NCBI RefSeq assembly: GCF_011045835.1
Contig: NZ_CP047349.1
Coordinates: 2,418,001-2,482,000, forward strand
DNA: 64,000 nucleotides
Source of the DNA: Proteus terrae subsp. cibarius
GTDB taxonomy: Bacteria; Pseudomonadota; Gammaproteobacteria; Enterobacterales; Enterobacteriaceae
Direction of reading: 5' to 3'
Shown: one piece after another, positions 1-64,000 of the stretch
Numbering within the stretch: position 1 is the stretch's first letter
How the letters are laid out: each line of letters begins with the position of its first letter
Position numbers and translations under genes: made by a program
Notes under the pieces: model-generated
Seen by the model: only the letters and a program-made list of their open reading frames with translations
Told to the model about the DNA's origin: nothing
The model's database searches: none

Positions 1-549
1 CTCCATTGCATCATATTCAGCATTGAGACTTGCTAAAATATGGGCTTCAGCCACACCATTGTTATTAACCAATCCTCTTTGATAATCTAATACCGACATA
101 GAACTTTTTAGAAAATCAATACTTTGTGTTACTGAATTAATTTTATCTTGAGTTTCACTAATATTAAGATCAATATTTATTGGTTCATCAAGTGATAAGC
201 CCAACATACCCACTAAGATTTCTTGCAAGAATTTATCAAACTCTTGCGTTCCCATTAGCGCGCTTTTAACAATGCTTTGAATTGAATTTTCAACGATTAC
301 AGAAGCACTTGTAATTTCATCACTATTAAATGAAATACTTATGTCATGATCTTCGGGTAATTCACCAAGATTGAGATGAATTTCTTGAACAAAATTATAG
401 AAACTAGTGATACCGTCTGAAACACCCTGCTCAATATTTTTCATCTCAACAAGGATTTCATCTGCCGATTTTCTGATATTTGCTAATGCACTATCAGATA
501 CTTCAGCCTCCAACATCAGTACCTGAGAAAATACCTGTAATAGAGACAT
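1..549 (-). CDS. Candidate tail tape-measure protein, N-terminal part (runs off the left edge)
   Basis: The minus-strand frame is open from an ATG at 547-549 to the window edge, giving at least 183 residues without a stop. The start overlaps the stop of the frameshifted chaperone product by one base (TAATG), which suggests translational coupling. The visible part is acidic, rich in Ser, Glu, Ile and Leu, and looks helical with many predicted coiled-coil-like stretches. No catalytic motif is visible. In contractile and siphophage tails the gene directly after the frameshifted G/GT-type chaperone is normally the tape-measure protein, which sets tail length and enters the target envelope. The call rests on this position, not on recognised sequence. 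The rest of the gene lies outside the window. Confidence 0.55.
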   Translation of the reverse strand, partial: MSLLQVFSQVLMLEAEVSDSALANIRKSADEILVEMKNIEQGVSDGITSFYNFVQEIHLNLGELPEDHDISISFNSDEITSASVIVENSIQSIVKSALMGTQEFDKFLQEILVGMLGLSLDEPINIDLNISETQDKINSVTQSIDFLKSSMSVLDYQRGLVNNNGVAEAHILASLNAEYDAME

Positions 550-1090
550 TATCTCTCCTTTGACGCGGCAAGCGCCTCGTTATAACGATTAGTAATCGCG
601 ATCTCCCACAGATCAAAGGCTTCTTCTAGATCTATGGTTGTTTTGAGTTCTGTGAAGGAGGCGAAACCCGCGGAGATGATGACTGCAAAGAAGCCATCAG
701 CGTTTTTATAATCGACGGGAGAGAACCGCTGAACTTGCCTAGAAGGTATTGTAGGAAATTTTGGCTCCCGTCTTTGCCGAAAAAACTGGTATTGTACTTC
801 AACATTTCGAGCTCAAGACGGATCAAAGCTTCTCCATCGGGTACATGATTATCAATTAATGTGCTGGTTTTTAGATAAATTTCTTGCCCTTCTTTTTCGA
901 TTGCAACATAAGCCATCATTTTTAACATGGCTTCTTTGCTAACTTCATAATCACCAATTTTGGGTGCATTTGATAAAGGGTATTTAGCAAGAATTTCTCG
1001 TCCAATCGTTGCAGGTAATCGGCTAATAATAAAAGTGTGTTCTTCACGATCACTATCAATAACAGTGATCTCTTTTGGTTTAATTAACAT
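549..1090 (-). CDS. Tail assembly chaperone, extended GT-like product made by -1 frameshifting
   Basis: This is the predicted second product of the chaperone gene. Ribosomes read codons 1-112 in the zero frame, slip back one base on the heptamer AAATTTC (minus strand, 761 down to 755), and continue in the -1 frame to a TAA at 549-551, giving about 180 residues. The -1 frame after the slip reads as a sensible protein ending, including the stretch FFAVIISAGF and an end with DLWEIAITNRYNEAL. This helical ending resembles the T domains of other tail chaperones as I remember them. The stop overlaps the start of the downstream candidate tape-measure gene. In lambda the G and GT products bind the tape measure and recruit tail tube subunits. 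The frame and heptamer are seen; the function is inferred. Confidence 0.7.
632..1090 (-). CDS. Tail assembly chaperone, short G-like product
   Basis: The zero-frame product is 152 residues. It starts MLIKPKEITVID, and its middle (about residues 85-115) contains a leucine-rich helix followed by SFFGKDGSQNF, after which the slippery site lies at codons 110-112. The last 40 residues of the zero frame are rich in Ser, Pro and Gln and look like out-of-frame filler, as expected when the functional extension lies in the other frame. It lies between the candidate tube gene (1153-1605) and the candidate tape-measure gene (ends at 549), the usual place for tail chaperones. A terminator-like hairpin (1104-1125) sits just before its start. 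The exact family is not recognised; the assignment comes from gene order and the frameshift signal. Confidence 0.65.
   Translation of the reverse strand: MLIKPKEITVIDSDREEHTFIISRLPATIGREILAKYPLSNAPKIGDYEVSKEAMLKMMAYVAIEKEGQEIYLKTSTLIDNHVPDGEALIRLELEMLKYNTSFFGKDGSQNFLQYLLGKFSGSLPSIIKTLMASLQSSSPRVSPPSQNSKQP
755..761 (-). promoter_or_regulatory. Programmed -1 ribosomal frameshift heptamer AAATTTC
   Basis: The heptamer is in the correct phase (A AAT TTC in the zero frame) to allow tandem slippage to AAA TTT. This is the canonical X XXY YYZ form. The -1 frame stays open for about 68 further codons and ends exactly at the downstream start codon. I did not find a clear pseudoknot by eye downstream. 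Confidence 0.75.
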
Positions 1091-1103
1091 AATTAAATTC
1101 CAT

Positions 1104-1125
1104 AAAAAAGGCGACCGAAGTCGCC
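1104..1125 (-). terminator. Terminator-like hairpin between tail tube and tail chaperone genes
   Basis: On the minus strand the sequence GGCGAC TTCG GTCGCC is followed by six T residues, giving a six-base-pair GC-rich stem with a UUCG tetraloop and U run. It lies inside the tail operon, 28 bases after the candidate tube gene ends. It could be a partial terminator that lowers expression of the chaperone and tape measure relative to sheath and tube. Confidence 0.65.
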
Positions 1126-1152
1126 ATTACATTAAATGAATAACGCTAAAAA

Positions 1153-1605
1153 TTAACGTGCTCTGACACGATCAAAGTCTTGGAAAATAAAGGTGTATTG
1201 CTTAGATTTAAGGCGAGCATTGTTTGATATTGAATTACCACGGCTACCATTAGTAATTCTGCCATTACGAGCAGTGGTAATAGAACCATCACCATAAGAA
1301 GCCACTAGTGTAATAATATCGCTTGCATGACGACGTCCTCGTCTTGCTGTATTTGCATCAAGCAAAATAGCCAAGTTTTCATCTTCTTCGCTACCTGCTA
1401 ATACGTTGATTGTCACAGTTTGAGGTGTAGGTGCCGACCAACTCACTAAATTACCATTAATATCTACTGCGGTTGCTGTAATATCGACAGCCGGTAAATC
1501 TAATGGATCACCCTCATCCGAAAATGTGGTAATAGGAATACCTGCAGGAAATGTGTTACTTGCCTGAATAATTAAACTCAAACCTGTTGCTGAAATATCG
1601 TTCAT
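1153..1605 (-). CDS. Candidate tail tube protein
   Basis: A 150-residue protein beginning MNDISATGLSLIIQ. Residues 10-70 look beta-rich, with alternating Thr/Val/Ile, and the C-terminal half contains an Arg-rich patch (TARRGRRHASD, about residues 85-95) and ends in FQDFDRVRAR. It sits 10 bases after the sheath gene, and in contractile tails the tube gene follows the sheath almost without exception. The beta-rich character and size fit a tube protein, which forms the inner tube that is driven through the target envelope. I do not recognise a named family with certainty. The alternative is another small tail structural protein. Confidence 0.55.
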   Translation of the reverse strand: MNDISATGLSLIIQASNTFPAGIPITTFSDEGDPLDLPAVDITATAVDINGNLVSWSAPTPQTVTINVLAGSEEDENLAILLDANTARRGRRHASDIITLVASYGDGSITTARNGRITNGSRGNSISNNARLKSKQYTFIFQDFDRVRAR

Positions 1606-1615
1606 TGTTTGTTCC

Positions 1616-3103
1616 TTAAACTAAATTATGTGAGCCTTCAACTTTACGAACCCAATCGCCTTTACCATAAATTAATACATATTTCATAGTGTATTCTGGT
1701 AAATTTGAAGGACCTGTTTCTTCAACGATTTCAGCGTTGTACCAATAACCTTTGTTTTGTACATCGTGCCACGCTAAATCATCACCTGCTGCATCTGTAA
1801 TTGCGATTTTTTGTACTTCAGTCAGCATTTTACTGGTAAGAATAGTGCCATTGTTTAATGCTTTCGTGACAGCGCCGGCAATAACCATCATGGCTCTTGC
1901 TTCTCCATCTTTATTAGCGGGGATCCCGCGAGTTGAAAGTAATAGACTCAACCACTGCTGTGCAATATAGGCTTTTAGCCATTGCTCATTAGTATGAACA
2001 CTCATATCTAATGGATTAGAGGCATTTCCACATAAAAAACCACGTTGATAGAAACTAATATCAGTACCAGTAACAGCCGTTTCACCGTAGTAGTTCACGC
2101 GTAATTTATCTAATCGATCAGCTGCAATATCTGTCTTAACTTGAGATGGGAAAGTGATACCAAATTGGCGATACATATAGTTAGTAGTCGCGTTTGTGCG
2201 ATCAAAATCTGTTGCCGCCATAATTGCCATAGGTAGAGCTTGAACAAAAAAGCCGTCATCTGTTTTTAAATTTAAGCCTGTTGATGCCGTACCAATTAAT
2301 GCTTTACTGTAAATTTCAGCTTGTTTATCTGGAACTGACAAATAGAGCTGATATTTTACATTTTCACCTGCAATGTACTCTGCGAGCTCAACACTTTGCT
2401 CTACCGAAAGCTCGGTTAAGAATGTCGCACTACCAAATGAATCAGAAATCGCTTCGGCAGCGATAAATGCTTGAAGAGCTGTTTGTGCAACATTACCTTC
2501 AGATGCCTCTCCGTCACTTAATCCCATAGCATCAGCTAAAGGCGAATGTTCCATAGTGATCGTCGCTTTTTCTTGTACACCACCACTCATCAAGAAAGCA
2601 CCATCAAGCGCATTAAAAGTAACGTAGCAACTTGCAAATTGAGGCTCACTTTCAGCGTTTAGTTTTGCTTGAATAAGAGAAGCAACATCTGCGTAAGACT
2701 CAATCTCAGTCAGTGAAATACCCGTAATATTTTTGGATATATCACCAATAGTTAAACTCAGTGTCCCTTCTTCAATTTGCTTTAATTTATCAAGTGTTGC
2801 TGCTGGTGTACCAAATAATGTCGGTGCCCGACCTACAGGTTCAAAAGAAGCAATTTGTAGCTCTTTAGGTTTGCTAATAGGCGCAGGACTAACATAACTA
2901 AAATATTGACGAGCGAATTTAGCTTCTAGTGATCCTGCGCCAAGCAACTCATCCACTTGCCCACTGGCAAATTCAAGCACTTTCCCCGCTGGAATTTTAG
3001 GATTTGTTGAGAAAATACGAGCTGTAAGTTTGCGCATAGGTGCAGCCGATGCACCAACAATCGCGCTCGCAATATCAATATAGCGAGTTTGTTTAATAGA
3101 CAT
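1616..3103 (-). CDS. Contractile tail sheath protein (DUF3383-like)
   Basis: A 495-residue protein of the size and character of myophage tail sheath subunits of the DUF3383 type, as I recall that family: an N-terminal beta-rich stretch, a GNAS-like Gly/Ser-rich segment, and a C-terminal region with VLIYGKGDWVRKVEGSHNLV. The sheath contracts and pushes the inner tube through the envelope of the target. It is followed by the candidate tube gene and preceded by a small candidate tail terminator gene with a 9-base gap, so it lies in a tail module. No head gene precedes the module on this strand. The sheath call is well supported by size, family resemblance and order; whether the particle is a phage or a tailocin cannot be told from this gene alone. 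Confidence 0.75.
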   Translation of the reverse strand: MSIKQTRYIDIASAIVGASAAPMRKLTARIFSTNPKIPAGKVLEFASGQVDELLGAGSLEAKFARQYFSYVSPAPISKPKELQIASFEPVGRAPTLFGTPAATLDKLKQIEEGTLSLTIGDISKNITGISLTEIESYADVASLIQAKLNAESEPQFASCYVTFNALDGAFLMSGGVQEKATITMEHSPLADAMGLSDGEASEGNVAQTALQAFIAAEAISDSFGSATFLTELSVEQSVELAEYIAGENVKYQLYLSVPDKQAEIYSKALIGTASTGLNLKTDDGFFVQALPMAIMAATDFDRTNATTNYMYRQFGITFPSQVKTDIAADRLDKLRVNYYGETAVTGTDISFYQRGFLCGNASNPLDMSVHTNEQWLKAYIAQQWLSLLLSTRGIPANKDGEARAMMVIAGAVTKALNNGTILTSKMLTEVQKIAITDAAGDDLAWHDVQNKGYWYNAEIVEETGPSNLPEYTMKYVLIYGKGDWVRKVEGSHNLV

Positions 3104-3111
3104 ATTTATCC

Positions 3112-3624
3112 TTAAATACGATATAGATTAGAAATAAGTAAATTTGTAGCAGCAGTGTCTAAAGATAAAGTGCTGGAAAATGTGATATTAAAATCAAATG
3201 AAGGATTATGCTCATAGCTATTTCCAGCATTTATTATTGGCGATCGTCTAATTTCGCTCGCTCGTTGTATCCCTATTCCCACTTTTCTCATTGATTCAAC
3301 AAAAGACAGCGAATTAATAATCATTCGAGTCATTCTAACTAAATCACCTGCTGTTAAATTTGAATGTTGTTTAATAAAACCTTGTACCTGAAGTGTTAAT
3401 TCAAACAGTTGTTGCTCTTTATGATTTGCATTATTACCCTGAATATTATAATTTCTTTTTTGCCAACCTTGGCCAACCTCCTTTATAGGGAAAAACATAA
3501 TAATATTATTATCTTGTATTTTTTCTGGCTGAAAACCAGCAATAACATCAACATTAATATCTGCTGATTTGAATTGTTTTAATAGTTGTTCACGAATGGC
3601 AATATTAATATCATTATCTTTCAT
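3112..3624 (-). CDS. Candidate tail terminator / neck protein (LIC_12616-like)
   Basis: A 170-residue protein that starts MKDNDINIAIREQL, has a beta-strand-rich core with IIMFFPIKEVGQGWQ near residues 42-56, and ends in FSSTLSLDTAATNLL. Proteins of this size directly upstream of DUF3383-type sheath genes are usually annotated as LIC_12616-family or neck/tail terminator proteins, which cap the tail tube and would join it to a head. In a tailocin the same protein would cap the head-distal end. The family assignment is from memory of gene order and general character. The gene ends 9 bases before the sheath start and begins about 95 bases downstream of the spanin gene. Confidence 0.5.
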   Translation of the reverse strand: MKDNDINIAIREQLLKQFKSADINVDVIAGFQPEKIQDNNIIMFFPIKEVGQGWQKRNYNIQGNNANHKEQQLFELTLQVQGFIKQHSNLTAGDLVRMTRMIINSLSFVESMRKVGIGIQRASEIRRSPIINAGNSYEHNPSFDFNITFSSTLSLDTAATNLLISNLYRI

Positions 3625-3719
3625 TTCACCTCCTTAATATAACTCTCCTTTTCTTTAAAAATATTTAATCCATTTTGTTTATAAATATTTTATTTATTAT
3701 AAATTACTTAAATGGATTT

Positions 3720-4169
3720 TTAATTAATACATTCTTGGCTAATATAATCTTGTAAACCTAAAATGATCTGTTCTGACTGAGCAATTCGTTCTCTGAGTAT
3801 CCAATAATTTCGGATAGCGGTGTCAGTAGGTCTGGCGGAGTTTGCATTAACCAAGCTGGTGGTGGGAGTGGCTGAGGCTTTAGGACACTCTGCTTTGATA
3901 TACACCCGCTCAGGAGCACGCTTACTAATATCACGCAGCTGATCAATTTCTTTTCTTGCATGAACAAGTTCCTGTAAATGTCGATTATCAAGTTGATTAA
4001 GCCGATTTATTCTTAATTGATAATCTTTATTTTCTGCAATCTGCTGAATAAGAGATTGATTAATATTGTCGTATTCCTGTTGCAAAGATTTGTTTTTATC
4101 AATTAACCAGAGTAATACTATTCCTAAGCATAAAATCGCTATTAGCATTATTTTTGATAAATAATTCAT
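3720..4169 (-). CDS. Rz-like i-spanin (inner membrane spanin subunit)
   Basis: A 149-residue protein with a single N-terminal transmembrane segment (residues 7-23, IMLIAILCLGIVLLWLI) followed by a long periplasmic coiled coil rich in Gln, Asn, Leu and Arg (about 28-85). This is the typical Rz i-spanin plan. Together with the Rz1 lipoprotein encoded inside it in another frame, it would fuse inner and outer membranes at the end of lysis. Its start overlaps the stop of the candidate endolysin gene by four bases, so holin, endolysin, Rz and Rz1 form one lysis cassette. The C-terminal part is normal length, so the gene appears intact. Confidence 0.85.
   Translation of the reverse strand: MNYLSKIMLIAILCLGIVLLWLIDKNKSLQQEYDNINQSLIQQIAENKDYQLRINRLNQLDNRHLQELVHARKEIDQLRDISKRAPERVYIKAECPKASATPTTSLVNANSARPTDTAIRNYWILRERIAQSEQIILGLQDYISQECIN
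3758..3961 (-). CDS. Rz1-like o-spanin lipoprotein, embedded in Rz in another frame
   Basis: This frame lies wholly inside the Rz gene. Taking the internal ATG at 3959-3961 gives a 67-residue protein starting MQEKKLISCVILVSVLLSGC. It has a positively charged start, a hydrophobic signal segment and a lipobox LLSGC, followed by a short proline-rich mature part (PQPLPPPAW). This is exactly the plan of Rz1 outer-membrane spanins. An upstream ATG at 3989-3991 would add ten residues before the charged start and is less likely. It pairs with the i-spanin across the periplasm. The nested arrangement is as in lambda. Confidence 0.85.
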   Translation of the reverse strand: MQEKKLISCVILVSVLLSGCISKQSVLKPQPLPPPAWLMQTPPDLLTPLSEIIGYSENELLSQNRSF

Positions 4170-4570
4170 AGCATCAACCAGGCATCTTCAAAAACTTTCT
4201 CTGAATAAGGTTGATAGCCAAGTTCAATATTGACAATAGCAACTGCTAAAGGAATGGTGATATTTTTTAATTGTGTATTAATTGGGTTGTTAGCATCAAT
4301 ACCAATTTCTTTTGATGCTCGGCTAATATAGCCTGCTGTATTATTTTCGTTAGGTGGAGCATAACGATTAATAATCGTTCTAATGGTATTTAAACCATAT
4401 TTTTTTTGGTAAGTTTGTAATAATTTGTAGATAGCTCGTATACCATATTCAGGTGAAATAAATTGACAAAAATCTTTATCTGTTTGCTCAACGGATAATC
4501 CCTGCCATTTCGAACCATGCCGGATATTACCCGGATTATGATTACGCTCACCTCGTGCTATTTTAGCCAT
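4166..4570 (-). CDS. Candidate endolysin / peptidoglycan-degrading structural protein
   Basis: A 134-residue protein with the N-terminal motif ERNHNPGNIRHG (residues 8-19), then a conserved-looking FISPEYGIRAIYKLL (about 37-51) and NRYAPPNENNTAGYI (about 68-82). Proteins with this NPGNIR...PEYGxRA pattern occur in enterobacterial prophage lysis cassettes in place of a classical lysozyme; they are often called structural protein or endolysin. It has no signal peptide. It lies between the holin (start overlaps the holin stop by 8 bases) and Rz (4-base overlap), which is the endolysin slot. The exact bond it cuts is not evident from the sequence. Confidence 0.65.
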   Translation of the reverse strand: MAKIARGERNHNPGNIRHGSKWQGLSVEQTDKDFCQFISPEYGIRAIYKLLQTYQKKYGLNTIRTIINRYAPPNENNTAGYISRASKEIGIDANNPINTQLKNITIPLAVAIVNIELGYQPYSEKVFEDAWLML

Positions 4571-4871
4571 TTTTAACTCCTGCTCTCCCTTTAAGGAGTT
4601 TACTCACGGAATCCACTCCAACATAGCCAATAAATACACTGGCTAAGTAAGCAAACTCATGATTAATATTAAATAAAATTAAGATGTCTTTTACGAACCA
4701 AGCAAACATTGCACACATCAGCCCATCTATAGAGGTTTTTTTCCATCCTCCGCCGTTATATAAACCTCGAAGAATAGCCATTCCTCCAGCTAGAGAGGCT
4801 GATATTCCTTGCTCTTTCATTGAAGAAAGAACAATAAATACCTGTTCCCATAGATCTGGATTTTCTTTCAT
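4563..4871 (-). CDS. Phage holin, lambda-holin superfamily type
   Basis: A 102-residue protein with two or three membrane segments: a weak one around residues 24-40, a clear one around 50-66 (LMCAMFAWFVKDILILF) and one around 73-90 (AYLASVFIGYVGVDSV), and a basic C-terminus ending in KGRAGVKNG. This size and plan fit phage_holin_3-type (lambda family) holins, which make holes in the inner membrane and time lysis. It is the first gene of the lysis cassette, after the leader with two terminators, and overlaps the endolysin gene by 8 bases. Confidence 0.8.
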   Translation of the reverse strand: MKENPDLWEQVFIVLSSMKEQGISASLAGGMAILRGLYNGGGWKKTSIDGLMCAMFAWFVKDILILFNINHEFAYLASVFIGYVGVDSVSKLLKGRAGVKNG

Positions 4872-5003
4872 TGTTTCTCATGGCTTACCTCCAATAGGAG
4901 GAACTGTAATAAATCATATACTCATCTACAGCACTTAAATTTAAGCACTGTTTTAATATGAGTATCTTTATGTTTTATTTATCTAATTAGATAAATGGAG
5001 AAT

Positions 5004-5030
5004 ATAAAAAAAGACCACATTGTGGTCTTT
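5004..5030 (-). terminator. Rho-independent terminator in the late leader
   Basis: The arms AAAGACCACA and TGTGGTCTTT form a ten-base-pair stem with a tiny loop, followed on the minus strand by a run of seven T residues. It lies between the candidate late promoter and the lysis genes, so transcription of those genes would require readthrough. Confidence 0.75.
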
Positions 5031-5090
5031 AATTGAAGATAAAATTTAACAGATATCATTAATTTATATTAGTTAAGAAAATCGAGAAAC

Positions 5091-5164
5091 AAAAAAACCC
5101 CACCGAAGTGAGGCTCTTTATATTCTGTTGTGAGGTCTTTAGATACAAATCTCTCACTGTGGGG
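5091..5164 (-). terminator. Structured terminator just after the candidate late promoter
   Basis: On the minus strand CCCCACAGTGAG (5164-5153) can pair with CTCACTTCGGTGGGG (5112-5098), and a run of seven T residues follows. The long interior (5113-5152) may form its own small stem. The position, starting within a few bases of the predicted transcription start, resembles the promoter-proximal terminator of lambdoid late operons. Confidence 0.65.
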
Positions 5165-5166
5165 AT

Positions 5167-5195
5167 ATAGTATGCTTTTTTTTCCTGAAGGTCAA
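5167..5195 (-). promoter_or_regulatory. Candidate Q-dependent late promoter
   Basis: On the minus strand a -35 element TTGACC (5195-5190) is separated by 17 bases from a -10-like element TACTAT (5172-5167). It lies between the end of the Q gene and the two terminators. The -10 matches the consensus at only four of six positions, so this is a candidate only. Confidence 0.5.
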
Positions 5196-5234
5196 TAACT
5201 AATTTCTACAACTAGAAATAAATATAGAAAATTA

Positions 5235-6050
5235 TTACTTAACAGTTACTTCTTGAAGAATTTTTTCTGACAAGGACTCTTCTTTAAAGCATTCTTCAAC
5301 TAAAAGTTCAAATAACGGCTTATAATTACTGTAGGCAACAGTTTTAGAAACACTCACTACCGTTTGTACTTGTTCTAATACTTCGCTGAATTTTAGACGA
5401 GGATATCCACGTCCTAAACATTGATTACAAGGTTTGAAAACAGGCATACTCTGTTTTTGACTCTCTTTTTTATCTAAAACTTGACCACGTCCATGACAAC
5501 GACATGCCAAACGAATTTCGGCTTTTCCCTTACATGTAGGGCAAATAACTCGAGTTATCTCTCTCACTTCACGGTAAGAAGTCTTATTTATTGGTTTAAC
5601 TTTAAGATCATCTTTGAGATTTTGCTCAAGCTCTTTAACCGATTTTGAGGTGTAGCTTTTAGTGGTAAAAACTTCAACCTCAATAAATCCGTTACTACAA
5701 TCAGGACACGCTTTCTTACTTGCAGCACTTCTTGCGTAATCTTGAAAAGCATAATTAGCAATGATCTGCAAAACTTTAGCTTTATCGTTTTCAGTTAATT
5801 TATCAATCGCTTTATATTGATAAGCTTGGGTTAATGCATATTGGTAAAGGCTTTCTATCGCTTCGCTTGGGTTACTAATACTATGTTTAGCTAAAAACAA
5901 TTCTATTCCCATGCGTCCTTTTCGCGTTGCTAGGCTAATTGATGTCATTACATCGGTTACTGAGAGTGAATCTACCGCTTTAACAGTTCTCACATCACTT
6001 AATACAATGCTTTTTGGTGAAAAATATTTAGGTAAGTCTGCTAGTCTCAT
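5235..6050 (-). CDS. Phage antitermination protein Q
   Basis: A 271-residue protein with the plan of the larger Q antiterminators of lambdoid phages such as phage 82. The first 125 residues are a mixed helical domain. A zinc-binding, DnaJ-like Cys cluster follows: CPDC near residue 116, CPTC near 171, CRCHGRG near 182 and CNQCLGRGY near 205. The C-terminus is helical. Q proteins load on RNA polymerase at the late promoter and let it read through terminators into lysis and morphogenesis genes. Here the gene is directly followed by such a leader (two terminators) and the lysis cassette. It is divergent from the CI-type repressor with only about 240 bases between them, with no cro, cII or replication genes, which is unusually compact. 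Confidence 0.85.
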   Translation of the reverse strand: MRLADLPKYFSPKSIVLSDVRTVKAVDSLSVTDVMTSISLATRKGRMGIELFLAKHSISNPSEAIESLYQYALTQAYQYKAIDKLTENDKAKVLQIIANYAFQDYARSAASKKACPDCSNGFIEVEVFTTKSYTSKSVKELEQNLKDDLKVKPINKTSYREVREITRVICPTCKGKAEIRLACRCHGRGQVLDKKESQKQSMPVFKPCNQCLGRGYPRLKFSEVLEQVQTVVSVSKTVAYSNYKPLFELLVEECFKEESLSEKILQEVTVK

Positions 6051-6186
6051 TTAATGCTCCTGTTGATTTCCTATCACTACTCATTGGTCATCCATGTACC
6101 ACGACAAGGCATGGCATTTATGCATCTAAATCACCCGCATTTTACGGCGTTATCTCAACGTGATTTTTACTTACCACTCTTGTTTT

Positions 6187-6201
6187 GGTTTATTTAGTTA
6201 A
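6187..6201. promoter_or_regulatory. Degenerate third repressor operator candidate
   Basis: GGTTTATTTAGTTAA shares the half-site TAGTTAA with the two better operators at 6226-6240 and 6282-6296, but the other half is poor. It lies on the Q side of the intergenic region. Confidence 0.3.
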
Positions 6202-6225
6202 TTTCTTGTGCTTTTTGCACTTTTA

Positions 6226-6240
6226 TTAACTAATAGTTAA
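6226..6240. promoter_or_regulatory. Repressor operator candidate 1
   Basis: TTAACTAATAGTTAA is a near-perfect 15-base palindrome in the spacer between repressor and Q genes. It lies just upstream of a possible -10 element (TATATT, 6244-6249) for the repressor gene. The same motif recurs at 6282-6296. Confidence 0.6.
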
Positions 6241-6281
6241 TGCTATATTTTAACCAAGGTGACGTCAAGCAGCAAAGGAAA

Positions 6282-6296
6282 TTAACTAATGGTTAA
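6282..6296. promoter_or_regulatory. Repressor operator candidate 2, overlapping the repressor start codon
   Basis: TTAACTAATGGTTAA differs from operator 1 by a single base, and its centre is the ATG of the repressor gene (6289-6291). Binding here would block transcription of the repressor itself, so autoregulation is likely. Confidence 0.6.
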
Positions 6297-7026
6297 AATC
6301 GATAATAAAACGGAGTTCACAAAAAGGCTTCAAGAAGCTTGTTTAGATTCAGGGATTGCTGGTCGTGGGTTAGGTAAAAGAATTACAGATGCACTTGCTG
6401 AACAAGGTATAAAAGTCAGTGCTCCAGCAGTGTGGAAATGGCTAAATAGTGAATCAATTCCCGATCCAACGAATATTTTAGCATTAAGTCAATGGCTCGA
6501 TGTTCGAGCAGAATGGTTAGAATATGGGCGAGGAGCAAAAAGAAACGATGGTGTTTCAGTCAATGAAATGACACCTGTTGATGATTGGGATAATAATACA
6601 CCGATAGAACGAGATGAAGTTGAGATCCCCTTCTATACTACTATTGAATTAGCTGCCGGTTTCGGAAGTTGTACCACAGATAATCAAAAGGTGGAGTTAT
6701 TGAGATTTTCTCGTTCTACATTTAATCGCTATGGCGTTCAACCTAGTGATGCCGTTGCTTTTAAAGTTCATGGTGACAGTATGTCCCCTGTTATCCCTGA
6801 TGGTTCAATTGTCACTATCAGTACAGGACATACAAAAATTGTTGATGGCGGTATTTATGCTATTCAACAAGGTGATCTTTTGAGAGTCAAAATTTTACAT
6901 CGACTTCCCAATAACACCATAATCATCCGTAGCTATAACACTATTGATTACCCAGATGAGCGTTCTACATTAGAAGAAGTAAAAATTTTGGGCCGAGTAT
7001 TTAATTGGTCCGTGATGGGTTGGTAG
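6289..7026 (+). CDS. CI/LexA-type phage repressor with S24 peptidase domain
   Basis: A 245-residue protein with an N-terminal helix-turn-helix DNA-binding domain (about residues 10-75, including GLGKRITDALAEQGI and VSAPAVWKWLN) and a C-terminal S24 peptidase domain. The catalytic Ser is in HGDSMSPVIPDG (about residue 164) and the Lys in LLRVKIL (about 203). The self-cleavage site is probably the AG pair in ELAAGFG (about 122-124). Such repressors cleave themselves when RecA is activated, so the island should be induced by DNA damage. A ribosome binding site AAAGGA lies 9 bases before the ATG. The gene is divergent from Q, and near-identical palindromes lie upstream of and over its start. Confidence 0.9.
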   Translation: MVKIDNKTEFTKRLQEACLDSGIAGRGLGKRITDALAEQGIKVSAPAVWKWLNSESIPDPTNILALSQWLDVRAEWLEYGRGAKRNDGVSVNEMTPVDDWDNNTPIERDEVEIPFYTTIELAAGFGSCTTDNQKVELLRFSRSTFNRYGVQPSDAVAFKVHGDSMSPVIPDGSIVTISTGHTKIVDGGIYAIQQGDLLRVKILHRLPNNTIIIRSYNTIDYPDERSTLEEVKILGRVFNWSVMGW

Positions 7027-7047
7027 TTTATTATAAAAAGTGGCTTT

Positions 7048-7094
7048 ATAATATTATGGTCTAATATTTTTATAACATTGAACCATAATATTAT
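7048..7094 (+). terminator. Inverted repeat after the repressor gene
   Basis: Perfect 13-base arms (ATAATATTATGGT at 7048-7060 and its complement at 7082-7094) flank a 21-base loop, starting 22 bases after the repressor stop. It is AT-rich and lacks a long U run, so it may be a weak terminator or mRNA 3' end structure. Confidence 0.45.
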
Positions 7095-7213
7095 TATTCA
7101 ATAAAATCAACTTGTTAAACAATATTTTTCTTATAAAGTTCCTATTGAATTTTATTATTTTAAAAACCATAAAAAAAGTAAAAAATAAAACTTCATTCAA
7201 TAGGAGAACTAAA

Positions 7214-7654
7214 ATGACTAAACTTATAGTAACTGACTCAGATACTGAGAATAAATTTTATCCTACCAATATTTCATTTAATGCTGATGGTAATACTTAC
7301 TTACTTTCCATGAGTAAGGATAAAGAATATATGACAAGAACAGTTCACCCATCAGGCAAACTGATCCGTGACCCTTTAGCTGATAGTGGTACTTTTGCAT
7401 ATTATTATGATTATATGAGCATTGCTTATGATGCAGTCACAGGTAAACAGTATTTATGTTGCATTTCAACAGAAAACAAATATTTTGAGCTTTTCTTAAT
7501 ACAAGATAGTGGAAAATTAACCTCTACAAATACGTTTAGCTTCGTTAAAGGCTTTAACCGAAGCATTGCTATATTTATCATCAACAGCAAATTCTTTGTT
7601 TATATCCAAAATGAAACAACTAAGTACTGGGAAGTGATGTCAATTAGCAAATGA
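7214..7654 (+). CDS. Hypothetical protein at the island edge
   Basis: I do not recognise this protein. The ATG at 7214 has a good ribosome binding site (AGGAGA, 7202-7207) and gives 146 residues beginning MTKLIVTDSDTENKFYP. A longer frame from 7112 lacks such a site and adds only a Lys/Ile-rich leader. The protein is rich in Tyr, Phe, Ser and Thr with alternating strands (for example TYLLSMSKDKEYM and QYLCCISTENKYFELFLI). This suggests a beta-propeller-like or beta-sandwich fold of repeated blades. It has no signal peptide or membrane segment. It lies alone between the repressor and the tRNA operons in AT-rich DNA, as a cargo gene (moron) of the island might. Confidence 0.6.
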   Translation: MTKLIVTDSDTENKFYPTNISFNADGNTYLLSMSKDKEYMTRTVHPSGKLIRDPLADSGTFAYYYDYMSIAYDAVTGKQYLCCISTENKYFELFLIQDSGKLTSTNTFSFVKGFNRSIAIFIINSKFFVYIQNETTKYWEVMSISK

Positions 7655-7685
7655 CATGAGTTAATCAAAATTTAAATTTATCAAA

Positions 7686-7722
7686 GAAAAAACCCGCTAT
7701 CTCTTGCGAGATAACGGGTTCT
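7686..7722 (-). terminator. Terminator of tRNA operon copy A
   Basis: On the minus strand AACCCGTTATCTC GCAA GAGATAGCGGGTT forms a 13-base-pair stem with one wobble pair, followed by T residues. It lies directly after the tRNA-Thr gene. Confidence 0.9.
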
Positions 7723-7726
7723 TATA

Positions 7727-7802
<76 letters not shown>

Positions 7803-7808
7803 TAATTC

Positions 7809-7896
7809 TGGCGGAAGGATAGAGATTCGAACTCTAGGATGGTTTCCCATCGGCGGTTTTCAAGACCGCTGCCTTCAGCCACTCGGCCATCCTTCC
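7809..7896 (-). tRNA. tRNA-Ser (anticodon TGA), copy A
   Basis: An 88-base class II tRNA with encoded CCA, acceptor GGAAGG, anticodon loop CTTGAAA (anticodon TGA), a long variable arm (GATGGGAAACCATC) and T loop GTTCGAA. It is the first gene of the two-tRNA operon and is identical to copy B. Confidence 0.97.
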
Positions 7897-7906
7897 ATAG
7901 CGCGGA

Positions 7907-7935
7907 ATTATGCCTATCTCTGGCCCCGCTGTCTA
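7907..7935 (-). promoter_or_regulatory. Promoter of tRNA operon copy A with GC-rich discriminator
   Basis: On the minus strand TAGACA (7935-7930), a 17-base spacer and CATAAT (7912-7907) are followed by a GC-rich TCCGCGC discriminator. This is typical of stringently controlled stable-RNA promoters. Confidence 0.8.
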
Positions 7936-8145
7936 GTCCTGATTGTAAAAAAAATGACTTTTTTATCTGTTTGCTCAATCTTCAAACGCTTTTTGCTTAA
8001 AAAATGCTAACCCACTAATATAATGGTTAATTTTTGATAACTATAGATAAAAAATCACAGTGATATCGAGAGATAAATGGAGTAATCCAAAAGGAATTAA
8101 ATAAAAATAAATAAGAGGGAAAGTGAAAAATAGAATGATAGATAA

Positions 8146-8182
8146 GAAAAAACCCGCTATCTCTTACGAGATAACGGGTTCT
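8146..8182 (-). terminator. Terminator of tRNA operon copy B
   Basis: The same 13-base-pair stem as in copy A, with a GTAA instead of a GCAA loop, followed by T residues on the minus strand. Confidence 0.9.
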
Positions 8183-8186
8183 TATA

Positions 8187-8262
<76 letters not shown>

Positions 8263-8268
8263 TAATTC

Positions 8269-8356
8269 TGGCGGAAGGATAGAGATTCGAACTCTAGGAT
8301 GGTTTCCCATCGGCGGTTTTCAAGACCGCTGCCTTCAGCCACTCGGCCATCCTTCC
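8269..8356 (-). tRNA. tRNA-Ser (anticodon TGA), copy B
   Basis: Identical to the gene at 7809-7896: 88 bases, anticodon TGA, long variable arm and encoded CCA. Confidence 0.97.
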
Positions 8357-8366
8357 ATAGCGCGGA

Positions 8367-8395
8367 ATTATGCCTATCTCTGACCCCGCTGTCTA
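8367..8395 (-). promoter_or_regulatory. Promoter of tRNA operon copy B
   Basis: The same TAGACA, 17-base spacer, CATAAT and GC-rich discriminator as copy A, read on the minus strand. Confidence 0.8.
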
Positions 8396-8558
8396 GCTCC
8401 GATTGTAAAAAAATTGGATTTTTTTGTTTGTTTGCTCAAAGTTCATCCGAATATCCCTTTTAAATTGATAACCTGTTAATATAATGACTGAATAATGGTG
8501 ATTGTTTATTCAATTTTCTATTTTTAATTACATTGTCTCTTAAAGGCTCGCAAACTGA

Positions 8559-11267
8559 ATGCGTACATTGAACCAACTCAAGCCAAATACACTAACTCGT
8601 CTATATGCCCTGTTTCTTCTTTTTATGGTCATATCACTTTTTCTATACGCTTACAGTTATTTTGACACTTGGCTAGATAGTAAAAAAAATGCTATCAACA
8701 ATACGACTCACAAATTTGCTCGACAAGTTGAAGATTACCGTTACCACTCTAATCAGCTTTTTCAGCTATCAAATAAAATAACCGATACCTCGACGTTCCC
8801 TGTATTACGACTTAATCCAATAAGATTACGTTCTGATGTATTTTGGCTTGAAGGCAGAGATCAAACCGTAGATTCCATTATATTCGGCAAACCCAATGAG
8901 CAAACCTTTCAGTTAGCACAACGATTTGCAAACTCACTCGAAATTCTTTGGGGAGTGCGTAATGACTACAGTTCGCTTTATTATCTAAATGGTAAAGGGA
9001 ATGATCTTATCTTAATTACGACTCATTCTGTGCTTAAGCCAGAGATCCGTTACAAAGAAAGCTATTTAACATTAACGGCTGAAAACAAACGGTCTGAGTT
9101 ATTGATGCAATCAACGGCATTAGATGAAAAAGAGAGTCTTTCTCCTATTAGGAAAATGTCTACAGAAAACATCTATTACTACACTTATCGCATTATGTTT
9201 AATGTTCCAGGTCAGTTAACCAGCGTAGTGGCGTTTGATTTGCCTATCAATAATTTCTTGCCTTCAGAATTGTCTCCACACTACTTAAGACTACTTCCAA
9301 CAGGTCAACAATCTGTTTACGACAAAAATAGCATTGAAGTATCAACAGACGGCTCTTCACTGATTTTTTCTCAACCTATTGCAGGGATCCCCTATTCACT
9401 CTCTTATGAATACCCGTTGAAATCGATTATAAAAGAGATCACCTACAAAAATATTTGGTTATTAATCAGCCTTCTGGTATTTATTTCTATTTCCATATTT
9501 GGCCATATCTATATTCGAAATAAGTACGTTTTCCCTTATATCTCTATGACTCGTAACCTACGGATCAAAGAAGAGATGACAAACGATATCATTTCAAATC
9601 TCCCGATAGGATTATTAGTCTATAATTTTTCCTCTAACCATAAGATTATTAGTAATAGTCATGCGGAAAAATTACTGCCTCATATCGATTTATCTAAGAT
9701 CCGCCAAATGGCAGTTGAGCATAATGGCTTAATCCAAACGGCTATCAACAACGAAATTTATGAAATAAGAACCAGTAATAACAACAATATTGACAATACA
9801 TCATTATTCATATTTCTGAATAAAGATAACGAAGCATTAATCAATAAAAAATTACAACTTGCACAGCAAGAATATGAGAAAAACACCATCGCACGACGCA
9901 AGATTTTATCTAATATGTCATTAGAATTGATGCGCCCTATTAAAGATATAAATGAGATGGTTTATCAATTCAAAGAGTTATTGCCCGAAGATACTCATCA
10001 ACAATTGCTTAGCTTATTATTAGAGAAAACAAATTACATTTCTGAGTGGATAGAAAATATTACATTAATTAATAAGTTAGAAAATCAAGAATGGAAAGTT
10101 CATAAGGATGAATTTGAACTCTCAACATTAGTTGAATCTATTCTGATAACAGCATCACCTTTTATGATAAGAAAAGGCCTAACACTTTATTTCCACAATA
10201 ACATAAGACCAGGCTTACTTTTAATTAACGATGGCCCTGCTTTAAGTAAGATTATTTTATCATTGATTAATTATGCCATTAGTACGACTAATTATGGAAA
10301 GATAACGGTTAATCTGAATTTAGTTCAAAATAAAGATAAAGAAGAAATACTTATTGATATTATTGACAGTGGAAGCGGGCTTACACCTCAAGACATTGCT
10401 AATATAAAATACCCATTCTTAGGTCAAGCAATGGGAGACAAATATTATTCTAACTCAGGCATCATTTTTTATTTATGTCATTTGCTGTGTAATAAAATAC
10501 AGGGAGAATTAACTATTAAGAGTCAAGAAAGTATTGGTTCTCATTTCCGAATTGTACTCCCATACCAGCATATAGATACGGAAGAACGAACTTTTAACGT
10601 ATTATTAGAGGGAATAAACGCAAAACTTGCCATAAAAAACCCTGAAATAGAAAAAATCATCTGCCAACAGCTTGATAAATATGGCGCTACATACTTTGAT
10701 AAAAATAGAGAGAATCTTTATCCTGAATACGATATCATACTTAGGGATACGCCGAATGATAATCCTGAATCTCCAACAATATTATTAATGAGCTCTATTG
10801 TTGGATTTGAAAAAATATCAAAAGATTTAATTAAGTGTAACTATAACTTCGGTGATCCTTTAATAGAGGCTATTACTTATTTAATTGAAGAAAATGAGTC
10901 ATTTCCCCTAGATACAACTAAAGAGAGTATTTGGGATGAAAATAATAACCTTGATAAATACGAAGTAATTCTTAATAATTATAGGAAGAAGTTGAATGGT
11001 AGTGATTATAAGGAACTATTTATCAGTACTGTTCCTATTGATGTTGAAAAACTACACTTAGAAGCAACAAATAAAGACTTTCATTCTCTAGCCCAGACAG
11101 CTCATCGTCTAAAAGGGGTTTTTGCCATGTTAGATTTAGAATATCTCAGAGAAAGCTGTGAATATTTAGAGCATGACATAAAAAATCATAATGAATTAGA
11201 GATCAAAGAACGTATCACTCAACTGGATAAATGGATTCAACAGTTGCTGCAGCAAGGTAACAATTAA
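8559..11267 (+). CDS. rcsD: Phosphotransfer protein RcsD of the Rcs phosphorelay
   Basis: A 902-residue inner-membrane protein that passes phosphate from RcsC to RcsB. Membrane segments lie at about residues 14-34 and 299-320, enclosing a periplasmic sensor region. The HisKA-like region has SLELMRP (about 454-460) where kinases have SHELRTP, so the kinase His is absent, as known for RcsD. A degenerate ATPase-like domain follows. The C-terminal Hpt domain contains HRLKGVF with the phospho-accepting His at residue 849. It is followed after two bases by rcsB, so the two are co-transcribed. The relay controls capsule, motility (swarming in Proteus) and envelope-stress genes. Confidence 0.95.
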   Translation: MRTLNQLKPNTLTRLYALFLLFMVISLFLYAYSYFDTWLDSKKNAINNTTHKFARQVEDYRYHSNQLFQLSNKITDTSTFPVLRLNPIRLRSDVFWLEGRDQTVDSIIFGKPNEQTFQLAQRFANSLEILWGVRNDYSSLYYLNGKGNDLILITTHSVLKPEIRYKESYLTLTAENKRSELLMQSTALDEKESLSPIRKMSTENIYYYTYRIMFNVPGQLTSVVAFDLPINNFLPSELSPHYLRLLPTGQQSVYDKNSIEVSTDGSSLIFSQPIAGIPYSLSYEYPLKSIIKEITYKNIWLLISLLVFISISIFGHIYIRNKYVFPYISMTRNLRIKEEMTNDIISNLPIGLLVYNFSSNHKIISNSHAEKLLPHIDLSKIRQMAVEHNGLIQTAINNEIYEIRTSNNNNIDNTSLFIFLNKDNEALINKKLQLAQQEYEKNTIARRKILSNMSLELMRPIKDINEMVYQFKELLPEDTHQQLLSLLLEKTNYISEWIENITLINKLENQEWKVHKDEFELSTLVESILITASPFMIRKGLTLYFHNNIRPGLLLINDGPALSKIILSLINYAISTTNYGKITVNLNLVQNKDKEEILIDIIDSGSGLTPQDIANIKYPFLGQAMGDKYYSNSGIIFYLCHLLCNKIQGELTIKSQESIGSHFRIVLPYQHIDTEERTFNVLLEGINAKLAIKNPEIEKIICQQLDKYGATYFDKNRENLYPEYDIILRDTPNDNPESPTILLMSSIVGFEKISKDLIKCNYNFGDPLIEAITYLIEENESFPLDTTKESIWDENNNLDKYEVILNNYRKKLNGSDYKELFISTVPIDVEKLHLEATNKDFHSLAQTAHRLKGVFAMLDLEYLRESCEYLEHDIKNHNELEIKERITQLDKWIQQLLQQGNN

Positions 11268-11269
11268 AC

Positions 11270-11926
11270 ATGAATAACCTTAATATTATTATTGCCGATG
11301 ATCACCCAATCGTTTTATTCGGTATTCGTAAATCTTTAGAACAAATTGAATGGGTCAATGTTGTTGGTGAATTTGAAGATTCAACTTCACTTATCAATAA
11401 CTTACCTAAGTTAAATGTAGATGCTTTAATTACTGACTTGTCTATGCCTGGCGATAAGTATGGTGATGGTATTACACTCATTAAGTACATTAAAAGACAT
11501 TATCCTAATTTGTCGATTATCGTACTAACAATGAATAACAACCCAGCTATTTTGAGCGCAGTCCTTGATCTTGAAATTGAAGGTATTGTACTTAAGCAAG
11601 GTGCTCCGACAGATCTGCCAAAAGCATTGGCTGCACTGCAAAAAGGCAAGAAATTTATGCCTGAAAGTGTTGCGAAGCTACTTGAAAAAGTCAATGCGAA
11701 TGGTTATGGCGATAAACGCTTATCACCAAAAGAGAGTGAAGTACTGAGATTATTTGCTGAAGGTTTCCTTGTAACTGAAATCGCGAAAAAACTGAATCGT
11801 AGTATTAAAACGATTAGTAGTCAGAAAAAATCAGCCATGATGAAATTGGGTGTCGATAACGATATCGCATTACTTAATTACTTATCATCAGTGACTATTG
11901 ATAAGGAAATTAACGGCCCAGATTAA
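11270..11926 (+). CDS. rcsB: Response regulator RcsB
   Basis: A 218-residue DNA-binding response regulator, nearly identical to E. coli RcsB. The receiver domain has the acidic pair DD at residues 10-11, the phospho-acceptor Asp56 in LITDLSMPG, and the conserved Lys in VLKQGAP. The LuxR-type helix-turn-helix lies at about 148-208 (RLSPKESEVLRLFAEGF). It acts as a homodimer or with partners such as RcsA. The start is 2 bases after rcsD. The C-terminus (EINGPD) is slightly longer than and different from E. coli. In Proteus it is known to repress the flagellar master operon and so swarming. Confidence 0.97.
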   Translation: MNNLNIIIADDHPIVLFGIRKSLEQIEWVNVVGEFEDSTSLINNLPKLNVDALITDLSMPGDKYGDGITLIKYIKRHYPNLSIIVLTMNNNPAILSAVLDLEIEGIVLKQGAPTDLPKALAALQKGKKFMPESVAKLLEKVNANGYGDKRLSPKESEVLRLFAEGFLVTEIAKKLNRSIKTISSQKKSAMMKLGVDNDIALLNYLSSVTIDKEINGPD

Positions 11927-11964
11927 TTTCACTGTAGTTACCTTAGTCGCACCGATAAAATCAG

Positions 11965-11998
11965 GAAGCTCAACCCCTTGGGGAGCTTCTCTGCTTTT
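11965..11998 (+). terminator. Probable rcsDB terminator
   Basis: Arms GAAGCTC (11965-11971) and GAGCTTC (11983-11989) flank an 11-base loop, followed by TCTGCTTTTT. It lies 39 bases after the rcsB stop. Confidence 0.65.
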
Positions 11999-12262
11999 TA
12001 GCCTTTACTTTCTCCCTCTCTCCTTTTGAGATTACCTCTTTCTTTCCCTTGTAATATTCTCCTTGTTCACAAGCGCTTCTAAGCTGTATGATTTATCCTT
12101 CTATTCTTCATACCCTTATTAATTTCAGTGCTCACAGAGCATTGTAGAGGCTTTATTACCCTACTTTTTAAGCAATTTATCTTGTTATGGCTCTGCTTTG
12201 TTTTATCTTATCTATCAAAAGGCTTTTTAAATGCATCATTTTTCGCCTTGTTTGGGCTTGAA

Positions 12263-12298
12263 AATAAATAAAGACTAATAAATTAGTCTTTATTTATT
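12263..12298. terminator. Long perfect hairpin 3' of rcsC
   Basis: Perfect 17-base arms (AATAAATAAAGACTAAT and its complement) separated by two bases, ending 25 bases from the rcsC stop. It could serve both converging transcripts, but the stem is AT-rich. Confidence 0.65.
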
Positions 12299-12322
12299 CA
12301 TTTTATCATTCACACTCTAGAA

Positions 12323-15157
12323 TTATTTTTTAGGAATATGCTTCACCAACACTTCTCTTAAAATAGAAAGTGAAACAGGTTTGGATACACAATCATTCAT
12401 TCCGGCATCAATACAGCGTTGCTTCTCTTCGGCAATCGCATTCGCCGTTACCCCTATTACAGGCATATCACTGCCCATTTCTCGTATATGTGTTGCCAAC
12501 TGATAGCCATTCATATTCGGCATATTGACATCCGTCAGAACGATATCAACATGATTCTTAGCTAAATACGTTAATGCATCACAACCATCTTCTGCTGTTG
12601 CTGTATTAAAACCAATTTTTTTCAGTTGATCGGTCAACAATAAGCGGTTTATTGGATGATCATCGACAATAAGGATAGTTAAAGTTTGTAAGCTACAATC
12701 TGTAGCTTGCTCCACCATCTCCACACAATTTGCTTCAACTTTATTTTGTGGTAGTTGCAGTATTATTTTTGTTAGTTCATTTAGTTTATAAGTACTGCAT
12801 ACCCATACGTTTTCAGCTATTTTCTTCGATGGCTCAAAGTAATGCTCATTGATCCTAATAAATTGGCAGTTATCTTTTCTTGGTAGGTCGTAGTCCGTAA
12901 TAATAAAATCGTTTGAAGATATCACCACTTCTTCAGTTAGTAATTCACAGCTCAAACCGAAGTAACGAAGGTATCGACCAATAAAGCCTTCCAAATAAAG
13001 ATTTTTAATGTCTATAAAACAACGAACATTACTTTCTTTATAAATATTCTGTTTAGAAGACGATTCAATTCCTTCTAGAGCACCATAAAGAGGTATACGA
13101 ACCGTAAAACGGCTACCAATATTTTCTTGGGAAACAACACTGATATCCCCATCCATTAAGTTGATCAGTTTTTCACAAATGGCCAAACCTAATCCAGTTC
13201 CCTCAGATGCACTTTCTGTATTTTGAGATACTTGGAAGAATGGCTCGAACAGTTCATGCAATGCTTTATCGCTAATGCCTCTCCCTGTATCGTGAATATC
13301 AAAATAGAGATAATAATCATCTTTATAAAGATGTAAGGTAATACATCCAGTTGTAGTAAATTTAATACTGTTATTCAATAAATTAGAAATAACTTGTTGT
13401 ACACGAACAGGATCGCTATTTACAATTTTTGGTACATCAGGTTCAATAAAACAATAAATAGCCAAGTCTTTTTTCGCAATCAAAGGTAAATAGTTAGAAA
13501 TAACAAAAGAGAGCACTTGGCGACAATTAAATGGCTTAATATCAATTTTTAACTGTTTAGATTCAATTTTCGAGAAATCGAGGATATCGCTGATAATTTT
13601 TAGCAATAGCGATGAGGAGTTATCCATCGTCTTTAGTAATCGAGAAGTATCATCATTTTGTGTAAGCGACTGCAATAATTCTAGATTACCAATAATTCCA
13701 TAAAGTGGTGTCCGTAATTCGTGACTGACTGTTGCCAAAAACATCGATTTAGCTTGGTTAGCTTGCTCCGCAGCTGTCGCCATATTTTGTAGTGAGCGCT
13801 CCATTTTAACCCGTGCACTAATATCCACTAAAACACAGATAGCCACATCCTCATTTTGATAACGTGAGTTAACAAAGCTTATTTGCAAATGATTACGATT
13901 ATTGGTCACTACATCGACCATATTGCTACTTTTCTCAGCAATAATAGAAAGGATATTTTGTTTATCGCTATGACTAAGCAAACGAAAATAGTTATGTGCT
14001 AGCTCGTTACTTAAGATGATCATACCATCACGTATTCTAAGAATACTGATCCCGACCGGCGCTGATGCCACAATCTTATGGTTAAACTGTTCGTGTTCTT
14101 CTAGACGAGAGGCATTATTTTCGGCTGGAGAGAATATTTTTCTCTCAAAGATCCAGACGAAAATAAAAATCATAATAGCTGAGATAATATTTAAAATCAG
14201 CGCATTAAAAATCGTGAATTTAAATTCATTTAAAATTTGCTTGAGTGGTAATGAATACACCACACTAAAAGATGATGGTAATAATTTACGCTTAGCAACT
14301 AAATCACTAAAGTCTTCATCAAAGCCAAAATAAGGGGCGCTAACATCAGGAGCCTGTTTAACGGTATGATAGTTGTTTTCTGCTGGATAGCTTAAAACCG
14401 TAGTATTTCTGCTATTAAGAAGATGAATTGAAATCACTCTATCTTTGGCAGGAGAAAAATATTCAAGACGAATAGCCCTTTCAATACCAATCAGACCAAT
14501 GAATTTACCTGAGGCATAAACTGGCGACATAACATATAAAATGCCACTATCCCCTTTTGCATCTGGCACTATCCAATATTGGTTAGTTTCTTTACCTTGT
14601 GCACGTTGATTAACATAGTTACGTGTATTTTCGTAAACCATTTTTTTCAACATTTCAGTATCAACAGGGGATGCGCGCAATGGGAAGTTAATCATACACA
14701 TGCTATGAGAGCCAACCATAAAGACTTGATTTATCCCTTGTAATGCCGGAGTGTTATCTTTCCAATAATATAAAATACTGTTAAAAGAGCGGAAATAGTT
14801 GTTTGTTTGTCCTTTAAATAATTCACAATCTGCGGTGTCATTAAGTTTATGAAGTGAGAATGGCCCTTCATAAAATAATGAGTTTTTCATGTTTGGATTT
14901 AAGTTAATTTGTTCTTGGTGACGTTCTGCGAGGTATTGTAGATCACGGATAGTGCCGGAAGTTTGTCTAAAGAAACCAAGGAGATTAGTGTAGTTATTAC
15001 TATACTCTTGCCGAATATCAGACTTTGTATCATTGAAGATATTGATGAGGTAAAACATGGTTAGCAATGCACCCATCGCCCACAACATGATACCTAATAT
15101 GCGAAAAAGGTAGCGGGAAATCTTTAACGATGTTTTAAAGGACGAGAGATATCTCAA
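12323..15157 (-). CDS. rcsC: Hybrid sensor histidine kinase RcsC
   Basis: A 944-residue inner-membrane hybrid kinase. Membrane segments lie at about residues 20-40 and 310-335 around a periplasmic domain. A PAS-like linker follows, then the HisKA site SHELRTPL with His479, the same number as in E. coli. The HATPase domain has DTGRGIS and GTGLGLAI. An RcsC-specific ABL-like domain (about 700-790) precedes the C-terminal receiver with phospho-acceptor Asp876 in VLTDVNMPN. It autophosphorylates and sends phosphate to RcsD and then RcsB. It is convergent with rcsB and has its own promoter region upstream of 15157. Length and all key residues look intact. Confidence 0.96.
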   Translation of the reverse strand: MRYLSSFKTSLKISRYLFRILGIMLWAMGALLTMFYLINIFNDTKSDIRQEYSNNYTNLLGFFRQTSGTIRDLQYLAERHQEQINLNPNMKNSLFYEGPFSLHKLNDTADCELFKGQTNNYFRSFNSILYYWKDNTPALQGINQVFMVGSHSMCMINFPLRASPVDTEMLKKMVYENTRNYVNQRAQGKETNQYWIVPDAKGDSGILYVMSPVYASGKFIGLIGIERAIRLEYFSPAKDRVISIHLLNSRNTTVLSYPAENNYHTVKQAPDVSAPYFGFDEDFSDLVAKRKLLPSSFSVVYSLPLKQILNEFKFTIFNALILNIISAIMIFIFVWIFERKIFSPAENNASRLEEHEQFNHKIVASAPVGISILRIRDGMIILSNELAHNYFRLLSHSDKQNILSIIAEKSSNMVDVVTNNRNHLQISFVNSRYQNEDVAICVLVDISARVKMERSLQNMATAAEQANQAKSMFLATVSHELRTPLYGIIGNLELLQSLTQNDDTSRLLKTMDNSSSLLLKIISDILDFSKIESKQLKIDIKPFNCRQVLSFVISNYLPLIAKKDLAIYCFIEPDVPKIVNSDPVRVQQVISNLLNNSIKFTTTGCITLHLYKDDYYLYFDIHDTGRGISDKALHELFEPFFQVSQNTESASEGTGLGLAICEKLINLMDGDISVVSQENIGSRFTVRIPLYGALEGIESSSKQNIYKESNVRCFIDIKNLYLEGFIGRYLRYFGLSCELLTEEVVISSNDFIITDYDLPRKDNCQFIRINEHYFEPSKKIAENVWVCSTYKLNELTKIILQLPQNKVEANCVEMVEQATDCSLQTLTILIVDDHPINRLLLTDQLKKIGFNTATAEDGCDALTYLAKNHVDIVLTDVNMPNMNGYQLATHIREMGSDMPVIGVTANAIAEEKQRCIDAGMNDCVSKPVSLSILREVLVKHIPKK

Positions 15158-15287
15158 ACAACCACCCTAATCAATATTCCTACCGCACAAGAAACTTATT
15201 CTATTCTAGCAGAAGTTACTGAATGTCTGAATGATATGATCTTTATCATCAGGATAATTTTTTCTGATGATGAACTGATCCTACCAC

Positions 15288-15317
15288 ATAAAAAAAGCAG
15301 GCAATTATGCCTGCTTT
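15288..15317. terminator. gyrA terminator (bidirectional form)
   Basis: Arms AAAGCAGGCA and TGCCTGCTTT with an ATTA loop, flanked by A residues on the left and T-rich sequence on the right. It lies 33 bases after the gyrA stop. Confidence 0.85.
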
Positions 15318-15349
15318 CTTTTATTTATACATCACAATAATGATAAATA

Positions 15350-17977
15350 TTATTCTTCGTCCGCATCATCTGCCAAATTTGAATCAGGTGCTTCTGATGA
15401 CTCTTCGCTAATAACTTCATTAACTTCATCGTCATCTAATGCATCATCTTCATCTTCAACACGTTGCAAACCAACGACCAACTCATCTTCTGTTGTACGA
15501 ATTAAGGTAACACCTTGTGTATTACGTCCAACAATGCTGACTTCAGAAACTCGTGTACGAACTAATGTACCCGCATTGGTGATCATCATAATCTGGTCAG
15601 TTTCTTCAACTTGAATTGCACCAACAACTTTACCGTTACGCTCACTCACTTTAATAGAGATAACGCCTTGTGTTGCACGATTCTTCGTTGGGTATTCGCT
15701 TTGGGCGGTACGTTTACCATAACCATTTTCAGTTACAGTTAAGATATCACCTTCACCACGAGGGATGATGAGTGAAACAACTTTATCGTCATCACTCAGT
15801 TTCATACCACGGACACCTGTCGCAGTACGCCCCATTGGGCGAACACAATCTTCCGCAAAACGAACCACTTTACCTTCCGCAGAGAACAACATAACTTCGT
15901 TTGTGCTATCGGTTAAATCAACACCGATTAACTCATCGCCTTCATTTAAGTTAACGGCAATGATACCTGCACTACGAGGACGGCTGAAATCTTGTAGAGG
16001 CGTTTTCTTCACGGTTCCACTTGCCGTTGCCATAAAGACAAACTTACCTTCTTCATACTCTCTTACAGGCAAAATAGCGGTAATACGTTCATTTTGCTCA
16101 AGAGGTAATAAGTTGATAATTGGACGACCACGAGCACCGCGACTTGCTTCTGGTAACTGGTAAACTTTCATCCAGTAGAGACGACCACGGCTTGAGAAGC
16201 ATAAAATCGTGTCATGGGTGTTAGCCACCAATAGACGATCAATAAAGTCTTCTTCTTTAATTCTTGCTGCTGATTTACCTTTACCACCACGACGCTGTGC
16301 TTCGTAATCGGTAAGTGGTTGATATTTAACGTAGCCTTGGTGAGAAAGTGTCACAACAACATTTTCTTCATTGATCAAGTCTTCAATATTAATATCAGCC
16401 GTATTTTCAGTGATCTCAGTGCGGCGAGGATCGTTATACTGATCTTTAATCGCATTTAGCTCTTCACGAATGACTTCCATCAGACGTTCTGGGCTTCTTA
16501 AGATATGCAATAGCTCAGCAATTTGGAGTAATAACTCACGATATTCATCTAACAGTTTTTCATGTTCAAGACCGGTCAGTTTCTGCAAACGCAGATCCAA
16601 AATAGCTTGAGCTTGTTGCTCTGTTAGATAGTATTTACCGTCGTGCACACCATATTGTGGCTCTAACCATTCAGGACGAGCAACATTGCTATCGCCAGCA
16701 CGCTCTAACATGGTAGAAACGCTACCTAAATCCCAAGGTTGTGCAATTAATGCCGCTTTTGCTTCTGCTGGATTTGGTGCTTGACGGATCATTTCAATAA
16801 CTGGGTCAATGTTCGCCAATGCAACAGCCAGTGCTTCTAAGATATGAGCACGGTCACGCGCTTTGCGTAATTCGTAAATAGTACGACGAGTAACAACTTC
16901 ACGACGGTGACGAATAAAGGCAGAGATAATTTCTTTTAGATTCAATAATTTTGGCTGTCCTTGGTGAAGTGCAACCATATTAATACCGAAAGAAACCTGC
17001 ATTTGCGTTTGTGAGAATAAGTGATTTAATACCACTTCACCCACAGCATCACGTTTGATTTCAACGACAATACGCATACCGTCTTTATCAGACTCGTCAC
17101 GTAATCCGCTAATACCTTCAATACGCTTATCTTTAACAAGCTCTGCAATTTTTTCAATTAAACGAGCTTTATTCACCTGATAAGGAATTTCTGTCACGAT
17201 AATAGTTTCGCGACCTGTTTTCTCATCAGTTTCGATGTCAGCCTGAGCACGGATATAAATTTTTCCGCGACCAGTACGGTAAGCATCTAGAATTCCTCTG
17301 CGACCATTAATAATAGCGGCAGTCGGGAAATCAGGCCCCGTAATATGTTCCATCAACTCTTCAATCGTGATGTCTTCGTTATCAACATAAGCAAGACAGC
17401 CGTCGATAACTTCGCCTAGGTTATGTGGAGGAATGTTTGTTGCCATCCCCACCGCAATCCCTGAAGAACCATTGACTAACAAGTTTGGAATACGGGTTGG
17501 CATTACTGCCGGAATATGTTCTGTTCCATCATAGTTAGGAACAAAATCAACCGTTTCTTTTTCCAAATCCGCCAGCAGTTCATGGGCGATTTTCGCCATA
17601 CGAACTTCGGTATAACGCATCGCAGCCGCCGAGTCACCATCAACTGACCCGAAGTTACCCTGCCCGTCAACCAACATGTAACGCATAGAAAAAGGCTGTG
17701 CTAAACGAACAATCGTTTCATAAACAGCACTGTCACCGTGCGGGTGATATTTACCGATAACATCCCCAACAACACGGGCTGATTTTTTATAAGGTTTATT
17801 CCAATCGTTTCCTAGTACATTCATCGCGAAAAGCACTCGGCGGTGTACTGGCTTCAGTCCGTCTCGAACATCGGGTAATGCGCGTCCTACAATAACAGAC
17901 ATCGCATAATCCAAATATGAGCTTTTCAGCTCTTCTTCGATATTAACTGGTGTGATTTCTCTGGCAATGTCGCTCAT
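15350..17977 (-). CDS. gyrA: DNA gyrase subunit A
   Basis: The DNA-cutting subunit of gyrase, which introduces negative supercoils with GyrB. Starting at the ATG at 17977 ([15 protein letters not shown]) gives 875 residues, the E. coli length; a longer frame from 17995 adds six residues, and the GAGGGA within it would serve as the ribosome binding site. The catalytic Tyr122 is in AAMRYTEVR. The quinolone-resistance region reads [10 protein letters not shown], so position 83 is Ser and position 87 is Glu, the combination I remember as wild type in Proteus. The C-terminal beta-pinwheel has a GyrA box QRRGGKG (near residue 560) and an acidic tail. It is divergent from ubiG. Confidence 0.97.
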
Positions 17978-18149
17978 GGAGCCACTGTCCCTCATACTAC
18001 GGATTCAAAGGTTTAGAACTATACCACAAATCGCCAATTTTTGGAAAAAGGAAACAACTAAATTAATGATCCTTTCGCTATTCTCTTCGATTTCACCGTC
18101 TAACGTTGGTAGAATCATGGCAATACGAAAATAGGAGTAATACTTTCTG

Positions 18150-18887
18150 ATGAATGATAAAACAACCTCTTTACATGCTAACGTGGATCAGCATGAAATC
18201 GACAAGTTTGAAAGCGTCGCATCACGCTGGTGGGATCTTGAAGGTGAATTTAAGCCATTACACCGCATCAACCCGCTAAGACTCAACTATATTCAAGAAC
18301 GCGCGGACGGCCTATTCGGAAAAAAAGTCCTAGATGTTGGTTGCGGTGGCGGTATTTTGTCTGAAAGTATGGCGTGTGTTGGAGCTGAAGTAACTGGTCT
18401 TGATATGGGTACAGAGCCATTACAAGTTGCACGTTTGCACTCGCTAGAATCGGGTATTCCGGTCACATACATTCAAGATACGGTTGAAAACCACGCGAAT
18501 GAAAACCCACAAACTTACGACGTCGTTACCTGTATGGAGATGTTAGAGCACGTTCCTGACCCTTCATCTGTTGTAAGAGCCTGTGCAAAACTGGTAAAAC
18601 CTGGTGGACATGTTTTCTTCTCAACCATCAATCGTAATAAAAAAGCGTGGCTGATGCTGGTGGTAGGTGCGGAGTATATTCTGAATATGGTACCTAAGGG
18701 CACACATGATGCTAATAAGTTTATTCGCCCATCAGAATTACTTAGTTGGGTTGATGAAACCGATTTGCGTAGCAAAAATATGATTGGTTTACATTATAAC
18801 CCAATCACTGACAAATTCCGATTAGCGCCAAATGTCGATGTGAACTATATGGTGCACACACAATCGACACATAACTCGAATTTGTGA
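18150..18887 (+). CDS. ubiG: Ubiquinone biosynthesis O-methyltransferase UbiG
   Basis: A 245-residue class I SAM-dependent methyltransferase that carries out both O-methylation steps of ubiquinone synthesis. The SAM-binding motif [13 protein letters not shown] lies at about residues 58-70, followed by the acidic TGLDMG loop and the ubiG-type [13 protein letters not shown] motif near 127-139. The N-terminus ([17 protein letters not shown]) and the membrane-binding region near 170-185 are typical. The ATG is preceded by AGGAGT at 18132-18137. It is divergent from gyrA, the same arrangement as in E. coli. Confidence 0.96.
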
Positions 18888-18979
18888 AACTGAAAGTTTG
18901 ATTTGGTTTAATAAAACATCAAACGATCACATTTTTTAAAATTGACTTTACATCGTTGTCACTTGAATTTGTGTTTCTT

Positions 18980-19021
18980 ACTGCCTGTATTTATGCAGGG
19001 TACAGGCAGTTGTTAAAAAAT
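18980..19021 (+). terminator. Probable ubiG terminator
   Basis: CTGCCTGTA and TACAGGCAG form a nine-base-pair stem around a short loop, followed by TTGTTAAAAAATTT. The U run is imperfect. Confidence 0.55.
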
Positions 19022-19032
19022 TTATCCCCTAT

Positions 19033-19041
19033 TTATCCACA
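19033..19041 (+). promoter_or_regulatory. DnaA box upstream of nrdA
   Basis: TTATCCACA matches the strongest DnaA-box consensus exactly. DnaA is known to control the nrdAB operon of E. coli from boxes upstream of its promoter. This site lies about 195 bases before the nrdA start. Confidence 0.7.
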
Positions 19042-19111
19042 GAAACAATCAGATTTGTACACTTGATCAATCGCTCAATTACCTTTATCTTGTTATCACC
19101 ATTTGAACCAA

Positions 19112-19127
19112 CCCCTATATATTGTGT
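19112..19127 (+). promoter_or_regulatory. NrdR-box-like site upstream of nrdA
   Basis: CCCCTATATATTGTGT matches the core and right half of the known NrdR consensus (ACACWATATATWGTGT); the left half is poor. NrdR represses ribonucleotide reductase operons, usually from two boxes; only a weak second box (ACAC at 19141) can be suggested. Confidence 0.5.
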
Positions 19128-19235
19128 TTCCTTAAATTTCACACCACAAGACTCCTTGACACAGATTGTCATCGGGAGCGTTTTTTTGCGGTATAAAATT
19201 TCAGGTAACACTAATGCAAGAAAGGTGCATCGCTC

Positions 19236-21527
19236 ATGAATCACAGCCTGCTCGTTACAAAACGTGATGGTCATAAAGAACGCATTGACTTAGACAAAAT
19301 TCACCGTGTTATCACCTGGGCCGCAGAAGGTCTAGAAAATGTCTCTGTATCTCAAGTTGAATTACGTTCTCAGATTCAGTTTTATGATGGTATCAAAACT
19401 GCTGATATCCATGAAACGCTGGTAAAAGCTGCTGCAGACTTAATCTCTGGTGAAACGCCTGATTATCAGTACCTCGCTGCCCGTCTTGCCGTATTTAATT
19501 TACGTAAAAAAGCGTATGGCCAATTTGAGCCACCAACACTGTATGATCACGTTAAAAAATTAGTCGATTTAGGCAAATATGATCGCCATCTTCTTGAAGA
19601 TTACACACAAGAAGAGTTTGAACAGATGAATAACTTTATTGTTCATCAACGTGATATGAACTTCTCCTACGCTGCGGTTAAACAATTAGAAGGTAAATAC
19701 TTCGTTCAAAACCGTATTACAGGTGAAATTTACGAGAGCGCACAGTTTTTATATGTTTTAGTTGCGGCTTGCTTGTTCTCTCGTTATCCACAAGCAACAC
19801 GTATGGACTATATCGAACGTTTCTATAATGCGATTTCAACCTTTAAAATCTCATTACCAACGCCAATCATGGCGGGTGTAAGAACACCAACTCGTCAATT
19901 TAGCTCTTGTGTATTAATTGAGTGTGACGACAGCCTTGATTCTATCAATGCGACATCAAGTGCCATTGTGAAATATGTTTCTCAACGTGCAGGTATTGGT
20001 ATTAATGCCGGTCGTATTCGTGCATTAGGTAGTGCTATCCGTAATGGGGAAGCATTCCACACAGGTTGTATTCCTTTCTATAAACACTTCCAGACTGCGG
20101 TAAAATCTTGTTCGCAAGGTGGTGTTCGTGGTGGTGCCGCAACCTTGTTCTACCCATTATGGCATTTAGAAGTTGAAAGCCTGCTGGTACTGAAAAATAA
20201 CCGTGGTGTTGATGATAACCGTGTTCGTCATTTAGATTACGGCGTTCAATTAAATAAATTAATGTATGAACGTTTAATCAAAGGTCAAGATATTACTTTA
20301 TTTAGCCCTTCTGACGTCCCAGGTCTATACGATGCATTCTTTGCTGATCAAGATGAATTTGAACGTTTATATGTGCAATATGAGAAAGATAAGAGCATCC
20401 GCCAAAAACAAGTTAAAGCGGTTGAGTTATTCTCATTAATGATGCAAGAGCGTGCATCAACTGGCCGTATTTATATTCAGAACGTTGACCACTGTAATAC
20501 ACATAGCCCATTTGATCCGGCTGTTGCACCAATTCGCCAATCAAATTTATGCTTAGAAATTGCACTGCCAACTAAACCATTAAATGATATTAAAGATCCT
20601 AATGGTGAAATCGCACTGTGTACATTATCTGCATTTAACTTAGGCGCAATTGAAAATCTTGATGAGTTAGAAGAACTTGCTCGTTTAGCCGTTCGTTCTT
20701 TAGACGCGCTGTTAGATTACCAAGATTATCCAATCTTAGCGGCAAAACAAGGTGCAATGGGTCGTCGTACCTTAGGTATTGGTGTTATTAACTTTGCTTA
20801 TTATTTAGCAAAACACGGTGTCCGCTACTCTGATGGTAGTGCAAATAACTTAACCCACCGTGCGTTTGAAGCAATTCAATACTATTTATTAAAAGCATCT
20901 AATGAATTAGCGAAAGAACAAGGCGCATGCCCATGGTTTAATGAAACCACTTACGCTGACGGTATTTTACCTATTGATACCTACAAAAAATCATTAGATG
21001 TACTGACAAAAGAACCTCTACATTACGATTGGGAAAGTTTACGCAAAGACATTAAAGAGCACGGTTTACGTAACTCAACACTGTCTGCACTGATGCCATC
21101 AGAAACATCTTCACAGATTTCGAATGCAACAAATGGTATCGAACCACCGCGTGGTTATATCAGTATTAAAGCCTCTAAAGACGGTATTTTACGTCAAGTG
21201 GTTCCTGAGTATGAGCGTTTGAAAGGCGCTTATGAATTACTATGGCAAATGCCAAGTATTGAAGGTTACTTGCAGTTAGTGGGCATCATGCAGAAATTCG
21301 TTGACCAAGCCATTTCAGCGAACACTAACTACGATCCTACTCGTTTCCCTAGCGGTAAGGTTCCAATGAACCAACTGCTGAAAGATTTGCTGCTCGCTTA
21401 CAAATACGGTGTGAAAACACTTTATTATCACAATACCCGTGACGGTGCAGATGATGTACAGGGTGATCTGGAAGAAGTCGTTGAGACTGAAGATACAGAT
21501 TGTGAAGGCGGCGCGTGTAAAATTTAA
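19236..21527 (+). CDS. nrdA: Class Ia ribonucleoside-diphosphate reductase, alpha subunit
   Basis: The 763-residue catalytic subunit that reduces ribonucleoside diphosphates to deoxy forms in the cytoplasm. It has the N-terminal ATP-cone (about residues 5-95, [19 protein letters not shown]), which senses dATP/ATP; active-site Cys residues in FSSCVLIE (about 225) and NLCLEI; and the C-terminal redox pair Cys756 and Cys761 in the tail CEGGACKI that takes electrons from thioredoxin or glutaredoxin. It is 2 residues longer than E. coli NrdA. nrdB follows after 11 bases, then yfaE, forming one operon. Confidence 0.97.
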
Positions 21528-21538
21528 TTGAGGAAGCT

Positions 21539-22669
21539 ATGTCTTATACTACTTTTTCACAAGTTAAAAATGATCAACTTCAGGAGCCCATGTTTTTTGG
21601 GCAACCTGTTAACGTAGCGCGTTATGATCAGCAAAAATATCCTATTTTTGAAAAGCTAATTGAAAAACAGCTCTCCTTCTTCTGGCGTCCAGAAGAAGTG
21701 GACGTTTCTCGTGATCGTATTGACTACAATGCATTACCTGATCATGAAAAACATATTTTTATTAGCAACTTAAAATATCAAACGCTATTGGATTCGATTC
21801 AAGGCAGAAGCCCTAACGTGGCATTCTTACCTTTGATCTCGATCCCAGAGTTAGAGACATGGGTTGAAACATGGTCATTCTCCGAAACCATTCACTCGCG
21901 CTCTTATACACATATTATTCGTAATATTGTTAACGATCCGTCCGTTGTGTTTGATGATATCGTTGAAAATGAAGAAATTTTAAAACGTGCACGTGATATT
22001 TCTTCTTACTATGACGAGTTAATCAAGCTGACAAATCTTTATCACATGTATGGTGAAGGTGACCATCAAGTTAAAGGTAAAACGGTTCACGTCACGTTAC
22101 GTAAGTTAAAGAAACAGCTTTATCTGTGTTTAATGAGTGTAAACGCACTAGAAGCAATCCGCTTCTATGTTAGCTTTGCCTGTTCATTTGCCTTTGCTGA
22201 ACGTGAACTGATGGAAGGTAACGCGAAGATCATTCGACTAATTGCTCGTGACGAAGCGCTACACTTAACAGGTACACAGCACATGCTGAATTTACTGCGT
22301 TCAGGTCAAGATGATCCTGAAATGGCAGAAATTGCAGCGGAATGTGAGCAAGAGTGTTATGACCTGTTCGTTGAAGCCGCAGAGCAAGAAAAAGAGTGGG
22401 CTGAATACCTATTCTCTGAAGGCTCGATGATTGGTTTAAATAAAGATATCCTTTGCCAATATGTTGAATATATTACTAATATTCGCATGCAAGCAGTGGG
22501 TCTTAAATTACCATTTAAAGCGCGCTCTAACCCTATTCCATGGATCAACGCATGGTTAGTGTCTGACAACGTTCAAGTGGCACCTCAAGAAGTTGAAGTC
22601 AGTTCTTACCTAGTGGGTCAAATCGATTCACAAGTTGATACTGATGATTTAAGTAACTTTGAACTGTAA
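21539..22669 (+). CDS. nrdB: Class Ia ribonucleoside-diphosphate reductase, beta subunit
   Basis: The 376-residue radical-generating subunit with a diiron-tyrosyl cofactor, the same length as E. coli NrdB. Iron ligands are visible in the [14 protein letters not shown] segment (near residues 115-128, including the radical Tyr in SYTHI at about 123), in [14 protein letters not shown] (about 212-225) and in [10 protein letters not shown] (about 236-245). The C-terminal tail ending in DDLSNFEL binds NrdA. A ribosome binding site GAGGAA precedes the ATG by 6 bases. The ferredoxin yfaE follows 25 bases later. Confidence 0.97.
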
Positions 22670-22694
22670 TACTGAGAAATAACACCGATACGTT

Positions 22695-22973
22695 ATGGCA
22701 TCTCATAAAGTGACCCTGCATCAGCAGGGTCTTTCAAAACCTTTAGAATTTCATACTGACACCCATCCCTCTTTGCTTGATGCATTAGAGCATGGAAAGG
22801 TCCAAGTTGAATACCAATGTCGCGAAGGCTATTGCGGCTCTTGTCGCCTGCGCCTAGTGAAAGGCAAAGTTTGTTATCGCAATGAACCTTTAGCATTTAT
22901 CCAACCTGATGAAATCTTACCTTGTAGCTGTCATCCCATCAGTGATATCGAAATAGAAATTTACTCTGAATAA
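22695..22973 (+). CDS. yfaE: 2Fe-2S ferredoxin YfaE, diferric-tyrosyl cofactor maintenance
   Basis: A 92-residue plant-type ferredoxin. Cysteine ligands are in CREGYCGSC (about residues 36-44) and a further Cys in ILPCSCHP (about 75-77). In E. coli YfaE supplies electrons to regenerate the iron-tyrosyl radical of NrdB, and its gene always follows nrdB, as here. The frame begins MASHKVTLHQQG, slightly longer than the E. coli protein at its N-terminus. No separate promoter is evident, so it is probably translated from the nrdAB message. Confidence 0.94.
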   Translation: MASHKVTLHQQGLSKPLEFHTDTHPSLLDALEHGKVQVEYQCREGYCGSCRLRLVKGKVCYRNEPLAFIQPDEILPCSCHPISDIEIEIYSE

Positions 22974-23063
22974 TTTGAATTATCTTAATTTGAGCTTTTT
23001 TCTAACACTCTTGTTCAACTTTGACTAAGGTTAAGTTAACACGATAAAAAAAGGAAAAGCATT

Positions 23064-23297
23064 ATGAAATTAAAGTCTATTTTCTCAGTCATTGCTATTT
23101 CTACATCAATTCTGCTTGTTGCAGGCTGTTCAAGCCCACAAAAAATAGAAACAGTAAATGGGGAAACAATTTTAACGACAGATAAACCCCAAGAAGATGA
23201 AGCAACTGGATTAATTACCTACAAAGATTCAGAAACCGGACAGATTAAACAGATTAATCGTGATCAAATAAGACGAATGGTAGAGCTTGACGACTAA
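23064..23297 (+). CDS. Small YgdI/YgdR-type lipoprotein
   Basis: A 77-residue protein with a signal peptide (MKLKSIFSVIAISTSILLV) and a lipobox VAGC, so Cys22 would be lipidated. The mature part (about 55 residues) has the DUF903-like SH3-fold pattern, with TVNGETILTTDKPQ and TGLITYKDSETGQIKQIN. Several paralogues exist in enterobacteria (YgdI, YgdR and others); the present one cannot be assigned to a named gene. The last residues (MVELDD) are acidic. A ribosome binding site AAAAGGAAAA precedes the ATG. It is followed by a strong terminator. Confidence 0.85.
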   Translation: MKLKSIFSVIAISTSILLVAGCSSPQKIETVNGETILTTDKPQEDEATGLITYKDSETGQIKQINRDQIRRMVELDD

Positions 23298-23322
23298 CGC
23301 TCTTATAAACCCTTCTCTTAAA

Positions 23323-23355
23323 GCGCCAATTCATATTTATGATTGGCGTTTTTTT
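23323..23355 (+). terminator. Terminator after the small lipoprotein gene
   Basis: Arms CGCCAAT (23324-23330) and ATTGGCG (23342-23348), followed by TTTTTTTATT. Confidence 0.85.
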
Positions 23356-23372
23356 ATTCACAAAATCCTTTT

Positions 23373-23390
23373 TGTAAATTATTCGTTACA
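23373..23390 (+). promoter_or_regulatory. TyrR box upstream of tyrP
   Basis: TGTAAA TTATTC GTTACA matches the known TyrR consensus TGTAAA-N6-TTTACA at 11 of 12 fixed positions. It lies about 18 bases upstream of a TTGACA element (23408-23413). A -10 candidate TATACT (23429-23434) has a short 15-base spacer. Confidence 0.7.
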
Positions 23391-23478
23391 CCACACGTAA
23401 TTAAAATTTGACAGAAATTTACCATTCTTATACTCTGCTTTTTAAATAAATAAAATAGTCTAGTGAACAGAGGATCTT

Positions 23479-24690
23479 GTGAAGAATCGCACTATAGGCA
23501 GTGTTTTTATTGTTGCAGGAACAACAATTGGGGCAGGTATGCTGGCAATGCCACTGGCTGCCGTGGGTATTGGCTTTAGCACAATGATGCTATTGCTTGT
23601 TGGCTTATGGTTATTGATGAGCTATACCGCATTACTGCTGGTGGAAGTTTATCAATACAACGATCCTCATACAGGTCTCGGCTCTATCGCAAAACGCTAT
23701 CTCGGTGTAGGTGGTCAAGTTATCACTGGTCTTGCACTGTTGCTATTAATGTATGCGTTAACGACCGCTTATATTAGTGGTGCAGGTGAATTACTTTCGG
23801 CTACTCTTTCATCTTGGATTGGTCATGAGCTTTCTGTCACTCAAGGTATTATTATCTTTACAGTGATTGGCGGGGCTGTAGTAGGAATTGGTACCACATC
23901 AGTTGATATGATTAATCGGCTACTATTTACAGCAAAAGTTTTCTTCTTAATCTTTATGCTGGTTGTGATGTTACCCCATGTTGAAAGCGTCAATTTAACG
24001 TCAATGCCAGTCGCTCAAGGGCTTATTCTTGCTGCTATTCCTGTTATTTTTACTTCATTCGGTTTCCACGGTAGCGTACCGAGCATCGTAAGTTACATGA
24101 ACGGCGACATTAAAAAGTTACGTATTATCTTTGTTGTTGGGAGTGCTATCCCGCTTGTTGCTTATATCTTATGGCAAATTGCCACATTAGGCGCCATCCC
24201 AACAAATACTTTTATGGGAATTATGGCGCAGCAATCTGGATTAAATGGCTTACTGACAGCTATTCGTGATGTTGTTGCTACACCTCGCGTGAATATTGCA
24301 GTGAACCTATTTGCTGCGTTGGCGTTGGCTACTTCATTCCTTGGTGTTGCATTAGGACTATTTGATTATCTTGCAGACCTCTTTAAGCGCAGCAATCGCG
24401 CTACGGGGCGCATGCAATCAAGCCTATTAACCTTTGTTCCACCTTTGGTTTGTGCGCTTTATTTCCCTAACTTTGTGCAAGCATTAGCTTATGCTGCTAT
24501 CGCACTATCAATTTTAGCGTTACTTCTGCCGGCTTTATTAGTATGGAAAGTCAGACAAGAACAAAATGGTACTGATAAATACAAAGTTAAAGGTGGGAAA
24601 GGTGCATTAGGTATTGTATTTACTTGTGGCCTAGTGGTTATTGGTATTCAAGTCGCCATCACTTTTGGTTTATTACCTCAAGTTGGCTAA
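23479..24690 (+). CDS. tyrP: Tyrosine-specific transport protein TyrP
   Basis: A 403-residue aromatic amino acid:proton symporter of the HAAAP family in the inner membrane, with eleven likely membrane segments. The opening [20 protein letters not shown] matches E. coli TyrP almost exactly, including the [12 protein letters not shown] substrate-binding motif of the family at about residues 14-25. It starts with GTG at 23479, with AGAGGA 5 bases upstream. A TyrR box and a divergent-type spacing upstream fit control by tyrosine. It stands as a single-gene unit between two terminators. The paralogue Mtr (tryptophan) is less similar at the N-terminus. Confidence 0.92.
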
Positions 24691-24723
24691 CTCCCTTTCT
24701 TATATAGCTTTCTTATAGACAAC

Positions 24724-24760
24724 AAAAAAGCAGGTGCTGATTTTAAACACCTGCTTTTTT
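24724..24760. terminator. Bidirectional terminator between tyrP and yfaZ
   Basis: Perfect 13-base arms (AAAAAAGCAGGTG and complement) around an 11-base loop. U runs in both directions serve the convergent genes. Confidence 0.92.
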
Positions 24761-24782
24761 TGATTCAGATATAGCGCCTAGA

Positions 24783-25325
24783 TTAGAAACTTAAACCCGC
24801 ACCTACATAGAAACCATCAGCTAATTTATTATTACTTCTATTATGTGAGTTTTCGATTTCAATCACTCGATAACCTGCATTAACATGCAGTGGTTTAAAT
24901 ACCGTTAACTGTGCACCCACATCAGCTTCATAATAAGATTTGCTACCAGAGGTTAATCCTTCAGGAGATGCATAAGCCTCACCATAAAGATTTAAAGAAG
25001 GCAAGACATTCCAGTTAAGGCCTACACCACCTGCTAAAGCAGCACCGTCATCACCATTTTTGGGTGCTAAATAGAGTGCTTTACCACCAACACTTGCTGA
25101 AAAAGGCCCTAAAGGTAACGCAAATTTTGCACCTAAGCTTCCTACTTGACCATCATGATCACTACGAGCCCAGTTACCATTAAAAGAAAGACCCGCATTA
25201 GGATCACCTAAACCAGCACGAACATCAGTATAATGTTTTCCTGCTTGAATATTCATTGATACTGCATTGGCATTTCCAGCCACAAACAGCGCACTTATCG
25301 CACCGACCAATAAATATTTTTTCAT
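24783..25325 (-). CDS. yfaZ: YfaZ-family outer membrane beta-barrel protein
   Basis: A 180-residue outer membrane protein. The start at 25325 (MKKYLLVGAISALFVAGNANA) gives a Sec signal peptide cleaved after ANA near residue 20. A longer frame from 25373 would put 16 residues before the signal and is rejected; a purine-rich site GGAGTAAT precedes the chosen ATG. The mature part shows alternating polar and hydrophobic beta-strands, with family-typical HYTDVRAGLGDP and a C-terminal FYVGAGLSF ending in Phe, the usual barrel-assembly signal. The function of the family is unknown; E. coli YfaZ has the same 180-residue length. Confidence 0.88.
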   Translation of the reverse strand: MKKYLLVGAISALFVAGNANAVSMNIQAGKHYTDVRAGLGDPNAGLSFNGNWARSDHDGQVGSLGAKFALPLGPFSASVGGKALYLAPKNGDDGAALAGGVGLNWNVLPSLNLYGEAYASPEGLTSGSKSYYEADVGAQLTVFKPLHVNAGYRVIEIENSHNRSNNKLADGFYVGAGLSF

Positions 25326-25609
25326 TGTTATTACTCCAGCAAATAATTGTCCTAACATATAATTATACAACAAATTTATTAAACAACTTGACTCAAAATT
25401 GAAAGATAATCTGTAGAATTTTCAATCTATGTAAATAAGTTACGTCTATCAATATTATTGGTCTAATTGGTTTTATTAATGAGTTCAATATTGCTAAAGT
25501 GGAATTACAGTCAATATTAACCATAATAAATATAAGGCTGTTCGCTTCGTTTTATTCACACATGCTATTTTTTTAGAACGTTTACTATTTCATAAACTGG
25601 AGATATGTG

Positions 25610-27064
25610 ATGGAAAAGAAAAAGCTAACAACGGCGTCAGGCGCACCTGTTGTAGACAATAATAACTCAATGACTGCAGGCCCTCGTGGTCCGATGTTAC
25701 TTCAAGATGTCTGGTTTTTAGAAAAACTAGCTCACTTTGATCGTGAAGTTATTCCAGAAAGACGTATGCACGCAAAAGGCTCGGGTGCTTTTGGTACATT
25801 TAAAGTCACTCATGATATTACGAAATATACTCGCGCTAAAATTTTCTCTAAAGTGGGTAAAAAAACAGAAATGTTTGCTCGCTTTTCAACCGTTGCAGGT
25901 GAAAGAGGTGCCGCAGACGCCGAACGCGATATTCGTGGCTTTGCGTTAAAATTTTATACTGAAGAAGGTAATTGGGATATGGTGGGTAATAACACCCCTG
26001 TTTTCTACCTTCGCGATGCCCTGAAATTCCCAGACTTAAACCACGTTGTAAAACGTGATCCTAAAACCAACCTACGCAATATGGCATACAAATGGGATTT
26101 CTTCTCTCATTTACCAGAAGCGTTACACCAATTAACTATTGATATGAGCGATCGTGGTTTACCACAAAGCTATCGTTTTATTCACGGTTTTGGTAGCCAT
26201 ACTTATAGCTTTATTAATAAAGATAATGAGCGTTTCTGGGTTAAATTTCACTTCCGTTGCCAACAAGGTATTAAAAACTTGATGGATGATGAAGCTGAGA
26301 TGCTGGTTGGTAAAGATAGAGAAAGCTCACAGCGTGATTTATTTGATGCGATTGAACGCGGTGATTTCCCTCGTTGGAATTTACAAATTCAAGTGATGCC
26401 AGAAAAAGAAGCATCAAAAGTCCCTTATAATCCTTTCGATTTAACTAAAGTTTGGCCTCATGCTGATTATCCATTAATTGATGTGGGCTATTTCGAGTTA
26501 AACCGTAACCCTGAAAACTATTTTTCTGATGTAGAGCAAGCAGCATTTAGCCCTGCCAACATTGTTCCGGGTATTGGTTTCTCCCCAGATAAGATGTTAC
26601 AAGGTCGCCTATTCTCTTATGGTGATGCTCACCGTTATCGTTTAGGTGTTAATCATCATCAAATCCCTGTGAATGCGCCACAATGCCCATTCCATAATTA
26701 TCATCGTGATGGTGCAATGCGTGTTGATGGTAATAGTGGTAGCGGTATTACTTATGAACCAAATAATGGTGGTATGTTCCAAGAACAGCCTAATTTTAAA
26801 GAGCCACCATTATCAATTGAAGGTGCTGCAGATCACTGGAACCATCGTGAAGATGAAGATTATTTCAGCCAACCTCGCGCACTGTATGAATTACTGAGTG
26901 ATGAAGAGCATCAACGTATGTTTGCTCGTATTGCAGGTGAATTAATACAGGCAAGTAAAGATACACAAAAACGTCAGATTGCCCTATTTAAGAAAGTTCA
27001 TCCTGAATATGGTGCTGGTGTTGAAAAAGCAATGAAAGCATTAGCAAAAAAAGACGCTAAATAA
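25610..27064 (+). CDS. katA: Monofunctional haem catalase, KatA type
   Basis: A 484-residue small-subunit clade 3 catalase that breaks down hydrogen peroxide in the cytoplasm. The ATG at 25610 follows GGAGAT; a GTG immediately before it would add one residue and is not needed. Distal His54 is in RRMHAKGSG, and Met53, which is oxidised to a sulfone in the crystal structure of the P. mirabilis enzyme, is present. The proximal haem ligand Tyr337 lies in [15 protein letters not shown]-binding region residues are also recognisable. The protein is near-identical to P. mirabilis catalase, with scattered substitutions from the sequence I remember. It forms a single transcription unit with a strong terminator. 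Confidence 0.96.
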
Positions 27065-27106
27065 CCGTATAATAAGAAGCCCTGTGAGCAACTCGGCAAA
27101 ATAATA

Positions 27107-27130
27107 AGGCGCCTTCGGGCGCCTTTCTTT
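27107..27130 (+). terminator. katA terminator
   Basis: GGCGCC TTCG GGCGCC forms a GC-rich tetraloop hairpin, followed by TTTCTTT. Confidence 0.9.
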
Positions 27131-27134
27131 AATA

Positions 27135-28565
27135 TCACTTCAACAATTGCCCTTTCACCCATTGTTGTACTTGTTTACGGGAAATTTTTATCCCCCCATT
27201 TTTAAGGCTTTCAGGAAGCTGTAAACAAGCAACTGGTCTTTGAAATCCGGCTAATCGGGAGTGATACCACTGTGGTAATTGATTGATGATTTCAATATCA
27301 GCATCAACAACTGCAACTGGACGTTGTCCAAATTCAGCATCATCGATAGGGACAACAAAAGATTGGCTAACACTTGGGTGTGTATTAAGAATTTTTTCAA
27401 TATCTTCTGGTTGGATCCCTTCGCCAGCACTGAAAAAAAGATTGTCCAAACGGCCTAAAACACACCATTCTTCTGCACTAAAACAACCTTTATCTCGCGT
27501 TGAATACCAACCATCAGCCGTAAGCGATAGTGGTTTTAATTGACCATCAAACCAATAACCTAATGCGACGCTGTCAGACATTATCTGGAGCTCATCATTC
27601 ACTAACCTAACACTTTTACCTTTTAGTGGAAGCCCTACTCCCGCTTTATCATCTGCACGCTTGGCACAAACAGTCGATGCCATTTCTGTCATGCCGTAAC
27701 CGCACCAGCATTGAATACCCCAATGTTCAGCTTCTTGTGTTAGCTCAATCGGGATCATTGCTCCCCCTAATAAAACAGATTTTAGGGTAATAGGTTGTTG
27801 ATTATCTTGTTGCACTCTATTTTGTAAGAAGCGCCATAGCTGTGTGGGAACTAAAGAGGCATGGGTACAACCTTGCAAAGCATCTACAAAAGGATGCATT
27901 TCACGCACCACCAGCGTTGCTCCGCGTAATAACCAGCGCCAAAGTATACCTTGTCCTGAAACATGAAATAGAGGCAAAGAAAGTAACCAACTATCCCCTT
28001 TTTCCAAAGGAATTAATGATAAAACACCCATTGCACTGCAAAGATGTGCATCAAAAGTGTGTACCGCAGCTTTAGGTAAACCTGACGAGCCAGATGTCAA
28101 AATAAGTGTTGCCATACGAGATGGCTCCCATAAAACATCATTTACTGTTTGAGCTTTATATTGACGTGACGTGTTATCTAGTTCAATACCACTAAGATCA
28201 AGCAATGTTGCATTTAAATCTAGCGATATTTCACTCAAATCAGCATAAAAATCAATACCTAAGTGAGGCAATAATTCATCAAGTAAAGATTTTGGAAGCT
28301 GTGGATTTAAAGGTAAAACCTTTGCACCACATTGAAAAACAGCGAGCAATGCGAAAACAAGATTGATGTGATTTTTTCCACGCAACAGCACAGTGCTTTG
28401 TGTATCAACACCTTGTTTAGCAAAATTATTAGCTAACTGATTTATATGGCAACTTAGTTGCTGCCATGTAATAGGTAGACTGCCTGAAATGATGGCCGTT
28501 TCATTTGGGGTTAATTGTGCCCAGTGATGCCACGGCCATTGTTTAAATGGAACTACTGTTGCCAT
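27135..28565 (-). CDS. menE: O-succinylbenzoate-CoA ligase
   Basis: A 476-residue ANL-family ligase that activates o-succinylbenzoate with CoA and ATP for menaquinone synthesis. The phosphate-binding P-loop-like motif [16 protein letters not shown] lies near residues 154-169. The CGYGMTEMA motif (about 280-288) and the C-terminal lysine motif [11 protein letters not shown] (near 455-465) are also present. Its start overlaps the menC stop by 13 bases. It is the last gene of the men cluster before katA and ends close to the katA terminator, so that hairpin may serve both strands. Confidence 0.96.
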
Positions 28566-29524
28566 ACTGTCTCTAGCTGTTCAAGAGAGATAAGCGGAAT
28601 GTCCACATTTGGCCAAGGACGAATAAGTTGTTGTTTAATCAAATCAACAGTATCGAGTCCCGGAATGCTATTAGGTGTTAACCATTGTGCAATTCTTGCT
28701 AATTGAGTGAGTCCGAAACTACTTTCAATGCTTGAACTGATAATAGCATCTAACCCCAACGCATGTGCTTGTTTAACAAGCATTTGACAACGTTCAAGAC
28801 TTCCCACTAACGTAGGTTTAATAACAATCGTTGTCACACCAGGTTGTAGTTTTACTTCAAAACCATCATCACGCACCGTTTCATCCCAAGCGATGTTAAT
28901 ACCAGTTGCTTGAGCAAAAGCCAGTGACTCTTCAGGTGTTTTGCAAGGCTCTTCTAAAAACGCAATACGGTCACGCCATTGCGGATTAACATACTTTGCA
29001 AAGCCTTCTGCTTTTGCTGGTGTCCAGCTTCGATTGGCATCAAGTCTTAGTTTTAAGTCTGGGATAGCTTCTAATAACAGGTTAACAACGATCCCATCAC
29101 GCACTGCTTCATATAAGCCAACCTTGATTTTAGCGACTTTTTCACCTTCCATATCATTAAGGCTTAAAATCAAATCATCAGGATCGCCATTACATAAAGG
29201 CGCAGCTCGATAATTCGCGTCTTGTGGCAATGTGCCTTCAAGCTCTGCTAATGCACAGCTAATACCAAAAGCCACACTTGGCAGTTCACTATGAACAGGG
29301 TTTTCACCCGCACACCAAGCTGTTAACCAAGATTGTGTAGCTTCTTGTGCTTGTTCTAAAGTTTCACGGCTAAACTCAGGAAGAGGTGAAATTTCACCCC
29401 ATCCTTGTTTGCCATTTTGCTCTAAACAGACAAGAAAACCATCACGCGTTTTTAGCCTTTGATAGCGCAGAACAACGCCTGCATCTACAGGTAGGCTGAA
29501 TGAATAGAGTTTGGCGTTTCGCAT
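28553..29524 (-). CDS. menC: o-Succinylbenzoate synthase
   Basis: A 323-residue enolase-superfamily enzyme that dehydrates SHCHC to o-succinylbenzoate. The catalytic pair of Lys residues is in KIKVG (about residues 129-133) and [11 protein letters not shown] (about 230-240). Metal ligands are in RLDANRSW (about 158-165), the FLEEPC motif (near 187) and the AWDETVRDD motif (near 210). The ATG at 29524 overlaps the menB stop by one base. The order menB-menC-menE is as in E. coli. Confidence 0.95.
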
Positions 29525-30381
29525 TATGGGTTACGTTTAAATCGAGTGAAATCAGGTTGACGTTTTTCGTTAAAGGCGTTGCGACCTTCTTGACCTTCAT
29601 CAGTCATATAGAACAGCATAGTTGCATTACCCGCTAATTCTTGAAGACCAGCTTGACCATCACAATCTGCATTTAATGCTGCTTTCAGGCAACGTAATGC
29701 CATTGGGCTATTTTCCAGCATTTCACGACACCAGCGTACAGTTTCTTTTTCAAGATCTGCGTAAGGAACAACGGTGTTAACCAAGCCCATTTCTAATGCT
29801 TCTTTTGCATCATATTGACGGCATAAGAACCAAATTTCGCGTGCTTTCTTTTGACCAACAATGCGAGCCATATAAGAAGCACCCCAGCCACCATCAAAAG
29901 AACCCACTTTAGGGCCAGTTTGACCAAAAATAGCGTTTTCAGCCGCGATAGTTAAGTCACACATCATATGTAGCACATGACCACCACCGATAGAATAGCC
30001 TGCAACCATTGCGACAACAGGTTTCGGACAAGTACGGATTTGGCGTTGGAAATCTAGCACGTTCAGGTGATGAGTGCCGCTATCATCGCGATATCCGCCG
30101 TAGTCGCCACGAATTTTTTGGTCGCCACCTGCACAGAATGCTTTTTCACCAGCACCCGTTAAAATGATAGTACCAATTGTGTCATCATAACGTGCATCAG
30201 CTAATGCTTGGATCATCTCTTTCACAGTCAAAGGACGGAAAGCATTACGCACTTGCGGGCGGTTAATCGTAATTTTTGCAATGCCATCGACTGATTTATG
30301 ATAGAGGATATCTTCAAAACCTTCAGAGCAATCCTGCCATTCAATCGGTGCATATAATTTTTCTTCGCTCGGGTAAAGCAT
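29524..30381 (-). CDS. menB: 1,4-Dihydroxy-2-naphthoyl-CoA synthase
   Basis: A 285-residue crotonase-fold enzyme that closes the second ring of menaquinone from o-succinylbenzoyl-CoA. The oxyanion-hole segments are [20 protein letters not shown] (about residues 75-95) and [16 protein letters not shown] (about 120-135). The SFDGGWGA motif near 160 and the C-terminal [13 protein letters not shown] tail are typical. It has the same length as E. coli MenB. It lies between menH (12 bases upstream) and menC (1-base overlap). Confidence 0.97.
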
Positions 30382-30393
30382 AATTAGGTTCCT

Positions 30394-31161
30394 TTAACCA
30401 AAGAGGGATAAAACATGATTTATCACCGCAGCATAAGCAACAGGCTGTGCCTGATGGGCATTATGACCAGCATGCGGGATAGTCGTTAATGGCAGCGAAT
30501 ATTGCTGCGCAATAGATTGAAATTTATTATCTTTTTCGCCACAAAGCCAAATAAATGGCAAAGTGAGTTGCTGTAATTCAGTAACAAGCCAAGGCTGATT
30601 GCCTAAAGAAAGTGTTTCTAAACTTTCAGCAATACAAGAACCCGCATTACGGCAACGTTTTTCAACGAGTAACTGGCGTTTATCATCGCTTAAATCGGCA
30701 AATACCGGTTGCTGATACCACTGTGTTAATACGTCGCTGAGAGGTTCATTACGAAAACGTTCAGCCCAGCGTTTATCATGTGCAAGGCGACTTTGTCTTT
30801 CCGTTGCCTCATATAACCCTGGATTTCCGCCTTCTACAATCAATCCCATTAATCCTGTAGTATCACCAAAACACGCATGATACATAGAAATTCTGCCACC
30901 TAACGAGTAGCCAATTAACCAATAATGGTCAATACCTTGCTCTTTAAGTGTGTCTGTTAGCAATGCACTAACTTCAACAAAATCTTTCGCGCTGATAGAT
31001 GCAGAACCACCATGACGAGGCAAATCAATCACAAGTGATGGATATTCATGGCAAGCCTGGATCACAGGCTCCCATTCACAACCTTCACCTAATAGCCCAT
31101 GTAACCAAACTAACCAAGGCCCTTCATTATGGGTATTATATCGCTGACATGCTAAAGTCAT
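30394..31161 (-). CDS. menH: SHCHC synthase MenH
   Basis: A 255-residue alpha/beta-hydrolase that eliminates pyruvate from SEPHCHC to form SHCHC in menaquinone synthesis. The nucleophile elbow GYSLGGR has Ser at about residue 87; the His is in [13 protein letters not shown] near 231, and the Asp in LCGEKDNKF near 211. The N-terminal [11 protein letters not shown] motif carries the oxyanion region. The start overlaps the end of menD by 26 bases, indicating coupled expression. The length is normal. Confidence 0.95.
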
Positions 31162-32830
31162 GAGATGTTACCTGTTTTACCAGCTGATTTAATGTTTTTG
31201 CACCATCAGTATCATCAACAATTAATTCAATTAATGTCGTTGTTGGCGCCCCTGTCCAGCACGCCTGAACAGTCGTTAACAATGCATCCCAACTTGTTGG
31301 TGATACATATTGCAAGCCAAACATTGCGGCTGCATGTTTGAAATTTAATGAGTGAGGCATACAGTAAAAGCGCTCTCGTTCTGCCTCTGGCGTGGGTAGC
31401 ATTGAAAATATTTGCCCACCGTTATTATTCACTACGATAATAACATTAGGCGCATAAACTTGTTGATGCAACGCTAGACTATTTAAATCATACAGTGCAG
31501 ATAAATCACCCAATATTGTTAATGTTGGCTTTTCTGTTGCTCGATGAACACCCGCAGATGTTGAAATTAAGCCATCAATACCACTCGCACCTCGATTGCT
31601 CATCACAGGATAACCTTGAGGTAGCTGAGCAAATGCATCGATTAATCGCACTATCAGACTATTGCCAACAAATAACTGCCCATCATTAGGAAGTAATTTA
31701 TCTAATTGGTGCGCAACCTGTGCTTCACCAAAATAATCAGTTATTTCACTGACTTTTTGATAGGTTTGTTTGGCTATATTAGTTAATGCATCTGTCCACG
31801 GTGAATTATCAACCGCAGGATGTGCCGTTAACCACTGCATCGGTGGTAATGTAAATTTCTCACCTTGATGATGACCAGGATCTAAGCGTCCCGGAATAGG
31901 ATCAATAATCCAATACGTTTTTGGCGAACATCCTACTTGCCATTGTAATAAGCGTTTGCCTGTTAAACTTGAACCAAATTGAATAACGATTTCAGCTTTA
32001 TTTAATTCTGATTTTATCTGTGGATTATTCAACCATAAATCGGCACAAGGTAACGGTTGCCCAGTTTGTGATAATACATCACCCAATAAAGGCCAACCTA
32101 ATTGTGAAGCCCATTTTGCGACTTCAACCCCCTCTTCTGGGCGAATACGTCCTGCAATAACCACACCTTTTTTCTGACGCAATGTATTCCACTGAGGATG
32201 CATAGTGACAGAGGTAAAAAGTGTTTCTTGTAGCCACGGTTTATCACTTTGCCACCAATCCCCTAAAGCTTCAGTCCATGGAGTCGATGTTTCAACATCA
32301 TCACCATATAAAGGTTCTGCAAAAGGGCAATTGACGTGTAATGCACCATGAACCAATGTATTCATGGCATTATCAAGGGTTGAAACTAACCAGCTTGCAG
32401 AAATATCTGCTGTTGGTCTTGGTAATGAGAGTGTTTGTGAAGGATGCGTTGCAAAAATACCTTGCTGGCGAATAGCTTGGTTTGCACCACAATCAATTAA
32501 TTCAGGGGGTCTATCCGCGGTTAAAAAGACAACACGCTCACCCGTTAATCCAGCTTCAATCAACGCAGGATATAAATTGGCAACAGCTGTTCCCGATGTC
32601 ACGATCACAGCGACAGGCTCTTTAGTTGCTTTTGCGAGTCCCAAAGCTAAATGACCAAGGCCACGCTCATCAAAATGCGTATGGCAAACTAATTTTTGAT
32701 TGGCTGCCGCCGCAAGTGTTAAAGGGGTCGAACGAGATCCGGGGGCAATACAGATATGGCGTAAGCCATGACGAGTCAAAGTTTCGAGTATAACTTTAGC
32801 CCATTGGCGATTAAACGAACTATTAGACAT
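31136..32830 (-). CDS. menD: SEPHCHC synthase MenD
   Basis: A 564-residue thiamine-diphosphate-dependent enzyme that joins 2-oxoglutarate-derived succinate semialdehyde to isochorismate, the first committed step of menaquinone synthesis. The N-terminal Pyr domain has [15 protein letters not shown] (about residues 17-31) and the cofactor-activating Glu in FDERG (about 54-58). The PP domain has [10 protein letters not shown] near 395 and the ThDP/Mg motif [12 protein letters not shown] (about 443-454), plus [14 protein letters not shown] near 470-483. It lies 351 bases downstream of menF and overlaps menH. Confidence 0.97.
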
Positions 32831-33181
32831 TGATCATCCCAACAACGAAAACCTGCAATTCCTATTATAATATCTGTTCCTAAATACTTTTCCTTAGCCT
32901 AGTTCAATGAACAGAAGTTTTCGTTAAATAAATCGTTAAAGAAAACACTCAAAGAGTGCATTATTTAGGCTAATCATCCACTCTATTTTCAATGAGCTCT
33001 TTTTTATCGTTAAGAATAGGAATAAATAGCGTTAGTGTTCTAAAGGATAGCATCAATTAGTTAACAATTAGCAGTGGTTATTTGAAGAGTAGCACTAAAT
33101 AACTGACTTTAAAAAACTACTCATCAAATTTTGATTATTACGCTGATATTATTTATTCAAACTGAGATTATCTGTAAGAAA
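32831..33181. other. menF-menD spacer, no gene seen
   Basis: A 351-base AT-rich stretch separates menF from menD. No protein gene is supported. The part nearest menD contains TATTATAATA (minus-strand -10-like sequence near 32863-32872), so menD may have its own promoter here. Confidence 0.5.
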
Positions 33182-34531
33182 TTAACTCTCTTTTTCCAGC
33201 AACGTTCGTAAACCTGCCGCTTTATTTTCGATTTCAGTCCACTCTTGCTGAGGATCAGATCCTGCAACGACTCCTGCACCAGCGTATAAAGTCAATGCAT
33301 CATCGTGCAACTCACCACAACGTAAACTAACCGCAAATTCTGCATGGGGGAGAGATAAATATCCCGCAGAGCCCGCATACCAACGGCGTTCAAAAGGTTC
33401 ATGCTTACGAATAAATGCACGCGCGACACTTCTTGGTAAGCCACATACGGCTGCGGTTGGCTGTAATCGCTTTAAGCAATCGATATCATCAGAATCAATT
33501 AATTTACCATGTATATAGCGACGAAGATGCTGCACTTTACGCAACCGGATAACATCTGCAGGTGAAACATCAATACCGTCGACACCACCTTGTAATCGTT
33601 GGCAAATATCATCAACCACAACCAGATTTTCATGTTGATTCTTCTTATCATTCATCAACCAATCTGCAAATTCAGTGGCTTGTTGCTCGTTATCAGAACT
33701 CGCGACTGTACCCGCTAACGCTTCAGTATAAAGCATCAATTCATCACGCTTATATAATCTTTCTGGGGTTGATCCCATAAATGCATCTGAAGGTGAAAAT
33801 GCCAGCATATAGTGATAGCAATGATGATTAACATCACGGCTCGCTTTCATAAATTGGATCGCTTTCAGCGGGTTATCTAGCGTTAAACATGTCGCTCTTG
33901 CAGGGACAACTTTTTCAAATAAACCTTGGCTAATTTCATCCAAGGCAATATTGAGATAGTGAGTCCACTGCTCTTGCGTTAAAGAGTGATTAACATGAGT
34001 AACAGAAACAGAAAGCGGTTCAATTTCTACAGCTTGATTTAATGTTTGCAGAAAATCTAATGTATTTTGCTTATCATCTTCATCCAACATATTTAGATGA
34101 ACAGAAAGCTGTTGCTGGTGGCGTCTAATCTCAATGCGAGGCAAAAAAAGGTAGGCATCATCGCCTTTTATTTTATCAATGCGGCCGGGAATAATGGTAT
34201 CCCACGCATTTAAGCCCCAAATTCGGACATCATCAATATTATGCTCAGATTGATGTGCAGATAAAAATTGGCGTGCATCTTGAATATTATTGAAACAACA
34301 CAATTGCCCACAAGCAGCGACTTCTTCATTTTCATCACGATGTTGCCAATAAAATTGGGGATAACACGACTGCGCAGCAAGCCATGAAAGTAACGAAAAT
34401 GATACATCTGCTGGCAAGGTGACTTTTAAATGTAAAAGATTGCCTTGTGCTGTCAGATTTATATTTTTAACTTTTTCGTACAGTGTCGAAAACACAGGAT
34501 TAATCTTTTCCACTACCAATACCCGCAACAA
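33182..34531 (-). CDS. menF: Isochorismate synthase MenF
   Basis: A chorismate-binding enzyme of up to 449 residues that makes isochorismate for menaquinone. The C-terminal half has the family motifs VVPARATCL (about residues 205-213), AFMGSTPERLY (about 258-267), ALAGTVASS (near 280), HLRRYIHGKL (near 345) and YAGAGVVAGSDPQQEWTEIENK (near 420-440, with Glu metal ligands). The start is uncertain: the frame opens with TTG at 34531, and a GTG at 34513 is another option. A good ribosome binding site is not obvious. It is divergent from the XaxA-like gene. Confidence 0.93.
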   Translation of the reverse strand: MLRVLVVEKINPVFSTLYEKVKNINLTAQGNLLHLKVTLPADVSFSLLSWLAAQSCYPQFYWQHRDENEEVAACGQLCCFNNIQDARQFLSAHQSEHNIDDVRIWGLNAWDTIIPGRIDKIKGDDAYLFLPRIEIRRHQQQLSVHLNMLDEDDKQNTLDFLQTLNQAVEIEPLSVSVTHVNHSLTQEQWTHYLNIALDEISQGLFEKVVPARATCLTLDNPLKAIQFMKASRDVNHHCYHYMLAFSPSDAFMGSTPERLYKRDELMLYTEALAGTVASSDNEQQATEFADWLMNDKKNQHENLVVVDDICQRLQGGVDGIDVSPADVIRLRKVQHLRRYIHGKLIDSDDIDCLKRLQPTAAVCGLPRSVARAFIRKHEPFERRWYAGSAGYLSLPHAEFAVSLRCGELHDDALTLYAGAGVVAGSDPQQEWTEIENKAAGLRTLLEKES

Positions 34532-34725
34532 AATTAAAAAGGTGATTATACGTCTCTATACAAATTATCAAAGGGCTGATTAATTATAACCTTTGTCATT
34601 TATCAAAGTTTTGTATTTTTTATGTTACAAAGTAGATGCATTAACTCGCCCTTCTGAAATAACCCACAAATCTTCATTAGATAAAGTGGTAAAGATAGAA
34701 AATTATTATACATAAGTGAGGTTAT

Positions 34726-35940
34726 ATGGATACAACCACCTTTAAACACATCGATAAAATTATTGAGACATCCGATATTCCAAAGGTTGCATTGGGATTA
34801 ATATTAGGTATAGATATTGAGGACGGACGATTACCTGGTATAGTGACTTCTCATGATCTAATAAAAATAAAATCTTATATTAATAAAGCACTTTCTCTTC
34901 CTTACAAAATAGATGATGTCATCAAATTCATTCATTACAATGAAATTAATGTACCACAACTTTCACCTGATAATATTCTCTCTCTTTTTATCCAAATACG
35001 AGAGCACGCTTTTGATTGGAATAAAATAGAGTATGCTATTAAACAACAAGCAATTGATTTAGAAATAATTGGCAGAGAAATTACGTCTACAGGTGAAAAT
35101 ATTATTGCATTTATTAAACAAATGCCTTTATTAGCAAAAATATCCTCTGTTATTAATGACTTTTCTGAAAAAGAATTAGAAAATATTCAATATAAATCAC
35201 AAGATAAAGAAGTTGCAACACAACTAATTCATATTTTAGAAAGTATGAAAGAAGATATTGAAAATGAATGTAAAAAGACTATTAAAATAAAAGACAGCTT
35301 ATCGACATTTAGAAGTAAAATAATAGGTGGAAAAGATAGTAAAAATATTGCCCACTCTTCTATCTATCATGATATTTTGAATAAAAAACGATATATCAAT
35401 GAGTTTTATACTGATAATAATAATTCTCTTATAGAAGAACGAGATTTATTAATAGAGGAAATATCACGATTAAAAGACGAATATAAACACTATGTTGGCC
35501 TTGCTTTTACAGGGCTTGCCATAGGTATTATTGGCGTTATTATTACGGGCGGAATATTTGGTGCAAAAGCTGAAGTAATACGTAAAAAGAAAAATGAGCT
35601 TATTGAACAAGTAAAAAAGATCAATATTGAGATTGATGTTTACGCTGGTTTATCTTTGCATTTAAATACACTTTATATTGAATTATCAGAAATTGAACAG
35701 TTTATTGAAGATACAAATATGGCTCTAGAGCATATTGAATATGTATGGCAAGCTATATTAACAGAAATTGAAGCTTCAATTACTAATTTTAATAAAATTA
35801 ACAATGCGTTAGAGTTGATAAAGTTTAGTATTTATCTTGAGAAAATCATCACACCTTGGTACATGGTTATTGGCTACTCAAAAGAGATTTTGATCTCTTT
35901 TGATAATGCACTTTCTACATTTTATTCATCAAATAGCTAA
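34726..35940 (+). CDS. XaxA/YaxA-like binary pore-forming toxin subunit A
   Basis: A 404-residue, mostly helical protein without a signal peptide. A central hydrophobic segment VGLAFTGLAIGIIGVIITGG (about residues 259-278), followed by IFGAKAEVIRKKKNELI, matches what I remember of the XaxA/YaxA membrane hairpin. Long amphipathic helices flank it. XaxAB of Xenorhabdus and YaxAB of Yersinia are two-part alpha-helical pore-forming cytotoxins that kill eukaryotic cells, in which the A subunit binds first and recruits B. It is followed after 15 bases by a second helical gene of the right size for XaxB. The DNA is much more AT-rich than the men and nuo genes around it, which suggests transfer. AGTGAGGT lies 6 bases before the ATG. 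Confidence 0.75.
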   Translation: MDTTTFKHIDKIIETSDIPKVALGLILGIDIEDGRLPGIVTSHDLIKIKSYINKALSLPYKIDDVIKFIHYNEINVPQLSPDNILSLFIQIREHAFDWNKIEYAIKQQAIDLEIIGREITSTGENIIAFIKQMPLLAKISSVINDFSEKELENIQYKSQDKEVATQLIHILESMKEDIENECKKTIKIKDSLSTFRSKIIGGKDSKNIAHSSIYHDILNKKRYINEFYTDNNNSLIEERDLLIEEISRLKDEYKHYVGLAFTGLAIGIIGVIITGGIFGAKAEVIRKKKNELIEQVKKINIEIDVYAGLSLHLNTLYIELSEIEQFIEDTNMALEHIEYVWQAILTEIEASITNFNKINNALELIKFSIYLEKIITPWYMVIGYSKEILISFDNALSTFYSSNS

Positions 35941-35955
35941 CAAAAGGATATTGTT

Positions 35956-37002
35956 ATGAACAACCATAAGAATCCCATTAAATTAAACGCCCCCTTTGAA
36001 CACAGTAAATTATTTCATGCATACAGAAATATTCTTTATTTAAGCAGTAGTAAATGCTATATGAGTCACGCACTAGAAGAAGAAATAACAAAACTTCTAG
36101 AAAAAAATAATAAAAATATGGAAAACATTATTTATTTCTCTCTCAATATAAAAAATAGGCTAAGACAATTTTCATTTAACAATCTCTTAAAAACGATTAA
36201 TGAAATTGATACTGAAATACAGACAGGAACAATTAACGATAAATTAAAAAGTAAATTAGAAGAAGAAAGAAATGAAATATTTAATATACTTTTTAGTGAG
36301 ATAGATGAAACAGTAAATGCGATTAACCAACACAACCAATATCTTTCATTTGAAATTAAAGAGTTAAAAAATAAATTTATCACCAATAAGATAACACCTC
36401 TTATTTATGATAAGGAAAATAATATAAAAAAAATTACGGATGAAATTATTACTTTAGAGCATCAATCTGAGGAGACCAAAGAAGAACTTGATATTATACG
36501 TGAAAGTGAAGATATTTTGCATAGAAAAAACTTTTTTGATCTTTTTAAAAACTCAATACCCCAACCCTCAGAAATTAATAAACTTAATATTGAAACACAA
36601 GAAAAAAACATTTTATCTTCCTTGGTGAAAATACTAAATAATTTGTTCTCTACATTAGATTATGGTTTTTCTTATAATAAAATAGTTGAAACTCGACATC
36701 AACTTACTACACTTTATCTGATGCAGATGAAAAAAATTCATCAGTTAAAAAAAGAGCAGCAAAATACACTTTTAAACTTAAAGCACCATTATAAACTCGT
36801 AGATATTGATTACTTTCTTCATATCTTAATTAAGCAATTAGAGTTTTTATCTGAATACTGGAGAGAAGTTATTTTGCTAATACTCACACTAAAAAATAAT
36901 CAGTTATTAAATAAAGATATTATCATTCCTATTTTTTCATTCTTAGATGGTTTCTCTTTATATTATGAAGAAGTCGAAAAGATAAAAAATCCTCAGGAAT
37001 AA
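35956..37002 (+). CDS. XaxB/YaxB-like binary pore-forming toxin subunit B
   Basis: A 348-residue, nearly all-helical protein with many Lys, Glu, Asn and Ile residues, no signal peptide, and coiled-coil-like stretches around residues 75-190 and 255-300. A moderately hydrophobic segment (WREVILLILTLKNN, about 305-318) may be part of the pore-forming region. Size, helical plan and position 15 bases after the XaxA-like gene fit subunit B of a XaxAB-type toxin. The sequence itself is less recognisable to me than that of subunit A. AAAAGGA precedes the ATG. A strong terminator follows the gene. The low GC content matches its partner. Confidence 0.7.
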   Translation: MNNHKNPIKLNAPFEHSKLFHAYRNILYLSSSKCYMSHALEEEITKLLEKNNKNMENIIYFSLNIKNRLRQFSFNNLLKTINEIDTEIQTGTINDKLKSKLEEERNEIFNILFSEIDETVNAINQHNQYLSFEIKELKNKFITNKITPLIYDKENNIKKITDEIITLEHQSEETKEELDIIRESEDILHRKNFFDLFKNSIPQPSEINKLNIETQEKNILSSLVKILNNLFSTLDYGFSYNKIVETRHQLTTLYLMQMKKIHQLKKEQQNTLLNLKHHYKLVDIDYFLHILIKQLEFLSEYWREVILLILTLKNNQLLNKDIIIPIFSFLDGFSLYYEEVEKIKNPQE

Positions 37003-37008
37003 CTAAAA

Positions 37009-37037
37009 AAAACGGCTCTTTAATAAAGAGCCGTTTT
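37009..37037. terminator. Bidirectional terminator between the toxin pair and nuoN
   Basis: Perfect 12-base arms (AAAACGGCTCTT and its complement) with a TAATA loop, seven bases after the subunit B stop and 27 bases from the nuoN stop. Confidence 0.9.
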
Positions 37038-37063
37038 ACTATCTTAGTATCTAATAATATCGA

Positions 37064-38533
37064 TTAATTTACTACTGGAGCAATAATCGCAAAATTAGTT
37101 AATTCAATAAGTGGTTGTGGCCATACACCTAATGCAATAACAACAATTGCACAGATTAATGCAACAAATGTTGCCATATTTTGTGATGTTGTTGAAATAG
37201 CTGGCGTATTGTCATTGTCTGGTTTGCGCAAGAAGACAATAGCCGCAGCACGTAGGTAGTAGAATAAGCCAATCGCACTACCTAACACAACCATACCTGT
37301 TAACCACCATAAGCTTGAGCTGATACCTGCAATGATGACATACAGTTTACCAATGAAGCCTAATGTAATTGGTACACCTGCTAGTGATAACATCATCAGC
37401 GACATCACCACAGCAACCACAGGACGACGCCAGAATAATCCGCGGTAATCTTCCAGTGAATCCATTTCGCTTTCACGATAAGGACTTGAAGCTACTGCAA
37501 TAGCACCAAACGCCCCTAAGCTTGCAAACAAGTAACCCGCTAAATAAATTTCAGCTGTTTCTTGTGCTAATACAGGGCTGTATTGCAATACAATTAATGC
37601 CACTAGCAGATAACCAAGGTGCGATACTGAAGAGTAACCCAGTAAGCGCTTTACGCTCTTTTGCGTTAACGCCATGATGTTACCAAATAAGATAGAGGCA
37701 ATTGCCATAAAACCTAAGATCATTCGTAAGGTTTCACTATCCGCAGCGGGTGCTTCAAGGAATAAACGCATAACAACAGCAAAAATACCAATCTTACTTG
37801 CCGTTGCTAAGAACGCACCTGTTGGTGCTGGTGCGCCTTGGTAAACATCGGGCGTCCACAGTTGGAATGGGAATAAAGATAATTTAAAGCCAATTCCCAC
37901 TAACATCATACCTAAACCTGCGAGCACTAATGGTTTATGGATATTGCTATCACTTAAACTCTGTCCCATCGCGGTAAAGGAGAGGTTTCCTGCTTCTGCA
38001 TAGAGAAGTGCCATACCAAACAGTAAGAAAGAAGATGCTGCTGCTGAAAGCAACATATATTTAATGCCTGCTTCCAAAGAAGGGCGTTGTTGGAATGCAT
38101 AACCAATAAGACCAAACAGCGGTAATGTCAGTAATTCAATACCAATAAACATCGATGCGAAGTGGTGAGCAGATGAGAGTAAAATCCCCCCAATGACCGC
38201 AATCGCAATCAGCAAGTAAAACTCTTCTTTGTTATCTTGATAGCCTTCTAACCATGGATAAGCAAAAGCGATAGTGCCAATACCAGAAAGGATCACTAGT
38301 GCAGTAAAGAAGCTAGAGTATCCATCAACATGATAAAGCGTGGTAACGTCCACTACGCCTAATGCATTAACGTAATAGAGTGATCCTAACGCAATAATGA
38401 AACCCGTTGCTGTCAAAGTGGCAATGATGAAATGATCGCGTCGCCACGCAATGGACAGCATCACAACCACCACCGTCAATCCGACGATTAATAGCGGTAG
38501 CATTGCGATCAATTGTTCAGGAGTTATTGTCAT
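37064..38533 (-). CDS. nuoN: NADH-quinone oxidoreductase subunit N
   Basis: A 489-residue antiporter-like membrane subunit of complex I with about 14 membrane helices; it pumps protons in the membrane arm. The family motif region ([20 protein letters not shown], near residues 150-170) and the broken-helix Lys in the [14 protein letters not shown] segment (near 298-312) are visible. It is the last gene of the nuo operon, 6 bases after nuoM. A terminator lies just downstream. Confidence 0.97.
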
Positions 38534-38539
38534 GGCGAA

Positions 38540-40069
38540 TTACGGCCTTACTGTTGAAATAGAAGCGGAATACCAAGTCTGGAGATTTTCCATCGCTGAT
38601 ATTGATGTGTCTAATACTGGTTGTGGGAAGAAGCCCAAAATAGCCAGTAAAACAACCAATGTGATCAGGATAAAGAATTCTCTCAGATCCAACCCTTTAT
38701 AGGTTCTCTCAGCTGTTTTCGGTGAACCGTAGTAAGCCTGTTGCATCATCCACAGTGCGTAAACAGATGCAAAGACTAAACCAAAGACCGAAATAATCGT
38801 GATCAGCTTAAAGTTGCCATAAGTACCAAACAGGATCATAAACTCACCGACGAAGTTACCTGTTCCCGGCATACCTAAAGAGGCAACCGCAAAGAACAAT
38901 GAAAACGCCGGTAAGAAGCGGATGCTTTTCCACAATCCACCCATTTGGTTCATATCACGCGTACCTAAACGCTCATACAGCATGCCACACATGATAAACA
39001 GACCTGCTGCTGACAAACCATTAGTGATCATTTGAATAATCGCACCTTGGTAAGCCAATACAGAGCCGGCATAAATCGCAATCACGATAAAGCCCATGTG
39101 AGAAATACTACTGTAAGCCGCAAGACGTTTAATATCTGTCTGACGAAATGCCAGTAATGCTGCATAGAATACGGTAATTAAACCTAACCACATCGCCACA
39201 GGAGCTAATAACGCTGACGCTTCTGGGAAGAGCGGTAAGTTAAAACGTAATAGACCGTAAGCCGCTGTTTTTAGCAAAATACCTGATAAGTCAACAGAGC
39301 CTGCTGTTGGTGCTTCTGCGTGAGCATCCGCTAACCAACCATGTACAGGAACAATTGGCATTTTCACTGCAAATGCAGCAAAGAAACCTAACATCAGGAT
39401 AAATTGTAGTTCAGAGCTTAAAACAGTATGTGCTTGTAATAAGGTATCGTAGTTAAACGTCCAAATACCTGTTTCGCGGTAGAAAGCCACCGCAAGACCG
39501 ATAATGGCCAGCAACATTAACAGGCCACTTGCCTGTGTATAGATAAAGAATTTTGTTGCCGCACTAACATGTTTTTTATCGCTACTTCCTTTGTGTCCCC
39601 ATAAAGAAATCAGGAAATACATTGGGATCAACATCATTTCCCAAAAGAAGAAGAATAAGAACAGGTCAGTTGCTAAAAATACCCCCATCACACCTGCTAA
39701 GATCCACAGCAGATTAAAATGGAAAGCACCTTGTGATGGCTGATTTTCACTCCACGATGAAAGTACCGCTAAGATACCTAAAATCGCGGTTAATACCGTC
39801 ATCAGTAATGACATACCATCAAGTGCAAATTGGATATTAATCCCTAAAGCAGGGATCCACGGCACAAAGTAATACTCTGTCCAGCGTGGCGCTCCATCAG
39901 CACTAAGTAGTTGATAATCGCCCTGCAACCAAAGTTGCACAGAAATAACGAGTGTTAATCCCATCGTCAGCAACGCAACCCAGCGAGGGACTTGCGAGCC
40001 GATTCGTTCAGCCTGCCAACTTAGCAGGCCACCGATGAAGGGAATAAGTATTAGCCAGGGTAATAACAT
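38540..40069 (-). CDS. nuoM: NADH-quinone oxidoreductase subunit M
   Basis: A 509-residue antiporter-like, proton-pumping membrane subunit of complex I with 14 membrane helices. The key Glu is in FFFWEMMLIPMYFLI (about residue 144). The Lys-bearing broken helix lies in AVKMPIVPVHGWLADAHAEA (about 234-253). The AYSSISHMGFIVIAI segment is typical. It lies 20 bases after nuoL and 6 before nuoN; a full-length protein. Confidence 0.97.
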   Translation of the reverse strand: MLLPWLILIPFIGGLLSWQAERIGSQVPRWVALLTMGLTLVISVQLWLQGDYQLLSADGAPRWTEYYFVPWIPALGINIQFALDGMSLLMTVLTAILGILAVLSSWSENQPSQGAFHFNLLWILAGVMGVFLATDLFLFFFFWEMMLIPMYFLISLWGHKGSSDKKHVSAATKFFIYTQASGLLMLLAIIGLAVAFYRETGIWTFNYDTLLQAHTVLSSELQFILMLGFFAAFAVKMPIVPVHGWLADAHAEAPTAGSVDLSGILLKTAAYGLLRFNLPLFPEASALLAPVAMWLGLITVFYAALLAFRQTDIKRLAAYSSISHMGFIVIAIYAGSVLAYQGAIIQMITNGLSAAGLFIMCGMLYERLGTRDMNQMGGLWKSIRFLPAFSLFFAVASLGMPGTGNFVGEFMILFGTYGNFKLITIISVFGLVFASVYALWMMQQAYYGSPKTAERTYKGLDLREFFILITLVVLLAILGFFPQPVLDTSISAMENLQTWYSASISTVRP

Positions 40070-40088
40070 GGCGCAATGTGTCCCTTAA

Positions 40089-41924
40089 TTAAACCAGAAG
40101 CAGCAGAGCGATGACCAGCACTGCACCTAAACCGAGAGAAGCCGCATACCAACGCGCTAATCCATTTTCACTGAAACTTAATCCTTTATTGGTGCCTTTA
40201 AGCAGACTACCGAATAGATTAAAGAATTGGTTAACAGGATCATTTTGGATAAGCCACGCCGCCCCTTTATAAGGTTTGACAAACAGCACTTCATACAGCG
40301 CATCGAATCCCCAAGCATGGAACCACCATGTTGAGAAGAAACGACCCGTACGAGTATTGGCAACCTTAGAAACACATTGACGCTGTTTCAGGTATAACCA
40401 TGCCGCAATGGCAACGCCTACTATCGCTACCACACCAGAAAGAACTTCTAATACATATTTACCATCGTGCGATGCATTTCCTTCAGGGAAAACAGCACCT
40501 AGCGGTTGAGTTATTAACGCACCGATAAATGTGGATAACAGTGCTAATACCGCTAATGGGAAAGTATGAGTAAACCCTTTAACTTGGTGTGCTTCGGTTT
40601 TGGTTTCACCATGGAATACGATGAAAATCAAACGGAAGGTATAAAGTGATGTAAATAACGCACCAACTAAACCTGCAAGCATTAAGTTAAAATGCCCGTT
40701 TGAATACGCACCCCATAAGATTTCATCTTTACTGAAGAACCCAGCTGTTAACAGTGGTAATGCCGCTAATGCGCCACCACCAATAAGGAAACAGGCATAA
40801 ACAAATGGGATCTTCTTACGTAACCCGCCCATCTTAAAGATATTCTGTTCGTGGTGGCAGGCGATAATCACCGAGCCTGCTGATAAGAACAGTAATGCTT
40901 TAAAGAAAGCGTGAGTCATTAAGTGGAAAATTGCCGCATCCCATGCTTGAGCGCCTAAAGCCAAGAACATATAACCAATTTGGCTCATGGTTGAATAAGC
41001 AAGAATACGTTTGATATCTGTTTGTACTAAAGCTGCAAAGCCCGCTAACACTAATGTGACTGCACCGATAATTCCGACCAATTCCAGTACTTCTGGTGCC
41101 ATTAAGAATAGTGCATTGCTACGTGCGACTAAGTACACACCCGCCGTGACCATGGTTGCGGCGTGAATTAATGCAGATACCGGTGTTGGACCTGCCATTG
41201 CATCGGCTAACCAAGTTTGTAATGGAAGCTGTGCTGATTTACCTACTGCACCGCCTAATACCATCAACATTGCCCAGTTAATGACGCTTGACCCCGTGGC
41301 TAATTGCTCAGGAGCAAGTGCTGCCATTTCACGGAAGCTCAATGTACCTAATTGGTCAAACAGGATAAACATACCGATAGCTAAGAACACATCACCGATA
41401 CGCGTTACGATAAACGCTTTCATCGCAGCTGCGCCATTAGCCGGATTGCTATAATAGAAACCAATTAACAGATAACTACATAAACCAACCCCTTCCCAAC
41501 CCATATACATCAGCATCATATTATCAGCCAGTACTAAGACGACCATACTTACGATAAATAAGTTGGTATAAGCAAAGAAACGAGAATACCCTTCTTCGCC
41601 ACGCATATACCAAGATGCATACATATGAATAAGGAAGCCAACACCAGTGATAACACCCAGCATTGTTAATGAAAGACCATCAAGAACCAGCGTAAATGGA
41701 ATATTAAAATTTCCTGCTGACATCCAGTTCCATAAAGTCAGAACATAGATTTCTTGCCCGTTAGCAAAGAAATCCATACCTGCCCAAAGTGCGACAAGAG
41801 CAGATAAACCCACAGAACCTGTACCAATCCATGCTGATACGTTTTCAGACCAACGACCACGTGAGAAAGCGAGCAATAAGAATCCCAGCAGTGGTAGCAG
41901 AATGGTTAAATAGAGTATATTCAT
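40089..41924 (-). CDS. nuoL: NADH-quinone oxidoreductase subunit L
   Basis: The 611-residue largest antiporter-like membrane subunit of complex I, with a long C-terminal lateral helix that runs along the membrane arm (about residues 510-580). The conserved Glu is in [15 protein letters not shown] (about 144), and the Lys region is in [20 protein letters not shown] (about 229-248). Its start overlaps the nuoK stop by four bases (ATGA), suggesting coupled translation. Confidence 0.97.
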
Positions 41925-42223
41925 CCGCGCATCTCACTGACTGTATCAATATTGATATTTTGGCGATGTCTATGAAGCTGTAATAACAATGCCAGACCAA
42001 TACTTGCCTCTGCCGCTGCCAAGCTGATTGCCAGAATATACATTATCTGACCATCCGTTTGGCCCCAAAAGCTACCACCAACAACAAATGCCAGCGCAGC
42101 CGCATTAATCATAATTTCTAGTCCGATCAACATAAACAACAGGTTGCGGCGAAGTACTAAGCAGGTAAAACCTAACACAAACAGTACCGCAGCCAAGATC
42201 AAACCATGTTGAAGAGGTATCAT
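41921..42223 (-). CDS. nuoK: NADH-quinone oxidoreductase subunit K
   Basis: A 100-residue small membrane subunit with three membrane helices. The two conserved membrane Glu residues of the proton path are in [12 protein letters not shown] (Glu36) and [12 protein letters not shown] (Glu72). It overlaps nuoJ and nuoL by four bases each, as usual in this operon. Confidence 0.97.
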
Positions 42224-42753
42224 TTTTGCTCCCCTGCGTTTTCGTTTTCGACGAGATCGTCATGGCTCTGATCACGACCAATGTGATAAGCAACTATTAG
42301 TCCAGACAACAGAAGAACAGATGCTAACTCAACAGCCAGAATATAAGGTCCAAATAAGCTAATACCGACCTCTTTCGCGCCAATCACTTCTCCAGCAATT
42401 TCGCCGTGAGTGACACTACTAATTGCATAAATAAGCACGACTAATAGCATCAGAGATAAAAGTGCAGGACCAATCCAAAACTTCGGTTGTAGCCATTTTT
42501 TCTCTTGATCAACGACGGATTTACCTAAATTGAGCATCATCACCACGAAAACGAACAACACCATAATGGCGCCAGCGTAAACGATGATTTCTAATGCACC
42601 AGCAAAATAGGCACCTAACGAGAAGAAAACCACAGAGAGCGCAATCAATGAAATCACTAAGTACAGCAGTGCGTGTACTGGATTGGTATGAGTGATAACT
42701 CTCAATGTTGCAAGGATGGCAATCAGCCCCGCGATGTAAAATGCAAATTCCAT
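42220..42753 (-). CDS. nuoJ: NADH-quinone oxidoreductase subunit J
   Basis: A 177-residue membrane subunit with five helices. The conserved pi-bulge helix [23 protein letters not shown] segment lies at about residues 56-74, and the C-terminal tail is polar. It lies 12 bases after nuoI and overlaps nuoK by four bases. Confidence 0.96.
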
Positions 42754-42765
42754 GAATATCGCTCC

Positions 42766-43308
42766 TTACGGTAACAGGCTTTTGACATCGATAGGTTTAG
42801 CTTCATCATCCGCATCACCTTTGTCTTTGCCGTTAATCGCCATACCTGTTTTACGGTAAAAGTTATATTCAGGATATTTGCCGGGCCCAGAAATTAACAG
42901 ATCGTCTTTTTCATAAACCAGATCCTGACGCTTAAACTCACCCATTTCGAAATCAGGCGTTAATTGCAGTGCCGTTGTTGGACAAGCTTCTTCACATAAA
43001 CCGCAGAAGATACAACGAGAAAAGTTGATACGGAAAAACTCCGGATACCAACGACCATCTTCATGTTCTGCTTTCTGTAATGAAATACAGCCAACTGGAC
43101 AAACTGCTGCACACAAGTTACAAGCAACACAGCGCTCTTCACCATCGGGATCACGCGTCAACACAATACGTCCACGATAACGTGGTGCAACATTGACAGG
43201 TTCTTCCGGGTACATCTGTGTTTCACGTTTGGCGAAGGCATGTAAGCCAATCATCCAAATGCTTCGTACCTGGGTGCCGAAACCAGTCAATAACTCTTTT
43301 AAAGTCAT
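42766..43308 (-). CDS. nuoI: NADH-quinone oxidoreductase subunit I
   Basis: A 180-residue iron-sulfur subunit linking the peripheral arm to the membrane. It carries two [4Fe-4S] clusters (N6a and N6b) in [14 protein letters not shown] (about residues 60-73) and [13 protein letters not shown] (about 99-111). The N-terminal amphipathic helix attaches it to the membrane arm. It lies 14 bases after nuoH. Confidence 0.97.
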
Positions 43309-43322
43309 GGTTCAATCACCCC

Positions 43323-44300
43323 TTATTGAGCGTTGTAAAGTATCACTGCAGCAGTTACCAGCAGATTAATAAGCGTTAACGGTAAGCAGATTTTCCAACC
43401 GAAAGACATCACTTGGTCGTAACGCGGACGCGGTAACGATGCACGAATAAGAATAAACATCATCATGAAGAATCCTGTTTTCAGTGCAAACCAAACGAAT
43501 GACGGTAAGAAAGGACCTTGCCAACCACCAAAGAATAACGTCACGATAAGACCCGATACCGCAACGATCCCAATATATTCACCAACAAAGAATAAACCGA
43601 ATTTCATACCGGAATATTCAATGTGATAACCATCAGCTAGCTCTTGCTCTGCTTCTGGTTGGTCAAATGGATGACGGTGACAAACAGCAACTCCGGCTAT
43701 TGCAAACGTAATAAAACCAAAGAATTGTGGGATGATATTCCACATATTTGCTTGTGAGTTTACGATGTCAGTCAGGTTAAAAGAGCCCGCTTGTGCAACA
43801 ACACCTAAGATTGAGAGCCCTAAGAACACCTCATAACTTACAGTTTGTGCTGATGCACGCATTGCACCTAACAGTGAATATTTGTTATTACTTGACCAAC
43901 CTGCAAATAACACGGCATACACCGCAATACCTGCAACCATCAAGAAGAACAAAATACCAATGTTTAAGTCAGCAACAACCCATGTTGAGCTAACAGGTAC
44001 AATTGCAAATGACAGCAGTAAAGATGAAAACGCAATCACTGGCGCAATGGTGAAGATAAAGCGATCAGCAAATTTCGGGATCCAGTCCTCTTTAAAGAAC
44101 ATTTTGATCATATCCGCAATTAACTGTGCTGAACCTGCATAACCTACACGGTTAGGCCCATAACGGTTTTGGAATAAGCCCAGTAAACGGCGTTCCCCCA
44201 TACTCATAAAAGCACCACAAGTGACCACAACAAGCAAGATCACGACGGCTTTTAAAACAGTGAGTAAAATCTCTGTAACTTCAGGAGATAACCAGCTCAT
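43323..44300 (-). CDS. nuoH: NADH-quinone oxidoreductase subunit H
   Basis: A 325-residue membrane subunit with eight helices that forms the quinone entry channel with NuoB and NuoD. The conserved [19 protein letters not shown] segment (about residues 37-55) and the acidic loop [24 protein letters not shown] motif (about 213-232) are present. The ATG overlaps the nuoG stop by one base. Confidence 0.97.
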
Positions 44301-47023
44301 TATGCAATACCCCGCAGTTGACGAACCGATACACCCACCAGCGATGGAGAAATACCTGCCATACCTAACGGCAAGCCAATTTGACCTTGAGTTAGGTGAG
44401 CACTGATTTTCACAGGTAAGGTGAATTCACGGCCTTCGTAAGTAAACATCGCTTGCTGACCTTGAGTTAATGCTAATGCCTGTGCATCAGATTCACTCAA
44501 TGTTAAATAAGCCGTTTCCATACGAGATTGGATAACTTCAGCGCGTTGTGATAACTCTTCACTACCAAATAAACGGTAGCAAGGTGCGACAGTCCATTGA
44601 TTTTTCTGTGCATTAAATGGCGCAGGAATATCAGTGAAATAGCCAAGTGTATTATCACCACATTCGATTAAGCGCACACCCGGATCGCCAAAGCGTAAGC
44701 TGCCACCCACTTCTGCTTGGAATTTATTCCATGCTTGAGGTGAGTTCCAACCCGGAGCCCATGCAAATGGAATTTGCTGACGAGGTGCTGTTGGGCTGTT
44801 ATTACCTTCCATTGAAAACGCAAATGGAGTGTCGATATCTTTTGGTTGACGCTGTTCATGAACAGACACATTTGCCAACATAGAAGTACGACCGCTATAA
44901 CGATGCGGTTCACGAGCCAATTTCTGTCCACGAATACGGAATGAGGCATTCGGAGCAGCATCAACAATGCCTGCAAACTGAGGAAGGCTGGTTGCACAAT
45001 GCTCGATAACACTGTCCAACTGTGTCCAATCCAACGTTCTTTCATGCCATTGTGAATCAACCGCACTCAACCAACGCCAGCTTTCATGCATCACCACTTC
45101 TTTGTTATAGAAAGAAGGTTCGAAAACTTGGAAGTAGCGTTGTGCTCTGCCCTCTTGACTCACCATTGTTCCATCGCTTTCAGCGAATGAAGAAGCTGGG
45201 AGAACAATATGTGCTTTCGCCATAATGTCTGTTTGCTGGTGGTCGATAACAATAACGTTATCAACTTTCGCAATCGCATCATCAATCACGTCTGCATCGT
45301 AATGGCGATATAAATCGTTTTCCATTACCACAACGGTGTTAACTTGACCACTACGCATCATTTTTAATGCATCATCAAGTGGTTGTGCATTCATCATGGC
45401 AAGCCCCATGCTGTTTGCATCATCAGCAACGAAAGAAAGCCCCACTTCATTACCTTTTGCTTTTAATGCAAACGCAATGTTAGCAGCTGCTTTGATAACG
45501 TCTTCGCTACCTGCATGACTACCACTGATAATTAATGGTTTCTTCGCTTGAGAAAGTGCTTGAACAATCATCTCAATATGTTTATTCAGCGCTTCATCAA
45601 TGCCATCAACTGCGGGTGCTTCACCGTTAATGTTATTGGCAATCGCAAAACCTAAACGCGCTTGATCAACAACCGGTGCGCGGTAACTCCATGCAGCAAC
45701 ATCATCAAGGCGAGTTTCATCAACATGAGTGACAAACAGAGGATATTTCGCACGTTGCCCGATATTCATAATCGCAGCAATTTGCCAGTCAGCTACTTTT
45801 TGAGCTGCTGCCATTTCACGTGCTTTACCTTTCACTGCTTGACGTACAGACAATGCCATACGAGCACCGGTTTGTGTTAAATCTTCACCTAACACTAAAA
45901 CAGCATCGTAATCTTCAATTTCACGCAGAGATGGGGTATGAACGCCACCTTTTTGTAAAATATCTAACATTAAAGTCAGTCGTTTTTGCTCTGATGCAGA
46001 GATACCGCTATAGAAGTTTTCAGCACCAACAACTTCACGTAATGCAAAGTTACTTTCAATGCTTGCACGCGGAGAACCAATACCCACGATACGCTGACTT
46101 TTCTTCAGCATATCCGCAGCGGCTTGAGTTGCTTGAACAGCGTTAATTTCTAACCAGTTACTACCTAAACGTTTTTTAGGCTGACGAGGTCTGCTTGCTA
46201 AATTCACATAGCCATAGCCAAAGCGACCACGGTCACAAAGGAAATAGCGGTTTACAGTCCCGTTATAACGGTTTTCAATACGACGCAATTCACCATAGCG
46301 TTCACCTGGGCTGGTGTTACAACCCATGCTACAACCTTGGCAAATGCTTGGTGCAAACTGCATATCCCACTTACGGTTATAACGTGATGAGTGAGTTTTA
46401 TCAGTGAACACACCTGTCGGACAAATTTCAACCAAGTTACCCGAGAATTCGCTCTCTAATGTGCCATCTTCAACGCGTCCAAAGAATACGTTGTTATGTG
46501 CACCAAAGACGCCCAGATCAGTACCATCGGCATAGTCTTTGTAGTAACGAACACAGCGGTAACAAGCAATACAACGGTTCATTTCATGAGAAATAAACGG
46601 TCCCAGATCTTGGTTTCTATGTGTACGCTTCGTAAAGCGATAACGACGCATAGTATGACCTGTCATTACCGTCATATCTTGAAGGTGACAGTTACCGCCT
46701 TCTTCACAAACTGGACAGTCATGAGGATGGTTTGTCATATACCATTCAACAACGCTTTCACGAAATTTCTTCGCTTCTTCGTCGTCAATAGAGATAAACG
46801 TGCCATCAGTCGCCGGTGTCATACAAGACATCACTAAACGACCGCGGGTATCCTCAGCATTTTGATACTGCTTCACCGCACACTGGCGGCAAGCGCCAAC
46901 GCTTCCCAGCGCTGGGTGCCAGCAAAAATAAGGAATATCTAAGCCTAAATTAAGACAGGCTTCTAACAGGTTATCAGCCCCGTTAACTTCATATTCTTTG
47001 CCGTCTACATGAATCGTAGCCAT
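44300..47023 (-). CDS. nuoG: NADH-quinone oxidoreductase subunit G
   Basis: The largest peripheral subunit, about 907 residues from the start [14 protein letters not shown] (47023). The open frame extends to a TTG at 47041 and includes another ATG at 47032, but GGGAAG is best spaced for 47023, and E. coli NuoG begins at the same point. It carries the N1b [2Fe-2S] ligands ([15 protein letters not shown]), N5 ([16 protein letters not shown]), N4 (CIACYRC...ICPTG) and the extra N7 cluster (CQGCSMGC), followed by a molybdopterin-like domain without the cofactor. It lies 62 bases after nuoF and overlaps nuoH by one base. Confidence 0.96.
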
Positions 47024-47085
47024 AGTCAGCATGCTTCCCAAAGGCCTGCACAGCAGGCGTTAAACCTAGAATGTGTCGTGAAAAA

Positions 47086-48450
47086 TTACCAGCGGCTTTT
47101 CAGCAAGTTAGGCTGAATACCTCTGATCAAATTGGCATTGGTATAATCTTCTTGAATAATGCCAGCCTCAAATTCTTCACGGAAATATTTAATGGCGCTT
47201 TGTAAAGGTTCTACTGCACCCGGTGCGTGAGCACAGAATGTGTGTCCCGGACTTAAAGAACGACATAAATGCTCAAGTGTTTCGATATCACCAGGGCGAC
47301 CTTTACCGTTTTCTATCGCACGTAAGATTTCGACACTCCATGGCAAGCCATCACGACAAGGTGTACACCAGCCACAAGATTCACGAGCAAAGAACTCTTC
47401 TAAATTACGGGTTAATGAAACCATATTGATTTCATTATCTACCGCCATCGCAAGTGCTGTACCTAAACGGCTACCTGCTTTTGCAATCGTGCCAAAATCC
47501 ATTGGGAGATCGAGGTGATCTTCCGTTAAGAAGTCAGTACCTGCGCCCCCCGGTTGCCATGCTTTCAGCTTAAGACCATCACGCATACCGCCTGCGTAAT
47601 CTTCAAGGATCTCACGCGCTGTTGTACCAAATGGTAATTCCCATAAGCCCGGAAATTTCACGCGACCCGAGAATCCCATTAATTTAGTACCTGCATCTGG
47701 GCTTTTGCCTTCACTTAAACCGATATACCAATCTTTGCCGTGTTCAATAATCGCAGGCACGTTACACAATGTTTCAACGTTATTGACACAAGTTGGTTTA
47801 CCCCATACCCCTGATGTTGCAGGGAATGGCGGTTTAGAGCGCGGGTTAGCACGACGACCTTCTAATGAGTTGATTAATGCTGTTTCTTCACCACAGATGT
47901 AACGACCTGCACCAGTGTGAACAAATAGCTCAAAATCAATCCCGGAACCAAAGATGTTTTTACCAAGAAAGCCTGCTGCTTTTGCTTCCTCGATGGCATG
48001 GCGTAAATTCTTAGCCGCTTCGATATATTCACCACGAAGGAAAATATAACCACGGTAAGCTTTTAGTGCGTGAGCGCCGATAATCATCCCTTCAATTAAC
48101 AGATGTGGAAGTTCTTCCATTAAGAGGCGGTCTTTATAAGTACCCGGCTCCATTTCATCTGCGTTACAAAGGATGTAACGGATATTCATGCTTTCATCTT
48201 TTGGCATCAGGCTCCATTTCAAGCCTGTTGAGAATCCAGCACCACCACGACCTTTTAGACCAGCATCTTTAACTTCAGTGGTCACTTCCGTCGGTGACAT
48301 ACCTTTTAATGCTTTTTCTGCCGCTTTATAACCGTTTGTAGCACGGTATTCATCCAGCCATACAGGCTGACGATCATCACGTAAGCGCCACGTTAGCGGG
48401 TGCGTTTCTGCGCTACGAATAATCGGTTTTGCTCCTGAAATTGCTGTCAT
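47086..48450 (-). CDS. nuoF: NADH-quinone oxidoreductase subunit F
   Basis: The 454-residue NADH-oxidising subunit. It binds NADH and FMN through [13 protein letters not shown] (about residues 67-79) and the [19 protein letters not shown] motif (about 176-194). It carries the N3 [4Fe-4S] cluster in [12 protein letters not shown] (about 356-367) with the fourth Cys in [10 protein letters not shown] near 402. The start overlaps the nuoE stop by four bases. Confidence 0.97.
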
Positions 48451-48992
48451 GGATACTGCTCCAGTAACGTTTCAATCTCTTCAGGTTTAACAAAGCTGTG
48501 AGTATCGTCATCTACCATCATGGTAGGACCTTTATCACAATTACCTAAACAGCAGGTTGGCAGTAACGTAAAGCGACCATCTGGTGTAGTTTGACCAGGA
48601 ATGATATTAAGATGCTTTTCAATCGCTGCCTGAATGCCTTGATAACCTGTAATATGACAAACCACGCTGTCACAAAAACGAATAATGTGACGGCCAACGG
48701 GTTGACGGAAAATTTGGCTATAGAACGTAGCAACGCCTTCAACATCGCTTGCAGGGATCCCAAGAACATCCGCAATTGCATAAATTGCGCCGTCTTCAAC
48801 CCAACCGCGGTTCTTTTGCACAATTTTCAGTGCTTCAATAGAGGCAGCACGCGGATCTTCATAGTGATGTTTTTCTTGTTCAATTTCAGCACGTTCTTCT
48901 TCAGTTAAAACAAACGTTGCTTTCTTTGAATGCGTAACATCAACGATTTCGATCTGCACTGCATCATCTTTTTGGTTTAATTCATTTTGCAT
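48447..48992 (-). CDS. nuoE: NADH-quinone oxidoreductase subunit E
   Basis: A 181-residue subunit with the N1a [2Fe-2S] cluster held by [10 protein letters not shown] (about residues 107-112 for the first two Cys) and [10 protein letters not shown] (about 147-152). The N-terminus has a Glu/Lys-rich extension ([13 protein letters not shown]) that makes it about 15 residues longer than the E. coli protein. It lies 2 bases after nuoCD and overlaps nuoF. Confidence 0.96.
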
Positions 48993-48994
48993 GA

Positions 48995-50791
48995 TTAACG
49001 ATCCACATCCGACATTACAAAATCAATACTTCCCAGATACACAATCAAGTCAGAAACCAGACTACCGCGGATAACCGCTGGGATTTGTTGCAAGTGAGCA
49101 AAGCTTGGCGTACGAATACGTGTACGATAGCTCATTGTGCTACCATCACTGGTTAAGTAATAGCTGTTGATCCCTTTAGTGGCTTCAACCATCTGGAATG
49201 ATTCATTAGCAGGCATAACAGGGCCCCATGAAACCTGTAAGAAGTGGTTAATCATGGTTTCGATATGCTGTAATGTACGCTCTTTTGGTGGAGGCGTTGT
49301 CAGTGGATGGTCTGCTTTAAATGGCCCTTCTGGCATATTTTTATAGCACTGTTCCAGAATGCGTAAGCTTTGGCGTAGTTCTTCTACTTTCAGCATTACG
49401 CGGTCATAACAGTCACCATTACTTGCAACAGGGATTTCAAATTCAAAGTTTTCATAACCTGAATATGGACGCCATTTACGGACATCAAATTCAACACCTG
49501 TTGCACGAAGACCAGCACCTGTCACACCCCAATCTAATGCTTCTTTAGCATTATATGAGGCAACACCAATAGTACGACCCTTCAAGATACTGTTTTGCAG
49601 TGCTGCTTTTACGTAAGAATCTAGACGTTTTGGCATCCAATCTAAGAATTCACGTAATAAGCGTTCCCAACCACGTGGTAAGTCATGAGCAACACCACCG
49701 ATACGGAACCATGCTGGATGCATACGGAATCCAGTAATCGCTTCAACGATGTTGTAAACTTTCTGACGGTCAGTAAAGGCAAAGAACACCGGTGTCATTG
49801 CACCAACGTCTTGGATAAAGGTACTGATATACAGTAAGTGGCTATTAATACGGAATAGCTCTGACAGCATGACACGAATGACTTTAACGCGTTCAGGCAC
49901 TTCAATACCGGCAAGTTTTTCCACTGCAAGTACATAAGGCATTTCGTTAACGCATCCGCCGAGATATTCGATTCGGTCTGTGTATGGAATATAGCTATGC
50001 CAAGATTGGCGCTCACCCATTTTTTCAGCACCACGGTGGTGATAGCCTACGTCAGGCACACAGTCGACGATCTCTTCGCCATCAAGCTGAAGAATAATAC
50101 GGAATGCACCATGAGAGGATGGATGGTTAGGACCGAGGTTTAAGAACATAAAGTCCTCATTCTCAGTTCCGCGTTTCATCCCCCACTCTTCAGGTTTAAA
50201 TGTCAGCGATTCCATTTCCAGATCCTGTTTCTGCTTTGTCAGCACATAAGGATCGAACTCTGTCGCACGAGCTGGATAATCTTTACGCAGTGGATGACCT
50301 TCCCAATCAGGAAGCATCATAATACGACGTAAATTTGGATGCCCATTAAAGACAATCCCAAACATATCCCAGACTTCACGCTCATACCAATTCGAGTTAG
50401 GAAAGATAGATGTGATAGTCGGAACATTAAGATCATTTTCACTTAATGCGACTTTCAACATAATATCTTTATTACGATCGATTGATATCAGATGATAGAA
50501 AACGGAAAAGTCTGCTGCTGGCAAGCCTTGACGATGCGTACGAAGACGCTCATCAAAACCATGCATATCAAACAGCATGACATAAGGTTTTGGTAAAGAT
50601 TTGAGGTATAGCATTACCTCAATAAGTTGTTCCCGCTTTACCCAAACAACTGGCATACCAGTACGAGTAGGCTGGAACGTAAACGCATCTGGCCCAAATT
50701 TCTGACGCAGTTCATTAACCACCTGATCATCAATATGATCGGTCGTTTCCCACGCTGGCCGAGCGCCTTTTTGCGCTATCTGATCGGTCAT
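48995..50791 (-). CDS. nuoC: NADH-quinone oxidoreductase fused subunit C/D
   Basis: A 598-residue fusion of the 30 kDa (NuoC, about residues 1-180) and 49 kDa (NuoD, about 210-598) subunits, as in other enterobacteria. The C part has the [17 protein letters not shown] motif. The D part has the [20 protein letters not shown] motif (about 216-235) that lines the quinone site, the [14 protein letters not shown] motif (about 248-261) and the C-terminal [12 protein letters not shown]. It lies 76 bases after nuoB. Confidence 0.97.
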
Positions 50792-50867
50792 TTCTATTCA
50801 CCACAACTTTGATCAGGGTTACTATGATCGCAACACATTGCTCTGGTTACGTCTTAGGCAAAAGCCT

Positions 50868-51542
50868 TTAAATTTCGTCAGGAGTACGCAGATTTTTCAC
50901 TGCGATACGTTCACCGTGTTTTCTTTCTCGTTCTGATTGCATATTGGCACGGTAAACACCTTGGTCGCCGACAACCCATGATAATGGGCGACGTTCTTTA
51001 CCAATGGACTCTTGTAATAACATCAGTGCTTGCATGTAAGCTTCAGGGCGTGGTGGACATCCAGGAATATACACATCAACTGGAATGAACTTATCAACAC
51101 CTTGCACTACTGAGTAGATGTCGTACATACCACCAGAGTTTGCACATGCCCCCATAGAGATAACCCATTTAGGCTCTAACATCTGATCATATAAACGTTG
51201 AATAACGGGTGCCATCTTAGTAAAGCAAGTACCCGCAACCACCATAAAGTCAGCTTGACGAGGGGATGCACGTAATACTTCTGAACCAAAACGAGCCACG
51301 TCATGCACAGCCGTAAATGACGTCACCATTTCAACGTAACAACAGGAAAGACCAAAGTTATATGGCCATAAAGAGTTTTTCCGTCCCCAGTTCACAACGT
51401 CATGCAACGCATGTTCCAGTTTTCCCATATACACGCTGCGATGAACGTGAGCATCTAACGGGTCACTGACAATTTCCTGTGATTGCAGGGGATAACGGTC
51501 ATTCTCACCGTTCGGATCTATGCGGGTGAGCGTATAATCCAT
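50868..51542 (-). CDS. nuoB: NADH-quinone oxidoreductase subunit B
   Basis: A 224-residue subunit holding the N2 [4Fe-4S] cluster that reduces quinone. Cys ligands are in GLSCCYVEM (about residues 64-68), GTCFTKMAP (about 129) and [10 protein letters not shown] (about 158). The N-terminal part is a short polar extension. It lies 17 bases after nuoA. The next gene, nuoCD, follows after 76 bases, the widest gap within the operon. Confidence 0.97.
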
Positions 51543-51559
51543 TTCTAATGCCTCGCTTA

Positions 51560-52012
51560 TTACTGCTGCGGATGTTTGCCGCTGGTTAATCGAACATGGC
51601 TTTTACTCGCAGTTTCACGACGAGAGCGAACAGGCGTCCAATCTAATGCGCCTATACGAACCAAGTAGAATAATCCAGCTAATAAAATAGCGATGAAGAC
51701 TGATGCTTCAATAAAGCCTAACCAGCCAACTTCACGAACGGAAACAGCCCAGGCATAAAGAAACAGTGCTTCAACATCGAAAATAACGAAAAACATGGCA
51801 ACTAAATAGAATTTAGCTGACATGCGCAGACGAGCGCTGCCAACAGAATCAAGACCAGATTCATAAGGAACATGCTTTGCCCTTGCCTGTGCGCGCCCGC
51901 CTAAATAGCGGGCACCCAACAACATGAGCGAACATAACCCCAATGCGCCTATGAGGAAGACAGCAAATGCCCAATGATGGGCGATAACTTCGGTGGTTGT
52001 AGACATACTCAT
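51560..52012 (-). CDS. nuoA: NADH-quinone oxidoreductase subunit A
   Basis: A 150-residue membrane subunit with three helices and a conserved loop containing [20 protein letters not shown] (about residues 46-65), whose PYESG motif contributes to the quinone tunnel. The C-terminus is basic and hydrophilic. It is the first gene of the 13-gene nuo operon; about 800 bases of non-coding DNA lie before it. Confidence 0.96.
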
Positions 52013-52811
52013 TGCTTACTCATCAAAGGTGGTGTCAATTAACCAATTCTTATCCGGCGGTTTACACCACATTTCTAATTACGAAAAAAAGGCGAATTAA
52101 ACAGACTTGCTAATTAAAGAAATAATAACAGTCTATTTATACCTTTATTCTTTTTTAGAAAACTTTGCGACAAATCACTCAGTTTTCTATCGCGATTTAA
52201 CAACTTTAACACTCAATTTTAACACTCAATTACAGCTCAATGCTAAAACGTGTCAGTAAACCGACAAGCTTTATGCTAACACGCTTAGTCTAACTGATAA
52301 TTCGATTTTACTACACCAGTATCTCAGGAAAAACCTGATTCAACACAGGCAAATGTGCCTTATTTTTTTGATCAAACTCACAAAATAGTCGAAAAAATAC
52401 CTAATCAGTTTAAAATTTATCCAAATTTTAACAAATTAACTTTCTAATATTGTGGAGGAGGTCAAATATCCGCTTAGATTTACTTTTTTATTCTCTTAAA
52501 ACCTAGACAATCTTTTTATTTGTTAACAAATCCTACAAGTGATTAACCAAGGGGGAAGGTAAACATTTTTTTAACAAGCAGTTAAGGTAGTTATGCAATG
52601 AAATGTTACAAAGATAAATACATAAAACAACATAATTATTAACATAGTGTTACTATTTCAAAAAAAGAAATAAAAAAACGGAAATAAATGCACTTTATTG
52701 CATCTATTCCCGTTTATCACTATTCATCACTATCCAGCTTTATTTGACTCTTTTTTAATCTTTAATTTTTTGTGTTTTAACGCTAAAAAATTCACACAAT
52801 TATTAATGTGA
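52013..52811. other. nuo upstream region, no gene seen
   Basis: About 800 bases of AT-rich DNA between lrhA and nuoA. The lrhA terminator is at 52672-52715. The remaining 650 bases presumably hold the nuo promoters; a TTGATCAAA element at 52366-52374 could be half of an FNR-type site, but a full site is not evident. No protein gene is supported. Confidence 0.55.
52672..52715 (-). terminator. lrhA terminator
   Basis: On the minus strand AACGGGAATAGATGCA pairs with TGCATTTATTTCCGTT around a 6-base loop with minor mismatch, followed by seven T residues. It lies about 100 bases after the lrhA stop. Confidence 0.8.
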
Positions 52812-53729
52812 TTATTCAAGTTCAGTAGAGCTAATATCTTCAGGTGCAGTGACGGTATAAGGTGTTTTCTTGTTTTCAATCGCATTGAATACTGTTAACA
52901 CCGCTTCATTTTGTTCATCAGAATTACGATATAACCAATATTGTGTCTCAGGTAAACGAGGTAATCCTTCGCTTTCACCTAAAATACGTAAATCGGCATT
53001 CTGCATTTCAAGTGGACGAGCAGTAATACCCACCTCTGCATTAACCGCAGCACGAACAGCAGATAAAGAAGCCGCTTCATAAGCAATACGCCATTGAATT
53101 CCAGCATCATCTAGTGTGTTTATCGCTAATTGACGGAATGGGTTCGTTTCATCCATTACAACTAAAGGTATCGGCTCATTCATTTGTAATTGGAAGTCTG
53201 GCGCACAATGCCATAACACTGGTGCAGTACGTAACGCTGTACGTGGATGATGACCAATACGTGCTGTTGTTAATGCTAAATCAATTTCATGATTATCTAG
53301 CATTGTCTCAATATATTGAGAACGCTTAATACGTACATCAACAGCTAAACGAGGATACACTGACGCGATACGATTTAGTAAAAACGGTAATAAAGTATCA
53401 ACAGAGTCATCAGAAGCACCAATACGTAGCTCCCCTTCTGCATCGCTATATGTTAATGATGCTGTTGCATCATCATTTGCACGCAGAATTTGACGCGCAT
53501 AACCTAACAGTTGTAGACCATGCTCTGTTAAAAGTTTATTACGACCATGACGGGCGAAAAGCTCTCTACCCACCAATTGCTCTAAACGTTGCATCTGCTG
53601 ACTCACAGCAGATTGGGTTCGACATACAGCAGCAGCGGCTGCTGCAAAAGTGTTCAAATCTGCTACAGCTACAAACGTTCTAAGCAGATCGAGGTCGAGA
53701 TTCATTATCGGACGATTTGCATTAATCAT
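52812..53729 (-). CDS. lrhA: LysR-type regulator LrhA (HexA-like)
   Basis: A 305-residue LysR-family transcription factor. The N-terminal winged helix-turn-helix (about residues 9-68, [20 protein letters not shown] then [16 protein letters not shown]) is almost identical to E. coli LrhA. The effector-binding domain (about 95-290) is less conserved. LrhA represses flagella and type 1 fimbriae in E. coli, and HexA homologues control exoenzymes and motility elsewhere; in a swarming organism a role in motility is plausible. It is transcribed towards nuo but separated from it by its own terminator. A very long AT-rich upstream region precedes it. Confidence 0.95.
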
Positions 53730-54590
53730 TGTTTATTCTTCACTTATTTTTGATTTTTAAATTACATATACCTGGTGTTTTATATCAAAAGTCTAAAAAA
53801 GACTTCCGATTCAGACAGTACTCTACTCTGAAAAGGAGAGCAAAGACATACCGAATACTTTACATTTGTTTCTTATCGTTTACACCTCCTAGATAGAAAG
53901 GAATTGCATCTTTTTGTAACAAATTAAATTTTATTATCATTTCAAGCATTCACAAGAAAGAACTGTATACCGTCATCACAAGTTAGACGTAGATCATACT
54001 ATATTGCTTTCTCATTCATAAATTTTAACATTTTGAAAATAATTTAAATTATCTTAACTATGCATTCAGGTTTAAGTATCTTCCCCTATAAATTAAATTT
54101 AAGATTTAAATTTAATTTATACTTAAACTAATTGATTGCTATAGAATAAAGTAGATTTAACCATATTATTTGAAAATTTAATATATTAAGTCAGATAATA
54201 CAAATCCGATAAAATTATTCAATAATTGATTATGCAACATTTCATCTACCTATCCATCACATCAACTTATTTCTGATCACCACACTAAAAAGCCCCTTTT
54301 CAATAGAGTAATAATCTAGTTTTAATTCAAAATGTGGAACATAAACCCATCATAAGCAATACAATCAGTCATCAAAATAACATTCTAAGAATAAACTGAC
54401 CTTTTACACCAAAAATTACCTAGCATCTTCAAAAGTTTGTAACGTAAGAGTAGAGTGATAGAACAGTTATTTGCTGGGACAGCCTTTTCATTTGTATCTT
54501 TCTATATGAATAGCAATCGGCGATAAATGTCGCTAAGTCGCCATAATCACAATAAAAGATACGAGTCAGACCCTATTAGGTAAACGCGCT
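53730..54590. other. Long AT-rich lrhA-alaA intergenic region
   Basis: An 861-base stretch without a supported protein gene, between divergent lrhA and alaA. It is strongly AT-rich, with self-complementary runs such as AAATTTAAGATTTAAATTT near 54093-54115 that suggest bent DNA and nucleoid-protein binding. No tRNA or strong hairpin was found. It presumably holds the lrhA control region and leader. Confidence 0.55.
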
Positions 54591-55805
54591 ATGAATCAGA
54601 TTAAAAAATCAAACAAACTCGAACATGTCTGTTACGACATTAGAGGTCCGGTTTTGCAAGAAGCAAAACGTCTGGAAGAAGAAGGTAATAAAGTTTTAAA
54701 ACTCAATATTGGTAACCCGGCACCTTTTGGCTTTGAAGCACCTGATGAAATCTTAGTAGATGTGATCCGCAATCTACCAAGCTCTCAAGGTTATAGTGAC
54801 TCCAAAGGACTGTTTTCTGCGCGTAAAGCTATCATGCAGCATTATCAAGCCCGTGATATGCGTGATATCACTGTTGAAGACATTTATATTGGTAATGGTG
54901 TTTCTGAGTTAATCGTACAAGCGATGCAAGCTTTATTAAATAATGGCGATGAAATGCTTGTACCTGCGCCTGATTATCCATTGTGGACAGCCGCCGTTTC
55001 TCTTTCAGGAGGAAATGCTGTTCACTATATGTGTGATGAGCAACAAGGCTGGTTCCCTGATTTAGATGATATCCGCAGTAAAATCACAAAAAATACCCGC
55101 GGTATTGTTATTATCAACCCAAATAATCCGACAGGTGCGGTATATAGCAAAGACATTCTGATGGAAATTGTTGAAATAGCACGTCAACATAACCTAATTA
55201 TTTTTGCTGACGAAATCTACGATAAAATTCTGTATGACGATGCCGAGCACCATTCTATTGCTGCCATGGCACCCGATTTATTAACCGTAACATTTAATGG
55301 TTTATCAAAAACCTACCGCGTTGCAGGCTTCCGTCAAGGTTGGATGGTGTTAAACGGCCCTAAAAAACACGCTAAAAGCTATATTGAAGGCTTGAATATG
55401 TTAGCGTCTATGCGTTTATGCGCTAACGTTCCTATGCAACATGCCATCCAAACAGCATTAGGTGGCTATCAAAGTATTAGTGAATTTATTCTGCCGGGTG
55501 GTCGTTTATATGAGCAACGCAACCGTGCTTGGGAACTAATTAATCAAATTCCGGGCGTTTCTTGTGTTAAACCTATGGGAGCATTGTATATGTTCCCTAA
55601 AATAGATCTTAACCGTTACAGTATTAAAGACGATCAAAAAATGATCCTCGATTTATTACTCCAAGAGAAAGTATTACTGGTACAAGGTACAGCCTTTAAC
55701 TGGCCATACCCAGACCATTTCCGTATCGTTACTCTTCCACGTGAAGACGATTTAGATATGGCAATTCAAAAATTCGGTCGCTTTATTGTCGGTTATCATC
55801 AATAA
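54591..55805 (+). CDS. alaA: Glutamate-pyruvate aminotransferase AlaA
   Basis: A 404-residue class I PLP-dependent aminotransferase that makes alanine from pyruvate and glutamate. The PLP-binding Lys240 is in GLSKTYRVAGFRQGWM, the same number as in E. coli. The NPNNPTGAVYS motif (about residues 181-191) and FADEIYDKILYD (about 205-216) are also present. It is divergent from lrhA, as in E. coli, and followed by its own terminator and then yfbR. Confidence 0.96.
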   Translation: MNQIKKSNKLEHVCYDIRGPVLQEAKRLEEEGNKVLKLNIGNPAPFGFEAPDEILVDVIRNLPSSQGYSDSKGLFSARKAIMQHYQARDMRDITVEDIYIGNGVSELIVQAMQALLNNGDEMLVPAPDYPLWTAAVSLSGGNAVHYMCDEQQGWFPDLDDIRSKITKNTRGIVIINPNNPTGAVYSKDILMEIVEIARQHNLIIFADEIYDKILYDDAEHHSIAAMAPDLLTVTFNGLSKTYRVAGFRQGWMVLNGPKKHAKSYIEGLNMLASMRLCANVPMQHAIQTALGGYQSISEFILPGGRLYEQRNRAWELINQIPGVSCVKPMGALYMFPKIDLNRYSIKDDQKMILDLLLQEKVLLVQGTAFNWPYPDHFRIVTLPREDDLDMAIQKFGRFIVGYHQ

Positions 55806-55824
55806 GATTACCTGCATATAAAAT

Positions 55825-55863
55825 AAAACGCAGTATAACAACCAGTTATATTGCGTTTTTTTA
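55825..55863 (+). terminator. alaA terminator
   Basis: Arms AAAACGCAGTATAAC and GTTATATTGCGTTTT with one G-T wobble and a 5-base loop, followed by TTTTATT. Confidence 0.88.
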
Positions 55864-55941
55864 TTTTCTTTTCTATTAACGTTTACATCTACCTGTTATC
55901 CACTCACAATAATGTCTTCAATCACGCAATTGGGAGATATT

Positions 55942-56523
55942 ATGAGTTACTTTTTTGCCCACCTTTCTCGCTTAAAACTCATTACTCGTTGGCCTTTAAT
56001 GCGTAATATCCGCCAAGAAAATGTTTCTGAACACAGTTTACAAGTCGCTTTTGTCGCCCATGCCCTAGCGGTGATTAAAAATCGTAAATTTGGTGGTAAT
56101 GTCAATGCTGAACGTATTGCATTACAAGCGATGTATCATGATGCCAGTGAAGTGATCACCGGTGATATGCCGACACCGATTAAGTACCATAATCCACAAA
56201 TTGCTCATGAATATAAAAAAATAGAAAAATATGCCCAGCAAAAATTAATTGAAATGTTACCAGAAGAATTACAAGACGATTTTCGCCCTCTTATTGATGA
56301 GCAATTACATAGTGAGGAAGAAACCTTTATTGTCAAACAAGCTGATAGTTTATGTGCTTATTTAAAATGCCTTGAAGAACTTGCCGCAGGTAATAGTGAA
56401 TTTAATTTAGCCAAAAATCGCTTAGAAAAAACGTTAGCCGAAAGACATAGCCCAGAGATGGACTATTTTATGAAGGTATTTGTACCCGGCTTTAGTTTAT
56501 CGCTTGATGAAATTAGTGAGTAA
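55942..56523 (+). CDS. yfbR: 5'-Deoxynucleotidase YfbR
   Basis: A 193-residue HD-domain phosphatase that removes phosphate from 5'-deoxyribonucleoside monophosphates. HD-domain metal ligands are visible in [13 protein letters not shown] (about residues 31-43) and [13 protein letters not shown] (about 65-77), with the distal Asp in [12 protein letters not shown] (about 136). The start ATG at 55942, with GGGAGAT 5 bases upstream, matches the E. coli N-terminus; a frame from 55912 adds ten unlikely residues. It is followed by a long perfect hairpin facing the next gene. Confidence 0.94.
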
Positions 56524-56563
56524 ATAGAAATAGCCCATTATAAATATAATGGGCTATTTCTAT
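56524..56563. terminator. Bidirectional terminator after yfbR
   Basis: A perfect 18-base stem (ATAGAAATAGCCCATTAT and its complement) with an AAAT loop. It ends two bases before the stop of the convergent orphan gene. Confidence 0.88.
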
Positions 56564-56565
56564 TT

Positions 56566-56997
56566 CTATCTAAAAGATAAAAATGAGTTATTAACCTTAT
56601 CGATTTTTTTATCAACACTTTTCAATATAATAGCCTCCTTTAAAAAATCCAATGTGCTATTATTCGAATAATGATATATATTATCGCTATCATTGGATAT
56701 AGATTCACGACTATCTCCAAATAATTTGACTTCATTCATATTAAACTTATTATCATTTTTTATAAAATATGTATTTTTATCACAGTCTTCTCCATACATT
56801 CTTATACCACCATTATCATTAGTATTTTTACTTACTAAACTTTCTTTAATTTTATTTAAACCTAAAAACTCTTTTATAGAATTTCTAACTGATGATATAA
56901 CCTTGGATAAAAAACTGTATTGTTTAGTTTCACTTTTTATTTCATTAACATATTGCACATTAACACTTGTAGGTTGAACATTGTTTAACTCATTCAT
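56566..56997 (-). CDS. AT-rich orphan gene of unknown function
   Basis: I do not recognise this 143-residue protein. It begins MNELNNVQPTSVNVQYVNE and is rich in Asn, Ser, Lys, Ile and Glu, with no membrane segment, signal peptide or cysteine cluster (one Cys near residue 72). The codon and base use is much more AT-rich than in yfbR and yfbS on either side, where E. coli has no gene. The N-terminal 60 residues are low-complexity polar, as in some secreted effectors, but there is no proof of secretion. A weak ribosome binding site (GGAGTTAAT, minus strand) precedes the ATG. The gene could be a recent acquisition. Confidence 0.55.
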   Translation of the reverse strand: MNELNNVQPTSVNVQYVNEIKSETKQYSFLSKVISSVRNSIKEFLGLNKIKESLVSKNTNDNGGIRMYGEDCDKNTYFIKNDNKFNMNEVKLFGDSRESISNDSDNIYHYSNNSTLDFLKEAIILKSVDKKIDKVNNSFLSFR

Positions 56998-57127
56998 TTT
57001 ATTAACTCCGAATACATTTATTTTTATATAAGATATTATGCTCTTCTCTTAATAATCTATGTCAAAAAACACACACATATAGATACAAATTATGCATCAA
57101 ATAAAAAACCACCGACCAATAAATAAA

Positions 57128-57158
57128 AAACGCTGTTTATTAATTAATAAACAACGTT
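57128..57158 (-). terminator. yfbS terminator
   Basis: On the minus strand AAACGTTGTTTATT pairs with AATAAACAGCGTTT around an AATT loop with one mismatch, followed by a T-rich run. It lies 25 bases after the yfbS stop. Confidence 0.75.
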
Positions 57159-57182
57159 TCAGCAAAACAAAAATATTGATAA

Positions 57183-59030
57183 TTAGAATGGGAATAATAG
57201 CGGGATCAAGAATACGCTAATAAACATCACAATAATGGTAAATGGCACCCCAATCTTAATAAAGTCTGCAAACTTATAACCACCAGGTTCAAGGATAAGC
57301 GTATTAACCGGAGATGAAACAGGTGTCATAAATGCTGCGGAAGCCGCGACACCAATCACCATTGCAAATGGTAATGGTGAAACATTCATTTGGTTTGCAG
57401 CAGCAATAGCAATTGGTGCCATTAATACTGCGGTTGCCGTATTCGAGATAAACAACCCGATTGATGCGCAAAGTATAAATAAACATACCAACATCACTTG
57501 AGGACCGGCACTACCTGCAACATCCATTAAGCCATTTACAATAAGCTCGATACCGCCTGTTTTTTGCAATGCGGCAGCAAAAGGCATCATACCGACAATT
57601 AAAATAATACTTGGCCAATGAATAGAACGATAAGCACTTTCCATATCAATACAGCGGAATTTACCCATCAATAAACAAGCAATAAGTGCCGCAATAAAAT
57701 TAGGGACTTCATTCGTTACCATTAATGCCACCATTAATGCTAACGAAAATAATGCGTGAGGTGCTTGAGATGAAGCAGGAGCAACCGTTTCAATTTCAGC
57801 AGCCAGATTTAATACGATAAAATTACGCGGTTTAGTTGATAAAACGCGAATAAGTTTCCAATCACCAATCACCAATAACACATCGCCAAGGCGTAATGGC
57901 TCATCGACTATTTTACCCGGTAAGGCGCTTCCTTCGCGACGGATCGCAACGACATTTAAGCCATAACGAGTACGAAATTTAATTTCTCTTAATGATTTAC
58001 CTAATAATTCAGAATCAGGATTCATTGATACTTCAGCAAGCCCTACATCACGAGATTGTTCAGAAAAGTATTCACCTCGTAGCACCATTGGCTCTAACAT
58101 CTGTTCACGACAAAACTCACGCAAATCGACATCACTGGCTGACATATCAACTAATAAAACATCACGTTCTCTTAATTCAGTACCACCGGTTGCGCTAACC
58201 ATAACACGCCGAAACCGCCTCCAGCGTTCGATCCCGACAACGTTTGCACCATAACGAGAACGTAAGTGTAATTCATCAAGTGAATGGCCTATTAGCGGAG
58301 AACCTTTACGAATGGCTAAACGACGAGCACGTCCTGCTAATTGATAATCACGAATAAGATCACGGAAAGTTCGACGATAAGCCTCTTTTTGCTTACCATT
58401 ATCATTGTTTCCTAGCCACCGACGTACCACCAGCATATATAAAATGCCTGCGAATAAGACGGCAATACCAATAGGTGTAATGGAGAAAAATTGAAAACTT
58501 GGCAATCCTTCTCTGACTAATTCACTGTTAACAACCATATTAGGCGGTGTCGCCACTAAGGTCATTAATCCACTGATAAGACCCGCAAAACCTAGCGGCA
58601 TCATTAAACGACCTGGTGATGTTTTCATGCGAGCAGCAACGCTCAGCACAACAGGAATAAAGATAGCTACCACTCCTGTTGAGCTCATGAAAGCACCTAG
58701 ACTTGCAACGCATATCATTAATAGCACAAGCATTTTAACTTCACTGCTACCCGCGACACGTACAAGCCAGTCACCCATTTGATAAGCCACACCTGTTCTC
58801 ACTAACCCTTCGCCAATAACAAAAAGGGCCGCAATAAGTAATACGTTAGGATCACTAAATCCTACTGTGGCTTCATTTAATGTAAGTGTACCGCTAAGAA
58901 CGAATGCGATGATGACAAGTAAAGCGACCACATCCATGCGGATTTTGTTGGTCGTAAAAAGGACAATAGCTATCAATAGCAGGCTTAAAACCCATAATAA
59001 TTCGCTATTCAAAATGGCCTCGATCAGCAA
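57183..59030 (-). CDS. yfbS: SLC13-type transporter with RCK_C domains, YfbS
   Basis: A 615-residue inner-membrane protein with about 12 membrane helices in two blocks (residues 1-205 and 405-615) that surround two cytoplasmic TrkA-C (RCK_C) domains (about 220-300 and 310-390). The domains begin [20 protein letters not shown] and [20 protein letters not shown]. The membrane blocks carry the divalent-anion:sodium symporter motif [15 protein letters not shown] (near 525) and [11 protein letters not shown] (near 160). The substrate is not known. It occupies the same place as yfbS in E. coli, beside yfbT. Confidence 0.93.
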
Positions 59031-59121
59031 TAAGTGAAAACAGGTTAAGACATCAATTCACTACATTGATAAGTAGACCATTTTTACATCCATAAGTCTT
59101 CTAGTATGATCAAAGAAAAAA

Positions 59122-59784
59122 CTATCTTTTGTGCGTTATTATCACTTTTTCAGCTTGCTTCTCGATTTGAATATCATTTAAAGAATCAATAATTAAATGA
59201 ATCTCATTACGGCGAGGAAGGGATAGAGGTGCATGAACAGCAACGACTTGGCATCCTGCATCTAAACCAGAGTAAATACCCGCTGCTGCGTCTTCAAAAA
59301 CCACACAATCTTGTGGTAATAAACCCAATTTCTTGGCACCCAAAAGATAAGGTTCAGGATTAGGCTTACCTCTACTAATACATTCCGCTGTAACCCAGTG
59401 TTTAGGTTCAGGAATACCCGTGACAGATTGGCGTGTTGAGGCAATAGGAACAGTGCCTGATGTAACAATCGCCCAAGGAATATTTAAGTCATTAAGGCGA
59501 TTAATCAGTTCAATAGCACCCGGAAGCGGTGCTAACCCTTCAGTTTGTGTTGATTCTAATTTTTCTAACCAACGGAAAGTTTCAGTTATCTCTTGTTCGG
59601 TTGCATTAGGCATAAAATGGCGAATCGACTCAATGGCAGGTTTTCCGTGGATGTAGTCATTAATCTCTTGTGTTGATACACCTACGCGCTCACCAAATAG
59701 CGCCCAACAATGCTCAACAACCGGTAATGAATCAACTAATGTTCCATCAAGATCAAACAGAAAACCTTTACATGTGATTGCCAT
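59122..59784 (-). CDS. yfbT: HAD-family sugar phosphatase YfbT
   Basis: A 220-residue haloacid dehalogenase-type phosphatase (subfamily IA) acting on small sugar phosphates in E. coli (HxpA). HAD motif I is FDLDGTLVDS (nucleophile Asp10 and Asp12), motif II is IVTSGT (about residues 110-115), motif III Lys is in SRGKPNPEPY (about 141) and motif IV is VVFEDAAAG (about 163-171). It lies between yfbS and yfbU. The alternative is another HAD phosphatase of similar specificity. Confidence 0.92.
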   Translation of the reverse strand: MAITCKGFLFDLDGTLVDSLPVVEHCWALFGERVGVSTQEINDYIHGKPAIESIRHFMPNATEQEITETFRWLEKLESTQTEGLAPLPGAIELINRLNDLNIPWAIVTSGTVPIASTRQSVTGIPEPKHWVTAECISRGKPNPEPYLLGAKKLGLLPQDCVVFEDAAAGIYSGLDAGCQVVAVHAPLSLPRRNEIHLIIDSLNDIQIEKQAEKVIITHKR

Positions 59785-59824
59785 ATTTTATGCCTACCTT
59801 TACCTTACAGTGATGCGCTAATAA

Positions 59825-60319
59825 TTACGCATTAAGTATTTGTTGAATTTCAACGGAGCTAAGGTGATATTGGCGAGGACACGCTAACCAAACGTTAAGC
59901 ATTCTTTGGTATTTCTCCCACATTGGAGTTTGAGAGTTAAAACCATGACTGCCACTATCGAAATGCGTGTAACGCCCTTCTGTATTCACCATAAAGCGCA
60001 CATAGCTAAGATAGCGGGATTCTGTCGCCGCATCAAAGCCTATAAATGCGACACGACGAGCATCAGGCATCTCTTGTTCTTTTAAGTTATCACGGGAAAC
60101 TTGCAATGCATGGTACATTTCCATGACGTTAATAATGGTACGGCAGGTCTCTTCTGACATTTCATCGAAGTCACGGTCAAGTTCACGTAATTGTAATCCA
60201 TACCCACGTTCAATAATTGTCTGATAGCGACGATAACGTTCAGCGTTATCAGGATCCATCATAGTCATCATTTTATATTGATTAGAGAGGATCAAGCGTT
60301 GTGCGTGTGTCATTTCCAT
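59825..60319 (-). CDS. yfbU: UPF0304 family protein YfbU
   Basis: A 164-residue all-helical cytoplasmic protein nearly identical in plan to E. coli YfbU ([18 protein letters not shown]). The conserved helix [19 protein letters not shown] (about residues 26-44) and the C-terminal [20 protein letters not shown] are visible. The ATG at 60319 is used by E. coli; another ATG directly before it would add one Met. GGAG lies upstream. Its overproduction is toxic in E. coli, and its function is unknown. Confidence 0.94.
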
Positions 60320-60457
60320 CATTAATTCTCCAAAGAAATTATTGAGGAGAGCATGACATTAATCAAAAGTATTGAGTAGCGCTAACAACGCATTTTTTGA
60401 TCTCAATGGGGTAATTCAGATAACAATCAGACAAACGAAGAAGGTAGAACAAATGTT

Positions 60458-60913
60458 CTACACATCATCAAGAAAAGAGCGATCAAGTTGCTTAAAAGCA
60501 CGCTTTAATAAATGGGCTAAAGAAAGGTAAGTCGGTGTTTGCTCAACAGGGGCTAAAGCGATGCCTGCTTCTTCAAATTTCTCACGAATTTCATAAAACC
60601 AACGTAATAACGTAGCAGGAAGTGGCGTAGCTGCACGTTTACCCAACCACCATAATCCTTGCATTGGCAAGCTACAAGCAAAAAGCGCGGTCGTAATTGC
60701 AGGTCCCAAATTACCGCCTAATGCGATTTGCCATGTCATTGTAAAAATGGCGATAGGTGGCATATAGCGAATACCAAAGCGTGTGGCTTTGACAATACGA
60801 TTTTCAGGGAAAACAGGTGCTAACTGCTTTTCAACCGGCCAGGTTTTTAAATACTCGTTCCCCAAACGAAGCTTCTTAAAAAAGCCTGGAGGAGTCACTG
60901 TCGGTTCGCTCAT
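60458..60913 (-). CDS. yfbV: UPF0208 membrane protein YfbV
   Basis: A 151-residue inner-membrane protein with two membrane segments (about residues 48-67, [19 protein letters not shown], and 68-90). The start at 60913 ([11 protein letters not shown]) is preceded by TGAGG and matches the E. coli protein; a longer frame adds five residues. The family-typical [21 protein letters not shown] motif and the end [13 protein letters not shown] are present. In E. coli YfbV helps keep the Ter macrodomain insulated. It is divergent from ackA. Confidence 0.93.
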
Positions 60914-61305
60914 AATGACCTCAATCAATTTCTTCTGTAACTTTTAAAAAATACCTATAAAGAATAAAAATCTTTTAGTAGAATTAAGTATATTTTGTCT
61001 TTGTTGCCTTTACTCTGTATCCTGTGCCCATTCTAAAGGTTTGTGGCAATAAAGCGCTATATTTTGTTTGCCGGCGTGATTTTCAACCCTTTTCGCCGAT
61101 TTTAACGCGAAAAGCTAATGGGTGAATAAAAATCGTCCAATTAATGATTGGCAACTATAATTAGCATCAAGTTTTTTACTTTAAGCATGATGCGCGTCAT
61201 TAATGTCATCATAGTAATGCGATAGGCTTTTATGATTGACGTTTTATTAACCACCGTCTTTATAATATAAAAGACACTACGACAACAAGATAAATAGGTA
61301 ATTCC
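60914..61305. other. yfbV-ackA intergenic control region
   Basis: A 392-base stretch without a supported gene between divergent yfbV and ackA. It holds the ackA promoter region, with a TTGACG (61236-61241) and TATAAT (61261-61266) pair at a 19-base spacing. Confidence 0.55.
61236..61266 (+). promoter_or_regulatory. Candidate ackA promoter
   Basis: TTGACG and a perfect TATAAT are 19 bases apart, two bases more than ideal, and end 39 bases before the ackA ATG. Confidence 0.45.
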
Positions 61306-62508
61306 ATGTCAAGTAAGCTGGTGCTGGTACTGAACTGCGGTAGTTCTTCTCTTAAATTTGCAATTATCAACCCAGAAAATGGTGAAGAATTCCTGTCAGG
61401 TTTGGCTGAATGCTTCAACCTTCCTGAAGCCCGCCTGAAGTGGAAAATGGATGGCCAAAAACATGAAGCTGCGTTAGGCGCAGGTGCTGCTCATAGTGAA
61501 GCATTAAACTTTATCGTAAACACTATCCTGGCTGAAAAACCAGAATTGTCTGCACAAATTGCTTCTATTGGTCACCGTATTGTTCACGGTGGTGAAAAAT
61601 TCACTAAATCTGTCGTGATCACTGACGAAGTTATCAAAGGTATTGAAGCTGCTATTCCATTTGCTCCACTACATAACCCAGCTCACCTTATTGGTATTGA
61701 AGAAGCGCGTAAAGCATTCCCTCATTTAATTGAGAAAATGGTTGCAGTATTTGACACTGCATTCCACCAAACAATGCCAGAAGAAGCTTATCTGTATGCA
61801 CTACCATACAGCTTATATAAAGATCACAGCATCCGTCGTTACGGTGCTCACGGAACTAGCCATTTCTACGTTTCTCGTGAAGCCGCTAAAATGTTAAACA
61901 AACCTGTTGATGAACTGAACGTAATCACTTGCCACTTAGGTAATGGTGGTTCTGTTTCTGCTGTTGTTAACGGTAAATGTGTTGATACTTCTATGGGTCT
62001 GACTCCATTAGAAGGTTTAGTAATGGGAACTCGTAGTGGTGATATCGATCCTGCTATCGTGTTCCATTTACACGACACTTTAGGTATGAGCGTTGAAGAC
62101 ATCAACAAACTGCTGACTAAAGAATCTGGTCTGTTAGGTTTAACAGAAGTCACTAGTGACTGCCGTTATGTTGAAGATAACTACGACACTAAAGCAGATG
62201 CTAAACGTGCAATGGACGTTTACTGCCATCGTTTAGCCAAATACATCGGTTCTTACTGTGCACTGATGGAAGGTCGTTTAGATGCTATTATCTTTACTGG
62301 TGGCATCGGTGAAAACGCAGCAATGGTACGTGAATTATCTCTGAAAAAACTGGCTCTGTTAGGTTTTGAAGTGGATCATCAACGTAACTTAGATGCACGT
62401 TTCGGTAAATCAGGCACTATCACTACCGATAACAGCCGTCTTGCTGTTGTTATCCCAACTAACGAAGAGTTAGTTATCGCTCAGGACGCAAGTCGCCTGA
62501 CCGCTTAA
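61306..62508 (+). CDS. ackA: Acetate kinase
   Basis: A 400-residue ASKHA-fold kinase that makes ATP and acetate from acetyl phosphate, with Pta completing the overflow pathway. Motifs: phosphate-binding [12 protein letters not shown] (about residues 8-19), the catalytic Arg/His region of [11 protein letters not shown] (about 88-98), the DTAFHQTMP signature (about 148-156), [10 protein letters not shown] (about 175-184), and the adenosine motif FTGGIGENA (about 329-337). It has the same length as in E. coli. A hairpin lies in the 77-base gap before pta. Confidence 0.98.
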
Positions 62509-62518
62509 GTTCTTTGAT

Positions 62519-62552
62519 GTACTGCCAGTGTCATGCTGGCAGTACTGTTTTA
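62519..62552 (+). terminator. Hairpin in the ackA-pta gap, partial terminator candidate
   Basis: A perfect 10-base stem (GTACTGCCAG and its complement) with a 7-base loop, followed by TGTTTTAC. It lies 11 bases after ackA. The short U run suggests only partial termination or an mRNA stabilising element. Confidence 0.6.
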
Positions 62553-62585
62553 CATAACGAGCAACCGATATTTAAAGAGGTTTCC

Positions 62586-64000
62586 GTGTCCCGTACAATT
62601 ATGCTAGTCCCAACTGATACACGCGTGGGTTTAACCAGCGTCAGCTTGGGTGTTATCCGTTCTATGGAACAAAAAGGCGTTCGCCTTAGCGTGTTCAAGC
62701 CAATTGCACAACCTCGTGTAAAAGGCGCTTTAGATCAGACAACTGCGATTATCCGCTCTCACTCCACTATTCAATCATCAGAACCTTTAAACATGGATTA
62801 TGTTGAGTCTCTACTCAGCTCAAACCAAAAAGATGTTCTGATGGAAGAAATTGTTGCTAGATACCATGAAAACACCGCTGATGCAGAAGTTATTCTCATC
62901 GAAGGTCTGGTACCTATGCGTAAGCATCCTTTTGCACAATCATTAAACTATGAAATTGCAAAAACATTAGGTGCTGAAATTGTTTTCGTTACTGCATTAG
63001 GTAACAACACTGTTGAACAGCTAAAAGAGCGTATCGAATTTGCGCGTGCTGAATTTGGCGGTGTAAAAAACCAAAACATTACAGGCGTTATTGTTAACAA
63101 ACTAAATGCACCTGTTGATGATCAAGGCCGTACTCGCCCTGACTTATCTGAAATCTTTGATGATTCAAGTAAAGCAATTATCTCTAATGTCGATTTAAAA
63201 ACCATTGAAAAAAATAGCCCACTGCCTTTACTGGGTTGCATTCCTTGGAACTTCGATTTAATCGCCACTCGTGCAACAGATATGGCAAAACACTTAAATG
63301 CGACTATCGTCAATAAAGGCGATATTGAAACCCGTCGTATTAAATCTGTGACTTTCTGTGCCCGTAGTATTCCACACATGTTAGAGCATTTCCGTCCAGG
63401 TTCACTTTTAGTAACTTCAGCGGATCGCCCAGATGTATTAGTTTCAGCGTGCCTTGCAGCAATGAATGGCGTTGAAATTGGTGCAATTCTACTAACAGGT
63501 GGCTACCAAATCGATGCACCAATCAAACAACTTTGTGAACGTGCATTCGAAACTGGCTTACCAATCTTTATGGTTAATGCGAACACTTGGCAGACTTCTT
63601 TAAATCTGCAAAGCTTTAGCTTAGAAGTTCCTGCTGATGACCATGAACGCATTGAGAAAATTCAGAACTACGTTGCTCAACATATCAATACACAATGGAT
63701 TGATTCACTGACCGCTAACTCTGAACGCCCTAACCGTTTATCACCACCAGCATTCCGTTATCAATTAACAGAATTAGCACGTAAAGCGAAAAAACGTATC
63801 GTTTTACCAGAAGGTGATGAACCACGTACAGTTAAAGCGGCTGCTATTTGTGCTGATCGTGGTATCGCAACTTGCGTACTGTTAGGCGATCCTGAAGAAA
63901 TTCGTCGTGTAGCAACCGCACAAGGTGTTGAATTAGGCACAGGCATTGAGTTAGTCAATCCTAAAGAAGTACGTGAAATCTATGTACCTCGCTTAGTTGA
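62586..64000 (+). CDS. pta: Phosphate acetyltransferase, N-terminal two thirds (runs off the right edge)
   Basis: Converts acetyl-CoA and phosphate to acetyl phosphate. The open frame from GTG at 62586 ([20 protein letters not shown]) is about 471 residues to the window edge and closely matches the long E. coli Pta. It has the N-terminal P-loop-like domain, with [20 protein letters not shown] and the DRTGL-type region replaced by KGALDQTT. The middle DRTGG-like domain follows ([14 protein letters not shown]). The start of the catalytic PTA domain ([20 protein letters not shown]) is reached near the end. AAAGAGG lies five bases before the GTG. The C-terminal catalytic part lies outside the window. 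Confidence 0.96.

Follow-up and report, generated by a model that had tools for sequence, protein, structure and literature searches.

A run of tail and lysis genes at the left edge of a 64,000-nucleotide window of the Proteus terrae subsp. cibarius chromosome (NZ_CP047349.1, positions 2,418,001 to 2,482,000) raises the question of whether it belongs to a prophage or encodes a phage-tail particle in its own right. A preliminary description of positions 1 to 7,026 had proposed a contractile tailocin. Our analysis indicates that the island is very probably an R-type tailocin locus, a reading drawn from its gene set, the lack of detected head genes, its fixed site, purifying selection, exchanged fibre tips, conserved operators and frameshift, and the head-bearing Proteus prophages that are its nearest relatives.

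Gene content and control elements

All genes named in the preliminary description were present on the strands given, as judged by open reading frames, Pfam and PHROG. The features are listed below in window coordinates.

1–549, minus strand: tape measure protein, open at the window edge, first 183 of 767 aa (PHROG: tail length tape measure; no Pfam match)
549–785, minus strand: chaperone extension reached by −1 frameshift (TTTTTTC slippery site at 785–779; −1 frame open to the stop at 551–549)
632–1090, minus strand: tail assembly chaperone, 152 aa, named by position and frameshift (no Pfam or PHROG match)
1153–1605, minus strand: tail tube protein (Pfam PF22764 E217_Gp32, 5e-55; PDB 9b42 'gp33 Tail tube', 1e-26)
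1616–3103, minus strand: contractile sheath, DUF3383 (PF11863, 8e-135; PHROG tail sheath)
3112–3624, minus strand: tail terminator/gateway protein (PF22756 E217_gp29, 2e-40; PF23961 terminator, 5e-8)
3720–4169, minus strand: Rz inner-membrane spanin (PF03245, 3e-18; PHROG Rz-like spanin)
3758–3991, minus strand: Rz1 lipoprotein-like open reading frame embedded in Rz; similar frame in tail-less loci
4166–4570, minus strand: endolysin (best PHROG endolysin, 3e-46; PDB 7q47 Endolysin, 3e-17; no Pfam match)
4563–4871, minus strand: holin, Phage_holin_3_1 (PF05106, 4e-25)
5010–5030, minus strand: second terminator-like hairpin, in the Q–holin interval (hairpin scan; seen in alignment of loci)
5092–5119, minus strand: first terminator-like hairpin, after the late promoter (hairpin scan; seen in alignment of loci)
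5167–5195, minus strand: candidate Q-dependent late promoter, TTGACC-17-TACTAT (conservation; duplicated in P. vulgaris PR00166)
5235–6050, minus strand: Q antiterminator, 271 aa (PF03589, 8e-39; PHROG Q-like, 3e-76)
6226–6240, no strand: palindrome resembling an operator (TTAACN5GTTAA), located where a promoter-like match directed towards Q has its −10 end
6282–6296, no strand: second operator-like palindrome, 56 bp from the first and spanning the start codon of the repressor
6289–7026, plus strand: CI-type repressor with S24 peptidase domain (PF00717, 2e-19; PHROG repressor, 4e-45)

The tape measure continues left of the window (L010:4246-6549), and the left part of the island adds a further 7.7 kb (L009:12291-20000) with an AraC-type gene marking its end, giving a tail and lysis island of 14.7 kb. 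Its order runs from the CI-type repressor through Q and the lysis genes to a contractile tail (terminator to baseplate, with one fibre), then host genes. The island thus holds its own regulation and lysis genes and a tail set complete by Pfam and PHROG (terminator, sheath, tube, tape measure, baseplate and fibre); no fibre chaperone was seen in it. Some database names disagree with our assignments. PF22764 E217_Gp32 is described as 'tail fiber protein' by both Pfam and PHROG, and we named the gene at 1153–1605 a tube protein because of its position after the sheath and its match to the tail tube chain of 9b42. PHROG places the matches of the plug, DUF2612 and endolysin under 'head and packaging', the first two of which we read as baseplate owing to what Pfam calls them (baseplate plug; DUF2612) and to a gene order that agrees with the phage one. 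The Rz1-like frame contains LSGC, which we take to be lipobox-like.

Both palindromes were kept in 17/17 loci; by chance, 0.09 matches to the motif were expected in the window. The proposed late promoter and terminators fared unevenly: two hairpins were found where expected and terminator-like sites exceeded expectation (6 in the 3 kb scanned, against 1.3), but promoter-like matches were at chance level (12, against 12.9 expected), hence the late promoter is called on its conservation across loci and not on the promoter scan. Its two copies in PR00166 share 116/119 bases. The predicted frameshifted chaperone was borne out by the slippery TTTTTTC at 785–779 (minus strand) followed by an open, strongly conserved −1 frame, seen in 10/10 Proteus loci, one Proteus prophage and one Bordetella phage. 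Together with the palindromes, this conserved site argues for intact control. The repressor matched no solved structure in the PDB at 1e-5.

From this layout we infer the following sequence of events. The S24 repressor would occupy the two operators between itself and Q until DNA damage triggers its self-cleavage, allowing Q to be made. Q would then let polymerase from the late promoter pass the two terminators, and a single long transcript would yield holin, endolysin, spanins and the complete contractile tail. Bursting of the cell would free headless tails. Their single fibre would attach to the surface of rival strains, probably to a glycan, and contraction would push the tube through the envelope and depolarise the target.

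Distribution and selection in Proteus

The island was found at one shared chromosomal site in nine of 20 Proteus genomes, flanked by DUF924/AraC on one side and tRNA-rcsD on the other, in line with the conservation at one site that the preliminary description had suggested checking. A further six of the 20 carried the control and lysis genes without a tail, and two had nothing. Insertion at the tRNA found no support: the island-free genomes G010 and G006 likewise have a doubled Thr/Ser tRNA pair, and no integrase was seen among the island proteins.

A decaying prophage remnant, in which a tail and lysis fragment persists for no function after loss of the head, would fit the six genomes from which the tail is gone and the damaged copies. 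In-frame stops occur in two of nine islands (the holin of P. terrae, L052, and the fibre of G014, L053), and in P. mirabilis ATCC 29906 both the sheath and holin frames are broken; its rcsD frame also contains a stop, and three contigs 99% identical to this genome have whole sheaths. Against this, all 18 genes are full length in seven of the nine islands, the tape measure has 767 aa in all nine orthologues, and dN/dS across species (9 orthologues) is 0.22 for the fibre gene and 0.03–0.24 for the remaining 17. The fibre end is only 34–45% identical among the nine, with at least four tip types, two of them Gp53-like_C, while the operators and frameshift are conserved. Neutral decay would not spare full-length genes, low dN/dS, operators and frameshift together, which makes a remnant improbable.

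Head genes and relatives of the tail

The 18 island proteins were scanned against Pfam and PHROG, and none matched packaging, terminase, integration/integrase or replication families. Portal, capsid and collar genes, which lie upstream of the sheath in a complete E217-like prophage, were not found at the island. Six head proteins of a Proteus prophage (L060) had no match in L009, in L010 or in any other site locus, 19 in all, of which 17 came from 16 further Proteus genomes. The same six were all matched in each of 55 other loci tested, namely six other ~80% identical Proteus prophages, four family loci, four Xenorhabdus loci and 41 viral contigs. The claimed absence of head genes held beyond the left edge, where baseplate and fibre genes are followed by about 12 kb of host-type genes and no capsid, portal, terminase or integrase was found in the next 20 kb.

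A normal myoprophage, complete or rearranged, whose head genes lie nearby would agree with the head-bearing prophages being the nearest relatives in the genus. It is nevertheless highly improbable, and refuted for the site over the stretch read, given the host-type genes past the fibre, the lack of any head match at the site, and the source genome (G000), which yielded no matching capsid or portal in searches that were positive for G012 and G013. The island might instead donate tails to be capped by another element's heads or to package host DNA, as G000 has a second phage-type tape measure gene elsewhere (1373827) and some other island-bearing genomes (G004, G013 and G015) additionally carry a head-bearing E217-type prophage. 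This too has very little probability: G000 has no detected E217-type portal or capsid, no terminase occurs among the island proteins scanned, and five further island genomes gave a capsid in none and a weak portal relative only in G014. An extracellular contractile injection system delivering toxin cargo would share a chromosomal contractile tail at a fixed site, but is the least credible alternative, since 0/18 island proteins matched an ATPase or effector family and all except the chaperone match phage tail, lysis or control families.

Judged by its sequence, the tail of this putative tailocin is of the phage E217/Pbunavirus type, with a DUF3383 sheath, and not P2- or Mu-type. No P2-type sheath match was obtained: DUF3383 was the sole Pfam family matched by the sheath, and its PDB matches were confined to three phage gp31/gp32 sheaths (9b42, 8env and 8fvg, 2e-71 to 2e-70). 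With the sheath tree, this supports the earlier view that the sheath differs from the P2-like one of R-pyocin. The island gateway, tube, hub, plug, Dit-like protein and sheath match E217/Pbunavirus models or chains, with a best phage sheath identity of 46%. By size and position, Bordetella phage vB_BaM-IFTN8 has the same order of terminator, sheath, tube, chaperone, tape measure, baseplate genes and fibre. Those phages, unlike the island, are complete and carry terminase, portal and capsid genes ahead of the tail, and in vB_BaM-IFTN8 the lysis genes come after the fibre.

Elsewhere in Proteus, seven loci with ~80% identity proved to be head-bearing prophages, and in the sheath tree the island sheaths form one clade (support 100) that is sister to these seven (96). 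The most likely origin suggested by the sequences is domestication of a Proteus prophage into an R-type tailocin. A shorter tape measure was rejected as a mark of a tailocin, as the island protein has 767 aa against 752–753 and 840–841 aa in six of the seven prophages, the broken seventh (L063) being left out of the comparison.

Known tailocins and a possible exchange of tails

R-pyocin and xenorhabdicin, as described in passages of PMC12090994 and PMC13280938, resemble the putative tailocin of the island in their headless contractile tail, CI-type repressor, spanin, fixed locus and variable fibre ends. They differ in having a P2-type tail in place of the DUF3383 sheath. The parallel with carotovoricin drawn in the preliminary description stood in part. 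According to sections of PMC13195805, carotovoricin likewise has a holin and lytic enzyme followed by sheath and tube, is vertically inherited at one site, exchanges fibres, and in some species persists as no more than its first five or seven genes. The same source gives tolC_2 and ybiB as its neighbours and has a P2 GpU-family gene following its tape measure, whereas the site here runs from DUF924/AraC to tRNA-rcsD and the gene that follows the tape measure is Dit-like. As neither the tolC_2/ybiB site nor a GpU-family gene was seen here, we regard the island as a carotovoricin analogue set apart by site and gene content. Separately, three headless DUF3383 loci (L124, L125 and L159) adjoin an acpS–ferredoxin pair, and a ferredoxin gene lies inside the ctv cluster in the excerpted text of PMC6813493; identification of these loci as carotovoricin was dropped given the site and GpU gene in PMC13195805. 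Enterocoliticin of Yersinia is also an R-type tailocin of an enterobacterium, with Mu-like tail genes in the extracts of PMC13030884. Our literature search returned no paper joining DUF3383 with a tailocin. Phage-tail-like particles of Proteus vulgaris with intra-species killing were reported by Coetzee et al. (1968), as cited in later text that links them to no gene, and it is plausible that they were the product of such a locus.

P. vulgaris PR00166 carries a lambda-type tail in the locus, between the two late-promoter copies. H-, M-, L-, K-, I- and J-like and fibre genes scored above Pfam cut-offs and the tube protein just under, and no lambda U-like tail terminator was recognised in the two contig ends. 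One end reads Q then the tube gene and the other fibre then holin, with a contig gap between H and M; across this interrupted locus no match to E217-type head proteins was found. The arrangement probably represents a swap to an F-type tail, across the assembly gap. The R/F pyocin locus of P. aeruginosa has a lysis cassette shared by different tails. A single lysis cassette also serves different tails in the two-tailocin locus of P. chlororaphis (passages of PMC12090994). Those loci have other phage ancestors and another site, and in PR00166 one tail replaces the other and the late promoter is duplicated.

A broader reading, which as a whole we hold tentatively and at slightly less than an even chance, is that of an ancestral Proteus switch with exchangeable tails. 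The ancestral unit would comprise the repressor, two operators, Q, late promoter and lysis genes, and its first tail would be the E217-type contractile one tamed from a Proteus prophage. In PR00166, the lambda-type tail would have entered between two late-promoter copies, so that each module gained its own Q-dependent start, and later deletion in the contractile tail would have left just a terminator and a fibre tip. Tail-less species would keep the remaining unit, which might serve for altruistic lysis or act as an empty acceptor, and E217-type tailocins would make up a broader class in Enterobacterales that has yet to be named.

If the island is a tailocin, it offers candidate genes for the P. 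vulgaris killing particles reported in 1968, its carriers include the human pathogen P. mirabilis, and the E217/Pbunavirus type would join the phage lineages known as sources of tamed tailocins. Because head-bearing sister prophages occur within the genus, the conversion of a phage into a weapon could be dissected gene by gene, and the PR00166 locus suggests a route by which tail weapons may be exchanged without rebuilding their control.

The island and its control region

The window covers G000:C1:2418001-2482000. The island spans G000:C1:2410291-2425026, that is, window positions 1-7026 and a further 7.7 kb leftwards, the left part being read as two stretches, L009 (2398001-2418000) and L010 (2412001-2428500). 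Inside the window the order of transcription is Q, holin, endolysin, Rz/Rz1, tail terminator, sheath, tube, chaperone and tape measure. The genes of the left part are:

L009:17761-18243, minus strand, Dit-like protein (Pfam)
L009:17422-17742, minus strand, plug (Pfam; PHROG match labelled 'head and packaging')
L009:16641-17459, minus strand, hub (Pfam)
L009:15946-16638, minus strand, spike
L009:15605-15949, minus strand, sheath initiator (Pfam match below cut-off; PHROG baseplate wedge)
L009:14425-15612, minus strand, baseplate J
L009:13772-14428, minus strand, DUF2612 protein (PHROG match labelled 'head and packaging')
L009:12291-13766, minus strand, fibre
L009:11292-12194, AraC-type regulator, left of the fibre

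Past the AraC-type gene lie a DUF924-like gene and dmsABC-like genes (named by eye), and on the right side a 180-aa orphan frame is followed by a duplicated tRNA-Thr/Ser pair and an rcsD-like gene (the last named by eye). The orphan frame (window 7112-7654, TTG start) adjoins the repressor, matched no family in Pfam or PHROG, and has matches in P. columbae (97%) and the Proteus genome G006 (about 50%). The tRNA-Thr(TGT)/tRNA-Ser(TGA) pair (window 7727-8356) is a tandem duplicate; the doubling was also found in genomes without the island, and contigs of G001 and G005 stop at it.

Two TTAACN5GTTAA palindromes, 56 or 57 bp apart and with varying centres, lie between the repressor and Q in all 17 loci, and the motif matches three times in the window against 0.09 expected. 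The second palindrome overlaps the repressor start codon, while a promoter-like match toward Q (6268-6240) ends on the first. The S24 domain of the repressor suggests self-cleavage upon DNA damage. A promoter-like element and two hairpins, alignable in 13 loci, occupy the gap between Q and holin; the element reads TTGACC/TACTAT in the window and differs by at least one base in some other loci.

Tail family, head genes and distribution

Pfam models named for phages E217 and Pam3 or for a Dit-like family match the tube, gateway, hub, plug and Dit-like proteins, and the sheath is a DUF3383 protein. Its three PDB matches are all phage sheaths (gp31/gp32), which belong to E217 and a related phage. 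A comparison of the sheath with 50,697 phage records gave 408 matches, all below 60% identity (top 46%). The tail block agrees in order and sizes with that annotated in Bordetella phage vB_BaM-IFTN8, a prophage obtained with mitomycin C; in that phage, however, terminase, portal and capsid genes precede the tail and the lysis genes follow the fibre. The plug and DUF2612 proteins are accordingly best placed by Pfam and gene order as putative tail components, despite their PHROG label.

Six Pfam-identified head proteins of the Proteus prophage L060 (portal, DUF2213, cement, capsid, DUF4054 and collar) were searched in 74 other loci, including 41 of 49 viral contigs (seven island contigs and L233 were left out). 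All six matched in 55 loci, comprising six more Proteus prophages, four family loci (L068-L071), four Xenorhabdus loci and the 41 viral contigs, and none matched in the remaining 19, namely L009, L010 and 17 site loci of 16 other Proteus genomes. No portal or capsid of the L060 type was detected in G000, the same searches being positive in G012 and G013; among five other island genomes searched, none had the capsid and only G014 had a weak portal relative.

Twenty Proteus genomes were searched, with rcsD as the marker of the site, and nine carry a syntenic island: G000, G002, G003 (P. cibi), G004 (P. columbae), G008, G013, G014, G015 (Proteus sp. FME41) and G016 (P. terrae); contigs of G003 and G004 stop short of rcsD. 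P. mirabilis ATCC 29906 (G007) has an island with a broken sheath frame, and three viral-collection contigs 99% identical to it have intact sheath genes. Six genomes have control and lysis genes but no tail: G001, G012, G017 and G018 keep CI, Q, holin, endolysin and Rz (L108, L079, L080, L081), and G009 and G011 have degraded loci with a truncated Q (L075, L078). These loci could reflect either recent tail loss or a retained lysis device. G006 and G010 lack the island, and in P. faecis (G005) contigs stop on both flanks of the site, one of the ends bearing a fragment of sheath.

A putative IS200/IS605-type element (by eye, L078:13099-14750) adjoins the cut lysis genes of G011. Seven viral contig collection entries (L185-L191), four at 95-96% and three of P. 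mirabilis type, are the Proteus island, not a complete virus.

Fibre tips and a probable tail exchange

Mean dN/dS over nine orthologues was lowest, at 0.03, in the repressor, spike and DUF2612 genes and highest, at 0.24, in Rz; the terminator had 0.20 and the fibre 0.22. The fibre frame of L053 (G014 island) began past its stop and the holin of L052 (P. terrae island) was shortened in these inputs. In-frame stops in the holin of P. terrae LMG 28659 and the G014 fibre speak against a functional reading. Fibre identity is 90-98% in alignment columns 1-400, 76% in the next 50 and 34-45% thereafter. There are at least four tip types, one common to P. terrae and P. cibi; P. terrae is the window's closest sheath relative, yet their tips differ. 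Two tips matched Gp53-like_C, and those of the window, L052 and locus L067 matched no Pfam family.

At the same site P. vulgaris PR00166 (G019) carries tail genes of lambda type between Q and holin, on two contig pieces (L082:2358-8426 and L110:3477-14793). After Q come a tube-like protein that includes an Ig-like domain (its tube match falls slightly below the Pfam cut-off), a DUF6246 protein and a tape measure of 1,120 aa (L082:3551-8426); L110, from the other side, encodes M-, L-, K-, I- and J-like proteins, one protein of 348 aa and a fibre, then the holin. The pieces do not overlap, hence a gap is left between H and M, and no head gene was recognised among the site genes on these two contigs. 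The link is not a mix-up with another matching tape measure of the genus, since none of these exceeds 55% identity. The late promoter and hairpin element occurs twice, one copy preceding the tube gene and the other the holin, and the copies agree at 116 of 119 bases. Past Rz lie leftovers of the contractile type: a terminator gene that is shortened and a fibre end of 186 aa. The locus is a probable swap to an F-type tailocin; the best reading is that recombination at the late promoter would have introduced the flexible tail, the contractile tail being deleted afterwards.

Origin of the tail

Tailocins have several origins (PMC12090994), and those of enterobacteria in the literature covered are P2-type, Mu-type or carotovoricin. 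Carotovoricin resembles the Proteus island in its fixed site and fibre exchange, and Pectobacterium betavasculorum and Pectobacterium atrosepticum keep its first genes only (PMC13195805), like the tail-less Proteus loci. Both the Proteus locus and a DUF3383-type tailocin were unnamed in the literature searched, which covered few subscription journals.

A short DUF3383 sheath form (~380 aa, e.g. L159:11983-13122), without roughly 100 mid-profile positions, is common in the family among the matches listed. In the sheath tree, which has 89 rows and was built by a quick method with SH-aLRT support values, all nine island sheaths group on a single branch (support 100). Its sister is the set of seven Proteus prophages (support 96), and both stand amid further prophages of the family, those of Xenorhabdus included.

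Fourteen other DUF3383 tail loci of the family lacked the head clusters used (L120, L121, L123, L124, L125, L135, L144, L154, L158, L159, L162, L168, L176 and L177) and are possible further tailocins; in several, repressor, Q or lysis genes adjoin housekeeping genes (e.g. acpS-ferredoxin).

Counting the Proteus island, 15 of 69 DUF3383 loci were without head clusters in a screen using four such clusters, two labelled 'head' by position alone, with some loci truncated where a contig stops; its 60 family loci were a selection among the matches listed in 92 of 392 genomes. As a screen rather than proof, the scatter of the other headless loci over several places of the sheath tree suggests that taming may have happened more than once.
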